Source: Azorinus chamasolen
Lineage: Eukaryota > Mollusca > Bivalvia > Cardiida > Solecurtidae
Length of the DNA: 64,000 nt
NCBI GenBank assembly: GCA_963576725.1
Contig: OY755239.1
Coordinates: 56,959,953-57,023,952 of the forward strand
Direction: 5' to 3'
In this document: in pieces, positions 1-64,000 of the stretch
Numbering within the stretch: the stretch's first letter is position 1
How the letters are laid out: each line of letters starts with the position of its first letter
Translations under genes and position numbers: made by a program
Notes under the pieces: model-generated
The model's database searches: none
Seen by the model: only the letters and a program-made list of their open reading frames with translations
What the model was told of the DNA's origin: nothing

Positions 1-102
1 GCAAAAAGTTTAGACTCTGATCAGACGCCGCATTATGCGGCGTCTGATCAGAGTCTACACTGTTTGCCTACGTCCCATATATGGGTCGTGGGAGCAATTG
101 GG
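1..102. repeat. TTAA-type MITE, family A (cut by window edge)
   Basis: The right part of a short palindromic element is visible. A perfect palindrome around GCGGCGTCTGATCAGAGTC is followed by the family A right end (CATATATGGG ... CAATTGGG) and TTAA at 103-106. The same layout recurs at 10350-10562 and 17178-17397. The left end lies outside the window. Confidence 0.7.
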
Positions 103-107
103 TTAAA

Positions 108-355
108 CATTCTGAATGGAGGTGATCCCACGAAAGCAAAAATTGAAACACAAAAAGAGAAAATTGCAGATTCGGTTTTATTGAGTCTGTTCATGAGCAG
201 TAATTGAAAGTGCGACACTGCTCACGCCCCCTAGCACCGGCTTAAGCGGTATTCAATTTTCAGAACAAGATGTACTGAAATTCATGATCTCGAAGGATCA
301 GAAGGTATAACACTGAGAATGAAGTACGGGGCGACGTTTTACGGATGAAGTCTGT
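108..355 (-). repeat. Dispersed repeat, inverted copy of 17.47-17.76 kb
   Basis: Read on the minus strand, this matches 17471-17760 over most of its length, including the AGCCGGTGCTAGGGGGCGTG block, the TTTATTGAGTCTG/CAGACTCAATAAA block and the GGGGCGACGTTTTACGG block. A shorter relative is at 55190-55285. It may be the untranslated end of a retroelement. No coding potential is seen in it. Confidence 0.7.
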
Positions 356-502
356 CACACTAAATAGACTCTATAAGTTAATACTGATGGGTTATTTAAC
401 CCTGAATATCAAGAGTTAAAAGAGTTAACTAAGCTAATATTAAGCACACTAGCAATCATCTCTAGCATGCGTTTGCAAGTCTTTGATTAAATTTACTGTT
501 CT

Positions 503-775
503 AATCTTGACCTTAAAATTGATAATGCAATGATTTCTTCTAAAATATATGACAAAAGAGATGATTTTGATTTTAATATTGTAAATTTCCCTCAACTTGA
601 CGGAGATGTTCCCCGTGCCCCATCTTACGGGGTTATATATCTCAACTTATTCGTTTTGCTAGAACCCTGTTCATCTATTGACGAATTTAACACTCGAAAT
701 CTCATTTTAACTGAAAAGCTGCTTAAGCAAGGATATAGATACCATAAACTAAGAAAAACTTTCTCTAAATTGTAC
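503..775 (+). pseudogene. Reverse transcriptase relic, C-terminal part, segment 1
   Basis: The open frame reads through KIYDKRDDFDFNIVNFP, then AYGV-like and NTRNLILTEKLLKQGYRYHK blocks, and ends in RKTFSKLY. This string resembles the C-terminal region of reverse transcriptase proteins that are abundant in mollusc and lancelet genomes, where the KRDDF...NFP block follows the RT fingers/palm. I recognise it from memory of such proteins and did not search. The catalytic RT palm is not present upstream, so this is a 5'-truncated copy. The reading frame breaks exactly at the insertion beginning at 776 and the homology resumes at 1453. The retroelement class (LINE or Penelope-like) cannot be decided from this piece. 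Confidence 0.65.
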
Positions 776-1445
776 CAAAGACCTATGATAAAACACAGAT
801 AAGAAACTTAGACAAATCTCACCAAGTCTCGCGGCAAATGTACCAAATCACGCAAAGTCACGTTTGCAAATATCTCTAGTTGTAAGAAACGCTCAGGAAA
901 TATAAGCATATCATTGTGTAGAACAATGATTCAGCTACAATATGGTACCTTGATCGTTAAAATCGGTCCACAAACAAAGACCCAACCCACCTGTCTGAAT
1001 TGCAATCTACTTATTTTGATGAAAATTACCTTAGTTTGCAATCAAAACTCAAGATTTCTAAAGATTCGCATACTTTCTTCAAAATAATATGGTATATTTT
1101 AATTGGAAAATGATTGTAAATACTAATAATAAAATTTTTATCACAGATAAAACTTTCGTTTTTTAGTAGTTTATAACATATAAGAGTTTGCCACGTGCCG
1201 AAATAAGGTATGATTTTAGCATGTACAAAATCTAACAAAGTCACGTTTGCAAATATCTTGGATGGTAAGAAAAACTCGGGAAATATAAGCATATCACTGT
1301 GTAGTGCAACTATACAGCTACAATATGGTACCAACATTGTTAAAATCTGTTCACAAATAAAAAAGTTTTACGCAAAGACCCAAAGAATAAAGTTCTCCTA
1401 GCGTTATATATTAGTTTCTTATCTATGTTTTATCATAGGTCTTTG
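776..1445. mobile_element. 670-bp inverted-repeat DNA transposon inserted in the RT relic
   Basis: The ends are an inverted repeat of about 35 bp: CAAAGACCTATGATAAAACA at 776 and its complement ending at 1445, with one or two mismatches. The 7-bp target duplication ATTGTAC is visible at 769-775 and 1446-1452, and the host RT reading frame continues across the junction. Inside there is a diverged direct repeat (about 840-990 versus about 1230-1380). No transposase is encoded, so it is non-autonomous. Duplication length and CA..TG ends would suit hAT-like elements, but the superfamily is an inference. Confidence 0.7.
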
Positions 1446-1452
1446 ATTGTAC

Positions 1453-1888
1453 TATCGAAATCTCTCGCTTATTGGTAAGTAGCAATGTAATCACAAGGCG
1501 CTTCTGCGACAAGGTATTTCATATCCTGAATTTTATGGTGATGTGATTTACAAACTTCGTAAAATTATTGGACATACCCATTTTCTCACTTTGTTCATCA
1601 AAAATTCATTAAAAAGGGATATGATCCTGTAGTACTACAACATACTGCATGTTTGGTTGCCATCCCTTTTACACTTGGCAATCACGCTGGCCTCTTTGCA
1701 TGTACGCCGACAATAAAGGTTTAGTACTCTATGAAGGCGACTTCTTAAATCCAGAAACGGAAGGAGGACGTCGGATATCTGTACTATTTCGTTTTATTCG
1801 TACCCTTTATTACTTTTCTACAGTTACTCTGTTTGCAGCTCAATCATTGAGTACACTCGCGATAGGTGGATACAGTTTGTTCATTTAA
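1453..1888 (+). pseudogene. Reverse transcriptase relic, segment 2
   Basis: After the 670-bp insertion the frame continues with a block reading LLRQGISYPEFYGDVIYKLR, which suits the same protein family as segment 1. Further downstream come weak matches to its C-terminal tail (TACLV.. and an aromatic YYFVLFV-like stretch) with frameshifts and stops. It is an inactive remnant and belongs with 503-775 as one broken gene. Confidence 0.6.
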
Positions 1889-2419
1889 ATGTTTTCGTTA
1901 TACACTTTACCACTGTATTTGCCATCGCGGTTGTTGTAGATTAGTCGGAGAGGGGATACGTTTATTTACACTGTTTGTCTTTTAGGGTGGGGATGGGATA
2001 AGTGTGAGGTGGGGCGCCCAAAAACCGGTTTAACCCCTACCCCCAGTGACTTTTGTCACTGACCGTTCCAATGCGGTACTTCCATCTTCACCCTATTGTA
2101 TGTTTGTTTTGTCTGTGCGTCTCTTGATGTTTTTATAGTTATGTACATTTGCCGTTTCCTTGTGTTGCTGTTCGGACGGCTGTTTGTTCTGTATGTGATG
2201 TTTCCTGCATGACTCATTTTTGTACTTCTATCTAGAGATCCTAATGCAAGCATATGTTATCCGTCAGGTAAGATTCTCGAATTCTGATTGGTCACCATGC
2301 TCGGGTTAACAGAATCGAACACCCCAGCACAAGATCGACTTAATTTCTCAATGGCGACCATTTTCTCCTCTCGATTCTATTATTCCGGGCGCTCTATCTC
2401 CTGTTATTATCAGATTGTG
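1889..2419. other. No gene recognised
   Basis: Non-coding sequence with no clear repeat. It includes a short G-rich stretch near 1983-2045. Nothing supports a gene. Confidence 0.5.
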
Positions 2420-2423
2420 TTAA

Positions 2424-2664
2424 CCCTTCACTTGCTATTCACGTCAATATACCTACCTGTACATAGTGAAGACCCAGATGAGACAGCTCCTGCAGGAGCT
2501 GTCTCATGAGGGTCTTCACTATTTACAAGTGAGTGTGCAACCAATGCACTCCGCAGCAGTGATTGCACAGCGATATACTTGTAGACAGTGAAGATATATG
2601 TAATTATACAACATGGCATTGTTAAAGAAGAAGAAATGTGTTTTAAAATTCAGCAAGAGAAGGG
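2424..2664 (+). mobile_element. TTAA-type MITE, family B copy 1
   Basis: The terminal inverted repeat CCCTTCACTTGCT ... AGCAAGAGAAGGG is flanked by TTAA (2420-2423) and TTGA (2665-2668). The core is the palindrome CAGCTCCTGCAGGAGCTG with flanking GATGAGA and AATAGTG arms. CCC-starting ends at TTAA are typical of piggyBac-like elements; no transposase is present. Confidence 0.8.
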
Positions 2665-2668
2665 TTGA

Positions 2669-3595
2669 AATAATCGACAACAGATTGGGTGTGGTTTATA
2701 GTTATTCAGATACATTCAACCCACAGAAGTTGATAACATAATTATCGGAAGAAGAAGCGTACGTTCGTTATAATATTTACCTTTCGACTCTAGATATTGT
2801 CCTGCCTAAAACCGGAAATGATTTTACGGCATCCTTTGATGTCAAATGTAAACAATGGCGAAAGGATTTTAAGGTATATACATGTACAATCTGGCAGTAA
2901 ATAAATTCGTTACATTGAGGAACTAAGGAAATACACCATCCACACCGGTCATACCGCTCCGTATACCCTGTCAAATTATCGTGTAACTACCAGTACACGA
3001 AATATTGTACAACGATAGTGTTTCCAGATAATTTCTAAATCATTTTGCCATGCAGATAACGCGTTTATTATGTGTAACATCAACACATGCAATCCCACTG
3101 CTTTGTCATCAGCTAGTAAGAATTTGATATTTTGCATCTGTATATCTCTTTTGGCGCCAAATAATGTTCGTCTGCAAACAATGTCGTCTGCTTAACATTT
3201 TGGACGCTAGCGGCGAACCCAGGATTACTTATGCAAGCAGTAAACACTATTGTATCCAGATGAAACATCGCCCAATGCGGCGTCTCATCAGGACGCAAAC
3301 TGTTTGAAGCTTTGACAATATTTTTGCTAAGGACTGAGAGAAATATTATTTAAAAATTGAAACATACGAACTTTGTTGCAGACGAAAACATTTCTAGCGT
3401 GCAAAAGGTAAGTTATTATTTAAATCGTACACGACCTGCCAAACAGTTTAGACCCTGATGAGATGCTGAACTTCTCAGCTTCTTATTTAGATTCAAATTG
3501 TTTGTTTAAGGTAATTAGGCTACGGATTATCCAATTGTAGAAAAAAATACACGTATAATCACAGCTACAGATAAAGGTGCGTGCTCAAATACTAA
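2669..3595. other. Non-coding, with MITE relics
   Basis: No gene is seen. Around 3200-3300 and 3440-3500 there are decayed pieces of the palindromic families (GATGAAACATCGCCCAATGCGGCGTCTCATC-like blocks without clear ends). Confidence 0.4.
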
Positions 3596-3700
3596 AATTG
3601 TCATTTCTCCACCGAATCCTATGTCGTGATCACACTTTAGAATCGTCTCTTCGAGACGATTCTAAAGAGTGGTCACAACATAGGGTTTAGTGGAGGAAAA
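3596..3700. repeat. Hairpin repeat, family G
   Basis: A long near-perfect palindrome has arms TTTCTCCACCRAAYCCTATG and GTGATCACACTTTAGAATCG meeting at TCTCTTCGAGACG. It is preceded by CAGCTACAGATAAAGGTGCG. Related copies are at about 18610-18695, 19900-20000, 27722-27815, 29745-29825 and 63890-63935, some of them half elements. Confidence 0.75.
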
Positions 3701-4111
3701 AAAGTAATCTTGAAGATGTTTTAATTTACGTATCTTATCTGTATGATATAATGGAATATACACGTAGTTACCAGTTACTCACACTCTTTTAACAATCGTG
3801 ATGTTTTTTAACAGATCTATGAGCAAACGACAATTTATAAGGTAAACACGTATAAATAGTAAACATATAATATTTAACAACTAAAAATGTTATAGGAATA
3901 TCATTGCATATTTAGCTATAAAACTATAGTAATATCAGCTTTCAACACGAGTAACCTGTTTCATCATATAGGCCATAAAAGTACATTTCACTTTTAAATA
4001 AGGAAGTCATCAGCGATAATTTGTAAAGCATCTACCATTACCATTAGCTATTAAAGATTAAAGTTTTTTTCACAACAATATATAGTATACATGTATGTAT
4101 ACCTTGCTGAG

Positions 4112-4378
4112 AGATTATAAAACTCCCGAGTCCGAGTTCATTTTCAAGGATCTGAATGTTCAGATAAAGTTTGAGCAAGCTCAAACTCAGACAAATATGA
4201 TGTAGTCTGAGATAATTCTCAAGCATCTGATTGGTCAGATTCTGAGCTACCTCTGAATCTGACCAATCAGATGCTTGAGAGTTATCTCAGACTCAGACTC
4301 AGAAGTTTTACAACCTTGGACCCAAATGTTTGAGAATGAACTCAGACTCAAGCAAAATGTTTCATAATCTCGGGATCT
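4112..4378. repeat. Foldback repeat with ATTGGTCAG arms
   Basis: Nested palindromes contain CATCTGATTGGTCAGATTC and its complement, bounded by TTATAAAACTCCCGAGTC at one end and a diverged complement (CATAATCTCGGGA) at the other. Related hairpins lie at 26075-26200, 30975-31075, 42095-42265 and 42293-42405. Confidence 0.7.
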
Positions 4379-5509
4379 ATATTACTTCCGAGTTACTGTC
4401 TAGTACTGTAGGTTGGGCTATAATAAAATATGCACAAATAGTATGCCCAGTGTCCTGTTTCGGAGTAACGCTGTCACTTATCTAAAAACTTCTTTCCTCC
4501 TGCTATCTCAATCTATATTTCGGCCAGACCAATAACGGCAAATCGTAAATCAACCAACGTCTTATATTCTCGACAACACACAGTGAATTAGCTAATAACT
4601 CATACCGGGCATAATAAAGTCTCACGTTCGTCCATAGGTCAATAAAATATCTAATTGAGAAATGAACTAAGTGTTACTGATATCACTGAATCCTATTTTC
4701 GATATATTAAACATTTTCAAGAATAGATGTCTTTGCTCCACTGAACCCCGTGTAACGACTATTCGAGTAGATTCTAAATAGTGGTCACAGCAAAAGATTT
4801 GCATGGGAATGACAATTTTAGTATATAAATACGTACGTATGTCTAAAATTTTGTACAGTTCTGTGGTATTAGGCAAGACAAAGTACAACTATTGGACCAT
4901 CAGTTATGTTTTCATCACGTTATAGTGTTATATGTTTAATTCAAGTATATATTTTACTACACTTATATATGTATAATGCTTAGAAAATGCTTAGAAAAGT
5001 GTACTAGAAATTAACATGGCTGACAAATAAGTCCAAAGTTTGAAGATAGTTTGTTTAAATTGTCAGTTCTTTATGGGACAGCATTTTAAACTTTGGTCGT
5101 AAAAAGATGCCATTTAATGAATAATAACTCAAAACTCTTGGATAATGTGAAACATAACCATGTGATAAAATCAGCACATTAGCCCCAAGAAACCGCTATA
5201 TATCATTGGGACTTTGTGATGCTAATTCACGGTTTTTATGTTACATCGTTTAGATTTAACCCTTTACCCCATACATATTCAGGTAAGAAATAACGACATC
5301 AAAAATATTAATTAGAAAACAATCTTGTAACTACATGAAAACACTACTGTTTATATCGCATAATAGTAAAAATGGTATCCTAAAACAATAATTCGGCAGA
5401 ATGAAATAATTATATCAGTTCAAACATGGTGACCCAACTCGAGTATTACAACACCCGGGTATCACGCACGTATTATAGTTATATTACTGTATAGAAGAGA
5501 GGACATATC
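4379..5509. other. No gene recognised
   Basis: AT-rich non-coding DNA. Only fragments of family G (about 4735-4795) and short duplications are visible. Confidence 0.4.
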
Positions 5510-5513
5510 TTAA

Positions 5514-5804
5514 CCCTTCTCTTGCTGAATTTCAAAATAAATTTCTCCTTCTTTACCCATGCCCTGTTGTATAACATATATCTTCACTGTGTACAAGTAT
5601 TTCGCTGTGAAATCACTGCTGTGGAGTGCATTGGTTGCGCAATCAACTTGTAAATAGTGCAGACCCTGATGAGACAGCTCATGCAGGAGCTGTCTCATCT
5701 GTAAAATAGTGCAGACCCTGATGAGACAGCTCCTGCAGGAGCTGTCTCATCTGAGTCTTCACTATTCACAGGTAGGTATATTGAAGTGAATAGCAAGCGA
5801 AGGG
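5514..5804 (-). mobile_element. TTAA-type MITE, family B copy 2, doubled core palindrome
   Basis: The family B ends are flanked by TTAA at 5510-5513 and 5805-5808, in inverted orientation. It is about 50 bp longer than the other copies because the core palindrome (AGACAGCTCMTGCAGGAGCT) is present twice in a row (about 5645-5700 and 5705-5760). Confidence 0.8.
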
Positions 5805-5808
5805 TTAA

Positions 5809-8059
5809 ACCAGAATAAATTGTAGATGTGCTGCTATTATTTCGTCAGCTGATAATTACAAAGGAGACATCACAATAACATTTATTATAACTGTATGGAA
5901 ATGTTGTTGTAGGAAAATAAAAAAGCACTGTTTTACCCTGGGTTATGAGACCCTATTATGATATGGATACATATGTTTGACATTTGGTAACATATATTAG
6001 GCTTTCGTATAATGTGGCCGGTCCTTAGAGAATGACCATTTAGATAGCTGTACCTATTTTTAAATCTATATATATATTGTAAATTTCGCAGACTTATTGG
6101 CTCAACCCGTATTTATATCGCACATAATGTTCTTTATTCAGCTGCTGTGAGAATTTCAACAAGTGTTATGTTCTTTCTTGGTTTAATACAAGAAGCAACA
6201 ATATCTCATAATGTTTTGTGTTTAAATGAAACGATTACCTCCATTACATGACTTAATGAAGAAAGCTGTACGGGTTTAAAGGGTAATTATCTGATCAATT
6301 GGCACTTCAGATAAAACTCTGCGAAATTTAAGTAGAAGCACCTCATGGTGATGACAGCTTAATCGGATCTTATACTCAGAAGAGGTTTAAATAAAGTTAT
6401 ATAACAGATTACGAGTATTTCAAACTGTCGACGGGAGAAAATTCATACTTAAATATTCTGTTGAAAGGACATTGATATCGTTTACAATGTCATACAACGT
6501 ACTGTTGTAAGAACATTTTCCTCGATTCAATTTCACCTTGATGGATGACTATAAAGTCACGAAAAAGAAACATAACATTGTCTTAAAGAATTAATATTCA
6601 GTCTCGATATTTTCTTTTATTTGGTTTTGTCTTGTTAATATGCCTTTGCACACCATCATAACAAAATGCAAACTTTGCTGAACAGGAAGAACGAAGACAA
6701 ATTGCATGTAAATGACGGTTTTGTCACCTGGCACCAATAAAGGTTTGATATCGGCATAGGTTTGCGTCAGTCAAGACGACTTCGAGTTCTGTCCGTCGTC
6801 CGTCGACCGTTGTCTGTGATTATTTTAAAGAACATCTTCATCTAAACTGTGCCAGTTTCAGCCTCATCTGTAATCTTCCATCGTTCATGCATAATTTCTG
6901 TTGCAATAGCAATCATGTCACAATTACTCATATGTTTACAGAAAATATCTTTAACGTATAGCCTGATCCGGGCGTATCCGTGATTACCTATGTTGTTGTT
7001 GTTCGTACCTCATCTACAAAAGTGTCTTGAAATCATGGAATGTGTTATCTAATATTAGCTTTGGCTTCATGATAAGACGTACATATAGCAACGTCAATGT
7101 GTGATTATCCCCTAATTGGCGTTTGATAATAAGGGAATTAAAACCAGCTATTTTCTGTGAATTAAACTTTTAATAACTATATTAGATGGCCATGTAAATA
7201 TTGCGATTAGGCTATTATTACGAGGCACCGATTTGGAACTTCCTTTTCCAGGAATATTTCATCAGCTGGCAGAAAGGCTTTGCTCAGTGTTGAAAAAAAT
7301 TGACATCCCTTGCATACAAAAACACACTCATCCACGTCCTTTATTGATATTGAGAACTCGTGTTCAGATAGATTTGTTCTTTCGCTTGATGTTGTCATTG
7401 TCTATTTGCAAGACTTCTGTAGCTCAGGTCATTGGGAGGGGGGGGGGGGGTTAGCGTGAGTTAGCTTTCTCAGAACTGTCTACAAATTTATTTAAACCAA
7501 TACAAAATTATTGAAAAATAGACAATTTACGGCTAAATTAATGGTAAGCAGCTGTTCCCAGGGTCTACCATTAGTTTGCTCTTGTAGATTGAAATTTGCA
7601 TCAAATAGGTACTACTGAAGTTGAAGCTGTGGCTAATACTTACCAATAAAATGTATATATTGACATATCCTTTGTTGTTTTAGCATTCCTCAAAAATAAC
7701 TGTCTAACAATACTTTAAACAGTGTAATAACGGTAAAAAAGGTCTGGATATAAATATGGGTAACACATCATGCTCTTTTCACAGATGATCAGATGCTACT
7801 GATTTGATTTCACAATAGTGTTATAGATGTTTCATATCATCTACCAATGTTCCTTTAACAATCTCAAAGTAAACAAGATTAATGAAACAAATCATAGAAC
7901 TACTGTTTTATAAGCGCATGTAAATATATTTACCTCATCACTGGATAGAAACAGCAGCAGTACTCATACACTAGTGGTCTTTTACGAATTAGTTCATATT
8001 GCGATGTAAGAGACAGTACACCATCGGTAAAGATGATTCATGCACAGACCATGGTCATT
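5809..8059. other. Non-coding stretch
   Basis: No gene or clear mobile element is recognised. There is a pure G tract at about 7437-7451. Short open frames in this interval have no recognisable content. Confidence 0.4.
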
Positions 8060-8310
8060 TTTAACGCATTCCTCCATGCCTATTTATATAAGAAATAATG
8101 AAATCATGAATATTAATTAGATTAACTTTTTAATACTATATGGACATAGGAAGTGTTGACCGTTACAGACACCGTAGAATCAGGTCTATATTTATTTCAT
8201 AAGCAAACAGAGCAGACCCTGATCAGACGGCTCCTATAGGAGCCGTCTGATCTAGGTCTACTCTGTATGTAGATGCGTAGAAAGGCGTATTTATGGAGTA
8301 AAGGGATAAA
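8060..8310 (+). mobile_element. TTAA-type MITE, family D copy 1 (ends decayed)
   Basis: Family D features are a GAATATTAATTAG block, then AAGCAAACAGAGCAGACCC and the palindrome GGCTCCTATAGGAGCC, then GCGTATTTATGGAGTAAAGGG. The ends no longer show intact TTAA. Boundaries are approximate. Confidence 0.65.
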
Positions 8311-8830
8311 GCGACATGAGAGAATTTGGCCATGGCAAAACAGTAGAATCATCCTATATTAGCCCATAAGAAAACAGAGTAGACCTTTGATTAGACGGCT
8401 CAACACGAGTTGTTTGATATTACATGTGGAGGTAATATGTGCCGTGAAATAATGCCGAGAAGTATACTCCAGAATCCACTTACATTTATCTATCATAATA
8501 AAATGTTCCCGTGGGAGCATGCACCCGGACCCCTCGAGCCATGGTGCGTACATTGCATTTCGATCCAGCTGTGCTCCTTATAGTTTAGTTTATAAGACTT
8601 TTGCATATTTTATATAGACAAAATAGTATAGCACTGGCATTTCTTTAACAATCCAAATCAATATTACTTGGCCATAGCCATTTCAATATTTATTTTGTTA
8701 CTGTCAGAAAGCCAGACTGCTTGATAATATACAGACAGAATGGAAAAAATAATTGTAGCTAAACATAACTGACAGAAGACCATACTATATGGAGTTGTTA
8801 GAATATAATCGAATTTTCTTTTTTTTTATA

Positions 8831-9033
8831 CAGTAAACCCCATCTAAACCGGACGTTAAAGTTTGTATAGATATCGGTTTTGAGAGAAGTGGCAGCTAAA
8901 TGCAGGGTGAAAGTAATGCAGAAAGCTCCTCTAGGGGCTTTCTGCAGGACTTTCTTCCTGCATTAAGCATCCACCTGCCTAAAAATATCTAAATTCCTCT
9001 CGAATAGAACCCCGGTTTAGAGAGGTTTAATTG
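8831..9033. mobile_element. TA-flanked MITE (pogo/Tigger-like ends), family P
   Basis: The ends CAGTAAACCCCATCTAAACC and its diverged complement GGTTTAGAGAGGTTTAATTG are flanked by TA on both sides (8829-8830, 9034-9035). The core palindrome is AGAAAGCTCCTCTAGGGGCTTT. CAGT...AACC ends with a TA target are typical of pogo/Tigger elements of the Tc1-mariner group. It is non-autonomous. Confidence 0.65.
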
Positions 9034-9101
9034 TACATCGCTTTAATAACTGGTCTGTCTTAGTTTCAATATTTTTGCAACTGTCTGGTATGTAGTGTTA
9101 A

Positions 9102-9337
9102 CCCTTTCCCTGTTCTACATTTATTCCAAATTTCAATGCCTACTGAATATTCATGGGAAAAATAAAAAAGATATGGAAGGTGGAACATTGTAGCCATTTA
9201 AAAAGCAAAGAATTATATATTTCAAATGTCACTCTCAAACAGAGTAGACCCTGGTCAGACGGATCCTCTAGGAGCCGTCTGATCTGGGTCTACTCTGTTT
9301 TCAAATGCGTCAAAACACGTTTATATTAAGGAAATGG
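9102..9337 (+). mobile_element. TTAA-type MITE, family D copy 2
   Basis: TTAA flanks at 9098-9101 and 9338-9341. The left end is CCCTTTCCCTG and the core palindrome is GATCCTCTAGGAGCC between AACAGAGTAGACCC arms. The right part is GCGTCAAAACACGTTTATA. Confidence 0.75.
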
Positions 9338-9341
9338 TTAA

Positions 9342-10345
9342 TACAATCGCAGTCAAGAACAAAATTAAACGAATTCTTTTGCATAAAATATAAATGCAAC
9401 AATGCATCAATATGTTTTACTTCAGTATGATATCAGGGTGCTCCGACACTCAATCACCTGACCTTTGAAAGCATCGTTATATAATGCAATGTACTTTTAT
9501 AGACCTTATACACATAGTGAAATGAATGATTCTAAATGTATCTACAGGAGGGTGTTACATATATGCATGATCCTTTTGCGTTCCAGTTATAAAGTTTAGG
9601 TCGGTTCTTTGCTGAATACATTGAGGAAATAACTAACAGACTCCACTTCGATCACCTGGACCCAAAGTCATCAAACATTTGAAACAAAGTATTACACACT
9701 GACACTGTTACTAACATAAGTAAAACCTACTATGAACCAAGGCCACACAAATGTTTTGGTACTAATGATTCTATTTCTTTGTTTTACACAAAATTGTGAC
9801 ATATACCTCTAATATATACACACTGCGTTCGACACGGTTGACTCAGTACATGTATCACTGAGAGATACAAATATTCATCCGTTCTGTTTGCTTATGAAAT
9901 GAATAGATAACACTATAAAGCTTTTGTTTTTGCCAAACAGCCATGTGTTCACATTGAATTATGAAAACAAAAAACCGGTAATAAAACTAATATCCATGCT
10001 GTTATTATTTCTTATATGAATATTCATAGAGTGAAGAGTTAAATGAATCATTTGCTCAAATAGTCTACATGGCTACTGTTGGAAAACTAAGCCAAAAGCG
10101 TATACATGCACTTCGGTCGTTCAGACTCTCTCTACTAGGCATTGAGTTTTCAAAACAAAATTAGTCAAGACAGTTATCAGTTGCGCTAGGGCCAATGAGG
10201 AATTCCAGTTCGAAATTCAGTTTTCCCTATAAAGGCGAGTGCCGATTGGCGTGCTGGACATTCCAGACTGTCATCCAATGTACAATGTACAATGTATAGA
10301 TTCGAATGCCGATGGCCGGTCTCAGTGTCGGCTTCACACACATTA
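9342..10345. other. Non-coding stretch
   Basis: No gene is recognised. Decayed pieces of family D (GAATATTCATAGAGTGAAGAG near 10018) are visible. Confidence 0.4.
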
Positions 10346-10349
10346 TTAA

Positions 10350-10562
10350 CTCATTTGCTCCCACGATCCCATATATGGGACGTAGGCAAACAGTGTAGAC
10401 TCTGATCATAATGCGGCGCCTGATCAGAGTCTACACTGTTTGCTGATAGGAAATTCAATATAAAACAAAACAAAAATTAAAATTTAGACCAGACATCCCT
10501 TAGATAAAAGATAGACTAATCCAATATATAAGCATGGAAGAATCCACTGGGGGCAAATGGGC
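10350..10562 (-). mobile_element. TTAA-type MITE, family A copy 2
   Basis: TTAA flanks at 10346-10349 and 10563-10566. Ends are CTCATTTGCTCCC and GGGGGCAAATGGG. The core carries GTAGACTCTGATCA arms around GCGGCGCC. The TTAA on the right is also the left boundary of the next element. Confidence 0.75.
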
Positions 10563-10566
10563 TTAA

Positions 10567-10780
10567 GTTTAGCCCATTCCCTCATATTGACGCCTATGGA
10601 CACCTTTTGACTCACTTTTCGAAATCATTGTGATAAATAGAGCATTTTTTCTTTCTATAGGAGCAAATGTTCTATTTATCATAATGATTTCAAAACTATA
10701 CAATTCTAAAATTATTTTTTTAGTAAATGCCCCTTTTTATTCAAAGAGGCTGGGCCTAAGATAGTCTATGGGGTAATGGG
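10567..10780. mobile_element. TTAA-type MITE, family E copy 1
   Basis: It abuts family A copy 2 and ends at TTAA 10781-10784. The core palindrome has arms ATCATTGTGATAAATAGAGC and their complement. The left end is AGCCCATTCCCTC and the right end GGGGTAATGGG. Confidence 0.65.
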
Positions 10781-10784
10781 TTAA

Positions 10785-11700
10785 GAAATGAAACACCTGG
10801 GCAGGAGGTGTTAACACATTCCGTCCGAGTGACACATTTTGGCGCCTCTGTAAAAGTCACATTATGAAACCGTTGTGACAAATAGAGAAATTCTCCTTTT
10901 CTATAGTTAATGCTCCTTTTCGGTAGATTAATTCAAAGAAGTATAAAAATAGGAGGGAATGATTTAAGACACTCAAATAAAGTTCCGTTTTAAATTCTTG
11001 CAAAACTCTGCAAGATGTAATTAAAATAACAACATATTTAAATGACTTGCCATTCGAGTACTCGTTATATCATCTTGTTCTGATACTTTCAAGATATGCG
11101 GAGACGATTGCATCAACAATAATTGGGAAGTCCCTGAAGCAATCAACGCTATTTTTTCTCTTCGTCAGATTTGTTTTTAGAATTTTAAAAGTTTTTGCAG
11201 AACTCTGAGATGTAGAGCAACATTACAACGACTGTTCTATAGCAGTGATATCTAACACACCACACATCTCTCTTTTTATAATGTATCACCCTACCTCCGC
11301 TGTATGAAAATAATATCTGCTCAAAACTGAATATGGTTCCATATTTACTACTTCCAATTCGACAAGACCTTTGAGAAACTGTTGACCGAATGTCAATCAG
11401 CTTGGATCTTGGTGAGAGGCCGAGTTACTCGACGCCTAATCTGAATCCAAACCGTTTGAAAATACGATTCAGAATGATGTTAACGGGACAAAGCTTAACG
11501 TTACAACATTTAGGTCATGCTACATAAAAGCCTATAATCTTGGTGAATTACATTTTGCTACGAGATGAGATAAAAAAATATTTCCGCAGTAAATGTCATT
11601 CCTTATTTTCGCCATTCTGTCACCTTGTATCCTTTGATTAATGGGTCGAGCTGCTTCTGATACTGCACGCCTTTAACGTTTTGCGGAATGAATATGTGGT
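10785..11700. other. Non-coding with family E relics
   Basis: A decayed family E copy is at about 10810-10970. The remainder holds relics of palindromic elements (GAGTTACTCGACGCC near 11420) and no gene. Confidence 0.4.
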
Positions 11701-12009
11701 GTGCGGTGGTCTAGTTGTAACGAGCTTGACTATCATTCCGGAGGTCCGGGCTTCAAATCCCGGCCCCTCCCGGAAATTTCAGAGACGCTTTTCCGTGTCT
11801 CCCATCCGCACCTCCTCTCAACCCAGGGGTTAAAATGGGTACCTGTGAGGGTCACTCGCCAGTACTGCGGCTGCATGATTGTACCATATGTTAGCAGTGC
11901 TCAATTTTGTAGGGCAATGACTCAATGACCAGGGGAGTAAATGTACAGTCGGCTGAGCGGTCATTCGGACTGAAAGTAGACTATAACTAGGTACTTTACT
12001 TTTTTATTA
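11701..12009 (+). mobile_element. tRNA-derived SINE, copy 1
   Basis: The 5' part is tRNA-like: box A-like GCGGTGGTCTAGTTG and box B-like GCTTCAAATCCCGG. A non-tRNA body follows (GGTACCTGTGAGGGTCACTC, then CAGTCGGCTGAGCGGTCATT) and ends in CTAGGTACTTTACTTTTTTA. The body is shared with 37119-37370, whose tRNA head differs more. The pol III promoter lies in the head. Confidence 0.8.
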
Positions 12010-12170
12010 CAACAGAACCTGTCCTAAGCGATCATTCATTTCTTGAACATGGGAGTCTTTAAAGGCAAGTGGGTGCTTACTGCAAGACACAAATAATGCA
12101 GAAAGCGCCCATAAATCTACTGGAGTTTTCTGCATTGCTTTTAACCTGCATTAAGCTAACCTATCACATC
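12010..12170 (+). mobile_element. Partial pogo/Tigger-like MITE
   Basis: It starts ACAGAACCTGTCCTAAGCG and carries the AATGCAGAAAGC ... TTTCTGCATT core typical of family P. The right inverted end is missing or decayed. It lies directly after the SINE tail. Confidence 0.45.
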
Positions 12171-12333
12171 GAATCGCCTTTGCACGCCTTTACAAACAGT
12201 AATTCGACGTCTAATCAGAATCCAAGCTGTTAGACAATCCATTCATATCTTCTCAAACTCTTGAACGAATCTGAAGTAGTAACATTCGCACCAGATTAAA
12301 ATTTAAGCAGATACGAGTATATGTAATAGTTAA

Positions 12334-12426
12334 GTGTTTATTAAGAGAGAATTTAACTATTAAGAAGCCACAACGAGCGTAACGAGTGGCGGCTTCTTAA
12401 TCGTTAAATTCTCTCTTAATAAACAC
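12334..12426. repeat. Large hairpin (about 40-bp arms), family H
   Basis: The arms GTGTTTATTAAGAGAGAATT and their complement enclose inner arms TTAAGAAGCC/GGCTTCTTAA, with a small loop CACAACGAGCGTAACGAG. A similar hairpin design with CGAG/GCGAG near the loop is seen at 23284-23412. Confidence 0.8.
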
Positions 12427-14050
12427 TAACTAACTTAGAGTTTGGCACGCCCTATTATTACGTCACACTGCCATATTTGAAAGCCCACACAAACACTCGT
12501 AGTATGACTTCCAAATATAGATCGTGTTTCCTCCCTTTCATTCTGTTGTTGTGTAGTGAAACAGCGAGTCACTTTGGTTTCGGATTTTAATAATTTCGAG
12601 TAAGATTTTTAGTGTAAATCTATTTTGAAGATAAATGTATTAGAAGGGGACTCCGTCATCGGTTATTTAAAGATGTATTATGCGCATTTTTCATATTAAT
12701 CAATCAACACCAGAAGCTGTACACGTATACATACATGTACAATGAAAATAATGCTTACAAGCCATTTTCCGACAGGATATATTTGTTCAGCTAAATATTA
12801 TCGCTATCCGAATACTGCTAAATTCTTTAAACGGAGCCTCCTTTTAAGAAACGGGGATTTTGTACGGAAATCAGCGGACATCTTCAGCCAAGTTCTGAAT
12901 GACCCCGATTCTATTTCGGAGCAACGCTTTGAATACTAATTAAGTTCTTATCATATGTACAATGGCCGATACTGGTTGTTGGCCTACATACAGTATACAT
13001 CGAACAATTATTTTCGGTATGTAAATTTTAATCTTACGACAGATTCCGGCCAATGGCGAACGCTTTTCCGTTGGTTTCCGTAGCAATCAATTTTTCTAAT
13101 GTTTTCGACACAAACAACCATTTACTAACTGTACTGTTTAGCGTTAAATAAGTGTTAAGGTACATACATTGTACATTCTGATTCTGAAATAAGTTTGAAA
13201 CGCAAAATTTGCGGAAATTTGCGCAGCATACATCTTTAATATCAGCACTCAGTGGCTGATAGACTCTGAAGAAACGCCGTGTAATCCTATAGGTCAATAC
13301 TGAACGCTTCTGAAAAGCGATGTAAGGTAACGTCATCAAAGCTAGAAACAATAAAGGAAAGATAATGGGTTATCATTATGTAGCTAACACATTTCAGCAA
13401 GCTATGTCCCAGTTCGTGTATTATGTATGCATGCTATGGCTAAATATGTTCAAGAATTGTGTCTATGAACTATTCGTCTTGTTTCTTTTTCATTATACAA
13501 ACGAGAATCTTTTTCATCATACAAACGAAAACGGCCATATAAAGGTAATACAATGTACTAGACAGGGCGGTCTTGAAACAAACTCCTCGCATGCGCCACG
13601 CCTTGTAAATACTAGTCTCGGCAAATCACGAACTCTTAGTGAATTAAGAATGAAAATCTCGCCATATCTCGAAGTCTTAACAATTAAATCGAGCATATTT
13701 TTTGAATATCCGGCTTGATGATTGGTCGAAAATCTTAGCCAAACTCTAAATGTTTTCACAGCGGGGTGAGAGTTGATGCTATTTATTCTATAATGCATGT
13801 ATCTGCTTCCATTTGGATCTAGTGTAAATTTTGACTAATTTTGATTCGATCAAACGTTTGAAAATATATTGGCTGAATATTAAACAGCTTTGATCCTGAT
13901 GACACGCTGGGTTACTCGGCATCGTATCTGGATCCGAAATGTTTGCAAACTTGAGTCAGCTGTTACACGGATAAGAGTCTACCCTATTGTCGTCTACAGA
14001 ATGTTGCCAAAGTTCACCCTTTATTTACACACCATTGTGTTTGAACATAA
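12427..14050. other. Non-coding stretch
   Basis: No gene is recognised. One diverged piece of a GCCGAGTAACTCGGC-type palindrome lies near 13890-13940. Confidence 0.4.
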
Positions 14051-14178
14051 GGTGTATATTTGTGTAATTTTGAAACCGTTGTGATAAATAAAGATTTTTT
14101 TCCTATGGAGAGACTGCTCTATTTATCAGAATGGTTTTACAGGGGCATCAAAAAGCGAAATAGAGAGAATGGGTTTAA

Positions 14179-14414
14179 CCCTTCGCTTGCTATTCACGTC
14201 AATATACCTACCTGTAAATAGTGAAGACCCAGATGAGACAGCTCCTGCAGTCTCATCAGGGTCTGCACTATTTACAAGTTGATTTGGCAACCAGTGCACT
14301 CCACAGCAGTGATTGCACAGCGCAATACGTGTACACGGTGAAGATATATGTAATTATACTACAAGGCATGGGTAAAGAAGGAGAAATGTATTTTACAATT
14401 CAGCAAGAGAAGGG
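14179..14414 (+). mobile_element. TTAA-type MITE, family B copy 3
   Basis: Perfect TTAA flanks at 14175-14178 and 14415-14418. Ends are CCCTTCGCTTGCT and AGCAAGAGAAGGG. The core palindrome is partly deleted (CAGCTCCTGCAGTCTCATC), removing one side of the hairpin tip. Confidence 0.85.
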
Positions 14415-14535
14415 TTAAGTGTCAAACAGTTCTGATAATTTGAGACACGCCGAAACTACTCGGGGTTTTTTCCGGGTGCAATCTGTTTTTAGCGGTAATT
14501 ACTTGTACGACTTGCCAATAGCGTGCTAAATTTAA

Positions 14536-14799
14536 CCCTTTACGCTGAAAGTTTACGCCATGAATATGCATGCCATAAATGATGACATCATGAATACTAA
14601 TTAGATTAATTTGTTATAAAAGCACATGGACAAAGGGATGTCAGTCATGGCATACATGTAACTGTTGAATCGAATCATATCTATGTTATATCATATACAA
14701 ACAGAGCAGACCCTGATCAGGCGGCTCCTATAGGAGCCGTCTGATCTGGGACTACTCCGTTTGCAAAGGCTTAGGAATGCGTATTAATGGAGTAAAGGG
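14536..14799 (+). mobile_element. TTAA-type MITE, family D copy 3
   Basis: TTAA flanks at 14532-14535 and 14800-14803. Ends CCCTTTACGCTG and GAGTAAAGGG. The core palindrome is GCGGCTCCTATAGGAGCCG within AACAGAGCAGACCCTGATC arms. Confidence 0.8.
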
Positions 14800-15082
14800 T
14801 TAAACAAAACAACTGCATTTCAGAATCGGAATGTATCTCTTGCTCAAATTGTATTTTACATGATTAAATTTAACACAGCGACTTCGGTTGATTAAATTGT
14901 AAATAATCGATACATATTAGATATTTATTTAAAGTGTGTTTGTTAGGAACGTTCATAGGCCTAAACTGTTTCATCTCAGTTTATTTTATTTGATTTCGTT
15001 GAGAGAACATAGCTTTGATCATCCTTTTGTATCATAAGCAAAAAGAAAAAAAATCAGTATGCATTTATAACATTATGCTTAA

Positions 15083-15268
15083 CCCATTCTCTCCTACTGA
15101 CGCCTTTCGACACTATTGAAACCATTGTGATACATGTAAATAGAGCATTTGCTCCATAGGAGCAAATGCTCTATTTATCACAATGGTTTCATATCTACAC
15201 CCTATTTGTCTGTAGTTAATGCTCCTTTCCAGTAGATTGGGTATAAAAATAGTCTAGGAGGAAATGAG
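15083..15268. mobile_element. TTAA-type MITE, family E copy 2
   Basis: TTAA at 15079-15082 and 15269-15272. Ends CCCATTCTCTCC and GGAGGAAATGAG. The core is an almost perfect palindrome reading ATAGAGCATTTGCTCC and its complement. A second, half copy follows at about 15370-15508. Confidence 0.75.
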
Positions 15269-15508
15269 TTAATTACAAGTTACGATAGTTACATGTACGT
15301 GTTTACGATCAATCCATTACCTGCTAATTGCGAGTTACATGTAACTGGTATTGCAAACAGTTTGAATCCAGAGCAAATGCTCTATTTATCACAATGGTTC
15401 CAAACTACAAAATTCTAAAATATGCCTTTTCTCTAGTTAATGCTCCTTTTTCGGTAGATTTATTCAAAGTGGTTGGATCTAAAAATAGCCTATGAGGGAA
15501 TGGGTTAA

Positions 15509-16059
15509 AGCGTTGATAAATAATACTCTTCGTTTGTAACGCCATGTCGTCATAATAAGTGTGGGGGGAATTGGTTTTGGTAAACTATATTGTGGACCAA
15601 GAATAAAGTGTGTAATATTTAACCGGCGATGTTGGCGTTAACAGATTTTACGTCCAGTAACACTTCTCATCTGGATCCAAGCTGTTTGCCACTATGTCAA
15701 TAGTTTCTCAAAAGTTTGAACGAATCGGAAGAGCGTGAAAATAATAACTGATCTTATATCAAGCAAAAATCGTTTTTTATAGCAGGCAAATGGTTACTAG
15801 TTACTTAGCCAATACAAAATGCGTGTGAGTGAGTTGGGTTTTACGGCACTGCGACACAGAATAGGTCATATAGCGCCGATGAATGATGAGATGACATGAT
15901 GATGAGGGATGACATCAGGAAGATGATTTCGGCTAATCTCATGCGCTGCAAAGCAGTGCATGGGATCAAAACCACAATACAAACTGCAGTCAATCCGCAA
16001 TGCAATTAGTTATGCTTCTTTTAGACCCTCGTTATTATGTAGCATGGATAGTTATCGTG
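15509..16059. other. Non-coding, possible SINE fragment
   Basis: The block GAGTTGGGTTTTACGGCACTG at about 15832 followed by GACACAGAATAGGTCATATAG looks like a dispersed mollusc repeat, but no second copy is present in this window to compare. No gene is seen. Confidence 0.35.
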
Positions 16060-16310
16060 AGAAAGGTCGCACGATAAAGGGTGCGTATTACATAGAAGTC
16101 CTTCGTCGTGAACTGTATTCTCCAGATTAAGCCCCTTCTGACTTATGACTCTTCCCAACACTGAAAACTTACCTTCTTGGTAAGAATGGCGAAAGCAATG
16201 AAGGTGTCATAGATGCAGTAAATGAGTACTTGGGATCAGGATGAAAACTATTTCAAAGAGATAAGAAAACTGTTACAGCGATGGACGAAGGAGAAAAAAC
16301 TTAAATTTTA
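16060..16310 (+). pseudogene. Mariner transposase relic, C-terminal part
   Basis: One frame reads TIKGAYYIEVLRRELYSPD, stop, APSDL, stop, LFPTLKTYLLG, then SNEGVIDAVNEYL, and a frameshifted RRRKNLNF-like end. The SPD.APSD..LFP..K block carries the third catalytic aspartate of the mariner DD34D transposase, and the SNE.VI.AV..YL block follows it in that family. At least three stops, one frameshift and a deletion between YIEVL and LYSPD show that it is inactive. The upstream catalytic domain is absent and no inverted terminal repeats were found. Confidence 0.75.
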
Positions 16311-17036
16311 GATTCGTGAAAATGAGGATGGACAAATTTGGGTTTACATCGCCTATGTCCGACTTAACACTTAACTGATGTTGCCATCAGTTAGTCATGA
16401 CACGCTGAACAGTACATGTTGCTAAAATGAACGTCTTGTTCCAATGAATCGCATTTGGCGAAAAAAGATACTTCAACATTTCTAATTTTGTTTTCAATTT
16501 TTCACTATTTCCGCGTTTTCCATGGTAACAGTTGCCATTGTGGAACTTCCAAGACCTGATGGCACCTCTTGAGATGAGGAACCATCTTCCTGTGAAGTTT
16601 GGTAAAGATTGGATCATGAGTATCTGAGAATGTGGACGGACTAGTTCATGACGAGAAGAAGAGGAAGAAGAAGAAAAGACGGTGCAAAACAATAAGTCGC
16701 CAAACGTCGTTTGGGCGATGTAATTATCAAACTAAAGACTTTATCTGAAACATTGCATACATCATTTACTCTCGGTAACATGAAAACAATATTTCGGACA
16801 TGGTAAGACTTTAAACCAATACAGACAACTACGACAGAAGCCACGATCTAAAATACCGTGTGAGCGATTATTATCGATAGGCGGGAATGGAATTTTGTCG
16901 CCAGCTGCATTGAATAGTGATTTGCGTTGAATTAAACAATCAGCAAACGTCTTACATAGACATCACCAAATTCAAATTCCCCTTCTATTTGGGAAGCACA
17001 TACCAATTACAATAAACCGATAACCGATTTTGCACA
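16311..17036. other. No gene recognised
   Basis: Non-coding. A purine-rich AGAAGAAGAGGAAGAAG tract is at about 16652. Short antisense open frames across this tract have no recognisable domains. Confidence 0.4.
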
Positions 17037-17038
17037 TA

Positions 17039-17454
17039 CAGTAGAGTCCCGTTAAATCGACCATTAATCGACTTATTAACACACGAGTCTTTACAAACAG
17101 GTGACTGTTTATCTAGGACAAACGTAATGCAGATAGCTCCTAAAGTAGCTTTCAGCATAAGATTTGTCCTGCATTAACCCATTTGCGCCTAGTGGATTCT
17201 TCTATGTTTATATATTGGATTAGTCCATTTTTTATCGAAGGGATGGATGGCCTAACTTTTCAATTTCGTTTTGTTTTATATTGAAATTCTATCAACAAAC
17301 AATGTAGACTCTAATCAGACGCCGCATCATGCGGCGTCTGATCAGAGTCTACACTGTTTGTCTATGTCCCACATATGGGATCGTGGGCACAAATGGGTAA
17401 AGACACCATCTTTTTGAAATCCAGAATTAGACTTCGTTTTAATGGTCGTTACTG
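17039..17454. mobile_element. Pogo/Tigger-like MITE, family P, split by a family A MITE
   Basis: TA-CAGTAGAGTCCCGTTAAAT at the left and TTTAATGGTCGTTACTG-TA at the right form imperfect inverted ends. The element is interrupted by family A copy 3 (17178-17397). The AATGCAGATAGC core identifies it as family P. The order of insertion is clear: P is older than A. Confidence 0.65.
17178..17397 (+). mobile_element. TTAA-type MITE, family A copy 3
   Basis: The left TTAA is at 17174-17177; the right flank has decayed to GTAA. Ends CCCATTTGCGCC and GGGCACAAATGGG. The core is the perfect palindrome GATCAGACGCCGCATCATGCGG and complement. It is inserted in a pogo-like MITE. Confidence 0.8.
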
Positions 17455-17470
17455 TATACATGTACTGCAA

Positions 17471-17904
17471 ACATGCTTAAGCCGGTGCTAGGGGGCGTGA
17501 GCAGTGTTGCACTTTCAATTACTGTTCATGAACAGACTCAATAAAACCGGGTCTGCAATTTTCTCTTTTTGTGTTGTAATTTTTGCTCTCGGGGATCACC
17601 CCCTTTCAGAATTTATAATCTTCACAACAGCAGGTGTTAAGTGCTTGTGTGGCGGCCGTAAAACGTCGCCCCGTACTTCATTCTCAGTGTTGTTATACCT
17701 TCTGATCCTTCGAGGTCATGAATTTCAGTACTTCTTGTTCTTAAAATTGAATACCGCTTAAGCCGGTGCTAGGGGGCGTGAGCAGTGTTGCACTTTTAAT
17801 TACTGTTCATGAACAGACTCAATAAAACCGGGTCTGCAATTTTCTCTTTTTGTGTTGTAATTTTTGCTCTCGGGGATCACCCCCTTTCAGAATTTATATT
17901 AAGG
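17471..17904 (+). repeat. Dispersed repeat present as a tandem partial duplication
   Basis: The block starting GCTTAAGCCGGTGCTAGGGG occurs at about 17474 and again at about 17757, with nearly identical sequence for about 140 bp (through CAGACTCAATAAAACCGGG and GGGGATCACCCCCTTTCAG). An inverted copy is at 108-355. The direct duplication suggests unequal exchange or insertion of two copies head to tail. Confidence 0.75.
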
Positions 17905-18003
17905 GTCTTCTAGTAGAAATACCGTCTTAAATCGTAAACTAACTTTTCTCAATCGACGATCCGATTAAGAATTACCTTTATACAACTGAATTTCTGCAAA
18001 CGT

Positions 18004-18215
18004 TTCTAAACCTCTCTAAACCGGACGCCTAGTTTAGTATAAATATCAGTCTTAGAGATAGGTGGCAGTTTATTGCAGAGTGAAAATCATGCAGAAAACT
18101 CATGCAGGAGCTTTCACCTTGCAAAAAGCAGCCATCTGCCTAAACGTATCTAAATTATTTTGTACTAGAATTCCGGATCAGAGCGGTTTTAATGTACGTC
18201 ATTTTTCCTTCCCGA
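18004..18215. mobile_element. Pogo/Tigger-like MITE, family P (decayed)
   Basis: Inverted ends ACCTCTCTAAACCGGACG and CCGGATCAGAGCGGTTTTAAT, with the ATGCAGAAAACTCATGCAGGAGC core. The outermost bases are too degraded to show the TA target. Confidence 0.55.
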
Positions 18216-18604
18216 GAGATGATGCGTTTTTGTTAGTATGTCACTGACGTCATATTCCAGTGTTCTAGTTATAATAACTATGGCGAATGTCACTGAATAC
18301 TTCCAACCGGGTGGTAGGATTCCTTTGTCACACGGACTTGGACACGTAATATGAACCTTATAATCGTGGAGAGTCTGTTGATTGCCATATACATAATAAA
18401 CATATGTAACGGCTGCAAATTATTTGTAAACGAAATGTTACTTTCGTGTATTTTAATATTCTGGGTCTCACTGGATCTGTTGGACTCGTCATGCTCGAAC
18501 CCCAACTATCGGTAGTTAAAATACACCGAAAGCATGAATTAACCCAATATCTAAATAGAGGTCCTGATAAAATGCGTAAATTAATTAATTTCAAGAATAA
18601 CTCC

Positions 18605-18700
18605 TTTTATCCTTTTATTTCTCCACCAAACTCTATGTTGTCTCGAAGAGACTATTCTAATGAGTGGTCAAAACATAGACTGTGGTAGAGAAATGACGAT
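18605..18700. repeat. Hairpin repeat, family G copy
   Basis: TTTATTTCTCCACCAAACTC, then TCTCGAAGAGACTATTCTAA and the complement side ACATAGACTGTGGTAGAGAA. One arm has lost some bases compared with 3596-3700. Confidence 0.6.
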
Positions 18701-19496
18701 TTAGAATCTGAGTACGCACCTTTATCTGTTACTCTATTTAAACATATTATTTTCGAAAAATCACGTGTGTAGATTTGGACATCAGTAATATCTAAGCATA
18801 TCAACGACAATAAATATAAACATAAAAAAGAAAAATACATGTATTAGAAATTATCTCTCAATATGTTATATTCTTTGCGATCAATACCTACTTGTTTATT
18901 GGACGTTTTAACACACTTTTACAAGTCTAATTTCATTATGTCGTTTCTGAATCAATCTATTCGTCTATTCTGTGATTATCTTATCTGTAGATTAAAGTGT
19001 CCGGGGAAATAGTTCTAATCAGTGCTTCTGCCAGACAAATTAGGACAAACTGTAAATCAGTGACGGTCTCTTATAGCCCCAACCATCAGTTGATCAATAG
19101 CATTACTCTTGCAAGACCTAATGTCTAACCTTTTGCATCCTGAGAAGAAAAATAACATTTCACCAGTGGTGTCCACTCCAGTGTAATATTCTACATACGT
19201 GCATTCACTGTAAGAAGCATTTTTAACCCTGATGAGAGGTATTGTCTCGCAGCCTCTCATGTATATCCATCATATTTACAAGTGAAATTATTCACCACAC
19301 TTTAATACCACTAAACGACAATGAAGTCACACTTCTGCCTACTACGATAGATAGTTGCCACCATAGACGCAAAATTAGAGAAGCTATATTAGGAGACGGT
19401 TTATGCACATCCTTATTTGCCCTACGTATCTCGACACCAATTCGACCCTCTCCATCAGGTTGTAAGTCAACATGACACGATTTGGATGACTGACGT

Positions 19497-19575
19497 AGTA
19501 GTAAATAATGCAGACTCAGATCAAAACTGCTCCTAGAGGAGCAGTTTTGATCTGGGTCTGCATTATTTACCTACG
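19497..19575. repeat. Near-perfect long palindrome
   Basis: The arms ACGTAGTAGTAAATAATGCAG and their complement, with GATCAAAACTGCTCC and complement at the tip, meet at CTAGAG. It has the same grammar as the MITE cores (AATGCAGACYCAGATC) but without recognisable TTAA-type ends nearby. Confidence 0.75.
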
Positions 19576-20339
19576 TTTGTTTGTCCGAATACTAATATCC
19601 GAAGTTATTTAGGTTATTTTGCGTCAAAGCAGCATTGTGCCTTTGGTCATATTGGCAGACATTGGGTAATTACATACCGAATTGCATTCAAACCACTACT
19701 ATTACTATTACCACAGGATATTCTATTATGAAAATGTAATATAAGGTTTCATAATATTTACAATAACCATATCACAGTTTGACTCCTTAATTTATGGCTG
19801 TAAACTCGCTGTTGACTAAATATGGCGCGAGCTAATTTCTCGCCAAATGTTGCTGCCCTTGAAGTAATGACCGAGACAAAAAATAAAGAATCAAATAGTG
19901 GCATGCACAGCTACAGATAAAGGTACATACCCAAAATGCTAAAACCGTCATTTCTCCGCCAAACCATATCCTGGATAACACTTTAGAATGAAACTATTCT
20001 TGAAAATGTTAAAAATACGCATCTTATATGGCCCTTTGGTGACATGTAGATATGTCTTAAGTCTAACAGTTTATAATCATATTTTAAGCCGTAATCATAA
20101 TGTTTAGCATGCTAATGCTGTTCGTTGTGTACTACATGTTAATACTGGTAGACAATCATGAGCTGTTACAGTAGCTACCGATGTGCGTGTGTAAAATCAA
20201 TCTTAAAGGCGAAAACATTATTATGGTCAAAATAGAACAAAACAAATCGAAGGCAAAATAGGGTAAATTTTGATAAACATTTTGTCTTGTCATGTACGCT
20301 TTACAACATTCCCTCATGTTTACGCCATTTGACGCCTCT
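19576..20339. other. Non-coding stretch
   Basis: Contains half a family G copy (about 19900-20000). No gene is seen. Confidence 0.4.
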
Positions 20340-20425
20340 GTACAAATCGCTTTTTTGAAACCATTGTGATAAATAGAGCATTTGCTCCTATAGGAGCAAA
20401 TGCTCTGTTTATCACTGTGGTTCAA
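20340..20425. repeat. Family E palindrome
   Basis: Arms ACCATTGTGATAAATAGAGC and complement around CTCCTATAGGAG. It is followed by a piece (AATGTTCCCGGGGAGCATGC) that also occurs at about 8500-8560, so a second dispersed repeat abuts it. Confidence 0.7.
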
Positions 20426-20879
20426 AACTACTTAATTCTAAATGTTCCCGGGGAGCATGCCCCCGGACCGGACCCCTATAGTCAATCTGCGTACATTACA
20501 TTTGAATTCACCTACGCTCCTGCAAGGAACACTCAGGTCTGGACCTTAGGCTGTCAGTCAGATTGCTATGGTGAGGTATCCACCTGAATCGGGGTCAGAT
20601 GGTATTTATAAATGCGTTTCATTTTTGTGTGCAATCACTTGATATTATAGCTCTATATTAAGTTATTAACTATTTGGATGCTAGTGGCAAATCAAATCTA
20701 TGATAACAGATTGGATCCAGATAGGACGCCACATTACTCGGAGTTTTATCAGGATCCAAATGCGTGTCCTTAAAGAATAGATCTACTAATTGAGGCAGAC
20801 AACAGTTATTAATTATCCAGACATAACATTACCGAATTTCTGAACATCGATTTCTTGTGCATATAGATCTGTGTTTTAC

Positions 20880-21002
20880 TGTTTTGTATTGTGTATAGAA
20901 TGCTTTTGTTTAAGGGCCTCAATGTAGATTGGTCATAGTGACTAATTGAGCTGCCCTCGTTAAATGGAGTCTTTCATTCATTCATTTATTCATTCATTCA
21001 TA
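20880..21002 (+). repeat. Retroelement 3' tail with (ATTC)n
   Basis: AGGGCCTCAATGTAGATTGGTC ... CTCGTTAAATGGAGTCTTTC followed by a CATT repeat. The same tail design occurs at 21935-22026 and, on the minus strand, at 33062-33135, 33590-33690 and 34255-34345. This is the usual look of LINE or LINE-dependent SINE 3' ends. Confidence 0.65.
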
Positions 21003-21934
21003 AGACTAACTGTTCACGCCATAGGTGTTATTTATTCAGCACCGTCTTTTTCATACAGAGTGCTGAATTAATATTGCCTGTTCTGAGCCACTATCTCAAG
21101 ATGCCATACACGGTTAGCACTATTTGTACATATCTTGCTATCTTGTTGTTCATAACCATTTTCCTTTTCTCAAAATAACTCTAGTTTTAAATCCATTTTA
21201 GCCTTTTTTCTTCACAAAACAACCATTATTGAACAATGAAGGTATATGTACTATCGAAAGCTTTCCAAAGCATGTATCTGTATCTGCAATGTTTAAAATA
21301 ATCTTTAAATAACAAATATCAACAATAATTTGATACTGCTAATTACTGTCAAGTGTTCAAAACCTACATAGATTTGAAAGGACTGTTGTTGTTCAAAATC
21401 ATTTCTATTGTGAGATCAAAGTTTCTTCTATTATAATTCAGTGTAAAACAACCAGTGTAACATGACGATTTACAAATTTAGTATTGAACATTAACAAACA
21501 GAACAATTCCATTTCAGAAAAACTCTGCAGGAGTTTCTGAGCTGGGTTTTCCCTGTTTGAAATATGTGAACAATATTTTTATACTTTCCATAGCATATAC
21601 ACACAGTGTTGTTTTGATAAACCAGTTTTGTGAATCTGTTTTCTAATATCTATCACTATGATTTTTTTTCATGTGTTACATGAGTACAGACTATGTACAG
21701 AGTATGTACAGAGTATTACATGAGGCTAAACATTGAGTAATCCCAGATTGGACAATTTCAGTCACAGTGGAAGTTTCTTTTCTTGGTATGCACAATTATA
21801 ATGCCATATTTCACTTTTTCAAACTAGTATTCGCATTCGGTTTGTTTTAATCGATTAAATGTGCATTATATGGCTACTCTGTCCTGTCTTTTAAATTACA
21901 GATATTCTTATTATATTTCTGTTGTTAAATATTT
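21003..21934. other. Non-coding stretch
   Basis: No gene is recognised. A short imperfect palindrome with AAAACTCTGCAGGAGTTTC lies near 21519-21555. Confidence 0.4.
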
Positions 21935-22026
21935 TGTATGAAATGCTTGTGTTAGAGGGCCCTGGGTAGATTAGTCTGTTGACTAACCGGGTAACCCTCT
22001 TTAAATAAAGTATTTCATTCATTCAT
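21935..22026 (+). repeat. Retroelement 3' tail, second copy
   Basis: GAGGGCCCTGGGTAGATTAG ... TAACCCTCTTTAAATAAAGT ending in a CATT repeat. It is a diverged relative of 20880-21002. Confidence 0.6.
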
Positions 22027-23283
22027 TAAGTGGTATCTTAAATTTATAAAATTGAACCGACATCAGAAATTGTAATTTTGTGTTTCATCTTTAACGTTGT
22101 AACCATATCAATGTGAGATACGAAAACACTGTCATATGCGAATAAGTAAGATCACGATTCGGTCGGTACTGTGTTTGTTTTGTTTGTTTTTTTTTTCATT
22201 CAAATTCAGCTACGGATGTAATCATATCATTCTGAATGGATTCTCTCGTTCAATACTAAAGGACCATACTACTTCGACCCGGATCAGCACTGCTTTTCAT
22301 TTAAAATTAACTACCAAATTTCATCATGTCATTCTGTATGGACAATATCGTTAAACACTAAAGGATCATACACTTTGAAATTCCATCACTCAAACGGTTA
22401 ATGTAAACCCACTGTTAACGGAATTTTAATAAAGAAGAATTGAGATCATTATAGACAGGTGGCTGCTTAATGCAAGGTGAAAGTCATGCAGCAAAACTCC
22501 TTTATGGAGCTTTCTGTATGCCATTCAGACTGTATTAAACTGCCACCTGGTTTCAATATCAGCATTGATACTAATTTGAAAGGCCGGTGTAGAAGATGTG
22601 TGCTGTATTTCCGAACAATTCCGATTGCATTCCTTATACAACAAAAGCTGAGCGGATGGTAGATATTGATCCACAACTGTTACTACTGAAGACGTGTGTA
22701 AACCTGTTAACCCTTTTGATCCTTGTTTTCAAACAGGAATTGTCCACCGTTGTTTAACGATAGAGTCACTTCAGTACAAGTTTGGTTCCTTTAAAAAGAA
22801 GCCAAAGAGAAGTCTGCAGTAGTTTCTTATCAAACAGTTGCTATATACAGGCGACGTTTAACAAGTGTCCACCACTGCGTGACAATTACAATACTGCTTC
22901 AATTCTTAAGCAATACCAAAGGCATGCAACATACCTCTACCTTAGACTATGTGCCTTTAGTTTGTTGAGCAATTTTTTCTTTCGCAGTAAATGTATTCTA
23001 ACTACGATTGCGCAGCGGACGCTGTTCCCTTTCGTTTCACAGACATAAAACGCCGAGTTACTTGTTACTGCCTCTCTTTTGCATGCCACCAATGCTAAGG
23101 ACTTGTTCTTCATTGTGTTATCCTTGATCATGTGAAGCGTTTCGTGGTTCCCATGTACATTTTGTACTATATCATAATTTCCTATTATCTGATTCTGTAT
23201 AATGTATGTGAACCATTGTTATATGTATATGCTATGCCGAAATAAATCTATATGTCTACTGCTTGCGAAATAGAGGATCTGTC
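22027..23283. other. Non-coding, pogo-like MITE remnant
   Basis: Around 22440-22560 the family P core (TTAATGCAAGGTGAAAGTCATGCAG-type) is visible without intact ends. No gene is recognised. Confidence 0.4.
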
Positions 23284-23412
23284 GCGAGTTGTCTTTTAAG
23301 ATCACATTATCCTAAACGAGCCTTAGAAAATGTTATTTAAGCGAGCCTTTGGCGAGCTTAATAACATTTTCTTGGCGAGTTTAGGAACATGTGATCTTAA
23401 AAGACAACGAGC
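23284..23412. repeat. Large hairpin (about 60-bp arms), family H
   Basis: The outer arms GAGTTGTCTTTTAAGATCAC and their complement, then CCTAAACGAGCC/GGCGAGTTTAGG and AAAATGTTATT/AATAACATTTT, meet at AAGCGAGCCTTTGGCGAGCTT. It could fold into a stem of about 60 bp. Confidence 0.8.
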
Positions 23413-24019
23413 ATCAGCTTCTGTTTCTCACATAACCAAACAGTGTAGATCTATATCTATTTTTTGCCCTTTTAATGATATGTAAACATCAGTTTTCCCC
23501 CAGTCTGACGTCATATATGACGTATGATGTCATACATATCCTAAAGTGTTCTTACACGTGTTACTTAACCTGTTGTTCTAACCCGGAGATAAGGAAAGTT
23601 ATGTGAGAAATTAGTTACAGCTCCACTGCACCATGCTAAAGACTCACCCTTTGTTAGGTTCATCATTGTTTGAGGGTAGAATCCATTCTGGTGGATTTTT
23701 TTAAATTTGCTAGATAGTTCAAATGACAAACATTGTAGACCCTATTTAGATGGTTCCTCTAGGAACCCACTGTTCTCGGTCTAAAATGTTTGCAAATGCA
23801 GGTACATGCCGCATTCAAGGGGTCAAACGCAGTAGCATTTAGTTCTTGTCACAGGAAGGTCAATATTGACAAGTCTATTATTCCAGTCAATTAAATTGGT
23901 TAGGAGATGAATTAGAATAAATGTCTTCACTGCTTCAAATGGTTTCACACTTAATGTGATTTCCTTTTTTCCGTTATCGTTTGATTATTGGTTCAGTGTA
24001 CGTCTCGTAATGTATGCAT
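23413..24019. other. Non-coding with decayed MITE
   Basis: A degraded palindromic MITE (AACATTGTAGACCCTATTTAG ... TTCCTCTAGGAAC) is at about 23725-23830. No gene is seen. Confidence 0.4.
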
Positions 24020-24023
24020 TTAA

Positions 24024-24220
24024 CCCTTTCACCGCCAATGTCGCAAAAATGCACCACGACAAATAGTGCAATCCGATCAGTGTGTCTGTAACTCTATTTC
24101 TGCATCATACATACTTTATTCCTTTCAAATTTGCATTAATTTATCTCATTTCCCTATTTAACCGAATGATTTAACAAAAATGGTTTGCAGACGACATTTA
24201 GAAATTTGGCGCCGAACGGG
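24024..24220 (+). mobile_element. TTAA-type MITE, family C copy 1 (no palindrome)
   Basis: Perfect TTAA at 24020-24023 and 24221-24224. Ends CCCTTTCACCGCCAATG and TTGGCGCCGAACGGG. It is identical in plan to copy 2 but lacks the central palindrome, so the palindrome is a separable module. Confidence 0.8.
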
Positions 24221-24454
24221 TTAAATGCAGTGCACGATAATCCCAGAAAATATCACAATAAAATCAGTTTATGTGCGATGCTGGTAAGTGAATATGTTGC
24301 ATTTATTTGCAATCAGTATCATTGGCTATCTGTCTGATATCAGTATATACATGTATGGCATGACCAAAACAATTAACCATTTCAAAGCTGAAATTTCAAA
24401 ATGGAATGGTCAGTCAGCGTTAAATATAGAACCCCACCAGTATGAATTGTTTAA

Positions 24455-24692
24455 CCCTTTCACCGCCAATGTCGCATAAATGCACCACGACAAATAGTGC
24501 AGTCCCAGATCAGATGCCGCCTTTTCAAGGCGGCGTCTGATCCGGGACTTCACTTTGTGTCTCAATCTATATTTCTATATCTCTGCTTTATTCCTTTGAA
24601 AGTTGTATTTATTTATCCGAGTTCCTTATTTTACTGAATTATTTCACAAACCTGGATTGCAGACGACAATTAGAAATTTGGCGCCGAAAATA
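24455..24692 (+). mobile_element. TTAA-type MITE, family C copy 2
   Basis: TTAA at 24451-24454 and 24693-24696. Starts CCCTTTCACCGCCAATGTCG. It contains the palindrome GCCGCCTTTTCAAGGCGGC within GTCCCAGATCAGA arms. Its right TTAA is also the left TTAA of the next element. Confidence 0.8.
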
Positions 24693-24696
24693 TTAA

Positions 24697-24903
24697 CCCT
24701 CTCGCTGCCAATGCCGGATCTGTGATTACCTATGCAAACAGTTTGGATCCAGATGAGACGCCGAGTAACTCGGCGTCTCATCAGGATCCAAACTATTTGT
24801 TACTGTTACTATGTTTTTGAAACAAAAATGAAGAAAATCAAAATAATGAAAATTTGTAGCAAACGACAAAGTTAACAGACGACATAGTTTGGCAGCGAAA
24901 GGG
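24697..24903 (+). mobile_element. TTAA-type MITE, family C2 copy 1
   Basis: TTAA at 24693-24696 (shared) and 24904-24907. Ends CCCTCTCGCTGCCAATG and TTGGCAGCGAAAGGG. The perfect palindrome is GACGCCGAGTAACTCGGCGTC inside AAACAGTTTGGATCC arms. A very similar copy is at 34372-34579. Confidence 0.85.
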
Positions 24904-25070
24904 TTAAACTTGCTAGAGGAGTTTGCAATGATAAACATTCCAGATCCTGGTCAGAATGCCCCTCTGGTACATGTAGCCCTCTGGCATGGGCCTGCACAGT
25001 TTGCCAAATACAGTTTCTGCGTGTACAGTTACACTATTAGCCGCGATGAGAGTAAATATTATAGTTTTAA

Positions 25071-25301
25071 CACTTTATTCCATTAATATGAATGCAAGAA
25101 ATAATAAAAGCGTAAATAGTAATTAGAGGACCATCTGTAATAGCCTGTCAACACATAAAAGTTTTCCCTTGGTAGAATCAGATCTGTAGTATATCATAAA
25201 TAATAAAAACGAACCATATTAGACGGCTTCTACGTCAACCGTCTGATCTGGGTCTACGCTGTTTGTGAAGGCTTTAAAATGCGTAATTATAGAGTAATGG
25301 G
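25071..25301 (+). mobile_element. TTAA-type MITE, family D copy 4
   Basis: TTAA at 25067-25070 and degenerate TTGA at 25302-25305. The body carries TAATATGAATGCAAGAAATA, a decayed palindrome ACGGCTTCTACGTCAACCGTC, and GCGTAATTATAGAGTAATGGG. Confidence 0.6.
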
Positions 25302-25530
25302 TTGAACAACCATCAGCTGTTTTATTGCATTCTTTTCATGTTTGCAAGATCGGTAAATATTTGAAGGTTTACCAGAATTGTACGCCATGCAGTTTGAAAT
25401 GTTTAATCTAAACAATTGTCGAAAACTATTGATTTTTAAAGAACAGTCAAATAAACTCCACTTGCGTTTCGTCGTAAATTCACATGCACTTGAAATACAG
25501 ATACATACCTTAAATATTCGGACATAGATA

Positions 25531-25606
25531 GGCAAATAGTGTAGATCCGGATCAAACTACCTTAGAATGGATAGTTTGGTCAGAGTCTACACTACTTTAT
25601 ACAACG
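25531..25606. repeat. Decayed palindrome of the GTAGATCCGGATCA type
   Basis: Arms AAATAGTGTAGATCCGGATC and GTCAGAGTCTACACTACTT flank a small loop ACTACCTTAGAATGGATAGT. Confidence 0.55.
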
Positions 25607-26074
25607 TCAGTGTAATCAAAAGTTGTCAAAATAGTGCCAAACGACTACTTCAGCGTTGCAAACCCCTAGAGAGGGGCGATTGGGTGATCGAATTCTTAGG
25701 GAAGTATGATATCCTTCTAGACAGTATATAAGAGGAATTCTAAAATTAGATTAATAGTTTAAGCTCAATTTGATTTACATTAGAACCTGTCTTAAGAAAC
25801 AAATACAAAATATATATATTATTGTGTCTTTAAGAAATGTGGTAGCTACCACCTTTCTTAAAAACACAGAAATAATTATATTTTGTATATATATCTTAAA
25901 GGGACTTTTTGCATTTCTTTTGCCCTTCATTAAGGACCCACCTATTTGTTAAGATCTCTGTGAACAATCAATATAAGGTCGCTTAAATCATGCTCTATTG
26001 TAGACACATTATCCGAATGACAAACAGTTTAGGTCCTGATGAGACGCCAAATCACTTGTGTGATCTGGGTCCAT

Positions 26075-26200
26075 GCTTATAAAACTTTTTAGCTGAGCCT
26101 GAGTTCGTTCTCAAGTTTTTGATTGGTCAGATTTGAGCCTTTGGCTCAAATCTGGCCAATCAAAAGCTTGAGAACGAAGTCAGACTCGCCACACACGACT
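26075..26200. repeat. Foldback repeat with ATTGGTCAG arms
   Basis: GTTCTCAAGTTTTTGATTGG and complement, meeting at GAGCCTTTGGCTC. The outer parts read CATGCTTATAAAAC and AGTCAGACTC. Same family as 4112-4378 and 42095-42265. Confidence 0.7.
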
Positions 26201-26652
26201 AATAAAGTAAAACTAAAATTAGTATCAATGACAGTCTGCAAGACAGGTTGCAGCTTAATGCAGAGTGTAAGTCATGCATCAAACTTCAAAGTGAACTTTC
26301 TACTCGTACATGACTTTCATCCTGCATTAAGCAATCACTTCCATAAAAAGTTATAAGTTCTTCTTTACTAATATTCTGGTTTAGGTTTTACTGTAATACG
26401 ATTCCGTTACAGATTCGAAACATGTCTCTTTCTCAAATTGTATTATACCTGATTAAATTTAGCACAGCTTCTTCTACTGATTCAATTGCGATATGTCGAT
26501 TTGAATTTGCGTGTTGGGCCATGATGAGAGCCACGTGTAAAGTAATAAGGCAGGGACGCTCTAGAAAATACACATTTCGTTTTTAGATTATCTTTAGTTC
26601 TTTTTTTGAGAGAGACCGTGTAGGAATTACATGTATACATTTACCTTATTAA

Positions 26653-26856
26653 CCCTTCCAACGCTGATTTTTCAAATGGACTATTCCAAAATTCAAACAG
26701 GCCAGTATTACAATGAATATTCAGGGATGTTTTAAAGAAAATTGAAGCATGACAAACAGCGCAGACTCTGATGAGAGGGTTTTTCTAGGAGTCCTCTCAT
26801 CTAAGTCTGCATTGTTTGCAAAGGATATTAGTGACTCGTTTATCGTACTAAAAGTG
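26653..26856 (+). mobile_element. TTAA-type MITE, family F copy 1
   Basis: TTAA at 26649-26652 and 26857-26860. Left end CCCTTCCAACGCTG. The core reads GCGCAGACTCTGATGAGAGG and complement with a TTTTTCTAGGAG tip. A decayed relative lies at about 30448-30655. Confidence 0.7.
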
Positions 26857-26887
26857 TTAAAGCTTCCCTGCTCATTCTAAGAATATA

Positions 26888-27715
26888 CAGTCCAACCTGC
26901 TTCAGCGGTCACCTGGTACATGTATCAGCAGCCACACTGCTGTAAGCGGCCACTCTAGGACCCTCCCAACCAAAAACACTATATATTACACCTGGTATAA
27001 GCGGTCACCTGCCTAACGCGGCCAGCGGCCACTCTATTTCATCCCAAATGGCCAATACACACTGGTGTAAGCGGCCAGGTGTTCTACAAATGTAAAGCGT
27101 GTAAACACTTTTCATGGCTATCGATCGGCAACATCAGTCATTTTGTCACATTTGAATGCATACAACGGTCATGACCCATTTGGACCCCTTATCAGAGTTT
27201 CTTTTATTTGTTTACAAAGCGCGTCGGTTGTTCACGCCATATTAATTGGGAATTTACCTTCTACTCGCAATTCCCCAGGAATGTAATCATGCGTGAACTA
27301 GTTGGTTCCCGACTTCCGCTTTATGAGTAAGATGTTCGCGGACAGAATATTCGGGAAACCAGTCGTGTCAAACATGGCTACACCGTTAGAAGTTACACAC
27401 TGAAGCCAAATTCGAATAACACTGGCACGTGTATTACTCAAAAGAAAGAACTGACACTTATAAATAAGGGACAAAAGGTTGAAGAACGACAAACAAGGCA
27501 ATTAATTTGATATGACTTGCAATTATTACGGGCATTTTAGGTCAGAACGGTCTTTATAAATAGATTGATTAGTATACTGCTGTACACAAAATACATGTCT
27601 GTCATAATTACTCGAAAGTATGCTTGGTAACATGCACCTGGTTTAGGCGGTCACCTGCTGTAAGCGGCCAAAGTGGCCACTTCCCTAGACTGACCGCTTA
27701 CAGCAGGTTGGACTG
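26888..27715. mobile_element. 828-bp pogo/Tigger-like non-autonomous transposon
   Basis: The ends CAGTCCAACCTGCTTCAGCG and complement (CGCTTACAGCAGGTTGGACTG) are flanked by TA at 26886-26887 and 27716-27717. Just inside are further inverted copies of GCGGTCACCTGG and GCGGCCAC. No transposase frame is recognisable, so it is a deletion derivative or MITE of the pogo/Tigger type (Tc1-mariner group). Confidence 0.75.
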
Positions 27716-28689
27716 TATACCTATGGTCAGAGCTACAGATAAAGGATGCTAAAATCGTCATTTCTCCAGCAATCCCTATACTGCGACCACTCTTTAGAAT
27801 CGTCTCAATATTATGGGTAACTAGAGAATACATGTAGGCCTACATGTATGTTGCATGTACTCTTAAAGTTATACTATGTTCACTTTTAAATCAACACCAA
27901 AATTTGTACACATATTCACATCATTAACACCAAAATGTGTACACATATTCATTTTAATTAACACCAAAATGTGTACGCATATTTATATCATTAAAGTTAT
28001 GCTTACAACCCATTTCCAACACTTCGTATACATTCTGATAGATACAAACACTATCTGAATACTGCTTGATCCTATAAAACCGCCAACTTTTAAGAGACAG
28101 AAAACCTTCGTCAGTTATGCGTAAATCAACGGACATTTTCGGTAAATCTTCGAATTTTCGAACAACACTATGAATACTTATTGAGTGTTCACATCAGGTC
28201 TTACCTATACAATACATGCCTATATATACATCGAGTACGCTGGTATACAAAAACCTGACTGCTGAAGTAATAAAAATTTCTCCTTTTTTCGATAAAAAAG
28301 ACAACTGTACCCTTAGCATGTGTTTTAGCTTCAAGTTACTTTTCAAGTCATATTGATTCCGATTCTGAAGTTATTTCGTTACTGAGTATTGGTGAAAATA
28401 TGAGCAGATTACATTTTTAAATACATATTTTTTTTGCGGATATTTAGTTATTTAGTCTGAAGATATATCGTTAAGTCTTCGACACATGCCGTAAGATTTA
28501 TTTCCGATACATACCTAAATTTGTATCCACTAGATTAGGACCTGGTTGTTATTTGTAAAACAGCTTGGATCTTAGTTTCATCAGGGTTGACGCTTTTTTA
28601 GAACTCAGATGTAAGTTTCTAAAATGCTTGAGCAAATCCGAATTAAGCAACCTAACGTTACAGCTTGCTAAGGGTACCCATCTAAAACG
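27716..28689. other. Non-coding; family G half and short tandem
   Basis: Half of a family G hairpin is at 27722-27815. Three tandem copies of a unit of about 40 bp (ACACCAAAATGTGTACACAT) lie at 27890-27990. No gene is recognised. Confidence 0.45.
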
Positions 28690-28697
28690 GAGTTTAA

Positions 28698-28948
28698 CCC
28701 TTCGCTTGCTATTCACGTCAATATACAAAATGTACCTACCTGTAAATAGTGAAGACCCAGATGAGACAGCTCCTGCAGGAGCTGTCTCATCAGGGTCTGC
28801 ACTATTTACAAGTTGATTGTGCAACCAGTGCACTCCACAGCAGTGATTGCACAGCGAAATACTTGTACATAGTGAAAATATATGTAATTATACAACAGGG
28901 CATGGGTAAAGAAGGAAAAATGTATTTTAAAATTCAGCAAGCGAAGGG
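28698..28948 (+). mobile_element. TTAA-type MITE, family B copy 4
   Basis: Perfect TTAA at 28694-28697 and 28949-28952. Ends CCCTTCGCTTGCT and AGCAAGCGAAGGG are exact complements. The core palindrome GACAGCTCCTGCAGGAGCTGTC is intact. Confidence 0.9.
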
Positions 28949-28952
28949 TTAA

Positions 28953-29179
28953 ACCATTTACGCCATGACTACTATTCAATAATGGCATCATGAATATTAA
29001 CTAGTTTAACGTCCATGATATGACATGGACATATAATTATTTGGCCATGGCAGAAACTGTAGACTCATATCTATATTCTATTATAAGCAAACAGAGCAGA
29101 CCCTGATCAGATGACTCCTATATCTGATCTGGGTCTTTTCTTTTTGCAAAGGCGTCAAAACGTCATGATGAAGTAAGGG
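28953..29179 (+). mobile_element. TTAA-type MITE, family D copy 5
   Basis: It shares the TTAA at 28949-28952 with family B copy 4 and ends at TTAA 29180-29183. It carries ATCATGAATATTAACTAG, AACAGAGCAGACCCTGATC and GCGTCAAAACGTCATG. The palindrome tip is shortened. Confidence 0.7.
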
Positions 29180-29183
29180 TTAA

Positions 29184-29578
29184 AAAAGACCAGGTGACTG
29201 CTTAATGCAGGATGGAAACCACGCAGAAAGCTCCTTTGAGAGTTTTCTGCATGACTTTCGACCTGCCACCTGCCTTAACCCTTCGCTTGCTGAATTTTAA
29301 AACACATGTACCCTTCTTTACCCATGCCCTGTTGTATAATTACATATATCTTCACTGTGTACAAGTGTTTCGCTGTGAAATCACTGCTGTAGAGTGCACT
29401 GGTTGCACACTCAACTTGTAAATAGTGCAGACCCTGATGAGACCGCTCCTGCAGGAGCTGTCTCATCTGAGTTTTCACTATTTACAGGTAGGTATATTGA
29501 CGTGAATAGCAAGCAAAGGGTTAAAGACTGGCAATGATATTAATTTAAACGTCCGGTTTAGAGGGATTGTACTGTATA
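29184..29578. mobile_element. Pogo/Tigger-like MITE remnant, split by a family B MITE
   Basis: The family P core (TTAATGCAGGATGGAAACCACGCAG-type) at 29195-29270 and the right inverted end CCGGTTTAGAGGGATTGTACTG at about 29552-29575 are separated by family B copy 5. The left terminus is missing where it meets the family D element. Confidence 0.55.
29279..29520 (-). mobile_element. TTAA-type MITE, family B copy 5
   Basis: TTAA at 29275-29278 and 29521-29524. Inverted relative to copies 1, 3, 4 and 6. The core palindrome is nearly intact (CGCTCCTGCAGGAGCTG). Confidence 0.85.
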
Positions 29579-29744
29579 CCATATCTTAAATCTTCAGGAT
29601 AAATTAATTTGTTATGCTTAATATTTGGTTGCATTCTTTTATTACATTATCAGTGGAAAGCATTGTCTGGCAAAATAGTTTAACCAATGGATCATCAGAT
29701 GTCCTGATAAGATGCGTAAATTTAAACATTTTCAAGTATAGCTT

Positions 29745-29828
29745 CTTTATTTCTCCACCAAACCCTATGTTGAGACGAAGAGACGGTTCTAAAGAAGGGT
29801 CACAGTACAGGGTTTGATGGAGAAATTA
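29745..29828. repeat. Hairpin repeat, family G copy
   Basis: TATTTCTCCACCAAACCCTA and complement, meeting at GACGAAGAGACGGTTCT. Compare 3596-3700. Confidence 0.65.
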
Positions 29829-31491
29829 TGAGTTTAGTACAAGTACATTTGTATTTGGGTACACGCCTTTATCTGTAGCTCTACATTTGTGTTACTAATT
29901 GAGACAACTTGTAAATCATTGCTCTTCATATCTCCTGACTGTCATTTGGTAAGTAAAATAAATTTTGCAGGACTTGACGTTTAATATATGGCGTTCTGGG
30001 GGGGGGGGGGGGGGGGTATTATGTTTCTTCCAATTTATTTCCAAAAACAAAGTACAGACGATCGCCCGAAAGCGACTTCCAGGTCTGATGTCTAATTGTG
30101 GGGTCTTAGGTAGGTGAAAACAATATTTTGTAGAAATCTCGTATCCCTTAAATCCATAAATACGCCTTTCTACGCCTTTGCAAACAGAGTAGACCCCGAT
30201 CAGGGTCTGCTCTGTTCGCTTATGATGTAGTATAGATATGATTCTACAGTTTCTGCAATTACTAAAAATACATTTGTCCATGTGTTATTATACCAAATTA
30301 TTGTAACTGATATTTATGAAGTCATTATTTCGTACATGAATATTCATGGAGGAAAGGCTTGTAGGAGCATACTGCATTAGCTTTTCTTCATAAAACAACC
30401 ATGTCTTTGAAGGCAAACGTATATTATGATCGATAGATGCAACCTAACTCTTTCAACTCTGACTTGTCAAAGAGACTATCTAAAAAATTAAGACAGGCCA
30501 AGCCTTTCATGAATATTCAAGGAGTATTTACAGAAAAGTGCAAAATGACAAACATTACAGGCCTTGGTTAGCGGACTCCTTTTAGGAGATCTCACATCTG
30601 GGTCTACATTATTTGCAAAGAGCATTAGTTACCGTTTCTTGCTCTGGAAGGGTTACGACACATTTTCAAAAAAAACATATTTTCCTGAGACGGTTTATGT
30701 ATAACATTGGCGTCATCGTAATAGTATACTTGAGGCAACAAACTATAAAACATGCGATCAAAGCAATGTTCCATATTTCTTCGGTTACATACGATTTCAT
30801 TTATTTCATTTTTGACCGTTTTACACCAGTAGTACAGTAGAAGCCCTCTAAACCGGAATTCTAGTCGAGAATAATTTAGATAATTTTGGGTAGGTGGCTG
30901 CTTAATTCAGGGCGAAAGTCATGCAGAAAGCTCAGCTTTACCAACCAGTTGAAAGGGGAGATCTTGGTCCGAGGTTATAAAACTTCTGAGTCTGAGATCA
31001 TTCTCAAATAACTGATTGGTCAGGTGTTTGAGAATGATCCCAGACTCCAGCAAACAGTTTGATAACCTCGAGGCCAGGTGTCTGAATACTTACCTACAGA
31101 TACGACCACTTGACAGAAGAATAGATTCCGGATTTTTAAAACAGTATGTGGTCTCATTAGTGAGACTTAACTATAATTGTTTAGTGTATTATAACACTTA
31201 GTATGACATGGATTGTGTACAGCAAACATTGTATAACCTGATATGTTGCATACCACATGCCTCTGTAATACAAACTTAAACATACATTTGATGGTTGCTG
31301 TATAGGGGTGTTATTGTATACAACAGAACATGTCTTAAGCGGCCATCAAAGAACGCCTAATGCGGCGTCCTGTATTACTCTTGCCCTACATTAAGCAGCT
31401 CCCTACTTTTTTAGACTCCTATGTTCAATAAATGAATGACCGCTCAGGACAGGTTCTATTGCATTGCTAATTTACTCCATAGAGATCCCTT
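29829..31491. other. Non-coding with decayed MITEs
   Basis: Contains a G tract at 29998-30016, an inverted decayed family D copy (about 30140-30360), a family F relic (30448-30655), a family P fragment (30835-30935), a foldback repeat (30975-31075) and a short TIR element ACAGAACATGTCTTAAGCGG ... GACCGCTCAGGACAGGTTCT (about 31324-31459). No gene is recognised. Confidence 0.5.
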
Positions 31492-31495
31492 TTAA

Positions 31496-31722
31496 CCCTG
31501 ATGACTATTCATGTAGGAAATAATGACCTCATCAATATTAATAAGATTACTTTTTTATAATGGCAAATGAACACAGGACAAAATGCCTCAGGCAGAAGCT
31601 GTAGGATCAGATCGATATTACACCATAAACAAACAATGCAGACCCTGATCAGACGGCTCCTGTCTGATCTGGGTCTACTATGTTTGCAGATGCGTCAAAA
31701 TTCGCTTACATATGGGGAAGAG
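31496..31722 (+). mobile_element. TTAA-type MITE, family D copy 6
   Basis: TTAA at 31492-31495 and 31723-31726. Core AACAATGCAGACCCTGATCAG with a shortened tip. First of a head-to-tail run of three. Confidence 0.7.
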
Positions 31723-31726
31723 TTAA

Positions 31727-31907
31727 CCCGTTACTCTATGAATCTTGAATATTAATTACATTATTTGTTATTATAGCACATTAACACGGGACATTTTGGC
31801 CATAGTAAACAGAGCAGACCCTGATCAGACGGCTCCTATAGGAGTTGTCTGATCTGGATCTACTCTGTTTGCAGATGCGTCAAAATTCGCTTACACAAGG
31901 GAAATGG
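31727..31907 (+). mobile_element. TTAA-type MITE, family D copy 7
   Basis: It shares TTAA 31723-31726 with the previous unit and TTAA 31908-31911 with the next. Starts CCCGTTACTCTATGAATC. Palindrome GGCTCCTATAGGAG. Confidence 0.75.
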
Positions 31908-31911
31908 TTAA

Positions 31912-32110
31912 CCCGTTACTCTATGAATCATGAATATTAATTACATTACTTGTTATTATAGCACATTAACACGGGACATTTTGGCCATGGCAGAAACTTA
32001 TCAAATGAAATGCATATTATATCATAAGCAAACAGAGCATATCCTGATCATATGGCTCCCACAGGAGTCGTCTGATTTGGGTCTCATCTGTTTTCAAAGG
32101 GAATATGCAC
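31912..32110 (+). mobile_element. TTAA-type MITE, family D copy 8 (right end lost)
   Basis: It begins with the same CCCGTTACTCTATGAATC block as copy 7 and stays nearly identical to it for about 80 bp, then carries AAGCAAACAGAGCATATCC and a decayed palindrome. The right end is not clear. Confidence 0.6.
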
Positions 32111-32777
32111 AAAGAGTAGACTCGTGCATGAGCCGTTTGATTGGGGTCTGCTACGTTTTCTTATTGTATTATATCTTGAAAGATCTGATTGCACAATGTC
32201 CTTTGTTCATATACCATTATAAATGTCAACTAATACAGCTTCATGGTAACATAATGTCCTACATGAATATTCATGATGTATCGGTTTACGTAGGTACATA
32301 ATTTTATTCCGTTTTTTTCAGTGTTCTTATATTTGAAGTGATATTCCCTACAATAAACGCATATTTTCAATAACAATAAAACTTGGTATTCTTTATATCC
32401 AATCATTATTATGAAGATTGTAACCTTGAATTTATATCGAAAAATGCCCCTGTGATACAAATAAATCGTTTTCGTCGACACTTAAAATGTTTGTTGTACA
32501 ACAAACTATCGGTCTATGTCGAACAGTTACAAACTAAAACGCAACCCGAAGAAATACTAATACATTGGCGAATAACATCGGGTCTTCGATAGCAAATACA
32601 TTAAAGTTATGTTTTCTTCAGCGTTTATTCAACTGGTTTGCTTGCGATACTACGGAAGCCCATTAGGGACATTTGTCTTATTTTTATGTATTCCGACTTC
32701 TGTATATGATATTATGTCTTAGGCTTGTTTGTTAGCTCTTGACTTTAAAGGACGGAGCGGGAAATGTTAAACTTAAA

Positions 32778-32816
32778 ATGGCGGTCGTGATGGAGATCGT
32801 GGTGGAAGATGATGGT
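32778..32816 (+). CDS. Candidate first coding exon (host gene?)
   Basis: AAAATGGCGGTCGTGATGG has a favourable start context. The frame gives MAVVMEIVVEDDG and then a consensus donor GTAAGT at 32817. Local base composition is richer in G than the surroundings. No downstream exon can be assigned, and the peptide is not recognised. It could be chance. Confidence 0.2.
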
Positions 32817-32997
32817 GTAAGTATCTAGGCTTTAGTGTCGTTTGACTTTACATTAGCATTGCACAATAACGTTTTCTTTCGCATTTGCCCTTCCTGTTAG
32901 TTTGACTTGATAAACTGCGTAGAACTAGGTATAGTATGGTAGTATTGGTCATATATAGGTTGCAAGAATAATAGTTATAGATAAAGTTTTGCGTTGT

Positions 32998-32998
32998 T

Positions 32999-33061
<63 letters not shown>

Positions 33062-33135
33062 GACTTTATTTAACGAGAGAACTCATTTGATAAAATCAAT
33101 CTTCCATGAGGCCCTCAACAGTAACATATATACAA
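32998..33135 (-). repeat. Retroelement 3' tail ending in (TTA)n microsatellite
   Basis: Read on the minus strand: GTTGAGGGCCTCATGGAAG ... TTAAATAAAGTCTTTATTATT continuing into about 20 TTA units (32998-33061 on the plus strand is TAA repeats). The microsatellite is therefore best read as the tail of a reverse-transcribed element. Confidence 0.7.
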
Positions 33136-33589
33136 GCACATTAAAAGGAATCTAGTAAAAGCTACATACATCTTTAAATATACATATGGTTACTGGTAGA
33201 ATGAAAGTTTTACTTAATGGTTAGCATAGGGTCTATAATATTTCAAGGTTTTAACCAGATCACACACGACGTCAGCGCAAAGTTGGCCCGATATCGCAAT
33301 GATATTGGGTCCAACCACGATCAGACGCTGTGTGGTAACGTATATTCACCAGCTATTGTACATATGCATGGAATCGAAATGAAAGGCTATTTAAAACGCT
33401 AGGTGTTATTAAGCGGATATACCGTACAAACAGTTGCTTTTAAGATGAAGCTCATCCAGATTAAAGTTGGTTGATTCACTCTGATTTTCTGTATTAATGG
33501 AGACAAATAATGTCTAGCATACAAACGATAAAAACATTCAAGAGCAAACTAAAAAAATGAGTAACAATAAAACTAAGCGAATGAAATGA

Positions 33590-33690
33590 ATGAATTAAAT
33601 ACTTTGTTTAACGAGGGTAGCTCAATTAGTCATAATGACCAGCCTACATTGAGGCCCTAGAACAAAAGCATTTCATACAATATACAAAAA
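33590..33690 (-). repeat. Retroelement 3' tail with (ATTC)n, minus strand
   Basis: GAATGAATTAAATACTTTGTTTAACGAGGG ... CATTGAGGCCC is the complement of the design seen at 20880-21002. A fourth copy with AATGAATGAATAAAATACC is at 34255-34345. Confidence 0.6.
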
Positions 33691-34254
33691 TGTAAAACAC
33701 AGATCTATATGCACTCGAAAGCAATGTTCAGAAATTCAGTAGGCCCCTATTTTTGCGTCTGGATAATTAATAAATGTTGTCTGCTTCAATTTGTAGAAAT
33801 ATTGTTTAAGGACACGCAGTTGGATCCTGCTAAAACTCCGAGTAACTTGGCATCTAATCTGGATCCAATCTGTTATCATAAATTTGATTTACCACTATCA
33901 TTCAAAAAGTTAATAATATGAAGCTATAATATACAAAGTGTTGCACACAAAAAATGAATTGAATAAATGACATCTGACCCCGATTGAGGTGGATGAATGC
34001 ACGCGCTATCAAAATCACATATTTGTGACGTCATTTACACACGCTGTCATTATTATAAATAATTTAGCTCATTATTAGTTCAACTAAATTGTCCTCTGCT
34101 TCAAATAAAAAAAAAATGCAGTTAAGAGTGTAATCTAATTGAACCTAATGAGACTTTCAGTTATTCAACGTCTCATCTGGATCGAAACTGTATGCAGAAG
34201 GTTTTGACGTATTGAATGAATGAATAAAAGGCTTGCAGAGCAATTAATCTAAAT
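33691..34254. other. Non-coding stretch
   Basis: No gene is recognised. Decayed palindromic MITE pieces are present near 33815-33870 and 34140-34200. Confidence 0.35.
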
Positions 34255-34371
34255 GTGTAAATGAATGAATAAAATACCTTAATTAATAAGGGTAGCTCGG
34301 TTAGCCAAATGGCTAATGTACATTTCATACATTGTTTATACCTACAACCCCTGAAACTTAGGATACCCTAA

Positions 34372-34579
34372 CCCGTTCGCTGCCAAATGTCGGATATGTG
34401 ATTACCTATGCAAACAGTTTGGATCCAGATGAGACGCCGAGTAACTCGGCGTCTCATCAGGATCCAAACTGTTTGTTACTGTTACTCGGTTTTTGAAACA
34501 AAAATGAAGAAAATTAAAGGAAAGAAATTTTGTTGCAGACGACAAAGTTAGCAGACGACAGAGTTTGGCAGCGAAAGGG
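34372..34579 (+). mobile_element. TTAA-type MITE, family C2 copy 2
   Basis: CTAA at 34368-34371 and TTAA at 34580-34583. The perfect palindrome GACGCCGAGTAACTCGGCGTC in GGATCCAGATGA arms and the end TTTGGCAGCGAAAGGG are nearly identical to 24697-24903, so this family was active fairly recently. Confidence 0.85.
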
Positions 34580-34583
34580 TTAA

Positions 34584-34984
34584 TTTATTTAAGACAAGCC
34601 TCTTAGATATAAATTAAATCAATACCAGATCAGTTCTTGTTGAAAGTGTGCTATGTGTAGTGATATAGTCTCAATGATTAATACTGTTTTTAAAAGTATA
34701 TGCACAAGCTTTGATTGGAAGTCAAGCATCGAAATGAATAAGGGGTGTCAATTTATTTTGCAAAACCGCTGCGTTATATTCATAAGTTGCACAGCTGTAT
34801 GGCCGTTAATAGAAATAAACGATTCTGAATTAATGAAATTATTGAAGACAGATACATGAGGTAAGAGATATTACACAAGAGCTAATACGGAAGAGACAAT
34901 ACATTTATAAGAGCTAATATATATTACACAATGCATAAGGGCTAATACGCAAGAGGTAAGAACAGGGGGCTATTATTTAAAACA
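34584..34984. other. No gene recognised
   Basis: Non-coding. Short tandem AAGAGCTAATA-type units occur from about 34875 to 35010. Confidence 0.4.
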
Positions 34985-35170
34985 CAATACATAAGAGCCA
35001 ATATATAATACACAATACTAAAAGTTCTTTTAGATGCCCAGTGTAAAGCACTGATACATCGGACCTCGGTTTATAGTCTCGTCCGAAGGACTTGGTCCGG
35101 CGGGGGATCGAACCCGTGTCCCCTGGTATTGCAGTCGAGCGCGTTAGCCACACGACCACATCTGCCAGAG
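34985..35170 (-). mobile_element. tRNA-derived SINE, copy 3 (different family)
   Basis: The minus strand reads GGCAGATGTGGTCGTGTGGC (box A-like) and GACACGGGTTCGATCCCCCG (box B-like), i.e. a complete tRNA-like head, then a body containing GACGAGACTATAAACCGAGG and ending in AT-rich sequence. It continues past the acceptor end with unrelated sequence, so it is a SINE and not a tRNA gene. Confidence 0.7.
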
Positions 35171-35206
35171 AAATAATAAGAGTTGAAGAATATAACAACT
35201 CCAATG

Positions 35207-35269
35207 AAGATGGTGATAATGGTGACTATGTTAATGGTGATAAGGATGATGATAATGATGGTGATGATG

Positions 35270-35301
<32 letters not shown>

Positions 35302-35306
35302 GATAC
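35207..35306 (+). repeat. (GAT)n microsatellite
   Basis: Imperfect GAT/GGT repeats. Long Asp- or Ile-rich reading frames over this tract are artefacts. Confidence 0.9.
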
Positions 35307-35319
35307 ATACATGTATTAA

Positions 35320-35550
35320 CGCTTTCACTGCCACAGTCACCTAAATGCAAATAGTGCAGTCCATGGTCAGACTCCGCCTTTTCAAGGCGACGTCTGACCT
35401 GGGACTACACTATTTGCTCCAGCGTTTAAGCCTATTTTCAGAGGTTTCCAAAGCATGAAATATATCAGCATGTATCCGTTCTGTATATGTGTATACAGTT
35501 AAATGTAAAAGATGTTCCAAACTTCAATTTTAAACTTGGCAGTGAAAGAG
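35320..35550 (+). mobile_element. TTAA-type MITE, family C copy 3
   Basis: TTAA at 35316-35319 and 35551-35554. Ends GCTTTCACTGCC and GGCAGTGAAAGAG. Palindrome CCGCCTTTTCAAGGCG in GTCAGA arms. Confidence 0.75.
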
Positions 35551-35859
35551 TTAATAACTCTTGACCGGTCATTCCAGATAGTGTCTATCTCGTTTTTGAC
35601 CGGGCCACGCCTTTCAAGCGATTTTATAGAATCTTTGTCAGAATGTATGTCTCTACAAAATCTAGGTTGAGTTCAAACTTTGATCAACTCGGGTCACAAC
35701 CAGGTCTAATCACAAAACCTTGCGTATCCTCTATAGAGACCACATTCTTAACTGAAAATAGAACATTGGCAGAATCTTTGTTCGAAAATGGGTCAGCTGA
35801 GGTCAATTCGTATATAAAGACATTGTAATCACATTGGAGAGCGTTTTTTCCGATATTAA

Positions 35860-36480
35860 TGATTTTTTATCAATATTATTGCTTCTTCTTTGTTCTTGGT
35901 CAAGTCTGAAACCTGGGTAACTGGTATGATTAACCTGGTCAACATGATAGAAACTTGGCAGAAATATATAGCTACATTTTATCCAATCTTGAAACAATCA
36001 CCCCATAGACAAAACCGGTTATGTCTATGCGACGACACGCCTATGGGGTGTTAAAGTGACGCCGCAAAGACGTGTCGCCGCATAGACGTGACCATTTTCG
36101 TCTTTGTGGTGATTTACAACATATTTACAGGGCATTTTTATTTTTGGTCAAGTCCGAAACCTGATCAACCGGGATGATTAATTAGGTCAACATGATAGAA
36201 ATTTGGCAGCAATATGTAGCCATATTTTATCCAACCTTGAAACAATCACCGTATAGACAATACCGGTCACGTCTGTGTGGCGACACGCATATGCGGTGTT
36301 ACAGTGGCGCCACATAGACGTGAGCCACATAGACTTGACAATTTCGTCTCTGCATTGATATTCAAGATAATTACAGGGCATTTTTATTTTTGGTTAAGTC
36401 CGAAACCTGATCAACTGGTATGATTAACTAGGTCAACATGATAGAAATTTGACAGCAATCTATAGCCACGTTTTGATCAG
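35860..36480 (+). repeat. Tandem repeat, period about 246 bp, 2.5 copies
   Basis: The block AAGTCYGAAACCTGRTCAAC followed by GGTCAACATGATAGAAA recurs at about 35903, 36151 and 36396. Each unit also carries CGTCTATGCGGCGACACG-type inverted motifs. Related CGTCTATGCGG motifs are at 37740-37860. Confidence 0.7.
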
Positions 36481-36625
36481 AATATTCGCCTTAATCTTGT
36501 TTAACTTTGAGTAATAAGCTAGGTCAATAGGTCGAATAATTTAAGAACCTTGTTAACAATATTGAGGCAACCTTTCTTTCCGATCTTGATAGATCTTGGT
36601 AAAACATGTAAACCCCCCCCCCATT

Positions 36626-36791
36626 GTCTCTCTCTCTCCACCTCTGTCTCTTTCTCTCGCTCTGTCTCTCTTTGTCTGTCTCTGTATGTATGTCTGTATC
36701 TGTGTCTGTGTCTGTCTGTATATGCCTGTCTGTCTGTCTGTCTGTCTCTGTCTCTGTCTCTGTCTCTGTCTCTCTCTGTCTCTGTGTCTGT

Positions 36792-36845
<54 letters not shown>
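36626..36845 (+). repeat. (TC)n/(TCTG)n low-complexity tract
   Basis: 220 bp of CT and CTGT repeats. All long reading frames over it (Ser/Leu/Val-rich, or Arg/Glu/Asp-rich on the other strand) are spurious. Confidence 0.9.
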
Positions 36846-36846
<1 letters not shown>

Positions 36847-37118
36847 AAGGGGAGAGGGGGTAGGGTATTTATACGCAAAATGTATTCAGGTGTTTGGTAT
36901 AGACCATTATGGTCCGCTTCAATTAAGTTTATCAATTTGGTTTATGGGGAAACCAGAAAATGAACTAGGACTACAGTTTGTTTCTTAAAACGAAATCTTT
37001 TTGCGCAATTATTTTCAACATCCAGTGAGCAGTTTCTGAAAAGGAATAAAATCTGCTGAAAAAGACAATTGCTTCTATCAAATTTTATTTTGTTTGGGTC
37101 ATGTTTTAAAGTTTAAAT

Positions 37119-37370
37119 GGGGTGGTGGTTCAGTGGTAGGACGTTAAACTTGGGACCAGAGTGTCCCCGTTTCGAATCCAACAATCTGACTAAAATTGGT
37201 ACATGTGAGGGTCACTAGCCGGTACTGCGGCTGCATGATTGCGCCATATGTAAGCAGTGCTCAATATTGTAGGCGAATGGCTCAATGACCAGGCGAGTAA
37301 ATGTACAGTCGGCTGAGCAGTCATTCGGACTGAAGGTAGACTATAACTAGGTACTTTACTTTTACTATCA
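37119..37370 (+). mobile_element. tRNA-derived SINE, copy 2
   Basis: Head: GGGGTGGTGGTTCAGTGGTA (box A-like) and GTTTCGAATCCAACA (box B-like). The body GGTACATGTGAGGGTCACTA ... CAGTCGGCTGAGCAGTCATT ending in CTAGGTACTTTACTTTTA is closely similar to 11830-12005. A second SINE-like tail (GGTACCTGTGAGAGCAATAA ... CCCAGTGATTAGGTGA) follows at 37430-37540. Confidence 0.8.
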
Positions 37371-37739
37371 GATTGTTTCTGAGCAAAAATTGCATCCCAC
37401 GTTCACTCCTCTCCACCAGGTGCGTAAATAGGTACCTGTGAGAGCAATAAGCCAATGTGCCATGTCTGCCGTGGGCGCCGAATGTTAATGGCCGACTTAT
37501 AACCCAGTGATTAGGTGATAAATTGTGAAGTCGGGAGAACATGTATATAGATCTAGACTCTATCCTCAGCTTTACCTTTAACTATAGATAATGTGTATCT
37601 AAAGACATACAAGCGGACGAGCGGAAAGGTGAGCAGAATGGCAGTCCGATTGCGATATTCTCTCCTCACCAACTTAACTTGTACGGTGGTATACATGTAG
37701 TAGTAACACAGACTCGCTAAATTGTACATATTTGGTATC

Positions 37740-37860
37740 GTATATGCGGTGCAAATGTGCTTTTTGGCCGCATGGACGGGCCCTGTCTATGCGTTGCAAG
37801 TCACCGCATAGACGAACCGGTCACGTCTATGCGGCGACACGTCTATGTGGCATCGCAGTG
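37740..37860. repeat. Short inverted motif cluster CGTCTATGCGG
   Basis: Several direct and inverted copies of CGTCTATGCGGYGAC within 120 bp, also found at 36020-36100 and 36270-36330. Probably a small palindromic element family. Confidence 0.55.
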
Positions 37861-38889
37861 CACTTTCAGTTTATGTAAATAAACGAAGGTTTAGCGATGA
37901 AGAAACTGTATCATCTTCGATAGCAACACGTTTGTCAAATCATTAGTAAAAGGTCTACTTAAGTAAATACACTATTTTTGTGTCACCTGCCGAGAGGCAG
38001 TGTGTCACTTAAGGATCACTTTTCCGTTGTCTGTCTGTCTGTCTGTCTATCCGTCTGTCTGTCCATCACACTTTCGCTTCTTGCTGTCATTTCTAAATTA
38101 ATCATTATAGAGCTTTCAAATTCCATTGATATTTTACATCACTGCATGCAATACTTTTTTGTTATTCCCCTTTATTCTGATTTCACTCCAACATATTAAC
38201 ATTTTTTGTGTCAGCTGCAAGCAGGTGGTACATGTGTTCCTCCAAACACTCTTGTTGTTACAAACATGCCTGTCTTATAGTTGTTTATACGTAAGTTTCA
38301 AACATAAAGTGGGGTTATGCTGAGCAACATGGAATGAGACCACCGTAGCGAAATAGTAGGGTGTGCTAAAGTTACAGAGTAGTGGCGTAACGAGCCAAAA
38401 TGCGAACAATCGGCTGTCTGAATGACTTGAAATAATAAAAAGTATATCTACTTACTGCAGTTTTCATGTCGCTTTGAAATTACCCACAAAATGAACGCCT
38501 GTTGCCATTCAAAATGGACGCTGGTAATTTCCCTTTTATTTTATATATTACGCAAGACGTAATGCATAACACGTAAAACGTAAGTCATTATACGCAAGAC
38601 GTAATATTTAAAAAAAATAAGACAAATGTCCCTAATGGGCTTCTGTAGTTATGAGAACACAAGACAGCCGGTTTTCTGTCAATACCTCAAACTCCGATAA
38701 CTATATGACAGCCAAGAAGATAAAACTGGCGATTTAGTTGTAAATGGAAATTCAAAGCAGGTCACCATTTCCGCTATTAAGAGCGTGGGCATTTGCCCTA
38801 AACGCCTAGCAAAGCCCAACCCCGTCAAATTGATTATATGAAAATTGAACAATTTATTGACCCCGAATTGATTAAATTAACAAGAGATG
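37861..38889. other. Non-coding stretch
   Basis: Contains a (GTCT)n run at 38028-38060 and a small ACGCAAGACGTAAT duplication at 38548-38612. No gene is recognised. Confidence 0.4.
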
Positions 38890-40268
38890 TTTTTAAAACA
38901 TATATACCTCCTAGACCACCTGACCTTTGATCTAGTGACCTCAACTATAGAGGTCATCTAGTGGTCATGACTAATCACCACAGCAAGAAGATCCTAAGCC
39001 AAACCACTGATCATTTATTGATCTGAAAACATTTCACAAGTTAAGGTCATGGTGACCTTGACCTTTGACCTATCTAGTGGTCACGACCAACTACCACATC
39101 AAGTTTGAAGATCCCGAACCAAACCATTGAGCAGTTATTAATCGGAAACCATTCCATCAATTAAGCTCACGATCACCTTGATCTTTGACCTAGTGACCTC
39201 GAAAACAATAGGGCTCATCTAGTTGTCATGACCAACCACCACAGCAAGTTTGAAGATACTAAGCCAATCCCTTGAGCAGTTATTGATTGGAAACCATTTC
39301 ACCAATTAATGTCATGGTGACATTGACCTTTGATCTAGTGACCTCAAAATCAACAGGGGTCATCTAGTGGTCATGACCAACCACCACAGCAAGTTTGAAG
39401 ATCCTAAGCCAAACCCTTGAGCAGTTATTGATCGATAACCATTTCACCAGTTAAGGTCTTGGTGACCTTGACCTTTGACCTAGTGACATCAAAAACAACA
39501 GGGCTCATCTAGTTGTCATGACCAACCACCTAAGCAAATGTGAAGATCCTAAGCCAAACCCTTGAGCAGTTATTGATCAGAAACCATTTTACCAGTTAAG
39601 GTCATGGTGACCTTGACCTTTGACCTAGTGACCTAAAAACAATAGGGATCATCCACTGGTCATGACCAACTTCTGCAGCAAGTTTGAAGATTCTAAGCCA
39701 ACCCTTTGAGCAGTTATTGATCGGAAATGATTTTACCAGTTAAGGTCATGGTGACCTTGACCTTTGACCTAGTGACCTCAAAAACAACAAGTCTCATTTA
39801 GTTGTCATGACCAACCACCTATTAAGCAAATTTGAAGATCCTAAGCCAAACCCTTGAGCAGTTATTGATCAGAAACCATTTTATCAGTTAAGGTCATGGT
39901 GACCTTGACCTTTGACCTAGTGACTTAAAAACAATAGGGTTCATCCAGTGGTCATGACCAACTACCACAGCAAGTTTGGAGATCCCAAGTCAAACGCTTG
40001 AGCAGTTATTGATCGGAAACTATTTCACCATTTTAGGTCATTGTGACCTTGACCTTTGACCTAGTGACATCAAAAACAATAGGGGTCATCTAATTGTCAT
40101 GACCAACCACCACAGCAAGTTTGAAGATTCTATGCCAAGTCGTTTATTAGTTATCGTTCGGAAACCATCGATCTACCGACCGACCGACCGACAGACCGAC
40201 AGACCGACCGACCAACCGACATGTGCAAAGCAATATACCCCCATTTTTTCAAAAGGGGGTATAACTAG
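38890..40268 (+). mobile_element. Pearl/Helitron-like element: 145-bp array, microsatellite, hairpin, CTAG
   Basis: About nine tandem monomers with a 144-148 bp period carry GTGACCTTGACCTTTGACC and GGTCATGACCAACCACC. They are followed by a (CCGA/CAGA)n tract (40155-40222), a hairpin ACCCCC...GGGGGT (40239-40260) and CTAG (40265-40268). Bivalve pearl elements are known for tandem core repeats plus a tetranucleotide microsatellite, and Helitrons end in a hairpin followed by CTRR. The 5' end is not defined. No Rep/helicase is encoded, so it would be non-autonomous. Confidence 0.65.
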
Positions 40269-41091
40269 ACGAGTACAGTATAATTCTCTAACACACAGCG
40301 AAACCCCCAAAAATGTTATTCGAGACGACATACTGTATTACATAACCAATCCAGACAGCGAACGCATTCTAGAGTCCTTCACATTTAAAGGATATCATAC
40401 TCAAGTCATACCATGACGTAGGTCATCCGGGTTCTACCAGGTTATATTCTGTAATCAAATCCAAATTATATATAGACAGCGAGGAGTTAAATGTTCTAGA
40501 ATGAAGGGTCAAAGAAGTTTTTAACAAGCTTCATTTCTTTAAATAAATTTATTCATCACACTATCATTCAGATGCCCATGTGCCCTTTTTGCATTTTCCC
40601 TCATATAAACCTTTTTCCTCTTTTGCAAACAGAGAAGATCCAGATTAGACGGATTCTTAAGGGTCTGCTATGTTTGCTTATGAAATTATTTTAGTTCTTG
40701 ATCTACCATTTCTACCAATATCAAACTGTCCTGTCTACATATGCCATTATAAAAATCTGCCAATAAATATTAATTATGCCATTATTTCTTATATGAATAT
40801 ACAACAGGGAAAAGGTAAGTTGACAGCAGTCATGTTTTCAATATCCGTTACAGCCGTGCTGTACGTAAGTTCAGTCCCGTTTTTCCGTTGTGAGTATGGT
40901 GAAACAAGTAATGTGGAAACTGACCATCCTAGTTTTTGAGGTGACATCCTGTCACATGTTTAACTGTTTACAAATCCTCATTCCATAGGTCACGAAGACA
41001 CCACGTGGGTCTTCTGTAGTCCTGAGTTAAACCAGGATAAGCAGTACAAGAGGTCATTACAGACTTGACTATGTGTTGATTTGGTGTCAAT
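40269..41091. other. Non-coding with decayed family D MITE
   Basis: AACAGAGAAGATCCAGATTAG ... GTCTGCTATGTTTGCTTATG at about 40626-40682 is a family D relic. No confident gene is seen. Confidence 0.4.
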
Positions 41092-41146
41092 ATGAATGGT
41101 TGGCAAACACCTGTAGTTCTTGCGACATATTTAGCCTTTGTCACAG
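41092..41146 (+). CDS. Candidate first exon with signal peptide (host gene?)
   Basis: ATG at 41092 opens MNGWQTPVVLATYLAFVTG, which looks like a short n-region followed by a hydrophobic signal-peptide core. A good splice donor (CACAG/GTAATA) follows at 41146/41147, giving a phase 1 exon of 55 nt. No matching downstream exon was found before the MITE at 41240, and the rest of the gene could lie far away. The call rests on the peptide character and the donor only. Confidence 0.3.
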
Positions 41147-41239
41147 GTAATACAATTATACATAACAATTTACCATTCACTTTGTTTTATTCTGAACAAC
41201 ACATCTTAATAATTTGTAATTTGTACAAACGCCTCTTAA

Positions 41240-41481
41240 CCCTTCGCTTGCTATTCACGTCAATATACGTACCTGTAAATAGTGAAGACCCAGATGAGAC
41301 AGCTCCTGCAGGAGCTGTCTCATCAGGGTCTGCACTATTTACAAATTGATTGTACAACCAGTGCACTCCACAGCAGTGATTGCACAGTGAAATACTTGTA
41401 CACAGTGAAGATATGTGTAATTATACAACAGGACATGGGTAAAGAAGGAGAAATGTATTTTAAAATTCAGCAAGCGAAGGG
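41240..41481 (+). mobile_element. TTAA-type MITE, family B copy 6
   Basis: Perfect TTAA at 41236-41239 and 41482-41485. Perfect ends CCCTTCGCTTGCT/AGCAAGCGAAGGG. Intact core palindrome GACAGCTCCTGCAGGAGCTGTC. Very similar to copy 4 (28698-28948). Confidence 0.9.
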
Positions 41482-41485
41482 TTAA

Positions 41486-42094
41486 CGCCGTTGCAGTCAG
41501 AGTAGGCACAGATCAGACAAGAGCTGGAGGAGTCTTATGACCAGGGTCTGCTCTATTTGCTTATGAAATAATATAGATTTGATTCTACAATTTCTACCAT
41601 GGTTATAATTTCCTTCATAAAAATAATGTAATCAAAATTCATAATGTCATTGTTTCTTATATGAATATTCATGCCTGGTATTATATATTCTGAGTGTATA
41701 TTATCATTTATAATGTACTAATCACTGATACTGATACAAAATTACCAAACAATACTATGGACGTAATGTTTCGTTTCACAACACGTACTCATTGTACCAT
41801 AGTCTCGTTTGGCGTCTCATTATGGTACAAAGTGTTTGTAACGAAGATCACAGACTGTTTGTAACGGTGATCACAGGTTCGTTATAGTCAGCGAAGGAAG
41901 CAAACAAAAATAAAATCTTATACATGTACATGTATGTCTATTTTGTATTTTCAATCTATTTTAACAAGAAGTGGAAATTGTATTGAATGGAGCCAACTCG
42001 GATGGTTTGTTTTAAAATTTTGTAACAACTTTCTTCAAGGCAAATTGATTCGTGATAACATTTGCAAATAATTTGAACCGCCGGATAACTTGGG
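41486..42094. other. Non-coding with family D relic
   Basis: GATCAGACAAGAGCTGGAGG ... GGGTCTGCTCTATTTGCTTATG at 41500-41570 is a decayed inverted family D copy. No gene is recognised. Confidence 0.4.
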
Positions 42095-42405
42095 TCCATG
42101 CTTATAAAACGTTTGGTTGAGTCTGGATTCGTTCTCAAGTTTTTGATTGGTCAGATTTGAGCCTAAATCTGACCAATCAAAAGCTTGAGAACTCAAATCT
42201 GACCAATCAAAAGCGTGAGAACGAAACTCAGACTCAACTAAAAGCTTTATAAGCATGGACCCTGACGTCTTTCGTCTCACCAGAGTCCAAGGCTGTAAAA
42301 CTCCCGAGTCTGAGCATGTGATCATTCTCAAGTATCAGAATCTGACCAATCAGATGCGTGAGAATGGTCTTAGACTCAAGAAAAACGTTTTATAACCTCG
42401 GGGCC
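42095..42405. repeat. Two adjacent foldback repeats with ATTGGTCAG arms
   Basis: Arms CAAGTTTTTGATTGGTCAG and complement at 42095-42265 (the complement side is duplicated). A second unit with GAGTCTGAGCATGTGATCATTCTCA arms lies at 42293-42405. Outer sequences CATGCTTATAAAAC/TTATAAGCATG are complementary. Confidence 0.7.
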
Positions 42406-42438
42406 AAGTGCATTTTTGACTACTGTCTATTCGATTAA

Positions 42439-42555
42439 CCCTTTCGGTGCCAAATTTATAATTCTCGTCTGCAAACCACTTTCGTTAAACAATTGGATAA
42501 AATAAGGAAATGAGATCAATAAATGCAAATTTCAAAGGAATAAAGCACATACGAA
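42439..42555 (-). mobile_element. Left half of a split family C MITE
   Basis: TTAA at 42435-42438, then CCCTTTCGGTGCCAAATTT and a body matching the complement of 24455-24692 down to AAAGGAATAAAGCA. The rest of the MITE, including its palindrome and other end, is found at 53340-53472. The element was therefore split by everything in between. Confidence 0.7.
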
Positions 42556-42919
42556 TTTAGCACATGCTCTACATCGTCGCTGTGCTATTAACCAATAAGG
42601 TTGCGAGATTTCAGGACGTTGACTTCAGTACTATATTGCGTAAATGTCTGTCCATTTCATCGATAAATGACAGCTGTGAGTGGCACACTGTCAATTTATC
42701 GGTGAAAAATAAAAGGATGGACTATGAAAACTGCAAATACAGTAGCACCTTTCTACACAAATTACTAAATACAAATTTATTTGTTTGAATGGTAAAATTC
42801 TTTTTTAAACGATTATGTTAAAAAGATAATTTGCTCGAAAGGATCTGCTGCTTTAGAGCAGTTTATCCTTAACATCATTCATTTTAAGATTAAACAATGA
42901 AAAACTTTTAAACAATTTA

Positions 42920-42923
42920 CTAT
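42920..42923. other. Target site duplication CTAT (left)
   Basis: CTAT immediately precedes the LTR here and immediately follows the other LTR at 52750-52753. A 4-bp duplication is normal for Ty3/Gypsy insertions. Confidence 0.7.
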
Positions 42924-43121
42924 TATGGTAAATATGCTAGCTTAGCTCTAAACTTACCGGTAAATCTTCAGGTCGTCTTCTTGGACCGTCAGAAGTAAGG
43001 GTTTTTGTTCAGCTTCGCCAACACACGTCTGCTTCGTTAGGATTCGTAATAACAACAACCAGCTTCCTACGTCACTTCCGGCGAAGCGTCCCAGCCGTTG
43101 TCGTACTTGAATCTCACCACA
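42924..43121 (-). repeat. 3' LTR
   Basis: 198 bp, reading TGTGGTGAGATTC ... ATATTTACCATA on the minus strand. It appears identical to 52552-52749. Short for a Gypsy LTR. It contains CCG/GTAAGT, a splice-donor-like site. Confidence 0.93.
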
Positions 43122-43136
43122 CTCCTCCCCGTTTTC
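43122..43136 (-). other. Polypurine tract
   Basis: GAAAACGGGGAGGAG on the minus strand directly abuts the TGTGG start of the 3' LTR, where the plus-strand DNA primer of LTR elements is generated. Confidence 0.85.
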
Positions 43137-43204
43137 TAATGAAGGCCTCATTCTACCTCTCTGTCATCCCCAGGGTAGACGTATGCCTGCCCTGGTCAAC
43201 TACT

Positions 43205-46003
43205 CTAACGGTGGTACAGACGTCGTGCGTTGGCCTCCGTGGCCACCAAAATTGCCTCCACCGATTCTGGCCGGATTGCGGCGACTGCAGCCGCCACATC
43301 CCCAATGTATGCAGGGGTCATCGTCCTTAGACCGGCAGCCACTGGCATGTATGGAGCGTCTGTCTCCAATAGGAGCCTGTCCAAGGGAATCCTCCTCAAG
43401 GCTTCTTTCTGCTCCCTATTAAAACGTGCCGCTTTACCAGTGACTCCGAAATGACAATCCGGGAAGGCTGCTCTCCACTCCCGCAATTGCTGGATCCCAC
43501 TTCCGAAACAGTGGAAATGAATCCTCTGCTCCGGATCACAGTGTGCCTTCACAAACTGAAGGCAATCCGCCGACGCCTCTGCTGCCAGCCCATCTGTACG
43601 GTCCCCTCGAACATGAAGGACTAAGACCTTCTCCAAGGAACAGTACCCTAGCACTTGCCCAAGGACTCTCTTCTGGCCTTCTCTATCGCTGCTAGGGTCA
43701 CTGTAATCCAGTCCCACTTCCCCAAGGGCACATACACTGGACTGTCGTAGCAAAGACTCCAACACTGACGCCTTCTGTTCAGTGAACTCCCCGATCTTCT
43801 TTGGGTGTATTCCCACTGCAACCCTCCATTTGGGTGGGGCATGCAGTAAAACCTTGTCGTAGGTTTTGGGATCACAATACACAACAACTCCCCCAGATAG
43901 AATGGTTGTGTTGTTTGGCTCCACCTCTGTGACCTGTCGTGATAGCATGTCGATATCCAACGCAGATCTTCCCACTACTGCTGCCAACCGATCCGCGTGG
44001 AAATGGCTATCGAAAGCCAACGGCAAGGAGACATCCCTCAATTCTGGCCTCCTTTTCTCAGGTACACTCTTGGATGCTGCCATCCCCTCTGCCGCCAGGC
44101 CTCTCACCACCTGCGCAAAAGATGGCTTCTGTACGGGAGATGACTCTGTTTCACTCTCCAACAATCTAGCCTCTTCCTGAGCTGAAAGAGACGTCACCGG
44201 AGTACCATTTGATCCACTTTGATCTAGGATCCCTGGGGGTGGAGTAAGCGTCAACTTCAGCTCCCCAGTTACTCCCTCTGCTTGTATCATTGACGTCAAT
44301 ACCGTCTCCTTTCCCTCAGCAAGAAGTGTCACCCTCCTCTGTTGTTGCACACTTTCACCAATCTCTCCAACCTCTGCTGACCCTTCACAAGAGACCTCCA
44401 TTGCCTCTTCAACCCTGCTCTCCCTCGATTGACTCGCCAACTCCAGCCTGACATCCCCCTCGTCCATCTCATTTCTCCCCTTTGTCGTACTGACCGACTT
44501 CCCTTCCTTCTGGTGTAGTCGATCCAGCACCGTCGAACCACATTCCCTAAATACGGAAGACTTCACCTCATCCGACACCTTCCCCATTAGAAATGACAGC
44601 GGCCTCCAATGGATCAGCGCTGCCGGTGAGCTGACAGGAGCTATAGTGAATCTCCTGGGCAGCTTCCACTTAGCATACCGACAGAGTTTATACATTGCCC
44701 TGATGGTAGTTGGCGTGATGGTCGACTCTTCCATTGGCATTCCTTCTTGGACTACCTTCATTAGGCCACTCACTGAGCGTCTCCCAGTGATCGCCTGTGC
44801 CAGCATCTCCAACCCCCGCAATCTCTTCCGGTGGAACCTAGGGTCCGCAAGCATCTCAGGCGACTCCAGATCATGAAAAACTCCTGGCAGGTGAGTTCCC
44901 ATTACATGTCGCTTTAGACGCCTAGCCTTCGCGTTACAGTTGGGAAACGGACAATGAGTGCGCTTGTGCACCTTCTCTATCTTGGCTGCCTCAACAGGAG
45001 GTGGAGAAAAGTCCCTTCTCGGTCGCTTCCTGGGTGGAGCACCTGCAGTATGCTTACTTGATTTCCTCGACCCGTGACTCCCGGTTTGTGTAGCGATCGT
45101 ACGGGTCCGTTTCCTTCTGTCCTCCGACCTGCGTTCAGGTGAGACATTCCTTCGCCTCTCCTTTCCATCCCTTCCAACCTCCTCAGCCTTCTGGTAGAGA
45201 GAAACGTCTACTTGCCTCTCCCTAATAGACTCTGTCCTGGTTGCCTTTAGACTTGTCCCAGACCTGTCTCTCCGTTCCTCTGGGCTACCATACCTAGAGG
45301 CGACAGATGTACCTCTCCCACGAGTGCTTACTTGTATTGGAGAGACGCCCCTTCCTCTATTACTGATCTCCTGAGCCGGCCTCTGGCCCCTTCCAATACC
45401 GCTCCGCCTCATATCCACCAGCTGGTCTTTGGCCTCTCGCCGGTCTGTCACAGGTGGAGATGCGGGCTTCCTTGCTGAAGTATGCTCATGACCAGCATCA
45501 TAGTCTCCCCGCCTAGACCTTGATCTCTCCGGTGAGACTTGAACATGCCTCCGGTGGCAATCCACAGACACTGGCCTCTCCGGGGGAATCCTCTCACGCC
45601 TACCTCCAAAATCCTCCTGGCGGCGATCCTTACTCCGGTGCGATCTGTTCCTAGATCCCTCCGAAATTTCCCTCGTGCGGTGCCTCCCTCTCCCACCACG
45701 AGAGTCCTCTACAACTGGCACTCTAGCTGAACCCTCTTCCAGCTGGGGAAAATACCATTGCAGCTCCTGCCGAGACATCAGGAAAGTGCCATAATGATGA
45801 AGCTCCCTTATCCAGCCTCGGATTCCACGCGTCCGGGCCAACTCGTACTGGCCCCTCACCACTGCCAACAAGGTGGAGACGTCCAGGTGCCTCACCAAGT
45901 TGAGCTCATGAACCATGTCCTTTGCTGGCATGAGGTGACCTCGTCTCGTCTCCCTCCGAATGGTCTCCTCTTGCCTCGACTCTTTCCTCACCCATTCTGC
46001 CAT
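43205..46003 (-). CDS. ORF3: zinc-finger/basic region fused to a TatD-family metallonuclease
   Basis: 932 residues, third ORF of the Gypsy element. Residues 1-95 form a mixed alpha-helical-looking domain I do not recognise. Residues 100-330 are very rich in Arg, Ser, Asp and Glu and probably disordered, ending in a nuclear localisation signal PPRKRPRRDF. Residues 351-371 hold a C2H2-like finger (C351, C356, H366, H371). Residues 656-932 are a full TatD/amidohydrolase-fold domain: HxH (H667, H669) in FDSHFHAD, H733 in VGIHP, E762 in LGEVGLDY, H797 in LHVRG, H829/H831 in IHFHCFG and D882 in LLETDAPY. These are the metal ligands expected of TatD-type 3'-5' exonuclease/endonuclease enzymes. The protein has no signal peptide or transmembrane segment, so it is not an envelope. 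The ATG lies 22 nt after the pol stop, in the same frame, just behind a splice-acceptor-like tract. TAG stop at 43205. Confidence 0.9.
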   Translation of the reverse strand: MAEWVRKESRQEETIRRETRRGHLMPAKDMVHELNLVRHLDVSTLLAVVRGQYELARTRGIRGWIRELHHYGTFLMSRQELQWYFPQLEEGSARVPVVEDSRGGRGRHRTREISEGSRNRSHRSKDRRQEDFGGRRERIPPERPVSVDCHRRHVQVSPERSRSRRGDYDAGHEHTSARKPASPPVTDRREAKDQLVDMRRSGIGRGQRPAQEISNRGRGVSPIQVSTRGRGTSVASRYGSPEERRDRSGTSLKATRTESIRERQVDVSLYQKAEEVGRDGKERRRNVSPERRSEDRRKRTRTIATQTGSHGSRKSSKHTAGAPPRKRPRRDFSPPPVEAAKIEKVHKRTHCPFPNCNAKARRLKRHVMGTHLPGVFHDLESPEMLADPRFHRKRLRGLEMLAQAITGRRSVSGLMKVVQEGMPMEESTITPTTIRAMYKLCRYAKWKLPRRFTIAPVSSPAALIHWRPLSFLMGKVSDEVKSSVFRECGSTVLDRLHQKEGKSVSTTKGRNEMDEGDVRLELASQSRESRVEEAMEVSCEGSAEVGEIGESVQQQRRVTLLAEGKETVLTSMIQAEGVTGELKLTLTPPPGILDQSGSNGTPVTSLSAQEEARLLESETESSPVQKPSFAQVVRGLAAEGMAASKSVPEKRRPELRDVSLPLAFDSHFHADRLAAVVGRSALDIDMLSRQVTEVEPNNTTILSGGVVVYCDPKTYDKVLLHAPPKWRVAVGIHPKKIGEFTEQKASVLESLLRQSSVCALGEVGLDYSDPSSDREGQKRVLGQVLGYCSLEKVLVLHVRGDRTDGLAAEASADCLQFVKAHCDPEQRIHFHCFGSGIQQLREWRAAFPDCHFGVTGKAARFNREQKEALRRIPLDRLLLETDAPYMPVAAGLRTMTPAYIGDVAAAVAAIRPESVEAILVATEANARRLYHR

Positions 46004-46024
46004 TGCTCTAAAACAAAAATAATG
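46004..46024 (-). promoter_or_regulatory. Putative splice acceptor before ORF3
   Basis: On the minus strand the spacer between pol and ORF3 reads CATTATTTTTGTTTTAG/AGCA followed by ATG. This is a textbook polypyrimidine tract plus AG. It would place ORF3 on a spliced RNA, as env is in retroviruses. Inferred from sequence only. Confidence 0.55.
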
Positions 46025-48343
46025 CTACGGTAAGGCGAGAGATTTAACCGGACGACCCACCTCACAACTGGGACACACATACTGAGATAGCTTTCGAGCC
46101 TTTCTCACCGTCATTCCCACACACTCACAATGCAACCAATCCAAACACAAATCACACTGTAACATGGCTCGCCCATCATCCTTCCCCTTACACACACAAT
46201 ATGATACCTCCGTGCCTGAAGCTATCTGACCTTCCCTTTTCAACGCCTCCGGGTCCGTCTTTAACCGTTTAATCCAAGCTGGGAGGACCTGATCTTGGCA
46301 TCTTTTCAGCCTATCATGATTTATGGTAAACAACTGATTACCCATCTTTACCTTAAACAATGAAGGGGATAATGTTTTTACGATAATCCCAGGGCCTTTC
46401 CAGGGCAACCAAAGCTTCTTGCTCTTCCCCTTTGGCACAGCTTTATCAAGAATATACACAGCGTCCCCCTCCCTATAAGGCTTTACTAAAACTCGAAGAT
46501 CGTAATCTCTCTTCATTCTTTCCTGACTCGCTCCTAATTGCTCCCGCGCCGTGGAATGTGCGAAAAGCAACGAATCTCTCAACTCTCCCACATACCCATC
46601 TACAGCCCGAGCGGTATCTGTAGGAGCTCTGAACATAAGGTCAGCAGGCAAATTAACCTCTCTACCCAGCATCAACCTATTAGGGGTGTATCCAGTGTTT
46701 CTATTCACAGAAGCTCTCATTGCCCCAGCAATTTGAGCCAGGTGTTTATCCCAAGAGGAATTTTTATTAACAAAACACCTGACCGCATTCATCAAGGTTC
46801 TGTTGAAACGCTCCACTTGACCATTTGCGGATGGACGGTAAGCTGTCGTTCGCGTTTTATGTATCTGCATCAGATCACAAACAGCTGCGAATAGCTGGCT
46901 TTCAAAGTTTCTCCCCTGATCCGTATGGATTTTAAACGGGTACCCAAACCGAGAGAAAAATTCGGTAATTGCCGCATGAGCAGTGACTTCAGCTGTCTGC
47001 GATGGAAGCGGAATGCACTCCACCCATTTTGTGAACTGATCAACCATAACCAAGACATATTCATTACCTGCCACGGTTTTTGGCAATGGACCCAGGAAGT
47101 CTAGGTGAACCCTTTCCATAGGGGCTCCTGCTTGATAGCACTTCATAGGATACCTTGGGTGACGGTTAGGCTTCTTGCTCCTGTTGCAAACATCACAGCC
47201 GTTTACAAAGAGCTTTATGTCCTTTGACATACCATACCAGTAGAACTGCCTCTTCATTCTAGCTGCTGTCCTTTCTGTTCCTTGGTGACCAGCTGACGGA
47301 AGATTATGATTTGCCCTCATGACCTCTTCACGAAGACTTTTTGGAACCACAATCTTTTTTGATTGCTCTGGTTTTTGGCGGTACAAGATCTTGTCATCAC
47401 GCAAAAACTCCTCTTTATGAATCCAAGCGTTCTTCGCAGCTGGGCTCGCCAAAAATAACCTCCCCTCTGACGGTTCCGAACCATCATTAAGCCACTCATT
47501 CACAAACCGCAAATCAGTGTCATCCTCTTGCTTCTCTTTAAGGTTGCCGTGTGTAATATCCTGCAAAAGAATTTCACAGACTTTACTGATCTCTTTCTCC
47601 TGCAGTCCCGCATTACTTACTGCAAGGCTACTCACTTGATCAGCCAACACGGGGGTCCAAACAACATTCAGCCTGTTGTGCCCCAAACCCGTGTCCGACC
47701 TACTTACTGGTAACTGTGACAATGGTACAGCATAGTCCACATCTGTAACAAAACCAGACCAATTCCCATGAGCCTTCTTACAATAAGGGCACCCTCCACA
47801 AGGCAATTCGCTTAATGCCATTCCTTGTCGATAACCTGAACAGACAGTGGTTCCCAACGGAATCCGAGACAAAGCATCCGCATTCAAGTGTTTCTTCCCT
47901 TGCCTATGCTGTACCACCATATTGTATTGACTCAATTCCTCGAGCCACCTTGCCAATTGTCCTTGTGGTTCTCTGAAATTCACCAACCAAAGTAAACTGT
48001 GATGCTCTGTTCTAACCACAAATTCTCTCCCCAATAAGTAATGTCGATACTGACGGGTGAATCGAACAACTGCCAACAACTCCTTGCGAGTCGTACAATA
48101 TCTCCTTTGTTCACTGGATAAAGCCAGACTACCATATGCAACAACCTTCTCCTCCCCATTCTGGATTTGTATGAGCTCAGCCCCTATTGCAAAGTCTGAC
48201 GCGTCTGTATCCAATACAAAAGGATCCACACTATTTGGCAAAGCTAACAGGGGAGCCGTAGTTAATAGAGCTTTAATCTGCTGAAATGCTTGCTCCTGTT
48301 CTGCGTCCCATTTAAATTTATTTTTCCCCGTCAAAGCATACAA
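46025..48343 (-). CDS. pol: pol, second part: RNase H, integrase, PHD finger
   Basis: From the first ATG after the internal stop the frame gives 772 residues; the open frame extends upstream to the stop at 48410 and encodes the missing RT connection (FLGLVNYHR-type motif). Residues about 40-160 are RNase H (D45, E88, D156). The integrase has an HHCC zinc finger (H346, H353, C383, C386) and a catalytic core D415, D475, E511 (DD35E spacing). Residues 716-760 make a C4HC3 PHD finger (C716, C718, C730, C733, H738, C741, C757, C760) after the integrase C-terminal domain, where other Gypsy elements may carry a chromodomain. A PHD finger reads histone tails, so it may steer integration. TAG stop at 46025. 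Confidence 0.93.
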   Translation of the reverse strand: MYALTGKNKFKWDAEQEQAFQQIKALLTTAPLLALPNSVDPFVLDTDASDFAIGAELIQIQNGEEKVVAYGSLALSSEQRRYCTTRKELLAVVRFTRQYRHYLLGREFVVRTEHHSLLWLVNFREPQGQLARWLEELSQYNMVVQHRQGKKHLNADALSRIPLGTTVCSGYRQGMALSELPCGGCPYCKKAHGNWSGFVTDVDYAVPLSQLPVSRSDTGLGHNRLNVVWTPVLADQVSSLAVSNAGLQEKEISKVCEILLQDITHGNLKEKQEDDTDLRFVNEWLNDGSEPSEGRLFLASPAAKNAWIHKEEFLRDDKILYRQKPEQSKKIVVPKSLREEVMRANHNLPSAGHQGTERTAARMKRQFYWYGMSKDIKLFVNGCDVCNRSKKPNRHPRYPMKCYQAGAPMERVHLDFLGPLPKTVAGNEYVLVMVDQFTKWVECIPLPSQTAEVTAHAAITEFFSRFGYPFKIHTDQGRNFESQLFAAVCDLMQIHKTRTTAYRPSANGQVERFNRTLMNAVRCFVNKNSSWDKHLAQIAGAMRASVNRNTGYTPNRLMLGREVNLPADLMFRAPTDTARAVDGYVGELRDSLLFAHSTAREQLGASQERMKRDYDLRVLVKPYREGDAVYILDKAVPKGKSKKLWLPWKGPGIIVKTLSPSLFKVKMGNQLFTINHDRLKRCQDQVLPAWIKRLKTDPEALKREGQIASGTEVSYCVCKGKDDGRAMLQCDLCLDWLHCECVGMTVRKARKLSQYVCPSCEVGRPVKSLALP

Positions 48344-48409
48344 GGGAACTGATACCTTAGCTAGATTTTTTAGGAAAATCCTATGGTAATTAACCAGGCC
48401 AAGAAATTG

Positions 48410-50119
48410 TTAAACTTCCTTACTATTCTTAAGAGTAGGCCAATTTAACACAGCCTCAATGTGTTCCTGCCCTAACCTAATACCCGTTTGACTAACCATT
48501 CGCCCCAAAAACTCCACTTCTCGTTGGAAAAACTCACATTTCTTCGGTTTAAGCCGAAGCCCATATTCACGGAACCGTGTGAAGACTTTCCGAAGGTTTT
48601 TAAGATGTTCCTCGAAACTCCTTCCCAGAACAAGTATATCATCCAGAAAGGCCAACAGGATATCCCAGTTCAAACCTCGTAAAACCAGATTCATTACCCG
48701 ACAATATGTAGCTGGCGCATTGCAAAGCCCAAAAGGCATCCTCACAAACTCGAAAAGCCCATACTTGGTAATAAATGCCGTCTTCTTAATGTGTTCCTTC
48801 TTTATTCGCACCTGCCAATATGCGGAATTGGCATCTACTTTCGAAAAGAAAACATTCCCTGCCAAAGTATCTAAACAGTCTTCCACTAATGGTAAAGGAA
48901 AAGAATCCTTTTCAGTTGCTTTATTAACTTCACGGTAGTCAACACACCAACGAACAGAACCATCTCGTTTCCTGATCAACACTGGCGCTGACGCCCATTC
49001 CGACTGTGAAGGCTGTATTACTCCAGCTTTTAACATTTTGTCCAAATGAGCTTTCTCTTCATTCGCGAATCCCAACGGGGTGCGTCTCATCCTTTGTCTA
49101 ACCGGTTTTTCTGAACCGGTGTCTATAGCATGTTCAATTTCTGAAAAATCACCTAGATCATACTCACTGTTTGCAAACACATCCTGAAACTCGCAAACTA
49201 ACTTCTGAAATAACCTTCCTTCTTCCTGACCTAGCTGCAACATAGACTTGCCAACCATGTCCTTCAAGTGTTCCGGTATTTCCGCTACCTTTTGATTAGC
49301 TAGGGAGACATTAGCCACCCTAACTGGGTCTTCTGCTGACAGTACTGTAGCAGGGAGAGCCCGTCCTACTGACTGATCCTTTTTCAACACTATATTGTGG
49401 TCAGTTAGATTCACTACACACACCAACGGACCATCCCCTTTCCTATGGAGCGATCGCGGCACTACGGCCTCACTTTCATACAACGGCTCTAACATAAAAT
49501 CCTCGGCTTGCTCCTGAACTTTACAGAGTACCCTTTTTACTGTGTTTGGTGGAATAACTGTACGTGAACTAACAGACACACGGCAAGCTGAAAATGAAGA
49601 CCCATCACTTCCAATTTCCATAGGAATTTTCTCCTCACCCACACAGAGCACACCCTCGGTGAGATTAATATTTATCCCATGACGCTTAAGAAAGTCGAGC
49701 CCCAATAGCATTTCATCTTCTATCGGTGCTACATAAACTTCTTCCTCATACTTATTCAACCCGAGGCTCATAGCCAAAGGTCCAACGACCGATCCGCTCA
49801 TTTTCATCTCCCTACCAGCTGCCTGCAGGACAACCTTCCTAGAAGGGGGACGGTTCCATCCTAGCTGCTTAAAAAACCTATCGGATATAATGGTGACCTG
49901 AGCTGCCGTATCTACCACTGCCTGAACCTGATGCCCCTCAATACTGATAGGTACCTTAAGCATCGACCCAGACTTAATTTGGTTGATCACCAGCTCAACT
50001 TCCTCATTACTGTCCTCCGAAATCCGTTGAATTTCATCTTTACCAGGGCCTCCTTGATCATGTGAGACATTAAGGGCCTCCGATGATCCTACATCCTCCA
50101 TACCGAAAAGCCGGAACAT
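48410..50119 (-). CDS. pol: pol, first part: aspartic protease and reverse transcriptase (ends at in-frame TAA)
   Basis: 569 residues from the first ATG; the frame is open back to the gag stop at 50198, so readthrough would add 26 residues. Retropepsin active site VDTAAQVTIISD (D70-T71-A72) with the later LLGLDFL flap/Ile-Gly-like motif. RT: LIRKRDGSVRWCVDYREVN, DANSAYWQV, MPFGLCNAPATYCRVM and the catalytic FLDD box (D493-D494; usually YLDD or YIDD, here Phe first). The TAA at 48410-48412 stops translation just past the RT thumb, and the same frame continues into the RNase H. With intact neighbours and identical LTRs this looks like a single recent nonsense change (or sequencing/assembly error) that disables this copy. 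Confidence 0.93.
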   Translation of the reverse strand: MFRLFGMEDVGSSEALNVSHDQGGPGKDEIQRISEDSNEEVELVINQIKSGSMLKVPISIEGHQVQAVVDTAAQVTIISDRFFKQLGWNRPPSRKVVLQAAGREMKMSGSVVGPLAMSLGLNKYEEEVYVAPIEDEMLLGLDFLKRHGININLTEGVLCVGEEKIPMEIGSDGSSFSACRVSVSSRTVIPPNTVKRVLCKVQEQAEDFMLEPLYESEAVVPRSLHRKGDGPLVCVVNLTDHNIVLKKDQSVGRALPATVLSAEDPVRVANVSLANQKVAEIPEHLKDMVGKSMLQLGQEEGRLFQKLVCEFQDVFANSEYDLGDFSEIEHAIDTGSEKPVRQRMRRTPLGFANEEKAHLDKMLKAGVIQPSQSEWASAPVLIRKRDGSVRWCVDYREVNKATEKDSFPLPLVEDCLDTLAGNVFFSKVDANSAYWQVRIKKEHIKKTAFITKYGLFEFVRMPFGLCNAPATYCRVMNLVLRGLNWDILLAFLDDILVLGRSFEEHLKNLRKVFTRFREYGLRLKPKKCEFFQREVEFLGRMVSQTGIRLGQEHIEAVLNWPTLKNSKEV

Positions 50120-50197
50120 ACCTTCATACTCCTCATACAGACCACTAGCCTCCTGGGTCGAAAGTTGGCCTAATTCTCCGACCCCGTGGAGTTTAAA

Positions 50198-51850
50198 TCA
50201 TCTTCCTCCCCGACTAGCGACACCTTTTTCTCCCCTTTCCTGGGGGCAATCTCTCGCCATATGTCCAGTCTCTCCGCAGTTGTAACACGTCATAGCCCCT
50301 CTAGCTTGTGACCTTGAGCGGGAACGGTTACTCTGAACAAGAAGTTTCAAAGACTCTATACCCTCTATAATGGAACCAACCTTGCCTTTCAACTCCTTAA
50401 CATCTGATTCCAAGTGCCTTAATTTTTCCCCATCCACACTATCAGATTTAAACTGCACCTTCTTTGGTTCCGACGTCTCGGAAGTTCCAGAATTTCTCCG
50501 CTGATGTTCATATCTCACTTCCGCCTTACAGACATTTGCCTCAGCGAAAGGGTCCAGCCCGTAACTCTCAGGTTCTATTCCAATCTGTCGAATGTCTCTC
50601 CTACCTTTCCCAAACATAACCTTATCTGCATGTTGGTGCCAACGGACCTTATCAATAGCCTCATCCATTGTCCTCGGTCGAGACGTCAGCGCATAATGTC
50701 CTGCCTCTCTGTCCGAAAGACCCTGACAGAATTGTAATATGGCCTGGGTATAGATATGAGAATCATCGAGATCTGGGTATGCATGCATCGCCAGTCGTAT
50801 GATCCTATCTGCCCATTCGACTACTGACTCCTTCGGGCTCTGAGAAGCATACATAAACAACATCTGTGTTGTTTCTGGGAGATCTTTTATATCAAACCTC
50901 TTCTCAAGCCTATGCATCATATCAGTGAAGGTGACGGTTGGCTCTCTCTTCACTATACTGGAGAAGAACTCACTGGCTGATCCCATCAAACACCAACACA
51001 AACGATCTTTCTTTTCCTTGTCAGACCAATTCTGTCCCTCAGCGAATGAAAGGAATTTGACCTTGAAACCTTGCCAATTGTCCTTCCCATCAAAAACAAT
51101 AGACCTTGGCATATTTCCCGACCCATGCTTTCTCTCACCATCCTCCCTCTGTTGTCCCATAGCAGCCGGCCGGTTTGTCTGTGGGTTAAGAGGATAAACA
51201 GGGTCTCTCACCTGAGCCCTAAAAGTTGATCTCGGTGGCATATTCCAACGGTCATCCCATCTACGATCAAAAACATTGTCTTGACCCTGCTGATATTGCC
51301 GTCTTGCAGCATAGAGCTGATCCAGGTACTTATCCCTGTCCTCCATTTTCCGATCTGGGTATGCCATAAACGGTTTGACATCACGTAGTGTTCGACCATA
51401 TGCATCATAGGCACCCCAGCCTCCTTCATGGTAATTGCCGTCATACCCTCTTGGCTGAGATGGAGCATATGGACTCGCCATTGACATTTGCCCCAATGGC
51501 TCATCCGTGCCTCCTCTGGCGTAAAAACTATAACTATCCCTTGGGTCTATTCCTGTAGGATATGCAGATTTCACACCTGCTGCGCCAGGAGTCATACTCG
51601 GTGCACGACTAAACCCACTGGCACTATAGTCATCCGGATAGCGACTATAGTCAAAACTATTGGACAGTTGACTCGCATGTCTAATATCTGAGTTTTCAAA
51701 CAGGTCAGGCGTAAGAATGCCAAACTTATCCCTCAACTCCAATATTCTCACTGCTGTCTTCCGTCCAATCCCTGGCACACTCATTAACTCTGACAATGTG
51801 CCAAAGTTAATTTTCACTTTCACCCCAGCGTGAGGTGGGTCTAAACTCAT
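50198..51850 (-). CDS. gag: gag with N-terminal helix-hairpin-helix and CCHC zinc knuckle
   Basis: 550 residues. Residues 11-51 form a helix-hairpin-helix unit with the PGIG hairpin (26-29), a non-specific DNA-binding fold known from ComEA-like and DNA repair proteins and unusual in Gag. Residues 60-240 are Tyr/Pro/Gly/Arg-rich and probably disordered. Residues about 250-410 are the retrotransposon Gag core (DGKDNWQGFKVKF ... FCQGLSDREAGHYAL). A short predicted coiled coil (about 465-505) precedes an Arg/Ser patch and the CCHC knuckle C522, C525, H530, C535. The stop is TGA, directly followed in the same frame by open sequence into pol, suggesting stop-codon readthrough. The ATG at 51850 is the first in the frame. 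Confidence 0.92.
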   Translation of the reverse strand: MSLDPPHAGVKVKINFGTLSELMSVPGIGRKTAVRILELRDKFGILTPDLFENSDIRHASQLSNSFDYSRYPDDYSASGFSRAPSMTPGAAGVKSAYPTGIDPRDSYSFYARGGTDEPLGQMSMASPYAPSQPRGYDGNYHEGGWGAYDAYGRTLRDVKPFMAYPDRKMEDRDKYLDQLYAARRQYQQGQDNVFDRRWDDRWNMPPRSTFRAQVRDPVYPLNPQTNRPAAMGQQREDGERKHGSGNMPRSIVFDGKDNWQGFKVKFLSFAEGQNWSDKEKKDRLCWCLMGSASEFFSSIVKREPTVTFTDMMHRLEKRFDIKDLPETTQMLFMYASQSPKESVVEWADRIIRLAMHAYPDLDDSHIYTQAILQFCQGLSDREAGHYALTSRPRTMDEAIDKVRWHQHADKVMFGKGRRDIRQIGIEPESYGLDPFAEANVCKAEVRYEHQRRNSGTSETSEPKKVQFKSDSVDGEKLRHLESDVKELKGKVGSIIEGIESLKLLVQSNRSRSRSQARGAMTCYNCGETGHMARDCPQERGEKGVASRGGR

Positions 51851-52530
51851 GTTGACTAAAATCTAATTTGCATATTTAATCAAATACAAAATTTACAAGA
51901 AACAATGAAATATGATCATCAAAAACAAAAAGAGAATTCAAATAGATTTACCTCTACTGAGACTATTCAACATGAGCGAGTGAAATTAACGAGACTTAAG
52001 AGCCATTAAAATCAGCGGTTTTTCAATTTTCTCTAGATGTCATGGTTAATTAAACCCAAGAAAATTAATCAAGGAGTCAATTGAAGAATTTTCGAATACC
52101 TCTACTAGAACAGCGAAGTATGGTCAATTAAACTGAAAAAGAATTCAATTACCTCTATTGCATCAGACTGTTAGTAATAAAGTTTCCTCAACTCGTATCA
52201 ACATTCCATAGAAAACAAGTACATTCAAAATGGCGGTGTTTTATGCGCATACATTCGGCGCAGGGCGGAAGTCCCTAAAATACCCGCCAAAACAATTTAC
52301 TTGATACGTATCTATTGTTAATTAAACGTTACCAAACAAATGTACCGTTTGCCAGACTGTACATTATTTTACTAAAATAACGCTAATACAAACACTAATG
52401 CAGTGATCACAAGTATAAAAAGGTTTCTTGCTGTCACACTAGACTAAACTGTTCGTCCTTCGGAGAGGTTTTCTCCTTCTCGAGCGGTCGCCTATGTTCA
52501 GCGGAATTTCCCAATTAAACTGCGTAACCA
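51851..52530 (-). other. Untranslated leader of the Gypsy element
   Basis: About 680 bp between the primer-binding site and gag, without a long frame. It holds three similar TAGAGGTA sites on the minus strand (GT at 51951/51950, 52099/52098 and 52152/52151) that look like splice donors. It is probably where packaging signals lie, but none can be recognised. Confidence 0.6.
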
Positions 52531-52551
52531 GGTTAGTGCCGACAACGCCAA
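52531..52551 (-). other. Putative tRNA primer-binding site
   Basis: Directly after the 5' LTR on the minus strand the sequence starts TTGGCGTTGTCGGCACTAAC. TGGCG...-type starts complement a tRNA 3' CCA end. The tRNA species was not identified. Confidence 0.6.
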
Positions 52552-52749
52552 TATGGTAAATATGCTAGCTTAGCTCTAAACTTACCGGTAAATCTTCAGG
52601 TCGTCTTCTTGGACCGTCAGAAGTAAGGGTTTTTGTTCAGCTTCGCCAACACACGTCTGCTTCGTTAGGATTCGTAATAACAACAACCAGCTTCCTACGT
52701 CACTTCCGGCGAAGCGTCCCAGCCGTTGTCGTACTTGAATCTCACCACA
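52552..52749 (-). repeat. 5' LTR
   Basis: 198 bp, no differences to 42924-43121 seen by eye. It should carry the promoter and polyadenylation signals, but no TATA box or AATAAA is obvious. A CCG/GTAAGT donor-like site lies at 52586/52585, close to the 3' side of the LTR. Confidence 0.93.
52580..52590 (-). promoter_or_regulatory. Putative splice donor in the 5' LTR
   Basis: The minus strand reads ACCG/GTAAGTTTA, a full-consensus GTAAGT. If transcription starts upstream in the LTR, joining this donor to the acceptor at 46008 would remove gag and pol and give an ORF3 mRNA. Confidence 0.4.
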
Positions 52750-52753
52750 CTAT
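52750..52753. other. Target site duplication CTAT (right)
   Basis: Matches 42920-42923. After removal of one copy the host sequence would read CAATTTACTATGAAAGCAG. Confidence 0.7.
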
Positions 52754-53202
52754 GAAAGCAGTGCAAATACAACTTGTTTATTGTGTTTGTATGTGGAATA
52801 TATCTATGCTCTCCTGATCAAGAGGAAATAAAGATTATCATTATTCTAAATGAATTACTAAATACAATTTACACATATTTCCAACTGAATGTTCCGGTAC
52901 TCTGTCCACTCTCCATAAATTCGCATGCTCCACGACTTTGCCTTTTGCGATTTGCGCGGCACACGATCACTTATGTACATGTACTTTGTTAATTCCGCAT
53001 CTGATACCGGTTTTGAACAGGCGAGGTGGAAGTTTCCTCGTGCTTGTCGTAGAATGTAAATATCGTCCAAATCGTTATATTGAAGATTTCCTTAGCGCCT
53101 TCAAATAATACGCCGAAATTCATTGTTTTGTCCGCCATGTTTCAACGAAGAAAGAGGCTTGCGGAAAAAAGCTTGTTCATTTCATTTATATATTTTGGCG
53201 GG
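52754..53202. other. Non-coding flank with retroelement-like tail
   Basis: GAGGAAATAAAGATTATCATTATTC near 52821-52846 looks like a retroelement 3' tail. No gene is recognised. Confidence 0.4.
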
Positions 53203-53251
53203 AAAATTGACGGCGACGGTAGAGCATTGTGCTAAATAGCTCAGAGCATGT

Positions 53252-53333
53252 TTATTTCATACTACAGAATATAGTCCTCTCGGCGCGTCCCGCGCCTTGA
53301 GGACTATATTCCGCAGTATGAAATAAAAATGCT
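53252..53333. repeat. Large hairpin, family H-like
   Basis: Arms GAGCATGTTTATTTCATACT and complement with AGAATATAGTCCTC/GAGGACTATATTC, and a GGCGCGTCCCGCGCC tip. Near-perfect stem of about 35 bp. Confidence 0.8.
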
Positions 53334-53339
53334 CCAACC

Positions 53340-53472
53340 TATACATAGAAATAGTTTTAGACAAATACCAGTAGTGAAGTCTTTGATCAGACGCCGCCTT
53401 GACAAGGCGGCGTCTGATCTGGGATTGCACTATTTGTCGTGGTACATTTATGCGACATCGGCGGTGAAAGGG
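53340..53472 (-). mobile_element. Right half of the split family C MITE
   Basis: ATAGAAATAG, GTGAAGTC, palindrome GCCGCCTTGACAAGGCGGC, then CGTGGTACATTTATGCGACA and GGCGGTGAAAGGG followed by TTAA (53473-53476). It completes the left half at 42439-42555 and matches the complement of 24455-24692. Confidence 0.75.
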
Positions 53473-53476
53473 TTAA

Positions 53477-54019
53477 GCTTTTGGCCACTTTCTATTCGAT
53501 TACGTTTTTGAGTGTCAAATAGCTTGACTCCTAATGGGACACTCAGTTACATCTGGATCCAAGTTGATACTAAGAGTGCTAAAAGATTATAGAACTTGAT
53601 TACATTTATTTGCAAATAGTGCAGTCGCAGCTCAGTACATGTACCATCGGTAGAGCACATTGGCCAATGTCCCAGAATAGCACACACAGCTATTACCACA
53701 ATATCTCGGAATGAGTGTGAACCTAAACACCAATAGAGACAATATCAAAGGTATTCCGATTCATTCCATGGTGAGGGGAGCTATTCCAGGGTATTTCCGC
53801 ATTGCACCTGGCATTTCTGATTTATAATAATTGTGTTAAGATATAAACCGTGTTGTTTGGGCTGCGCGTATCGCGCAGGCCTATATTGTGTTTGGTTTTT
53901 CCGATGACTAATTTTCTTGCATTGATGGTAGATATTTACCTTTTTCCACTGAAGAGCTTCGTTCCAGCAATGTGCCCAATGCGCCTCCTACTACCATCGC
54001 CCGTATCTCTACCTATCTA
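53477..54019. other. No gene recognised
   Basis: Non-coding. The piece CTAATGGGACACTCAGTTACATCTGGATCC (53530-53560) is a palindromic MITE relic. Confidence 0.4.
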
Positions 54020-54180
54020 TACAGTCTGCCGCAAGGGTAAAAAAAGTGATTGCAAAATCTGTATTACCTCGATCACTATTTTAAAGCACCCAGGGAAATT
54101 GTAACAAATTGCTTTTTTATAAGAGCTCATAGTTTAAACATTAACGCAAATGTAATCGGAACGTTCGGGCGTGAAGGGCT
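54020..54180 (+). repeat. Dispersed repeat shared with 63050-63213
   Basis: GCAAGGGTAAAAAAAGTGAT, CTCGATCACTATTTTAAAGCAC and TAATCGGAACGTTCGG recur in the same order and spacing at 63050-63213 with moderate divergence. Unknown family. Confidence 0.7.
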
Positions 54181-55189
54181 TTGTTTCAGCAATGTTCCCA
54201 ATACGTCTCCTACTACCATCGCCCTTTTTTCTATCTGCCTATAGACGATTCTATTTTAGACGACCTATAGACGATCCATTTTGAATGTCCCGTGACCTGT
54301 CCGCTATTACATGACTGATAAACAATGCAAGAAAAGGCATCAAAGTTTTCACAAAAATTGTTTTAACACACCCATTATGGATGAGCTCGAACATCATAAG
54401 TAGAAACACACATTAACGTTAAGATTATCATTATTTTCTATTTTTAGTTTTGCTCTATGGCTTTTAAGAAGAAAATAATTATCTAACAGAATGATGCACA
54501 GGACTATCTATCGGCGAATCTTCGAGTTATTACGGCTCGACGAGGAATATATATGATATTTAAGAATTGTTAACGCACAGGATCGAGAATTTACTCTTTG
54601 AATGAATTAATGTTAGTTTTTTTTAGTTTAAAATACGTTTTTAACATGATTTACTATCACTTTCATCTAGCGAACTTTTGAGGCAATTTGTCCCACTTGA
54701 AGACAGAGTCCAAAAGAAAAAATAATTATGGTACCAAAATCTGCACCTCTGCATGAAACAGTGCAATTTGTAACCGGGTTTTTTCTCGTTTAATCTGCAA
54801 GCATTTATAACGTAATAATTAATACGTTCCAGATGGTTTGGTTCCAAATCCATTCCCATAATTTATAGATATCATGTAATTCGGTTCCAGATTACCAAAG
54901 TTCCATTTATCATACAGTCCAGGTCAGCTATTTAACAGGTTGTGAATGACTAGTGCATGATAAAAATACAAATGTAATCATCTATTGTTTTTTTATAGAG
55001 CTTTTTATCTTTTTACTTAACATATCAACACCCTAAAGACTTGGAATGGCTGAAGAATAACCCAAAACCTTGGGATTTAAAGTTCTATCCTAAGTCATAG
55101 ATCTAATTTGTCAAAATATAGTTTTCTTCTGTTTTTCGGGAAACTAACAAATTATAACTTTAGATAATTGGCACCTTGTTTGGTATTCT
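54181..55189. other. No gene recognised
   Basis: AT-rich non-coding DNA without clear repeats. Confidence 0.4.
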
Positions 55190-55285
55190 TGTATGAACAG
55201 ACTCAATAAAACCGAGTCTGCAATTTTCTCTTTTTGTATTGCAATGTTTGCTTTCGGGGGATCACCTCCCTTCAGAATTTATTAG
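55190..55285 (+). repeat. Dispersed repeat (third locus of the CAGACTCAATAAAACC family)
   Basis: ATGAACAGACTCAATAAAACC, TGCAATTTTCTCTTTTTGT and GGGGGATCACCTCCCTTCAG match 17520-17600 and 17810-17890. Confidence 0.7.
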
Positions 55286-55639
55286 AAGTACATGTATAGC
55301 TGTTACGTTATAATGCATAACTTTGTTGATAAGAAAGTGTGATAGATGGCAGTTATGTAATCACTGACCATTGTCCCCTGTCATGCAATTTTTACTGCTA
55401 ACCAGTAACCACACGCTTGACCCGTGGGCAATGCACTGTATAATGCTATTCAGTTTATATAGACTTACTCAAGGACGAGCCACTTTAGAACTAATACACA
55501 CGCAGATGAAAAGTGGCATTTGTCGGTTTCAGTGGGTCTGACTTTATGTGTAACACATGGGGTCGGACCTGTTGACACTGGCAACTGTACATTGATCCGA
55601 CCCCAGCTTCATTTATCCTGAAATATACTAGGCTTTACT

Positions 55640-56200
55640 CCTGTTGTCATGTGATCCTGCATGTATATACGCCAGTAATTTAATACCTAATGCTGTATGT
55701 ATACCTGCGTGTAACTATCTAATCGTAGATCCAAATGCAATAGTGTACAAATCAGACTAACATCGAACAAGTTAGTAATGTTTTAATCAATTTGCCTTAT
55801 ATTGACTAGTATTGTTTATGCTGTAATATATGTTATTATATGTGGTAAGATGGGCATATTGCCTTATTTTCTGAATAAAACCTATCTATTTCAAACTGAT
55901 AAAAAATAAACGCTATATTACCTCTTGGGTCCGCTCATCCTGTCTGGCGGCCGGAACCTGCACGCTTCCGACGTGGACTGCATGCGCGGATCAAGAATAC
56001 TATCCATACGTCGCATGTCGACCGGTACACAACTAACGGAAATTGTTATTACGAAACTGCTAGATTCTTACCCCCACGATCGGAACACACACCTGTACTT
56101 ATATTTATTTGATGTATGTTATTATGTCATTTCCCCATGTTGTATGTTTATACCTGGGTGAAAAATAAAAGATTTGTTCTGTTCTGTTCTTCTGTTCTGT
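55640..56200 (+). repeat. Two retroelement-like 3' tails
   Basis: The first ends TTTTCTGAATAAAACCTATC at about 55890. The second (55925-56200) runs from GTCCGCTCATCCTGTCTGG to AAAAATAAAAGATTTGTTC and a TGTTC repeat. The termination in a short tandem repeat after an AATAAA-like signal is typical for non-LTR retroelements. A short frame in the second has no recognisable domain. Confidence 0.5.
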
Positions 56201-56630
56201 TGAGATCATATGGGATTTACTTGCCATCTGACACCTTTGATCCCCATGTCTAGTTAGTAATTTAGCAGTATTAAGGCTGAGTAAGTCATGTTATAATATT
56301 GTTTCAAACTGTCTAACACAATTTATTTTCATGTATTCAAAACAAATTGTTTGTATTGTTAAATTCTTTGAATGCGGGAAAGAAAAGTATACTGACATTT
56401 AAAAACAGTGTAGACCCAAAAAAGCAACCCTCTGATATGGGTCTTCACTGTTTAGTATTCAAAATCATCGAACTTTAAGTCTTATATAATGAGTCATGCA
56501 ATCTACAGTTAAACAATGATGGGCCATTTTCACTTTAAAATTTCAGCATTCAAAGGTTTAATCATCACAACGCAACAGAATAAAAAGAAAGTTTTCATAG
56601 TTATACAAGTTATAAAATATGCTTTTTTGT
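56201..56630. other. Non-coding with palindrome relic
   Basis: AACAGTGTAGACCC ... GGGTCTTCACTGTTTAG at 56404-56455 is a shortened MITE core. No gene is seen. Confidence 0.4.
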
Positions 56631-56634
56631 TTAA

Positions 56635-56848
56635 CCCTTTCCCTGTTATTTTTTTATTCAAAATTTCAATACTTACTGAATATTCATATAACATAAGTTA
56701 TAATGAAATATGGATGGTGGTACATTGTAGCCATTCTAGAAACCTGTGCAGGCCAGACCCTGATCAGTTGTGATGATCCTACTTGAGACGTCAGCTCTGG
56801 GTCTGCTCTGTTTGCAAATGCGTGAACACGTTTATATGAGGGAATGTG
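56635..56848 (+). mobile_element. TTAA-type MITE, family D copy 9
   Basis: TTAA at 56631-56634 and 56849-56852. Ends CCCTTTCCCTG and AGGGAATGTG. Decayed palindrome GCCAGACCCTGATCAG ... CTGGGTCTGC. Confidence 0.65.
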
Positions 56849-56852
56849 TTAA

Positions 56853-57853
56853 AACCCTAGCTTAACCCTATATAAACGCATTTGCAAACAGACAAGACTC
56901 GGATACGATTGCTCAAATTTAAGCTGTTTGATCAAGTGGTCTGCTCTGTTTGCTTATCCCATTACCATATACAGTCTTAACGCCTTTTGCAAACAGAGAA
57001 GGTCCAGATCTGAAGGCGCCTGTTGGAGCCAAAAGATCAGAACCCAGTCTGTTTGCTTATGAAACTTTTAACAGATCTTACTCTACAAAACTAAAATTGC
57101 ATTTCGAAAATGTATTGGATGCAGATCATCTAACAAGAAAGCTCATATTATAACTTGTTTCGTGCATATGACATTTTCACTTTCTGCTAATATTCGGTAT
57201 GAACTATATAATTATCAACCCCTGTAATATTGGACTGTCAAATTCCAGATGGTGATCAGGGGCCGCACTGATCGTCCAATCTTGGTCATCTTGATTTTGG
57301 AAAACAACACAACAGGACAATTTATTCTTGTTACACTCTGTATAGTTCTCTCATGTCATCACTACCTGCACCATAGATGCGAAATACAATCACTATATAA
57401 TTGCTTTCTAGGCGATTTCTCCAATTGGTTTACTATATGTCTAATTGTAGGCGATTTCGTCGCTAGGCGATTTCTCCAGCACCCCAAAAGTCTTGTGTAA
57501 CTACACCATTATCAAAAAATCAGCTAATAAATAATAATAGTGCCATATTTTCTGACATAAATATTCATCAGGGAAAGGTTGACAACCAACCAGTAACCAC
57601 TTTTCTGTAGGAAAGGAATTCAGCTAAGAATGTAGATATTTAATACATTTCGTTGCCGTCTTTCCAAAACGCATCGGCCCAAATATGCCTGACCCTGTAA
57701 AACACATTCGATCGGATTTAGGGAGAAAACTTTCAAAACAACGACAAACTAAAAACTATACATGTAACTTAATAAATTGCGTCAGTTCGTGAAGATGGAC
57801 TGAAGTCTTTTCAATTCAAGGCTTTTAACCAGACTCTTCGTTTTACTGCAATT
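56853..57853. other. Non-coding with family D relics
   Basis: Further shortened family D pieces occur at about 56880-56960 and 56985-57065. No gene is recognised. Confidence 0.4.
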
Positions 57854-58290
57854 GCCGGTGTAACGAAGTAAAGTGACCCCCATAGAATACTGACCCCCCG
57901 GTCACTATTCTTCAGAAAAATCGACCCCCTTTCTGAAAAATATCGACTCCCCTCTGAAAAATAGCGACCCTCTCCGCGATATCTATAAAATATTGACCCC
58001 GCCCCAACTATTACTTACACATTAGTAACCATTGCAAATACTTGAATACCTAATACTGCTGTGGCTGCAGCTTTGTTTTTGTTGCTGTCGCTGCAGCATC
58101 GAGTGGGTGGGTATGTGTGTGTTAGGGTTGGGGGGAGTTAAACGAATTATTTTTAAAAAATACTGACCGGGGGTCGATATTCTTCAGGTAATGTGACCCC
58201 CTATGTACACAATACAAAATATAGTTTCCGAGTAAGGTTAAGCCCTTTCTTTAAATCATACTGGAGATAGATTACGTTCGCGGGAACTGT

Positions 58291-61200
58291 TCAACATATC
58301 ATAAACATGTGTCAAAGCACTATGACCGAGGGTCGCTATTTTTTAAAAACTACTGACCGGGAGTCGATATTCTTCAGAAAATGTGACCCCCTACGTACAA
58401 AATACTTGGGTTCAATTAATAGTGCGCGCTTTAGTCATGGTAGGATAAATTCGGCTGAACTTGCTATAACCGGGTGTCACTACATCTGTAAGAATTATGA
58501 CCATGGTTAAATAGTTTACGAGTAAAACTGGAAGTAGATTAAGTTCGAGGTAACTGTTCAACATATCATGAACGTGTGTCAAAGCACTATGACCGGGCGT
58601 GGCTATGTTTTAAAAAATACTGAGCGGGCGGTCGATATTCTTCAGAAAATGTGACCCCCTATGCACAAAATACTTGGGTTCAATCAATATTGCGCGCTTT
58701 AGTCATTACAGGATAAACACGGCTGAAATTGCTATGACCGGGGGTCACTACATCTGTAAGTATTATGACAAAGGTTAAATAAAATCAAGTTAAGTTAAAT
58801 TCTGTCTTAAATTATACCAGAGGTAGATTAAGTTGGCAGGAGTTGGTCAACATATCATGAACGTGTGTCAAAGTACTATGACCGGGATCGCTATTTTTTA
58901 AAAAATACTTACCGGGGGTCGATATTCTTCAGAAAATGTGACTCCCTGTGTACAAAATACTTGGGTCCAGTTAGCAAGGCGCGCATTAGCCATGATATGA
59001 CAAACAGGGCTGAAATTGCATTGACCGGGGAGCATGACATCTGTAATTATGACCAAAGTTAATGAGTTTACGAGTAAAGTTAAACCCTTTCTTTAAATTA
59101 TACAGGAGGTAGATTAAACTCGCGGGAACTGTTCAACATATTATGAACGTGTGTCAAAGCACTATGACCGGGGGTCGCTATTTTTAAAAAAATACTGACC
59201 GGGGGTCGATATTCTTCAGAAAATGTGACCCCCTATGCACAAAATACTTAGGTCCAATCAGTATTGCGCGCTTTAGTCATTACAGGATAAACACGGCTGA
59301 AATTGCTATGACCGGGGTCACTACATCTGTAAGAATTATGACACAGGTTAAATAAAATCAAGTTAAGTTAAAATCTGTCTTAAATTATACCAGAGGTAGA
59401 TTAAGTTGGCAGGAGTTGGTCAACATATCATGAACGTGTGTCAAAGTACTATGACCGGGGGTCGCTATTTTTTTTAAAAAATATTGACCGGGGGTCGATA
59501 TTCTTAAGAAAATGTGACCCCCTATGCACAAAATACTTGGGTTCAATCAGTATTGCACGCTTTAGTCATTACAGGATAAACACGGCTGAAATTGTTATGA
59601 CCGGGGGTCACTACATCTGTAAGAATTATGACACAGGTTAAATAAAATCGAGTAAAGTTAAATTCTGTCTTAAATTATACCAGAGGTAGTTTAAGTTGGC
59701 AGGAGTTGGTCAACATATCATGAACGTGTGTCAAAGTACTATGACCGGGGTCGCTATTTTTTAAAAAATACTGACCGGGGGGTCGATATTCTTCAGAAAA
59801 TGTGACCCCCTGTGTACAAAATACTCGGGTTCAGTTAGCAAGGCGCGCATTAGCCATGATATGACAAACAGGACATCTGTAATTATGACCAAAGTTAAAT
59901 AGTTTACGAGTAAAGTTAAACCCTTTCTTTAAATTATACAGGAGGTAGATTAAACTCGCGGGAACTGTTCAACATATCATGAACGTGTGTCAAAGTACTA
60001 TGACCGGGGTCGCTATTTTTTAAAAAATACTGACCGGGGTCGATATTTTTCAGAAAATGTGACCCCTTATGCACACAATACTTGGGTTCAATTAGGATTG
60101 CGCTTAAGTCATTACAGTATAAACACGGCTGAAATTGCTATGACCGGGGGTCACTACATCTGTAAGAATTATGACCAACGTTAAATAAAATCGAGTAAAG
60201 TTAAACTCTTTCCTAAATTATACTGGCGGTAGATTAAGTTCGCGGGAGTTGATCAACATATCACGAACGTGTGTCAAAGCACTATGACCGGGGGTCGATA
60301 TTTTTTTTATAAGATACTGACCGGGGGTCGATATTCTTTCAGAAAATGTGACCCCCTATGCACAAAATACTTGGGTTCAATCAGTATTGCACGCTTTAGT
60401 CATTACAGGATAAACACGGCTGAAATTGTTATGACCGGGGGTCACTACATCTGTAAGAATTATGACACAGGTTAAATAAAATCGAGTAAAGTTAAATTCT
60501 GTCTTAAATTATACCAGAGGTAGTTTAAGTTGGCAGGAGTTGGTCAACATATCATGAACGTGTGTCAAAGTACTATGACCGGGGTCGCTATTTTTTAAAA
60601 AATACTGACCGGGGGTCGATATTCTTCAGAAAATGTGACCCCCTGTGTACAAAATACTCGGGTTCAGTTAGCAAGGCGCGCATTAGCCATGATATGACAA
60701 ACAGGACATCTGTAATTATGACCAAAGTTAAATAGTTTACGAGTAAAGTTAAACCCTTTCTTTAAATTATACAGGAGGTAGATTAAACTCGCGGGAACTG
60801 TTCAACATATCATGAACGTGTGTCAAAGTACTATGACCGGGGTCGCTATTTTTTAAAAAATACTGACCGGGGTCGATATTTTTCAGAAAATGTGACCCCT
60901 TATGCACACAATACTTGGGTTCAATTAGGATTGCGCTTAAGTCATTACAGTATAAACACGGCTGAAATTGCTATGACCGGGGGTCACTACATCTGTAAGA
61001 ATTATGACCAACGTTAAATAAAATCGAGTAAAGTTAAACTCTTTCCTAAATTATACTGGCGGTAGATTAAGTTCGCGGGAGTTGATCAACATATCACGAA
61101 CGTGTGTCAAAGCACTATGACCGGGGGTCGATATTTTTTTATAAGATACTGACCGGGGGTCGATATTCTTTCAGAAAATGTGACCCCTATGAACAAAATA

Positions 61201-61300
61201 CTTGGGTTCAATTAGCAGTGCGCGCTTTAGTCATGATATAATAAACGCTGCTCAAATTGCTATGACCGGGGGTCACTTCATCTATAATAATAATGACCAA
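58291..61300 (+). repeat. Tandem array, 258-292 bp monomer, about 11 copies
   Basis: Each monomer carries TCAACATATCATGAACGTGT, ACTATGACCGGGGGTCGCTA, a TTTTTTAAAAAATACTGACC step, TCTTCAGAAAATGTGACCCC and GGTCACTACATCTGTAAG. Starts lie near 58291, 58559, 58849, 59136, 59420, 59711, 59969, 60256, 60548, 60806 and 61089. Two monomer lengths alternate. 59438-60274 and 60275-61111 are nearly identical 837-bp blocks. Confidence 0.9.
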
Positions 61301-61516
61301 GGTTATTTTTTTCGAGTAAAGTTTAACTTTCTTTAATTATACTGGAGATAGATTAAAAAACACTATGACCGGGGGTTGCCCCTTTTTAAGAATATTGACC
61401 AGGGTTGAATTCTTCAGTAAAAGTGCCCCCTTTCTAAATAATACATTTGTTCTAATGAACGTTGTGCACATTGGTCAGTAATTAAAAAGGGCTCAAAATG
61501 CTATGACCGTGCGGTC

Positions 61517-61920
61517 ACTAGGTAGGTAGGTAGGGTAGGGTAGGGTAGGTAGGTAGGTAGATAGTAGTATTTAAAATAGTAGTAGTATAGGTAGTAGTAG
61601 CAGTAGTATAGGTTGTGGAAGTAGTATAGGTGGAATGTAGTAGGCAATAGCAGAAGTAGTACTAGGAAGTAGGAATAGTAATAGTAGCAGTTGTAGCAGC
61701 AGCAGCGGCAGTAGTAGGTGGATGGGTTTGTGGGTGGTTGGGTTTGTGCTTGAGTGGGTGGCTGGGTTTTGGGTGGATGGGTTTTTTATTGGGTATGTGT
61801 GAAGGTAGGTAGGTAATAGGAGGAGGTATAGGAGTAGTAGTAGGAGGAGTAGTATGTGTAGTTGTGGGATTAATAGTAGTAGTAGTGGTGGTAGTAGTAG
61901 TAGTAGCGGTAATTATAGTG

Positions 61921-61956
<36 letters not shown>

Positions 61957-61990
61957 ACGGTGGTGGTGGTGGTAGACGAAGCAAACACAA
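61517..61990 (+). repeat. (GGTA)n and (GTA)n microsatellite block
   Basis: GGTAGGTA tract (61520-61560) followed by degenerate GTA and GGT repeats. Thr-rich or Leu-rich frames over it on the minus strand are artefacts. Confidence 0.85.
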
Positions 61991-62339
61991 CAACAACAAC
62001 AAATTATTTCCCACTTCGCTAAAATAATTCAAAAGGCATGATGTCGAACACTTATGTTGCCTCACTTCGATGAGACTTATTTCAATTAATTTCAATAGGT
62101 GATAAATTACAAATGTATTCAAAATATGGATATGATATATGGCATTACACACAGCATTGACCATACAAAAATCCACTGCTAAATGAAGTTTTGTTTAGTT
62201 TTACAGTGACTGACACAATGTTCCATCCATGAACTTTTAAGTTAGAACTAAGATTATTGAAATTTTAACAGCTATTTACGTTTTGTAAAGTGTCAGATAG
62301 AAGTCAATACAACATTTTACAATTCATTAAGTGATCTCT

Positions 62340-62560
62340 TCATATATACATGTGTTCCTACGTGCGTGTGGGTGTGTGCGTGAGTGTTTGTGTGCTTGCA
62401 TGTATGAGAGTGTTTCGAAGTGTATGTGTAAGTATCGGTATATGTGCGAGCGTGCGTTCATATGTGTACCGGTATGTGTGCGTACTTGCGTTCGTGTGTG
62501 TAATTGTTTATGTACATACGTGCTGTGTGTGTGTGTGCGTGCGGGCGTATGTTTTGTTGA
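62340..62560 (+). repeat. (TG)n-rich low-complexity tract
   Basis: Degenerate TGTGTGCG/TATG repeats. The Cys/Val-rich frames over it are not credible proteins. Confidence 0.75.
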
Positions 62561-63049
62561 AACAAAGACAGGGGTCAGTATTCTATGGGGGGTCGCAATT
62601 CTTCGTAAGGGGTCAGTTTTCTTCGTGTGCAGGGGTCGTAATATTATGACCGGGGGGTCAAAATACTATGACCGGGGGTCACTATTTTTTAAAAAATACT
62701 GACCGGGGGGTCAGTATTCTATGGGGGTCACTTTACTTCGTTACACCGGCATGTAATGTAGCTTGAACGGCATCAATCAGGGTCATTCTTTATGTTCTTT
62801 TTGTTCAATTTTGGATAGTTAACAACATGAATTTTCCCGATCGTATTTTTTTCTGGCTGTTAACACATCCAACAGCTACAGACTGCTTTCCCCCGCTCCG
62901 TTTATACGACATTTCTATCGTATGCAGTTAAAATAGTTATGAATCCTTCGGAGATGAGGTAAATCTGTCAAATATGTTCAGTCCAGTAATGGCGGACGGG
63001 GAGAGTAGTAAGGGGAGATAATTAGGTAAAAACTTTTTTCTGGAATCGT

Positions 63050-63213
63050 CTATACATACTGCCGCACAGCCTCACGGGTAAAGACAGTGATAGCAAAATC
63101 TTTATAACCTCAATCACTATTTCAAAGCACTATGGGAAATTGTAGCCCAAAATCCATGTTCATGATGAAATAACCGCTTTAGAGCTCATAGAAACGTAAT
63201 CGGAACGTTCGGC
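63050..63213 (+). repeat. Dispersed repeat, second copy of 54020-54180
   Basis: CACGGGTAAAGACAGTGATAG, CCTCAATCACTATTTCAAAGC and GTAATCGGAACGTTCGG match 54020-54180 in order. Confidence 0.7.
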
Positions 63214-64000
63214 CAAAGGTGCGAATAATTTGTTTTGGGTTAAAACTACGTATTGTGTCATAAAATCAAAAGGAGTATCGATAATGGGTTTCGACCGATA
63301 AAGACGAGTGAACAGGTAATATTTTAAAAGTATTTCAGTTCAATATTGTTTTATTTAAACTGTTTGCTGTTATAAACGAGATTTATTTTCAATAAAAAGC
63401 CACATTTTTATATATCATGCTAACTTTCATGTACAGTGACTCTCATTCCATTACAAAATCCATTTCTCATGCAATACTTATACATTTTGCCAAAAAAGAT
63501 GCGTAGTGCAGTTATTTGGATCTGTAAGTTGGATGAGAGTCTCTCAAACTAGTGTCAATTTAATACCGCTCAACTGTAATGCACACATGGTCTTCATCAG
63601 AGGTGGCAAGACAGTATATGTTTCATATAATGCAAAGAAACCCTTTGACCTCTGTCTGCATTACATCCAGTATGCATTCGATTGCGACCTGATGTAACAG
63701 CCTCTTCCATCTGCATTTCAGTTGTTGCTGTGCTTCCTCGTTCACAGATATTGTTGCTCATGTATTATTAGTTTCTGTACTATAGTGCACCCTCTTTACA
63801 ACAACGATTGCCATTGCTGTAAGGTTCTAACAACAGAGCTCAAGATAAGAGTATGTAAACACATTTTTTCTGCCGTGTGTTTAAAATGCTCCCATCAAAT
63901 CCTATGTAGTGTCCACTCATTAGAATCTTTGCTTTACTATGCTTCTACTGAATGGTTACAACATAAGGTGTGATGAAAGCATACCGGTTTTAGTACTACT
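63214..64000. other. Mostly non-coding; one weak exon-like frame
   Basis: A frame at 63506-63697 ends NAKKPFDLCLHYIQYAFDCD and reads like protein, but it shows no domain and no clear acceptor, so it is not called as a gene. The sequence at about 63885-63930 (CTCCCATCAAATCCTATGTA, TCCACTCATTAGAATC) is half of a family G hairpin. Confidence 0.35.

Follow-up and report, generated by a model that had tools for sequence, protein, structure and literature searches.

A predicted TatD nuclease encoded after pol in a clade of Gypsy LTR retrotransposons from the bivalve Azorinus chamasolen

Errantiviruses, which are env-bearing Gypsy elements, and retroviruses carry a third gene after pol. In bdelloid rotifers, the LTR elements Vesta and Juno have an ORF3 for a DEDDy exonuclease or a GDSL esterase after pol (PMC5408684). 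In the accessible text of that report, ORF3s of LTR elements are said to derive typically from spliced messages, and a role in the 3′-end processing of element RNAs is suggested for the bdelloid ORF3. Among cellular proteins, metazoan TATDN2, annotated as "3′-5′ RNA nuclease" or "putative deoxyribonuclease TATDN2", joins a C-terminal group II HxH TatD domain to a long N-terminal part. Here we analyze a bivalve element whose ORF3 shares the TATDN2 layout and which, like the bdelloid elements, encodes a non-envelope enzyme, nucleases included, after pol. However, the bdelloid nuclease is RNase D-like (DEDDy) whereas this one is a TatD, a name absent from the accessible text of PMC5408684. With errantiviruses and retroviruses the element has in common a third gene after pol and a predicted spliced message, but the product is a nuclease and no envelope glycoprotein was found. 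A nuclease as the ORF3 of an LTR element is therefore already known from bdelloids, whereas a TatD in this role appears to be new: none was found in print among the matches listed in the open-licence PMC literature, as far as the texts were accessible.

The window, a 64-kb stretch of DNA (C5:56959953-57023952 of the 1.72-Gb, 137-contig assembly), contains one LTR element at positions 42924-52749 on the minus strand. The original prediction placed a complete TatD nuclease in the env position of a Gypsy element, and all three parts of this description hold: the LTRs, the short target-site duplication and the gag-PR-RT-RH-IN order are those of Ty3/Gypsy, and ORF3 lies between pol and the 3′ LTR. 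The features, in window coordinates, are as follows.

52750..52753, no strand: target-site duplication ATAG, 5′ side, read from the sequence
52552..52749, minus: 5′ LTR, 198 nt, identical to the 3′ LTR
52580..52588, minus: splice-donor-like site CCG/GTAAGT within the LTR, 33 nt from the LTR end
52533..52551, minus: primer-binding-site-like stretch abutting the 5′ LTR, read from the sequence
50198..51850, minus: gag, with N-terminal HhH motif, PNMA/gag-like core and CCHC knuckle
51719-51826, minus: HhH motif of gag
48410..50197, minus: pol part 1, aspartic protease and reverse transcriptase
46025..48409, minus: pol part 2, RNase H, H2C2 zinc-binding domain, integrase core and PHD finger
46064-46198, minus: PHD finger at the pol C-terminus
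46008..46029, minus: splice-acceptor-like pyrimidine-rich tract and AG, 4 nt upstream of the ORF3 start codon
43205..46003, minus: ORF3, 932 codons, in the interval between pol and the 3′ LTR (env position)
45734..45976, minus: helical domain at the N-terminus of ORF3, residues about 10-90, modeled with pLDDT over 90 for the most part
44534..44971, minus: ORF3 C2H2-like zinc finger and helical module, residues about 345-490
43211..44014, minus: TatD nuclease domain, residues 664-931
43122..43136, minus: purine-rich tract abutting the 3′ LTR, read from the sequence
42924..43121, minus: 3′ LTR, 198 nt
42920..42923, no strand: target-site duplication ATAG, 3′ side, read from the sequence

The identical LTRs and the 4-bp duplication ATAG indicate a recent insertion. 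Despite its young age, this copy may be defective, since an in-frame stop at the end of pol part 1 separates RT from RNase H and the gag frame is unlike that of related copies. Pol is a single open frame in six of the 14 other pol-bearing copies fetched.

The Pfam TatD profile (PF01026) matches ORF3 with 138.4 bits against a cut-off of 27 and over its full length (1-253 of 253). The domain has the TatD barrel fold, and the metal ligands HxH, E, H, H and D follow in order; across 195 TatD domains the ligand columns are kept in 181-192, depending on the column, so that their loss in other copies can be set aside. The FDSHFH stretch at residues 664-669 corresponds to the HxH motif of group II, the group described as comprising TATDN2 and TATDN3 in the accessible part of PMC10085689. 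Judged by these motifs, ORF3 carries a complete group II TatD domain with predicted nuclease activity.

Residues 1-540 are strongly basic (pI 10.9), and the zinc-finger/helical module is modeled with pLDDT mostly above 90. The Cys/His pattern of the finger is present in 46 of 48 proteins, and a KRxK-like cluster within the 40 residues preceding it occurs in 27 of 42, against 7.3 expected from shuffling. By comparison, human TATDN1 and TATDN3 and E. coli TatD, YcfH and YjjV, with PDB chains of 259-301 residues, lack the zinc-finger module and show 19-25% identity.

A database search with the TatD part of ORF3 returned 63 proteins, 46 of which have the C2H2-like zinc-finger/helical module upstream of TatD; the other 17, P0032, P0048 and fifteen proteins of bacterial type that contain PF05547, do not. 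The N-terminal helical block is recognized by its profile in 24 of the 183 database proteins scored; this profile and the zinc-finger one were built by iteration on the very 183-protein set that was scored. Named relatives come from molluscs (Pinctada, Haliotis, Mya, Pecten, Dreissena, Elysia, Littorina) and echinoids (Diadema, Strongylocentrotus, Lytechinus). TATDN2-type proteins differ: of at least 119 further proteins, mostly TATDN2, 113 of those listed give no zinc-finger/helical match at an E-value as lenient as 10, and the other six are chiefly sea-star-like.

Given its location, ORF3 could be imagined to take over from env in cell entry or in building the particle, with the TatD fold in a structural role, and both the position after pol and the env-like splice acceptor would fit. 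We regard this as very improbable. A Pfam scan of ORF3 found no family other than TatD, the hydropathy maximum (1.49) falls within the TatD domain, and the ligands are conserved although a structural role would not need them. By hydropathy, the first 60 residues contain no strongly hydrophobic segment (peak 0.99), and by Pfam and hydropathy ORF3 does not qualify as a membrane fusion glycoprotein. As a caveat, hydropathy in 13 of 46 relatives peaks at 1.6 or higher over a stretch of 19 residues.

We then considered how ORF3 is distributed in the genome, which holds at least 93 distinct TatD loci. Two of these, both on C10, look like coding pieces of a TATDN2 gene belonging to the host, with an exon-like appearance and 59 and 63% identity to Haliotis TATDN2 as against at most 39% for the other rows of that search; the host's own TATDN2 thus looks to be located there, separately from the elements. 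In 14 of the 20 ORF3 loci fetched (L009, L013, L015-L020, L022-L026 and L028), PR, RT, RH-IN and PHD precede ORF3 in this order and with the same orientation. The other six comprise two LTR-bracketed internal deletions without ordered upstream pol (L010, L027), a copy with gag-PR and ORF3 between LTRs (L014), a degenerate locus with repeated finger modules (L011) and two loci with pol absent within the 10 kb (L012, L021). Zinc finger and TatD are encoded in a single uninterrupted frame at 13 of these 20 loci; the TatD end is out of frame in L019, and TatD is frameshifted in L020. LTR pairs flank ORF3 sequence in the window, L010, L014 and L022-L027, and are 100% identical in the window, L023, L024 and L025, from which we read recent activity of ORF3-bearing elements.

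The reverse question, how often pol is followed by ORF3, was addressed with the RH-IN part as query, which gave 57 scored copies. Listed matches place TatD 0-4.5 kb downstream of at least 33 of them, counting only rows that cover TatD and leaving out zinc-finger-only rows and one fragment. Seven of the 24 copies without a listed TatD match were inspected: L029, L033 and L035 have ORF3, in L043-L045 the sequence runs on into its first part, and L036 is without it. ORF3 sequence is thus present in 39 of 40 examined pol copies. Likewise, for eight pol copies chosen from families missing among the listed ORF3 matches (L034 and L035 being nearly identical to each other), inspection of the downstream flanks showed ORF3 directly after the PHD finger in seven. 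The exception to the pol-ORF3-LTR arrangement, L036, is a gag-pol copy that has lost nearly all of ORF3 by a deletion between sites sharing about 12 nt; ORF3 may therefore be suppliable in trans or dispensable.

A non-envelope enzyme gene after pol and inside the LTRs is accordingly common to whole families, and by its recurrent place ORF3 is the usual third gene of a Gypsy clade that this genome represents by no fewer than 12 families. Its sharing by these families and the mollusc and echinoid relatives indicate that it is old. Capture by the window element alone, as originally proposed, is therefore not what we find. The idea of a one-off host TATDN insertion or an assembly artefact is refuted by the many loci and families with the same gene order and by the distinct host-like TATDN2 on C10, and we put its chances at practically nil.

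If ORF3 is an integral gene, it should bear the marks of common descent with pol and of selection. Pol and TatD trees of the 12 families agree in a ladder of L022, L031, L034, L029/L033 and L030+L032, and both recover the pair L023+L024; placement of the window, L013 and L018 differs between trees or is weak. The Mantel Spearman coefficient between pol and TatD is 0.68 for the 12 families, with none of 5000 permutations as high; a comparison on only six families was uninformative. Nei-Gojobori counts for the TatD of L022/L026 are 11 nonsynonymous and 49 synonymous substitutions, and omega is 0.06, the same as for RT of that pair. Further TatD values are 0.10 (L022/L027), 0.11 (L026/L027), 0.04 (L013/L017; 2 nonsynonymous, 14 synonymous) and 0.26 (L013/L028), while L015/L012 show 0 nonsynonymous and 11 synonymous substitutions; pairs only a few substitutions apart are uninformative. 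The pairs with L020, in which TatD is frameshifted, gave ratios of 1.70 and 0.99. By these ratios, TatD is held by purifying selection while the copies moved. In contrast, for the intragenomic ORF3 of bdelloids neutrality was not significantly rejected, according to the accessible text of PMC5408684. Taken together, the sequence evidence makes ORF3 a constituent gene, maintained by selection, in a long-standing clade of Gypsy LTR retrotransposons.

Over longer times, TatD is by its substitution counts a more variable protein than RT. Between families, where dS is saturated, its dN exceeds that of RT (0.37 vs 0.12 for L023/L024, 0.53 vs 0.25 for window/L018, and 0.48 vs 0.27 in a third comparison), and TatD also outpaces RH-IN. 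Such rates might be expected of a conflict gene and leave room for an arms race, and they weigh up the reading of ORF3 as a counter-defence factor that breaks down nucleic acids through which the element would be silenced or exposed, be they small RNAs, antisense transcripts or cDNA in the cytosol. A separate, selected gene in the env position would suit a trans-acting factor, and a short LTR-bracketed copy with ORF3 only exists (L027). However, within L022/L026 dN is no higher for TatD (0.018) than for RT (0.022) or RH-IN (0.031), and the sequence points to no target. We consider a counter-defence role improbable on balance, even though the faster change also lowers our confidence in the main reading set out below.

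How might ORF3 be expressed? The donor-like site in the window LTR has the best donor score in the leader and gag start of the window, as judged by an approximate scoring matrix. Donor-like sites 31-42 nt from the LTR end are found in the window and in L022, L023, L024 and L025, that of L022 scoring weakly. In 10 of 15 loci, an in-frame ATG close to where ORF3 begins is preceded, at a distance of 0-6 nt, by an acceptor that scores at least as high as the window's. By family, an acceptor of this quality stands at the ORF3 start in eight of 12, compared with 24 of 1724 ATGs in these elements, a measure that was refined after a first look, takes the window's own score as cut-off and includes ORF3 starts in the background. 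The four families without such an acceptor there are L013/L016, L023, L029 and L031. We therefore predict an env-like spliced ORF3 message with its donor in the LTR (52586/52585) and its acceptor at the ORF3 start (46008/46007). L010 and L027 were also considered as spliced retrocopies, but this was rejected, both being plain internal deletions.

As to origin, a tree of 50 TatD domains, a subset of an 84-row quick tree, unites the ORF3 rows in one clade (support 98/97), which supports a single origin. Its sister clade (99/97) holds metazoan TATDN2, sea-star-type zinc-finger-TatDs and coral CCHC-TatDs, with bacterial TatDs outside both (100/99). In the quick tree the ORF3 branch has support 91, and the long-branched, finger-bearing P0043, P0045 and P0143, left out of the smaller tree, are unplaced. 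ORF3 is thus related to TATDN2 as a sister and, in the 50-domain tree, does not fall within its clade as an orthologue would. Coral and other CCHC zinc-knuckle TatDs (P0212, P0218, P0230, P0298) also combine TatD with a nucleic-acid-binding module and occur in many copies, but no surrounding element was seen for them, and they branch on the TATDN2 side and not with ORF3.

Zinc-finger-bearing TatDs occur on both sides of the ORF3/TATDN2 split, so the module is probably older than the split. The AU test weakly rejects a tree in which all finger-bearing rows are forced together (p 0.039, for a group named after the first tree was seen and in a test tree without P0043, P0045 and P0143). Capture of a cellular TATDN gene by the element, as originally predicted, is consistent with the sister relationship, but it is one of two readings, the other being that TATDN2 was domesticated from an element. 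In the latter case, TATDN2 and the ORF3 nuclease would stem from one zinc-finger-TatD of retroelements, TATDN2 having lost the module, and present elements would retain the original hybrid-resolving enzyme, evolved for finishing retrotransposition. The finger-TatDs on both sides and the weakly rejected single finger clade speak for this reading; against it, the module may have been ancestral to a cellular gene captured once, and TATDN2 has been described as including prokaryotic members too (PMC10085689, accessible part). We regard domestication as doubtful.

What, then, does ORF3 do? Our main reading, to which we assign a probability of roughly 0.47, is that it acts on RNA:DNA hybrids or 3′ ends, including steps of nuclear delivery. 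ORF3 would be translated from a spliced subgenomic RNA, as is retroviral env; its basic N-terminal half would direct it into the nucleus, and the zinc-finger/helical module together with the basic stretches would bind nucleic acid. The TatD domain could then strip RNA from hybrids or trim 3′ ends of replication or integration intermediates, the targets being genomic RNA remaining on cDNA and R-loops at transcribed or new copies, and this cleavage would aid the completion of retrotransposition. As far as the sources were accessible, TATDN2 has been reported as an RNase resolving R-loops (PMC12709183, citing earlier work on human TATDN2) and as an R-loop nuclease required in fish germ cells. By kinship to TATDN2, we would guess hybrids to be at least as good a substrate as the initially proposed DNA ends, integrating cDNA or host defences; it is a guess from kinship because TATDN1 and TATDN3 act on DNA. 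In the accessible text of PMC10085689, these two human proteins are 3′-5′ exonucleases that prefer ssDNA; on dsDNA they work as AP endonucleases, an activity that the three E. coli paralogues share.

These DNA-cutting paralogues, with which ORF3 shares its metal ligands, raise the alternative that ORF3 works on DNA, trimming cDNA 3′ ends in the 3′-5′ direction or removing damaged 3′ ends and AP sites around integration. Yet ORF3 is nearer to TATDN2 than to bacterial TatDs in the tree, the reported activity of TATDN2 is on R-loops (PMC12709183), and trimming of cDNA ends could damage integration; we consider a DNA role somewhat unlikely. Our favoured order is therefore RNA:DNA hybrids, then DNA ends, then counter-defence.

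Whatever its substrate, this TatD ORF3 is unusual in its depth, in the selection acting on it and in its link to TATDN2. The lineage keeps the nuclease through at least 12 families, under selection equal to that on RT in the best-resolved pair. The puzzle of non-envelope ORF3s in LTR elements may here become testable, as the enzyme belongs to a known class and has a relative in the cell, TATDN2. There is also a warning for annotation: the ORF3 clade takes in four database proteins that bear the name TATDN2 (Lytechinus P0075, Mytilus P0077, Mizuhopecten P0086 and Mya P0089), and these more likely come from retrotransposons than from repair genes. Similarly, zinc-finger-TatD proteins filed under a Sedimenticola MAG appear to resemble animal DNA.

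Observations at other loci of the genome also concern ORF3, the gene that carries the TatD nuclease domain downstream of pol in the Gypsy element. One pol-bearing copy (L036), which retains a 3′ LTR, is missing nearly the whole of ORF3 between two sites that have about 12 nt in common; this copy is a natural element without ORF3. At L029 (among loci L029–L035, positions 1–5001), which belongs to a pol family with many copies, ORF3 is shortened and begins within the zinc-finger module. Another locus (L011, positions 748–4234) holds a degenerate ORF3 copy with zinc-finger/helical modules in tandem, five of them and a partial one. L021 has an open frame of 1417 codons in which about 2.7 kb separate the zinc finger from TatD, and the 10 kb of this locus contain no pol. 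L021 may represent either a divergent element or a domesticated gene.

Two further domains in the element itself, and a repeat in its surroundings, lie at the following window positions:

46064–46198, minus strand: PHD finger (PF00628, 34.4 bits against a cut-off of 24)
51719–51826, minus strand: helix-hairpin-helix motif at the start of gag (PF12836)
38987–40168: tandem array near the element, with units of about 145 bp

The PHD finger forms the end of the integrase ORF and is again present in pol of related families. It could read histone marks and thereby contribute to target choice. Of the five papers brought up by a literature search for PHD fingers in Gypsy integrases, none mentions them in its title or abstract. 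The helix-hairpin-helix motif is likewise present in gag of several families. In the database protein P0040 (720 aa), an N-terminal stretch resembling this gag motif is followed by the zinc-finger–TatD part of ORF3, a layout that would be consistent with a spliced gag–ORF3 message, or with recombination in a copy from another species.

Four ORF3-type proteins (P0003, P0004, P0008 and P0085) are assigned to a Sedimenticola MAG; they probably derive from animal-host DNA in the Sedimenticola bin.

Two other groups of TatD proteins were noted in databases. TatD proteins with CCHC zinc knuckles, present in many copies in corals and other organisms (P0212, P0218, P0230, P0298), were placed on the side of the TatD tree that holds metazoan TATDN2, and are perhaps another mobile or domesticated TatD. 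A separate group (P0049–P0063), mostly of 760 aa, has TatD joined to PF05547; it accounts for 15 of the 63 matches obtained with the TatD part of ORF3 and differs in architecture.
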